DNA from: Acidobacteriota bacterium
GTDB taxonomy: Bacteria; Acidobacteriota; Terriglobia; Terriglobales; Acidobacteriaceae
Direction of reading: 5' to 3'
DNA: 7,520 nucleotides
Assembly: GCA_021805955.1 (NCBI GenBank)
Contig: JAJZDO010000889.1
Coordinates: forward strand, 1-7,520
The notes under the pieces are model-generated. The model had not been told where the DNA came from. It did not search any database and saw only the letters and a list, made by a program, of their open reading frames with translations. Positions within the stretch are counted from its first letter, which is position 1; every line of letters starts with the position of its first letter. Below are positions 1 through 7,520 of this stretch, piece after piece. Position numbers and translations under genes: made by a program.

Positions 1-685
1 CTCCGCCGTCCTTGCGTACGCGCCAGAAGTGAACAATGGTGAACAGGATCACGAGCGATGGCAGCACTGCCACATGGAGCACATAAAAACGCAGCAGTGC
101 TGCCTCGCCAACAGTATGACCGCCGAGTAACAACTCCCGGAGTTTGCCGCCGACCAATGGAGCGTAACTGCCGATGTTCGTTCCCACCGTGATCGCCCAG
201 TAGGCGAGCTGATCCCATGGCAACAGATACCCGGTGAAGGAGAGTCCAAGCGTCAGTAACAGCAGCATCACACCGACCACCCAGTTGAACTGGCGCGGTT
301 TCTTGTAGGAACCGGTATAGAACACCCGGCACATGTGCAGAAAGACACAGATCACCATGGCGTGCGCTGCCCAGCGATGCATGTTGCGCAGAAACGACCC
401 CATAAAGACGGCAAACTGGAGATCCTTCATGTCCTGGTATGCGGCTGGCGGGTAGGGCCGGTAGTAGCACATCAGTGCGATTCCAGTGGTCAGCAGAATC
501 AAAAAGAGAAAGAAGGTAATGAAGCCCAAGTAAAACGAGTACTTGAACCGTAAGTTCTCTCTCTTCACTTTGGCCGGATGGATATGCAGCCACACATTGA
601 GAAAGACCAGTTCGGACTTCCCTTTATCTGTGGACAGCGGATCCCGCCGCACGATCGATTGCCAGATTTCGCGAATCCATTTCAT
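1..685 (-). CDS. Cytochrome b, N-terminal four-helix haem domain (partial, runs off left edge)
   Basis: The visible 228 residues form the di-haem half of a cytochrome b, the membrane subunit that oxidises or reduces quinone in a Rieske/cytochrome b complex. Four haem-ligand histidines are visible: H103 and H117 in helix B, and H190 and H204 in helix D. Both pairs are 14 positions apart. As I recall, this is bc1-type spacing, whereas plastid-type b6 has one extra residue in helix D. The Qo-side motif TGYLLPWDQ is at 151-159, and hydrophobic helices are at about 50-72, 104-121, 133-153 and 200-220. The last visible residues ([10 protein letters not shown]) resemble the region that follows helix D in b6-like proteins, so it cannot be seen whether the C-terminal half is fused or a separate subunit. 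The start ATG (683-685) lies two bases after the Rieske stop with no clear Shine-Dalgarno, suggesting translational coupling. The gene is open at the left edge. Confidence 0.95.
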
Positions 686-687
686 CG

Positions 688-1143
688 TTACACCATGAGC
701 CGATACGTCGGTGGCACTACTTTGTCTTTGTCGACACGAAGCTGTCCATCGCGCGTCAGCGTTACCTCAAACCAGTTGAGGGACTGCGGCGCTGGCCCAT
801 GCAACACGGCGCCAGTTGGGGAAAACACGCTGCCGTGGCACGGACAATGGAACTCGCGGTCGTCCTGGAAGTACGCGACCGTGCATCCCAGGTGCGTGCA
901 GACCGCGCTGGCCACAGCAAACCCTCTTTCACGGTCGCGGAACACGAAGATTTTTTCGTCCGCCAGGAAAGTGGGAGGGCCATAGGGAAAGTCCCCGGGG
1001 TTGCCAATCTTGAACGACTGCGGCGGCCCGTAAAAGACGCTCGGAACCAGGAAGCGGACCACTGCCCCAAAACTTACCCCGACCGCCGAACAAAGCGCGG
1101 CCATGCCTGCAGTTCCCCAACTGAGAAAATTTCGACGATTCAT
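688..1143 (-). CDS. Rieske [2Fe-2S] protein of a cytochrome bc-type complex
   Basis: This 151-residue protein is the high-potential Fe-S subunit that passes electrons between quinol and cytochrome c. It begins with a twin-arginine sequence (NRRNFLS, residues 2-8) followed by a hydrophobic segment at about 12-34, so it is a Tat-exported, N-terminally anchored periplasmic protein. Cluster box I is CTHLGC (82-87: C82 and H84 as ligands) and box II is CPCHGS (100-105: C100 and H103 as ligands). C87 and C102 are placed to form the usual disulfide. S105, which hydrogen-bonds the cluster, is present, but the position usually held by tyrosine two residues later is F107. That change is expected to lower the midpoint potential somewhat. 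The start is supported by AGGGGA eight bases upstream. The gene begins 12 bases after the oxidoreductase stop and ends 2 bases before cytochrome b, so all three are probably co-translated. Confidence 0.95.
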
Positions 1144-1155
1144 ACCTGAGATCCC

Positions 1156-2994
1156 CTATTCAAAGACTTCCCGTTCCTGCTGTTCCAAAGCTTCCATGCT
1201 GATGGCTCCGGTTGGACAACGATCTGCGCATAGCCCGCAGCGAATACACTTTTCTTCGTTCTTGAGGATGGCCCCGGCATGGCCAGCTTTCAATTCGGCG
1301 GAGGGCATTCCGTAGCGATGTTGAATCAGGGCTTCGTATCGCTCGTCGCCGCTGACCTGTGTCAGGTCGACCAGGCGCAGGCATCTCTCCGGACACACGT
1401 CCACGCAACCGGCGCAGAGGATGCACTTCGATCCGTCAAAGATCGTGTTCACCTGGCACTTGAGGCAGCGAAGCCCTTCAGCGCGACCCTGTTGCTCGTC
1501 GAAGCCCAGTTCAACTTCGGCGATTCCAATGCGCCGGTTCGCCGCAAGCACAGGCATCTTCTGCCTAGGTGTGGCGAGAAAGCCGCGCGGCATTTTCCAG
1601 TCTGGCATAATGCGAAAGCGACTCAGCACGGTCTTGGTAGTTTTGCCGTTAAGATGCAAGTGAATCGACCGCGCCGCGCGGTGGCCATTCGCCACAGCCT
1701 CGACAAGCACTCGCGGTCCGAAGGCCACGTCCCCTCCGGCAAAGACGCCGGGAGCTGTGGTCATCAGATCCTCATCGATCTTAAGAGTTCCACGCGGCGT
1801 CACCTGGACTCCCTCTTCCCCGCTGAGGAATGAGAGATCTGCCTGCTGGCCGATGGCCAGGATCACGCTGTCGCAGGGAATGATTTTCTCTTCGTCGCTG
1901 AAGGCAGGATTGAAGCGGCCATTCTCATCGAAGACGGTGAGGCAGCGACGGACCTTGAGGCCGGTAACCACGCCATTTTCACCGATAATTTCCTTGGGCC
2001 CCCAACCGTTATCTACCTCAATGCCTTCCTGTTCGGCCTCATCCACCTCGCCTTTCCATGCAGGCATCTGAACGCGGGATTCGAGACTGACCAGATCCAC
2101 TTGTTCCGCACCGGAGCGCATTGCCATGCGGGCCGCGTCGAGAGCGGGTTGCAGATTCTTGGCCTCATCGCCGTTCAGGCCCGAATCAACCGATTCCTGC
2201 ACTAGACGCACGGCGGCACGGGCCACATCAATGGCCACGTTGCCGCCGCCCACAACCACGACGCGCTTGCCCAGTTCAATCTCGAAGCCGAGGTTGACAT
2301 TGATCAGAAAGTCGATGCCGTTGTACACACCCGCGAGATGCGCTCCCGGAATATTCAGTTCGCGGCCCTTGTTAAGCCCAGTGGATAGCAGGACCGCGTC
2401 GCTCTTCGACCGCAGTTCCGCGAAGGAGATGTCGCGCCCCAGGGTAACGCGGGTATGCAGCGTCACGCCCATGGCGAGGATGTTGTCCACTTCCATCTTG
2501 ATGATTTCCCGCGGCAACCGAAATTGCGGGATGCCCAGATACAGCATCCCTCCAGGGACCGGAGCGGACTCGTACACATCGACCGTGTAGCCCAACAGAG
2601 CCAGATCGTGGGCGCAGGTGAGACCACAGACACCCGCCCCAACAATAGCGACGCGCTTGCCGCGCTGGGCCGGGGGAGGCAGTTTTTTTCGTGCCGGATC
2701 ATGTCCGCTGCCCAGGTTGTGTCGGTCCGTGGCGTAACGCTTCAGCGCGCAGATGGCGATCGGTTCGTCGATCTTGCCGCGCCGACAATTGTCTTCACAA
2801 GGATGGGCACAGATACGTCCCAGCACATACGCGAAAGGATTTGGAGCGCGTGCCAGCAGGTATGCTTCTTCATCCTTTGAAATCCCGATGGCCTGGACGT
2901 ACCGCCCGCACTCCGTATGGATGGGGCAGGCAGTGCGGCAGGGAATATTCCGATCGAAGTATTCCTGGTCCGGGACCGTGACAAAATAACTCAT
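1156..2994 (-). CDS. Cytoplasmic FAD/NAD(P) oxidoreductase with N- and C-terminal Fe-S domains (GltD/NfnB-like)
   Basis: This 612-residue flavoprotein has three parts. Residues 19-82 form a Cys-rich Fer4_20-type domain (C19, C23, C29, C62, C66, C70, C82), as in glutamate synthase small subunit and dihydropyrimidine dehydrogenase. Residues 114-450 are the two-dinucleotide reductase core, with an FAD fingerprint GAGVCG (119-124), an NAD(P) fingerprint GGGNVA (249-254) and a second FAD motif, FAGGD (418-422). The C-terminus has an extra CxxC (C510, C513) and a two-cluster ferredoxin: C524, C527, C530, C534 and C583, C586, C589, C593. No signal peptide or membrane segment is visible, so it should face the cytoplasm. 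It lies directly upstream of the Rieske gene, which suggests that it exchanges electrons between NAD(P)H and the quinone complex. Expected partners are NAD(P), FAD and probably ferredoxin. A GTG start at 3126 would add 44 residues, but it has no Shine-Dalgarno and the extension looks non-homologous. I prefer the ATG at 2994, which is preceded by GGTGG at 4 bases. Confidence 0.9.
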   Translation of the reverse strand: MSYFVTVPDQEYFDRNIPCRTACPIHTECGRYVQAIGISKDEEAYLLARAPNPFAYVLGRICAHPCEDNCRRGKIDEPIAICALKRYATDRHNLGSGHDPARKKLPPPAQRGKRVAIVGAGVCGLTCAHDLALLGYTVDVYESAPVPGGMLYLGIPQFRLPREIIKMEVDNILAMGVTLHTRVTLGRDISFAELRSKSDAVLLSTGLNKGRELNIPGAHLAGVYNGIDFLINVNLGFEIELGKRVVVVGGGNVAIDVARAAVRLVQESVDSGLNGDEAKNLQPALDAARMAMRSGAEQVDLVSLESRVQMPAWKGEVDEAEQEGIEVDNGWGPKEIIGENGVVTGLKVRRCLTVFDENGRFNPAFSDEEKIIPCDSVILAIGQQADLSFLSGEEGVQVTPRGTLKIDEDLMTTAPGVFAGGDVAFGPRVLVEAVANGHRAARSIHLHLNGKTTKTVLSRFRIMPDWKMPRGFLATPRQKMPVLAANRRIGIAEVELGFDEQQGRAEGLRCLKCQVNTIFDGSKCILCAGCVDVCPERCLRLVDLTQVSGDERYEALIQHRYGMPSAELKAGHAGAILKNEEKCIRCGLCADRCPTGAISMEALEQQEREVFE

Positions 2995-2998
2995 GCGT

Positions 2999-3003
2999 CC
3001 ACC
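2999..3003 (-). promoter_or_regulatory. Ribosome binding site deciding the oxidoreductase start
   Basis: GGTGG lies four bases before the ATG at 2992-2994. It is only a modest match with short spacing, but the protein from this ATG (MSYFVTVPDQ...) begins like the family, whereas the upstream in-frame GTG at 3124-3126 has no purine-rich sequence before it. Confidence 0.5.
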
Positions 3004-3073
3004 ATTCTGATGAGTTTGCAAAATCACTGTATTCCGAGAACGCATTCCACGTATAGTGCCGACTGAAATCGCC

Positions 3074-3104
3074 CTCCAGCGAACCGATGCAGTGTCCGCT
3101 GGAG
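3074..3104. repeat. Perfect 8-bp inverted repeat in the cytochrome-oxidoreductase leader
   Basis: CTCCAGCG (3074-3081) and its exact reverse complement CGCTGGAG (3097-3104) flank a 15-base loop. The GC-rich stem lies in the 152-base gap between the cytochrome stop and the oxidoreductase start. No T-run follows on the minus strand, so it is not a standard intrinsic terminator. It could be an mRNA stability or processing hairpin that sets different levels for the cytochromes and the downstream enzymes, or a protein-binding site. The rest of the gap shows no convincing promoter. Confidence 0.5.
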
Positions 3105-3146
3105 AGTGAAGCTGACTCCACAGCACCTTGAAAAGTTACTCTACGG

Positions 3147-3551
3147 CTACTGTTGGGCCTTCAGCTTTTCGATCTCCTCATCGCTCAGGGACTTGGAGAA
3201 CGCGGACGGGTTCTTGTCTTTGCGGTTCACCTGGTCGTACACCAGAAACTCATAGATCTCTTTTCCCTGGCTGTTGCTGATCCCCGAGTTTGGCTTGTGC
3301 ATCATGCGCTTTACGTAACGTTCCCACTCTGCCTGGGTCATGGTTGTGTTGATAGGGCGCGCAATGGTATGGCACGAGGAGCACTTGCTGACAAACAGCG
3401 AGTACGCCTTCTGTTGCGCCGGCGGATAGGTCGAGACATTGATCTTGTCAGGTCCCTTGTCCTGCGGGAGGGTTACGTTGCCGTTCTGAGCGACGAGCAA
3501 CAGAGGAACGGAACAAGCTGCGAGTGCCATCACGAGAATCATCTTGTGCAT
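3147..3551 (-). CDS. Small periplasmic monohaem cytochrome c (paralogue 1)
   Basis: This 134-residue exported protein has an N-terminal hydrophobic signal at about 3-21 and a single haem-binding motif, CSSCH (57-61). The likely distal ligand is M83 or M84, in the sequence MMHKP. After the haem there is a mostly helical segment, then a Lys-rich tail containing SLSDEEIEKLKAQQ. It resembles the next gene upstream throughout the core: a shared pattern of V-S-[ST]-Y-P before the haem, CS-x-CHT, R, TT, W and M-x-x-KP. The pair therefore look like a tandem duplication. The likely role is a soluble or loosely bound electron carrier in the periplasm, between the outer-membrane cytochrome-porin and the Rieske/cytochrome b complex. 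The start is well supported by AAGGAG (3560-3565), eight bases upstream. The exact partner cannot be told from sequence. Confidence 0.88.
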   Translation of the reverse strand: MHKMILVMALAACSVPLLLVAQNGNVTLPQDKGPDKINVSTYPPAQQKAYSLFVSKCSSCHTIARPINTTMTQAEWERYVKRMMHKPNSGISNSQGKEIYEFLVYDQVNRKDKNPSAFSKSLSDEEIEKLKAQQ

Positions 3552-3606
3552 TTCAGTCTCTCCTTACCACATGTACCGGATATTTGTCCTGAAGTTCTTG
3601 TTGGTC

Positions 3607-3621
3607 TTGTCTACCCGACAA
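3607..3621. repeat. Short hairpin-forming repeat between the two cytochrome genes
   Basis: TTGTC and GACAA flank a 5-base loop immediately after the stop codon of the upstream cytochrome. The 5-bp stem is weak and no T-run follows. The 70-base gap it lies in otherwise holds only the ribosome binding site of the next gene. It may be chance, or a minor intercistronic hairpin. Confidence 0.25.
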
Positions 3622-3990
3622 CTACCACTTATCTTTCGGCAAATGGGTCTGGTAGTAATTGATGAAGTCGATGATTTGCTCTGCCTCGCGGTCGTTAAAA
3701 TCCGCAGCTGGCTTGGCTTGCATCACATGGACCCAATGCTCGGCCGTGGCAGGAGTCTGTGTAGTGCGCAATGCCCGATCCAGGGTATGGCATTCGGAAC
3801 AGGTATATTTGAACGTTTTGTATCCCTGCCGGATATTGGCCGGATACGAAGAGACATCGATGGGCACGTCCTTTTTATTCCCGGTGAAGAAGCCCCCGTA
3901 TTGGGCATGTGCCGTGCCGAGTAAACCCGCCACGAACAAAAGCCCCGCCATGCGCCCTGCCATACACCACGAAAATTCCCTATGTTGCAT
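3622..3990 (-). CDS. Small periplasmic monohaem cytochrome c (paralogue 2)
   Basis: This 122-residue protein has a Sec signal peptide with hydrophobic core at about 11-27 and a probable cleavage after AHA (27-29). It carries one haem motif, CSECH (64-68), and a likely distal Met at M90 in the sequence VMQAKP. The segment IDVSSYP (44-50) before the haem and the M-x-x-KP after it match the downstream paralogue, but this copy lacks that protein's charged tail. It is placed directly after the cytochrome-porin gene, with a 30-base gap, so it is the obvious candidate for the first periplasmic acceptor or donor of that protein. Two in-frame ATGs exist. The one at 3990 has GGAGG six bases upstream and gives a normal signal peptide. 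The one at 4005 has only a distant purine-rich stretch and adds five residues. Confidence 0.88.
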   Translation of the reverse strand: MQHREFSWCMAGRMAGLLFVAGLLGTAHAQYGGFFTGNKKDVPIDVSSYPANIRQGYKTFKYTCSECHTLDRALRTTQTPATAEHWVHVMQAKPAADFNDREAEQIIDFINYYQTHLPKDKW

Positions 3991-3996
3991 GATTTT

Positions 3997-4001
3997 CCTC
4001 C
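3997..4001 (-). promoter_or_regulatory. Ribosome binding site deciding the start of cytochrome paralogue 2
   Basis: GGAGG, six bases before the ATG at 3988-3990, is a near-ideal Shine-Dalgarno. It favours this start over the ATG at 4003-4005, which would place the site inside the coding sequence. Confidence 0.7.
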
Positions 4002-4020
4002 ACATGATGGCTGCACTCCC

Positions 4021-5319
4021 TTAGAAATTGAACTCGACGTCGGACATGATCGTCCGGCCGGAACTGCCCACGCCTGCGATTGGGTCGCGGCCATGGAGAT
4101 TACTGTACGAAAGCCGTCCGATAATGTTGCCCGACGGCGTGAGGGTGCGTTGCAGGCCGAAGCTCGGTTGCTCCTGGCTGACCCCTCCGATGCCACCCAC
4201 GATACGCTGGTTCAAGCGGTCATAGCGCACTGTGGCCGCCATACCCCGGTAAAAGAAGTAATCCAATTCGCCGTAGTAGTCCTTGGAAGTGAAGCTGCTG
4301 GCAGGTCCGGGTTGACTGATCTCGTAGCCATCGTGGTCGTACATAAAACCACCCAGAATGTTGAGCTTGTTATGGAATGCCATGTAGTTGGCAAAAATCC
4401 CATTTCTGTGTATTACCGGATAGAAAGTGAACTGGTTCGGGGCACCGAAATTCTGTATCTGGTTCTTTTTCCCGTAGTAACTCAGGAATGAGACGCCGCT
4501 CTCCGGCGCATACCACCAATCGAGGTCCACATAGACATCCTTGGCATTTCTGGCATCCGGACCCGTGATCGTACTGCCGTCCGCATGGTCTCCATTGCTT
4601 ACGCTCAACGATGCGCCCAGGATTTGCTTATATCTAGGGAGCGCCCAGGTATATCCAGCACGAAGCCCTACCATGTGCTGGTCCAGAACAAAGCTATTCG
4701 GATCGGTGTACTCCCACATCAATGGCGCCGCGGGTAAGAGGCTTTCCGTGTTTGCGGCCGTAGTTCCATTGGCGCCCATCACATGCATGTCGCCGCCTTG
4801 AATATACCAACTGCTTTTTGCTGTGCCGCCGACGTAGCCGAAGTATCCAACTGCGACGCTCGGGCTGGTGTCACCCCCGGCAACCAGGTTGATCTGCGAA
4901 TAGTAAAAGAAATTCGTGTCTGGAATCCAGCCAGCCAGGTACGCATTCCAGGTACCCAACTGGAAAGAGGACGTGGAGGTTGGGGGGGTGCCATCCTGGG
5001 TATTTCGTTGCACCGCAAAGTCTAAATCCGCCACTGCAAAGGCCGCGTTATTGCCTAGCGTCCACATCGGCTCTTGTGCGACCAGGTCTGCGATACGCGG
5101 CGACAGTTCCCCTTTTTGCAGCGCGGGCGGCAAATGGAACCCCAGCCGCTTGAACATATAACCCTCCTCGTTCAGGACGGGGGGAATGGTATGACAGGCA
5201 AAGCAGCGAAGCTTATATCGGCGGGCAAACGCTGGAATTGCGTTGCCGGGCTGAGGTAGCAGCAGGACAAAGCCGAACACCAACAGAATGACTTTCAGAC
5301 CAGATCTCCAGAGTTTCAT
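4021..5319 (-). CDS. Outer-membrane monohaem cytochrome-porin fusion (Cyc2-like)
   Basis: This 432-residue protein has a signal peptide (hydrophobic core about 8-22, likely cleavage after GNA, 26-28). A very short cytochrome segment follows, with one haem motif CFACH (39-43). The sequence PAFARRYKL precedes the haem and a P-x-L-N-x-x-G-x-x-FK pattern (47-57) follows it. From about residue 85 to the end it alternates short aromatic/hydrophobic beta-strands with Gly/Asn/Asp-rich turns and finishes in Phe, the usual outer-membrane barrel signature. This layout, including the PAFAR-x(5)-CxxCH segment, is what I recall for Cyc2, the fused cytochrome-porin that oxidises Fe(II) at the cell surface. 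Length is in that family's range. The expected job is moving electrons across the outer membrane through a haem plugged in the barrel. The substrate is not shown by sequence. The ATG at 5319 has AGGAGA eight bases upstream; a TTG at 5385 lies upstream of the predicted promoter and is rejected. Confidence 0.8.
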   Translation of the reverse strand: MKLWRSGLKVILLVFGFVLLLPQPGNAIPAFARRYKLRCFACHTIPPVLNEEGYMFKRLGFHLPPALQKGELSPRIADLVAQEPMWTLGNNAAFAVADLDFAVQRNTQDGTPPTSTSSFQLGTWNAYLAGWIPDTNFFYYSQINLVAGGDTSPSVAVGYFGYVGGTAKSSWYIQGGDMHVMGANGTTAANTESLLPAAPLMWEYTDPNSFVLDQHMVGLRAGYTWALPRYKQILGASLSVSNGDHADGSTITGPDARNAKDVYVDLDWWYAPESGVSFLSYYGKKNQIQNFGAPNQFTFYPVIHRNGIFANYMAFHNKLNILGGFMYDHDGYEISQPGPASSFTSKDYYGELDYFFYRGMAATVRYDRLNQRIVGGIGGVSQEQPSFGLQRTLTPSGNIIGRLSYSNLHGRDPIAGVGSSGRTIMSDVEFNF

Positions 5320-5326
5320 GTGCGGG

Positions 5327-5332
5327 TCTCCT
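5327..5332 (-). promoter_or_regulatory. Ribosome binding site of the cytochrome-porin gene
   Basis: AGGAGA lies seven bases before the ATG at 5317-5319 and fixes that start. It sits almost at the 5' end of the transcript predicted from the sigma-54 promoter, leaving a leader of only about 14 bases. Confidence 0.65.
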
Positions 5333-5343
5333 GCATTCCCACT

Positions 5344-5360
5344 AGCACGTCTGGAGCCAG
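5344..5360 (-). promoter_or_regulatory. Predicted sigma-54 (-24/-12) promoter for the electron-transfer operon
   Basis: On the minus strand the sequence CTGGCTCCAGACGTGCT fits the sigma-54 consensus YTGGCACGNNNNTTGCW at 10 of the 13 defined positions. The invariant GG (5358-5357) and GC (5346-5345) are exactly ten bases apart. Transcription would begin near 5333, just upstream of the cytochrome-porin ribosome binding site. The neighbouring upstream gene encodes a sigma-54-dependent activator, which makes this more than a chance match. No comparable GG-N10-GC site was seen upstream of either small cytochrome or of the oxidoreductase. The site could therefore drive the whole block down to cytochrome b. 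Confidence 0.6.
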
Positions 5361-5384
5361 AGTTAATATTCTTTCTTGACAACA

Positions 5385-5401
5385 ACTTACGCCGGATAAG
5401 T
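5385..5401. promoter_or_regulatory. Possible enhancer site (imperfect palindrome) for the response regulator
   Basis: ACTTATCCGGCGTAAGT has perfect 5-bp outer arms (ACTTA/TAAGT) and a 7-base centre. Its centre is about 60 bases upstream of the predicted transcription start, separated from the promoter by an AT-rich stretch (5361-5375). A 17-base dyad is the usual shape of NtrC-family binding sites, but only one copy is seen and enhancers normally lie somewhat further upstream. No T-run follows it, so it is not an obvious terminator for the regulator gene. Confidence 0.3.
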
Positions 5402-5418
5402 CAGATGAAATGAGGATT

Positions 5419-6819
5419 TCATTCCCCAGTTTCCATCGCGATATGGGGAGCGGATTCCCCAGGCTGCTGCGCTCTCTCCCGCCTGAGGAGAGTGTAAAAC
5501 GTCTTCCGGTCCACCCCGGCTTCTCGCGCGGCAGCACTCACGTTGCCGCCGCAACGGGCCAGCACGGCTTGTGCATAGGAGCTTTCGAAGCTGGCCAGAT
5601 ACTGTTCCCTGGCATCCTTCCAGGGAAGAACGGCAAGACTGCTCACTCCCTCTACCTTCGGAGAATCCTCTTCCAGATCCTCCGGCCCAAGAACACCGCC
5701 GGGATGCAAGGCGGTCAGCCGTTCCATGACGTTCTTCAGTTGGCGCACGTTGCCGGGCCAGCGCTCCCGAAGCAGCGCCTCATAGAATTGCGGCGAGGCC
5801 GAAAGACTCTTGCCATAGAGGCGGGAAAATCGTTCCAGAAAAAAGCGCGCCAGGTGTTGGATGTCCTCTGGCCGTTCCCGCAAAGGCGGCAGTTTCACTG
5901 TGACCACGCTCAGACGGTAATAGAGTTCTTCGCGAAAGGTTCCGGCCTTGATCTTTTCCATCAAATTCTGGTTGGTGGCGCACAAAATGCGGCATTCCAC
6001 GCGCACTGGTGTTAACCCGCCCAGCCGCCGCAATACTCGCTCCTCAACAAAGCGAAACAGGCGCGTTTGCAGCTCCACCCCAAGGTCTCCGATTTCATCC
6101 AGAAACAGCGTGCCGCCGTCTGCAGACTCGATCAGCCCTTTCTTGGTGCGTTCCGCGCCGGTAAACGCGCCGCGCTCATATCCGAACAGTTCGCTCTCGA
6201 TCAGAGATCCCGGCATGGCGCTACACTCCACAGGCACAAATGGGCCATCCTTGCGTCGGCTCTGGTTGTGGACAAACCGGGCCATGACCTCCTTGCCCGT
6301 ACCGCTCTCTCCCAGGATCATTACCGTTGCATCGGTGGCCGCCGCCCTGCGGCACTTTTCCATCTGCTCGAGCATTGCGGCGCTGCGGCTCCTTGCCGCA
6401 TCCGCCTCGCCGAGGGCTTCCAGACGGCCTTTCAGTGTTTCGACTTCGCGCTCCAGCGTGGCGTGGGAAAGTGCGCGCCTGACCACCAGCAGAAGATCCT
6501 CGCGATTGAAAGGCTTCTGTAGATAGTCGAAGGCGCCGTTACGCATCGCCAGCACCGCACCCTCCACCGATCCGAAGGCGGTGAGGAAGACGATGGGAAG
6601 TCCTGGATGGACTTCATGCAGACGGGCAAAGACTTCTTCCCCTGACATCCCCGGCATGCGTACGTCCAGCAGAACCAGGTCGGGCGGGTTGGCCAGGCAT
6701 TCGGCCAGCCCTTTGGCGGGGTCCACAAAAACTGAGACCGTGGTGCCGGGCAAACGCAGCATCCGCTGGATGTTTTCACCCAGCGCGGCTTCATCGTCGA
6801 TGACAAGAATGCGGCTCAC
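5419..6819 (-). CDS. NtrC-family sigma-54-dependent response regulator
   Basis: This 466-residue protein is complete in all three domains. The receiver (about 1-120) has acidic residues D8 and D9, the phospho-acceptor D52, T80 and K102. The AAA+ domain (about 145-375) has Walker A GESGTGKE (170-177), the sigma-54-contacting loop GAFTGA (217-222) and Walker B GGTLFLDE (235-242), followed by WPGNVRQL (354-361). The C-terminus carries a Fis-type helix-turn-helix (about 424-447: GGNVSAAAREAGVDRKTFY). All residues needed for phosphorylation and for remodelling sigma-54 polymerase are present, so it should be an active activator. It starts with GTG inside the kinase stop codon (GTGA overlap), with GGAGG nine bases upstream. 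The predicted sigma-54 promoter lies immediately downstream, in front of the cytochrome-porin gene, which is its most likely target. Confidence 0.95.
   Translation of the reverse strand: MSRILVIDDEAALGENIQRMLRLPGTTVSVFVDPAKGLAECLANPPDLVLLDVRMPGMSGEEVFARLHEVHPGLPIVFLTAFGSVEGAVLAMRNGAFDYLQKPFNREDLLLVVRRALSHATLEREVETLKGRLEALGEADAARSRSAAMLEQMEKCRRAAATDATVMILGESGTGKEVMARFVHNQSRRKDGPFVPVECSAMPGSLIESELFGYERGAFTGAERTKKGLIESADGGTLFLDEIGDLGVELQTRLFRFVEERVLRRLGGLTPVRVECRILCATNQNLMEKIKAGTFREELYYRLSVVTVKLPPLRERPEDIQHLARFFLERFSRLYGKSLSASPQFYEALLRERWPGNVRQLKNVMERLTALHPGGVLGPEDLEEDSPKVEGVSSLAVLPWKDAREQYLASFESSYAQAVLARCGGNVSAAAREAGVDRKTFYTLLRRERAQQPGESAPHIAMETGE
6816..6819 (-). other. Four-base kinase/regulator overlap (GTGA)
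   Basis: The kinase TGA stop (6816-6818) overlaps the regulator GTG start (6817-6819). Such overlaps typically couple translation and indicate that the two proteins form a cognate pair made in fixed proportion. Confidence 0.85.
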
Positions 6820-7520
6820 TCTGTCGTTCCTCCGGCGAACCAGTGATACGGCTGGCCACGGGTGAATCGCGCCGGAGGTAACTCGATCACGAAGCTGGCG
6901 CCGCCGCCGTTCCTTGGCTCATAGCGAATTCGGCCATCATACATATCCAACAGGCTGGCCGCCAGAAACAGCCCCAAACCCAGCCGCTCCCGTCCCGTAC
7001 TTTGCGAAATGAATGGTTCAAAGAGGTGTCCCCGGATACTCTCCGGCACGCCCGGCCCGTTGTCTTCGATTTTGATAACCACTTTAGCCCCCGCCGTGCG
7101 ATAAGGCTCAAGACGCACCCATATCACGGCCTCGTCCTGCCCTTTCAGCGCTTCAAGCGCATTGCTCAACAAGCCGCGGACGACTTCACCTACCACATGT
7201 TCGGGCACATCCACACGCGGTGCTTCAGCGATCTCCTCCACCAACCGCGCTCCCTGACTTTCGGCTGAAGGTCGGAATGCCTGCAGTGCTTCCTCCAAGG
7301 CCTTCTGCGGGATCGAGGTATCGAAAATTTCTCCTCCTCGCTCGCGTCGCAGCGCCTGTAACAGGGTACTTGCAATGTTACCCATGTAGCGCGACTCTTT
7401 AAGCATCTGCTCAAGATCGGCGCAAAGGGCAGCATCTCCTTTGCGTTCGTCGAGCAGCACTTCAATGCGGCCCGCCACAATCGCCAGCGGGTTGTTGAAC
7501 TCGTGCATGAAGCCAGCCGT
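6816..7520 (-). CDS. Sensor histidine kinase, catalytic part (partial, runs off right edge)
   Basis: The 234 visible residues are the transmitter half of a two-component kinase. The dimerisation/phospho-acceptor box is MHEFNNPL (fragment residues 5-12, phosphorylated H6). The HATPase domain follows, with an N box ending in N120, G1 box DNGPG (153-157), F box LFEPF (166-170) and G2 box GLGL (181-184). The order and HEFNNPL-type H-box fit the NtrB-like kinases that pair with NtrC-family regulators. Reading continues in frame to the window edge (TAGF before the H-box Met), so the true start and the sensory domain lie outside. No membrane segment is visible in this part, and the signal sensed cannot be inferred. 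The protein ends in the overlap with the response regulator. Confidence 0.93.
   Translation of the reverse strand, partial: TAGFMHEFNNPLAIVAGRIEVLLDERKGDAALCADLEQMLKESRYMGNIASTLLQALRRERGGEIFDTSIPQKALEEALQAFRPSAESQGARLVEEIAEAPRVDVPEHVVGEVVRGLLSNALEALKGQDEAVIWVRLEPYRTAGAKVVIKIEDNGPGVPESIRGHLFEPFISQSTGRERLGLGLFLAASLLDMYDGRIRYEPRNGGGASFVIELPPARFTRGQPYHWFAGGTTE

Follow-up and report, generated by a model that had tools for sequence, protein, structure and literature searches.

A Cyc2-like cytochrome-porin encoded in one unit with a Kuenenia-like Rieske/cytochrome b-NAD(P) module in an Acidobacteriaceae genome

Complexes that join a Rieske protein and cytochrome b to an NAD(P) module have been described from the anammox bacterium Kuenenia stuttgartiensis, where they are encoded by Kustd1480-1485 and Kuste4569-4574 (PMC12954380). 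They contain a Rieske protein, a b6-type cytochrome b with a subunit IV-like part, a hexa- or octahaem cytochrome c and a cytoplasmic NAD(P) oxidoreductase, and the mechanism put forward for them, itself a proposal, sends one quinol electron to NAD+ and the other to cytochromes (PMC12954380). Cyc2 cytochrome-porins are described as having a single CXXCH motif, an AXPXFAR motif with PXL four residues on, more than 365 amino acids and a 16-strand barrel with OprO and OprP among its best fold matches (PMC8406198). In Acidithiobacillus, a Cyc2-type porin serves Fe(II) electron flow with a bc1 complex; the rus and pet genes form two separate operons there, with oxidase genes beside cyc2 (PMC10654088). 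The Geobacter cluster extHIJKLMNOPQS combines an outer-membrane porin, a Rieske protein and cytochrome b with 10- and 12-haem cytochromes; ExtI has no haem motif, and the published ext gene list has no NAD(P) module (PMC5877670). No report of a Cyc2-like porin coupled to a Rieske/cytochrome b-NAD unit was found in the open-licence literature. For the locus described here, the inner-membrane part therefore has a precedent in the Kuenenia complexes, and the coupling to a porin is without a report found.

The window, that is, the whole stretch of 7,520 nucleotides that was analysed, comes from an Acidobacteriaceae-type genome that is 86.5% complete; the genome sequence used for context differs from it at 10 of the 7,520 positions. 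All genes in the window lie on the minus strand. The pair preceding the porin (7520-5419) consists of a membrane sensor histidine kinase, represented in the window by its 3' part (6816..7520; Pfam HisKA and HATPase_c; 370 amino acids in the contig), and an NtrC-type sigma-54 activator, a response regulator with a GAFTGA motif in its reading frame (5419..6819). A candidate sigma-54 -24/-12 promoter, TGGCTCCAGACGTGC, lies 5' of the porin (5345..5359). Then follow the Cyc2-like one-haem outer-membrane cytochrome-porin (4021..5319), two predicted periplasmic mono-haem cytochromes c, C1 (3622..4005; Cytochrome_CBB3-like match below cut-off) and C2 (3147..3551; family match below cut-off), a cytoplasmic GltD/Nfn-like FAD/Fe-S NAD(P) oxidoreductase of 612 amino acids (1156..2994; Pyr_redox_2, Fer4_20 and a C-terminal 4Fe-4S domain), a Rieske iron-sulphur protein (688..1143; Pfam Rieske; TAT-like signal, TAT_signal below cut-off) and a b6-type cytochrome b with a fused subunit IV-like part (1..685; Pfam Cytochrome_B and Cytochrom_B_C; 428 amino acids in the contig). 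As read from the open reading frames of the window, the six genes from porin to cytochrome b are contiguous and free of internal stops, and the six-gene order on one strand claimed in the original prediction is thus present in full. Beyond the window, the start of a six-CXXCH cytochrome gene (contig C14:8609-7221) overlaps the cytochrome b stop and is followed by a copper-protein-like plastocyanin/CarboxypepD gene (contig C14:6969-6283), the operon as a whole covering contig C14:6283-14529. A class III ribonucleotide reductase gene also lies downstream of the unit, so that growth without oxygen is plausible.

The porin has a signal-like N-terminus and a single haem motif, CFACH. Its signature reads AIPAFARRY-KLR-CFACH-TIP-PVL and deviates from the Cyc2 signature, AXPXFAR[Q/K][T/Y]..CXXCH..PXL, at one position, with Arg in place of Gln/Lys; a full match is found in relatives, for example L061 (IPAFARKY), and in the second porin of the host (AVPSFARQT). 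At 432 amino acids it exceeds the Cyc2 minimum of 365 or more. The AlphaFold2 model contains 16 long strands, with the haem region modelled at low confidence, and its Foldseek matches are OprO, OprP, PorB and OmpT, OprO and OprP being among the top folds. Neither a Pfam nor an NCBIfam family was matched at E 0.01, and searching PDB sequences with a profile built from the porins gave no match. By a nearly complete signature and by predicted fold the protein is classed as Cyc2-like, as originally proposed. It is distinguished from described Cyc2 proteins by the Arg in the motif and by being encoded with a Rieske/cytochrome b-NAD unit.

Among 88 aligned relatives, 86 share sixteen cysteines with the oxidoreductase and two have alignment gaps there; E305 is kept in 87. 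The conserved cysteines fit four Fe-S clusters, as in the Kuenenia models. Residues at the nucleotide site, read from PDB alignments with the general Rossmann rule by which such residues are used to tell NAD from NADP, hint at NAD+ over NADP+. The best PDB match is the NfnABC structure (9bov/9bp5), the homologue that was used for the Kuenenia NAD(P) subunit (PMC12954380).

For the Rieske protein, the two best PDB matches are those of Kuenenia, 9rk4 (Kuste4569) and 9rk3 (Kustd1480), at 85.3 and 69.5 bits, and the second-sphere Ser (CHGS) is present in all 75 sequences parsed from the 88 loci, 13 not being parsed. The proposed bridging-haem ligands in Kuenenia are His43/Arg247 in Kuste4571 and His62/Arg266-Lys267 in Kustd1481 (PMC12954380). 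The histidine corresponds by residue numbers, traced via Brocadiales homologues, to His34 of the window cytochrome b (codon 584..586). All 86 oxidoreductase-linked cytochromes b obtained from the 88 loci have an equivalent histidine (L071 and L104 yielded no cytochrome b). The motif around it occurs in 81 of these 86 and in none of 31 other Acidobacteriota cytochromes b, a control set of two from the host and 29 best-scoring loci that forms a small part of all matches. Two of the 31 controls show a His in the same alignment column in a different context, and six further controls have none in that column, the sole regular-expression match there (L058) lying towards the other end of the protein. 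Of 37 loci read for the published haem ligands, 12 showed them recognisably; most of the others were partial, differently split or had another start. A Desulfobacterota-side set of 39 loci, from 152 genomes less one duplicate, has the histidine in all 13 loci with an oxidoreductase in the examined stretch and in eight others. Around those eight, two of which (L252 and L253) sit in ext-like clusters, no oxidoreductase turned up to a distance of about 10 kb, and the idea that His34 strictly marks the NAD module was dropped.

Rieske protein, cytochrome b, subunit IV, multihaem cytochrome c and NAD(P) oxidoreductase are thus encoded together, as in Kuenenia, with which the locus also shares the bridging-haem His, four Fe-S clusters as judged by sequence and the nearest PDB Rieske proteins. 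Unlike the Kuenenia complexes, the window unit has cytochrome b fused to subunit IV, lacks an HAO-like protein, and adds the haem-porin, the small cytochromes c and the sigma-54 regulator pair. The propionate-pairing Arg/Lys is not kept: at the place of the basic residues at +204-205 from the Kuenenia His the window has Pro238. The equivalent of the b6f haem-cN residue Cys35 is Tyr52 (Cys in two of 86 linked cytochromes b), whereas Kuenenia was modelled with haem cN (PMC12954380), and the unit is therefore regarded as a relative of the Kuenenia-type complex without haem cN and, by that feature, not a full member. Identity with the Geobacter ext cluster was rejected because the ext porin is haemless and the gene list, as given in PMC5877670, has no NAD module. 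Cytochrome b scores 280 bits against NCBIfam ExtP (cut-off 290), and ExtQ- and ExtS-like parts match below cut-off; open reading frame motifs and family searches revealed no 10- or 12-haem protein and no rhodanese match in the unit.

Conservation was scanned in the best 80 of at least 422 oxidoreductase relatives, a sample biased to close kin by that choice, and phylum labels were assigned from record titles. Of the 80, 78 have both a Rieske and a cytochrome b gene on the oxidoreductase strand and no more than 6 kb downstream of it, and in view of this recurrence chance gene order and an assembly artefact were rejected. A multihaem cytochrome is present in 71. The order extends past close relatives: 27 of the 80 carry record titles of groups other than Acidobacteriota, nine groups of about phylum rank among these best 80 of at least 422, Planctomycetota being one. 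The porin accompanies the complex in 43 of 52 Acidobacteriota loci. Where at least 3 kb of upstream sequence was available (62 of the 80), a haem-porin was not found in 20 loci. Of 38 Acidobacteriota loci with that much upstream sequence, 35 have a haem-porin, as have 8 of 28 others. Gene set, order and conservation agree with the earlier claim that a quinone complex and an NAD(P) module share one unit with periplasmic cytochromes and a Cyc2-like porin.

We tentatively favour, at somewhat short of an even chance, the reading that the operon specifies a Rieske/cytochrome b-NAD(P) complex of the Kuenenia type with an electron connection to the cell surface, the porin exporting electrons. The positive-side quinone site would oxidise menaquinol. 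One electron would move uphill via cytochrome b, a haem at His34 that bridges the dimer and then four Fe-S clusters, reaching FAD and finally NAD+; the other would pass in turn through the Rieske protein, the six-haem cytochrome and the small c-type cytochromes. The reaction derived from the published proposal would be QH2 + NAD+ + c(ox) = Q + NADH + c(red). The one-haem porin would form the outer end of the high-potential branch, most likely handing electrons outward; in acidic soil rich in metals or humic matter, oxidised iron is one acceptor that could take them. The kinase/sigma-54 pair would control the unit. If the complex works in the way proposed for Kuenenia, NADH would form only while the cytochrome side is oxidised, and the porin would be an electron exit and not an entry for uphill transfer from Fe(II) to NADH; electrons arriving through it would leave c reduced and work against the making of NADH, and export is the better fit within one complex. 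The system would be reversible in principle, and a strong external donor could drive it backward, with NADH consumed and quinone reduced.

Other bacteria have this set of genes too, so that electron traffic at the surface may be tied directly to the making of NADH. A broader reading, possible and leaning towards unlikely as a whole, is that this is a widespread unnamed unit of Acidobacteriota, Bacteroidota/Ignavibacteria, Neomarinimicrobiota and Armatimonadota in which electron exit via a cytochrome-porin pays for NADH by quinol bifurcation, as an alternative to reverse complex I. If true, extracellular electron exchange would be tied directly to the NAD pool, and common soil bacteria would gain a route that couples redox chemistry outside the cell to NADH. 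NAD-linked Rieske/cytochrome b complexes have been described from anammox bacteria (PMC12954380); with relatives now reaching beyond these, the bifurcation idea becomes testable in other organisms.

Electron import is unlikely, and is the alternative that survives best. Electrons from Fe(II) or another donor would pass through the porin and small cytochromes to a terminal oxidase, and the complex would share the cytochrome pool or run backwards, with NADH and donor electrons reducing quinone. Those Cyc2 proteins for which tests are reported oxidise Fe(II), a point for import and against export; that of Mariprofundus does so with a potential of 208 mV (PMC8406198), and the window porin bears a nearly complete Cyc2 signature. 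Regarding the host features named in the original prediction, a terminal oxidase is represented by three haem-copper oxidase (COX1) genes, whereas RuBisCO, searched for as a sign of carbon fixation in the 86.5% complete genome, was not found. The absence of a RuBisCO match counts against import, as do the location of the COX1 genes on contigs C23 and C67, with none on the window's contig, and the expected opposition of incoming electrons to NADH formation.

The three oxidase genes also give the cytochrome branch a possible end point at O2 that would bypass the porin. Quite unlikely, by our estimate, is that no extracellular route exists, the porin passing a solute or metalloid while high-potential electrons go to periplasmic cytochromes and on to oxidases or other reductases. 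The porin is highly divergent between units whose remaining genes resemble each other; a porin-sized reading frame without CXXCH lies upstream in four loci (two Verrucomicrobia, one Binatota and one Thermoanaerobaculia); and the haemless Geobacter ExtI, beside a Rieske/cytochrome b pair, is linked to selenite and tellurite reduction (PMC5877670). Against this, the CXXCH residues are invariant across 47 aligned porins, and porin occurrence follows the oxidoreductase: among the genomes listed for the window's family, a porin match lies on the same contig and strand in 9 of 9 with the oxidoreductase, and anywhere in 1 of 13 without it (Fisher p 2e-5). The self-contained uphill route first proposed, in which the proton motive force would drive Fe(II) electrons from the porin through one complex to NAD(P)H, is very improbable, since the low-potential electron would come from quinol and not Fe(II), reduced cytochrome would oppose NADH formation and RuBisCO was not found, even though one unit encodes every cofactor needed and reverse transport from complex III to complex I is assumed in Zetaproteobacteria (PMC7029218).

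Twenty regions picked from the best matches among 80 genomes were compared around the unit. In type A relatives the NtrC-type activator adjoins the porin, and the sensor kinase is upstream wherever the contig extends that far. Among 20 type A loci, that of the window included, 17 have a sigma-54 site with at least 7 of 11 consensus positions within 160 nt, a score that is weak by itself because 29% of random 160-nt stretches reach it. C1 is present in all three type A relatives with a porin at least 73% identical and in none of 16 with a porin at 44% or less; among the type A loci compared it is confined to the window-type porin. C2 occurs in all 19 type A loci compared, and also 5' of the oxidoreductase in three Verrucomicrobiota loci and one Binatota locus.

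The window lies at C14:9211-16730 of the host draft genome (3.4 Mb, 86.5% complete); the two sequences differ at 10 positions in window 1-7520, three of them adjacent (3977-3979). ORF and domain searches gave a single minus-strand order of kinase, NtrC-type regulator carrying GAFTGA, one-haem porin (5319-4021), two mono-haem cytochromes c termed C1 (4005-3622) and C2 (3551-3147), a 612-residue FAD/Fe-S-type oxidoreductase (2994-1156), Rieske protein (1143-688) and cytochrome b. All of the genes listed in the original prediction (porin, small cytochromes c, oxidoreductase, Rieske protein and cytochrome b on one strand) were found. Gaps of 15, 12 and 2 bases separate porin from C1, oxidoreductase from Rieske, and Rieske from cytochrome b, respectively. 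Past the window, the start of a six-CXXCH cytochrome gene overlaps the stop of cytochrome b, and a plastocyanin/CarboxypepD protein is encoded downstream.

The system is real and conserved. Twenty regions with porin matches were compared; one belongs to the host, the other 19 to different Acidobacteriota. Two (L038 and L042) had the window order minus C1 and were classed with the loci of window-like order (type A). Five (L046, L048, L052, L053 and L055) had the order porin, copper protein, oxidoreductase, Rieske, split cytochrome b and eight-haem cytochrome, and no such oxidoreductase adjoined the porin in the remaining 13. A scan using eight oxidoreductases as queries and one genome per species returned at least 422 relatives, and the best 80 of these were analysed. 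In 78 of these 80 loci, genes for both Rieske and cytochrome b follow the oxidoreductase on its strand at a distance of no more than 6 kb, bearing out the earlier expectation of a conserved gene set; of the two exceptions, L104 stops at a contig edge and in L130 the ORF with the Rieske match overlaps the oxidoreductase. Of the best 80 loci, 71 contained a multihaem cytochrome and 51 a same-strand haem-porin (identified by homology in 50 and from the motif alone in L083), placed upstream in 45 and only downstream in six. By group label in the record titles, 52 of these 80 loci were from Acidobacteriota and 27 from elsewhere. The haem-porin occurred in 43 of the 52 Acidobacteriota loci and in 8 of the 28 remaining loci, these 8 including Armatimonadota, Neomarinimicrobiota and Bacteroidota/Ignavibacteria; among the 38 Acidobacteriota loci whose upstream sequence extends for 3 kb or more, 35 had it. 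A less biased sample, 121 genomes of the window's class, contained 30 that carried the oxidoreductase with an E value of 1e-80 or lower. All nine oxidoreductase-positive genomes listed for the window's family (G000, the host, and G007, G023, G073, G112, G121, G147, G171 and G210) had a porin match about 5 kb or less from the oxidoreductase, in each case on its contig and strand; of the 13 listed without the oxidoreductase, one (G084) had a porin match (Fisher p 2e-5 among the genomes listed, which are related and hence non-independent).

The inner part of the unit resembles complexes of the anammox bacterium Kuenenia. Among 177,635 distinct PDB sequences, the best matches of the window Rieske protein were 9rk4 (Kuste4569, 85.3 bits) and 9rk3 (Kustd1480, 69.5 bits), both from Kuenenia (PMC12954380). 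That paper lends support to a proposed bifurcation of menaquinol electrons to NAD(P)+ and a high-potential acceptor, in which a new haem b is held by His43 (Kuste4571) or His62 (Kustd1481) (PMC12954380). A cytochrome b match was present in 39 of 39 genomes searched in the order of Scalindua. Of the 37 loci read there, nine have the first His of LHLHP at position 43 together with Arg247, and three have it at position 62 together with Arg266-Lys267; these residue numbers identify the published ligand, which is His34 of the window cytochrome b. His34 was found in 86 of 86 cytochromes b encoded beside the oxidoreductase, and its surrounding motif in 81 of the 86 and in none of 31 other Acidobacteriota cytochromes b, two from the host and 29 from best-scoring loci. 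As a marker of the NAD module (the oxidoreductase), His34 was rejected, since eight cytochromes b from a Desulfobacterota-side search keep it with no oxidoreductase within about 10 kb; it marks the clade instead. At the b6f haem-cN cysteine position the window differs from the Kuenenia models in having Tyr, and Cys was found in two of the 86 linked sequences. In the oxidoreductase, 16 cysteines, enough for four clusters, were kept in 86 of 88 aligned sequences, the other two being gapped there. Where the second nucleotide-binding strand ends, L-E replaces the YRR of Nfn-type enzymes, with E305 in 87 of 88. An acidic residue there favours NAD+ over NADP+ by the usual Rossmann rule, and the replacement suggests that the enzyme prefers NAD+.

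In the window porin, AIPAFARRY is separated by three residues from CFACH, which PVL follows at +4. Compared with the published signature of the Fe(II)-oxidising outer-membrane protein Cyc2, AXPXFAR[Q/K][T/Y] with CXXCH and PXL, the sole deviation is Arg for Gln/Lys (PMC8406198). The haem motif was unchanged across 47 aligned porins. An AlphaFold2 model (mean pLDDT 76, haem region poorly defined) contained 16 long strands, and its top Foldseek matches include OprO and OprP, folds also named for Cyc2 in the same paper (PMC8406198). On these features the porin is classed here as Cyc2-like, as originally proposed. The window encodes a variant form of the Rieske/cytochrome b-NAD complex described from anammox bacteria, joined to a Cyc2-like porin. 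This combination appears to be new; no report of it was found in the open-licence literature.

The unit is modular. Across 19 type A loci the oxidoreductase is 70-92% identical to that of the window; porin identity is 39-44% in 16 of them, rising to 73-90% in L059, L060 and L066, exactly the three with C1. In L058, a unit (6950-11349, minus) without NAD module joins a porin and C1 of the window type to another kind of Rieske/cytochrome b, on the opposite strand to an adjoining NAD-linked unit; the porin cassette occurs with two complex types. A second host unit (C64, 4749-9351, minus) encodes a Cyc2-like porin with the exact Cyc2 motif (AVPSFARQT), a Rieske protein and a cytochrome b with four CXXCH motifs fused to it, and L246 encodes porin, copper protein, Rieske, cytochrome b and an eight-haem cytochrome; both lack the oxidoreductase. 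In L097, L103, L107 and L123 (Thermoanaerobaculia, Binatota and Verrucomicrobia) the upstream porin-sized ORF has no haem motif and is accompanied by C2. Porin divergence, these haemless ORFs and the oxidoreductase-less units point to an outer-membrane pore that is a frequent yet exchangeable partner of the complex, and to an NAD module that can be absent. The host also carries a Cyc2-like porin remnant with in-frame stops and frame changes at a contig end (C14, about 94-1253, minus), and a haem-porin with a copper protein and six-haem cytochrome (C98, 5837-10118, minus), with no Rieske or cytochrome b within the 12.9 kb examined. In an Armatimonadetes locus (L093), porin, C2 and alternative-complex-III-like genes lie 5' of oxidoreductase, Rieske and cytochrome b. 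In L250 a Rieske/cytochrome b/eight-haem unit, with the histidine equivalent to His34 and no NAD module found, follows molybdenum-oxidoreductase-like genes.

If the Kuenenia scheme holds, the reaction would be QH2 + NAD+ + c(ox) = Q + NADH + c(red), and NADH would form solely while the cytochrome side stays oxidised. Because of this need, the porin would best act as an outlet for electrons that reach it by way of the six-haem and small cytochromes. Since a reduced cytochrome side would oppose NADH formation, the gene set would comprise two arms joined at the quinol site, with no straight line from donor to NADH. Electron export through the porin is the tentatively preferred reading, favoured by a gene near the unit whose Pfam match is NrdD, the anaerobic ribonucleotide reductase, and by the lack of a RuBisCO match in the 86.5% complete host genome. 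NrdD and a radical-SAM gene, likely its activase, lie 1-4 kb past the unit (C14, 2203-5149, minus); the pair was not found in the stretches examined for 23 relatives. Electron import through the porin would fit those Cyc2 proteins that have been tested, as well as the presence of three oxidase genes at other places in the host genome. Under the Kuenenia scheme, incoming Fe(II) electrons would push the complex towards NADH-driven quinone reduction; import is less likely than export, and the uphill route to NAD(P)H first envisaged is unlikely. That the porin has no extracellular role at all is less likely still than import.

A candidate sigma-54 site, TGGCTCCAGACGTGC (5359-5345, minus), lies 5' of the porin gene. 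Of 20 type A loci, 17 had a site with at least 7 of 11 consensus positions in the 160 nt upstream of the porin, and L059, L062 and L065 had none at this threshold and distance; 29% of random 160-nt windows reach the same score. In 16 of the 17 site-bearing loci the site starts 24-54 bases 5' of the script-chosen start codon, the background for random 35-nt windows being 4.5%.
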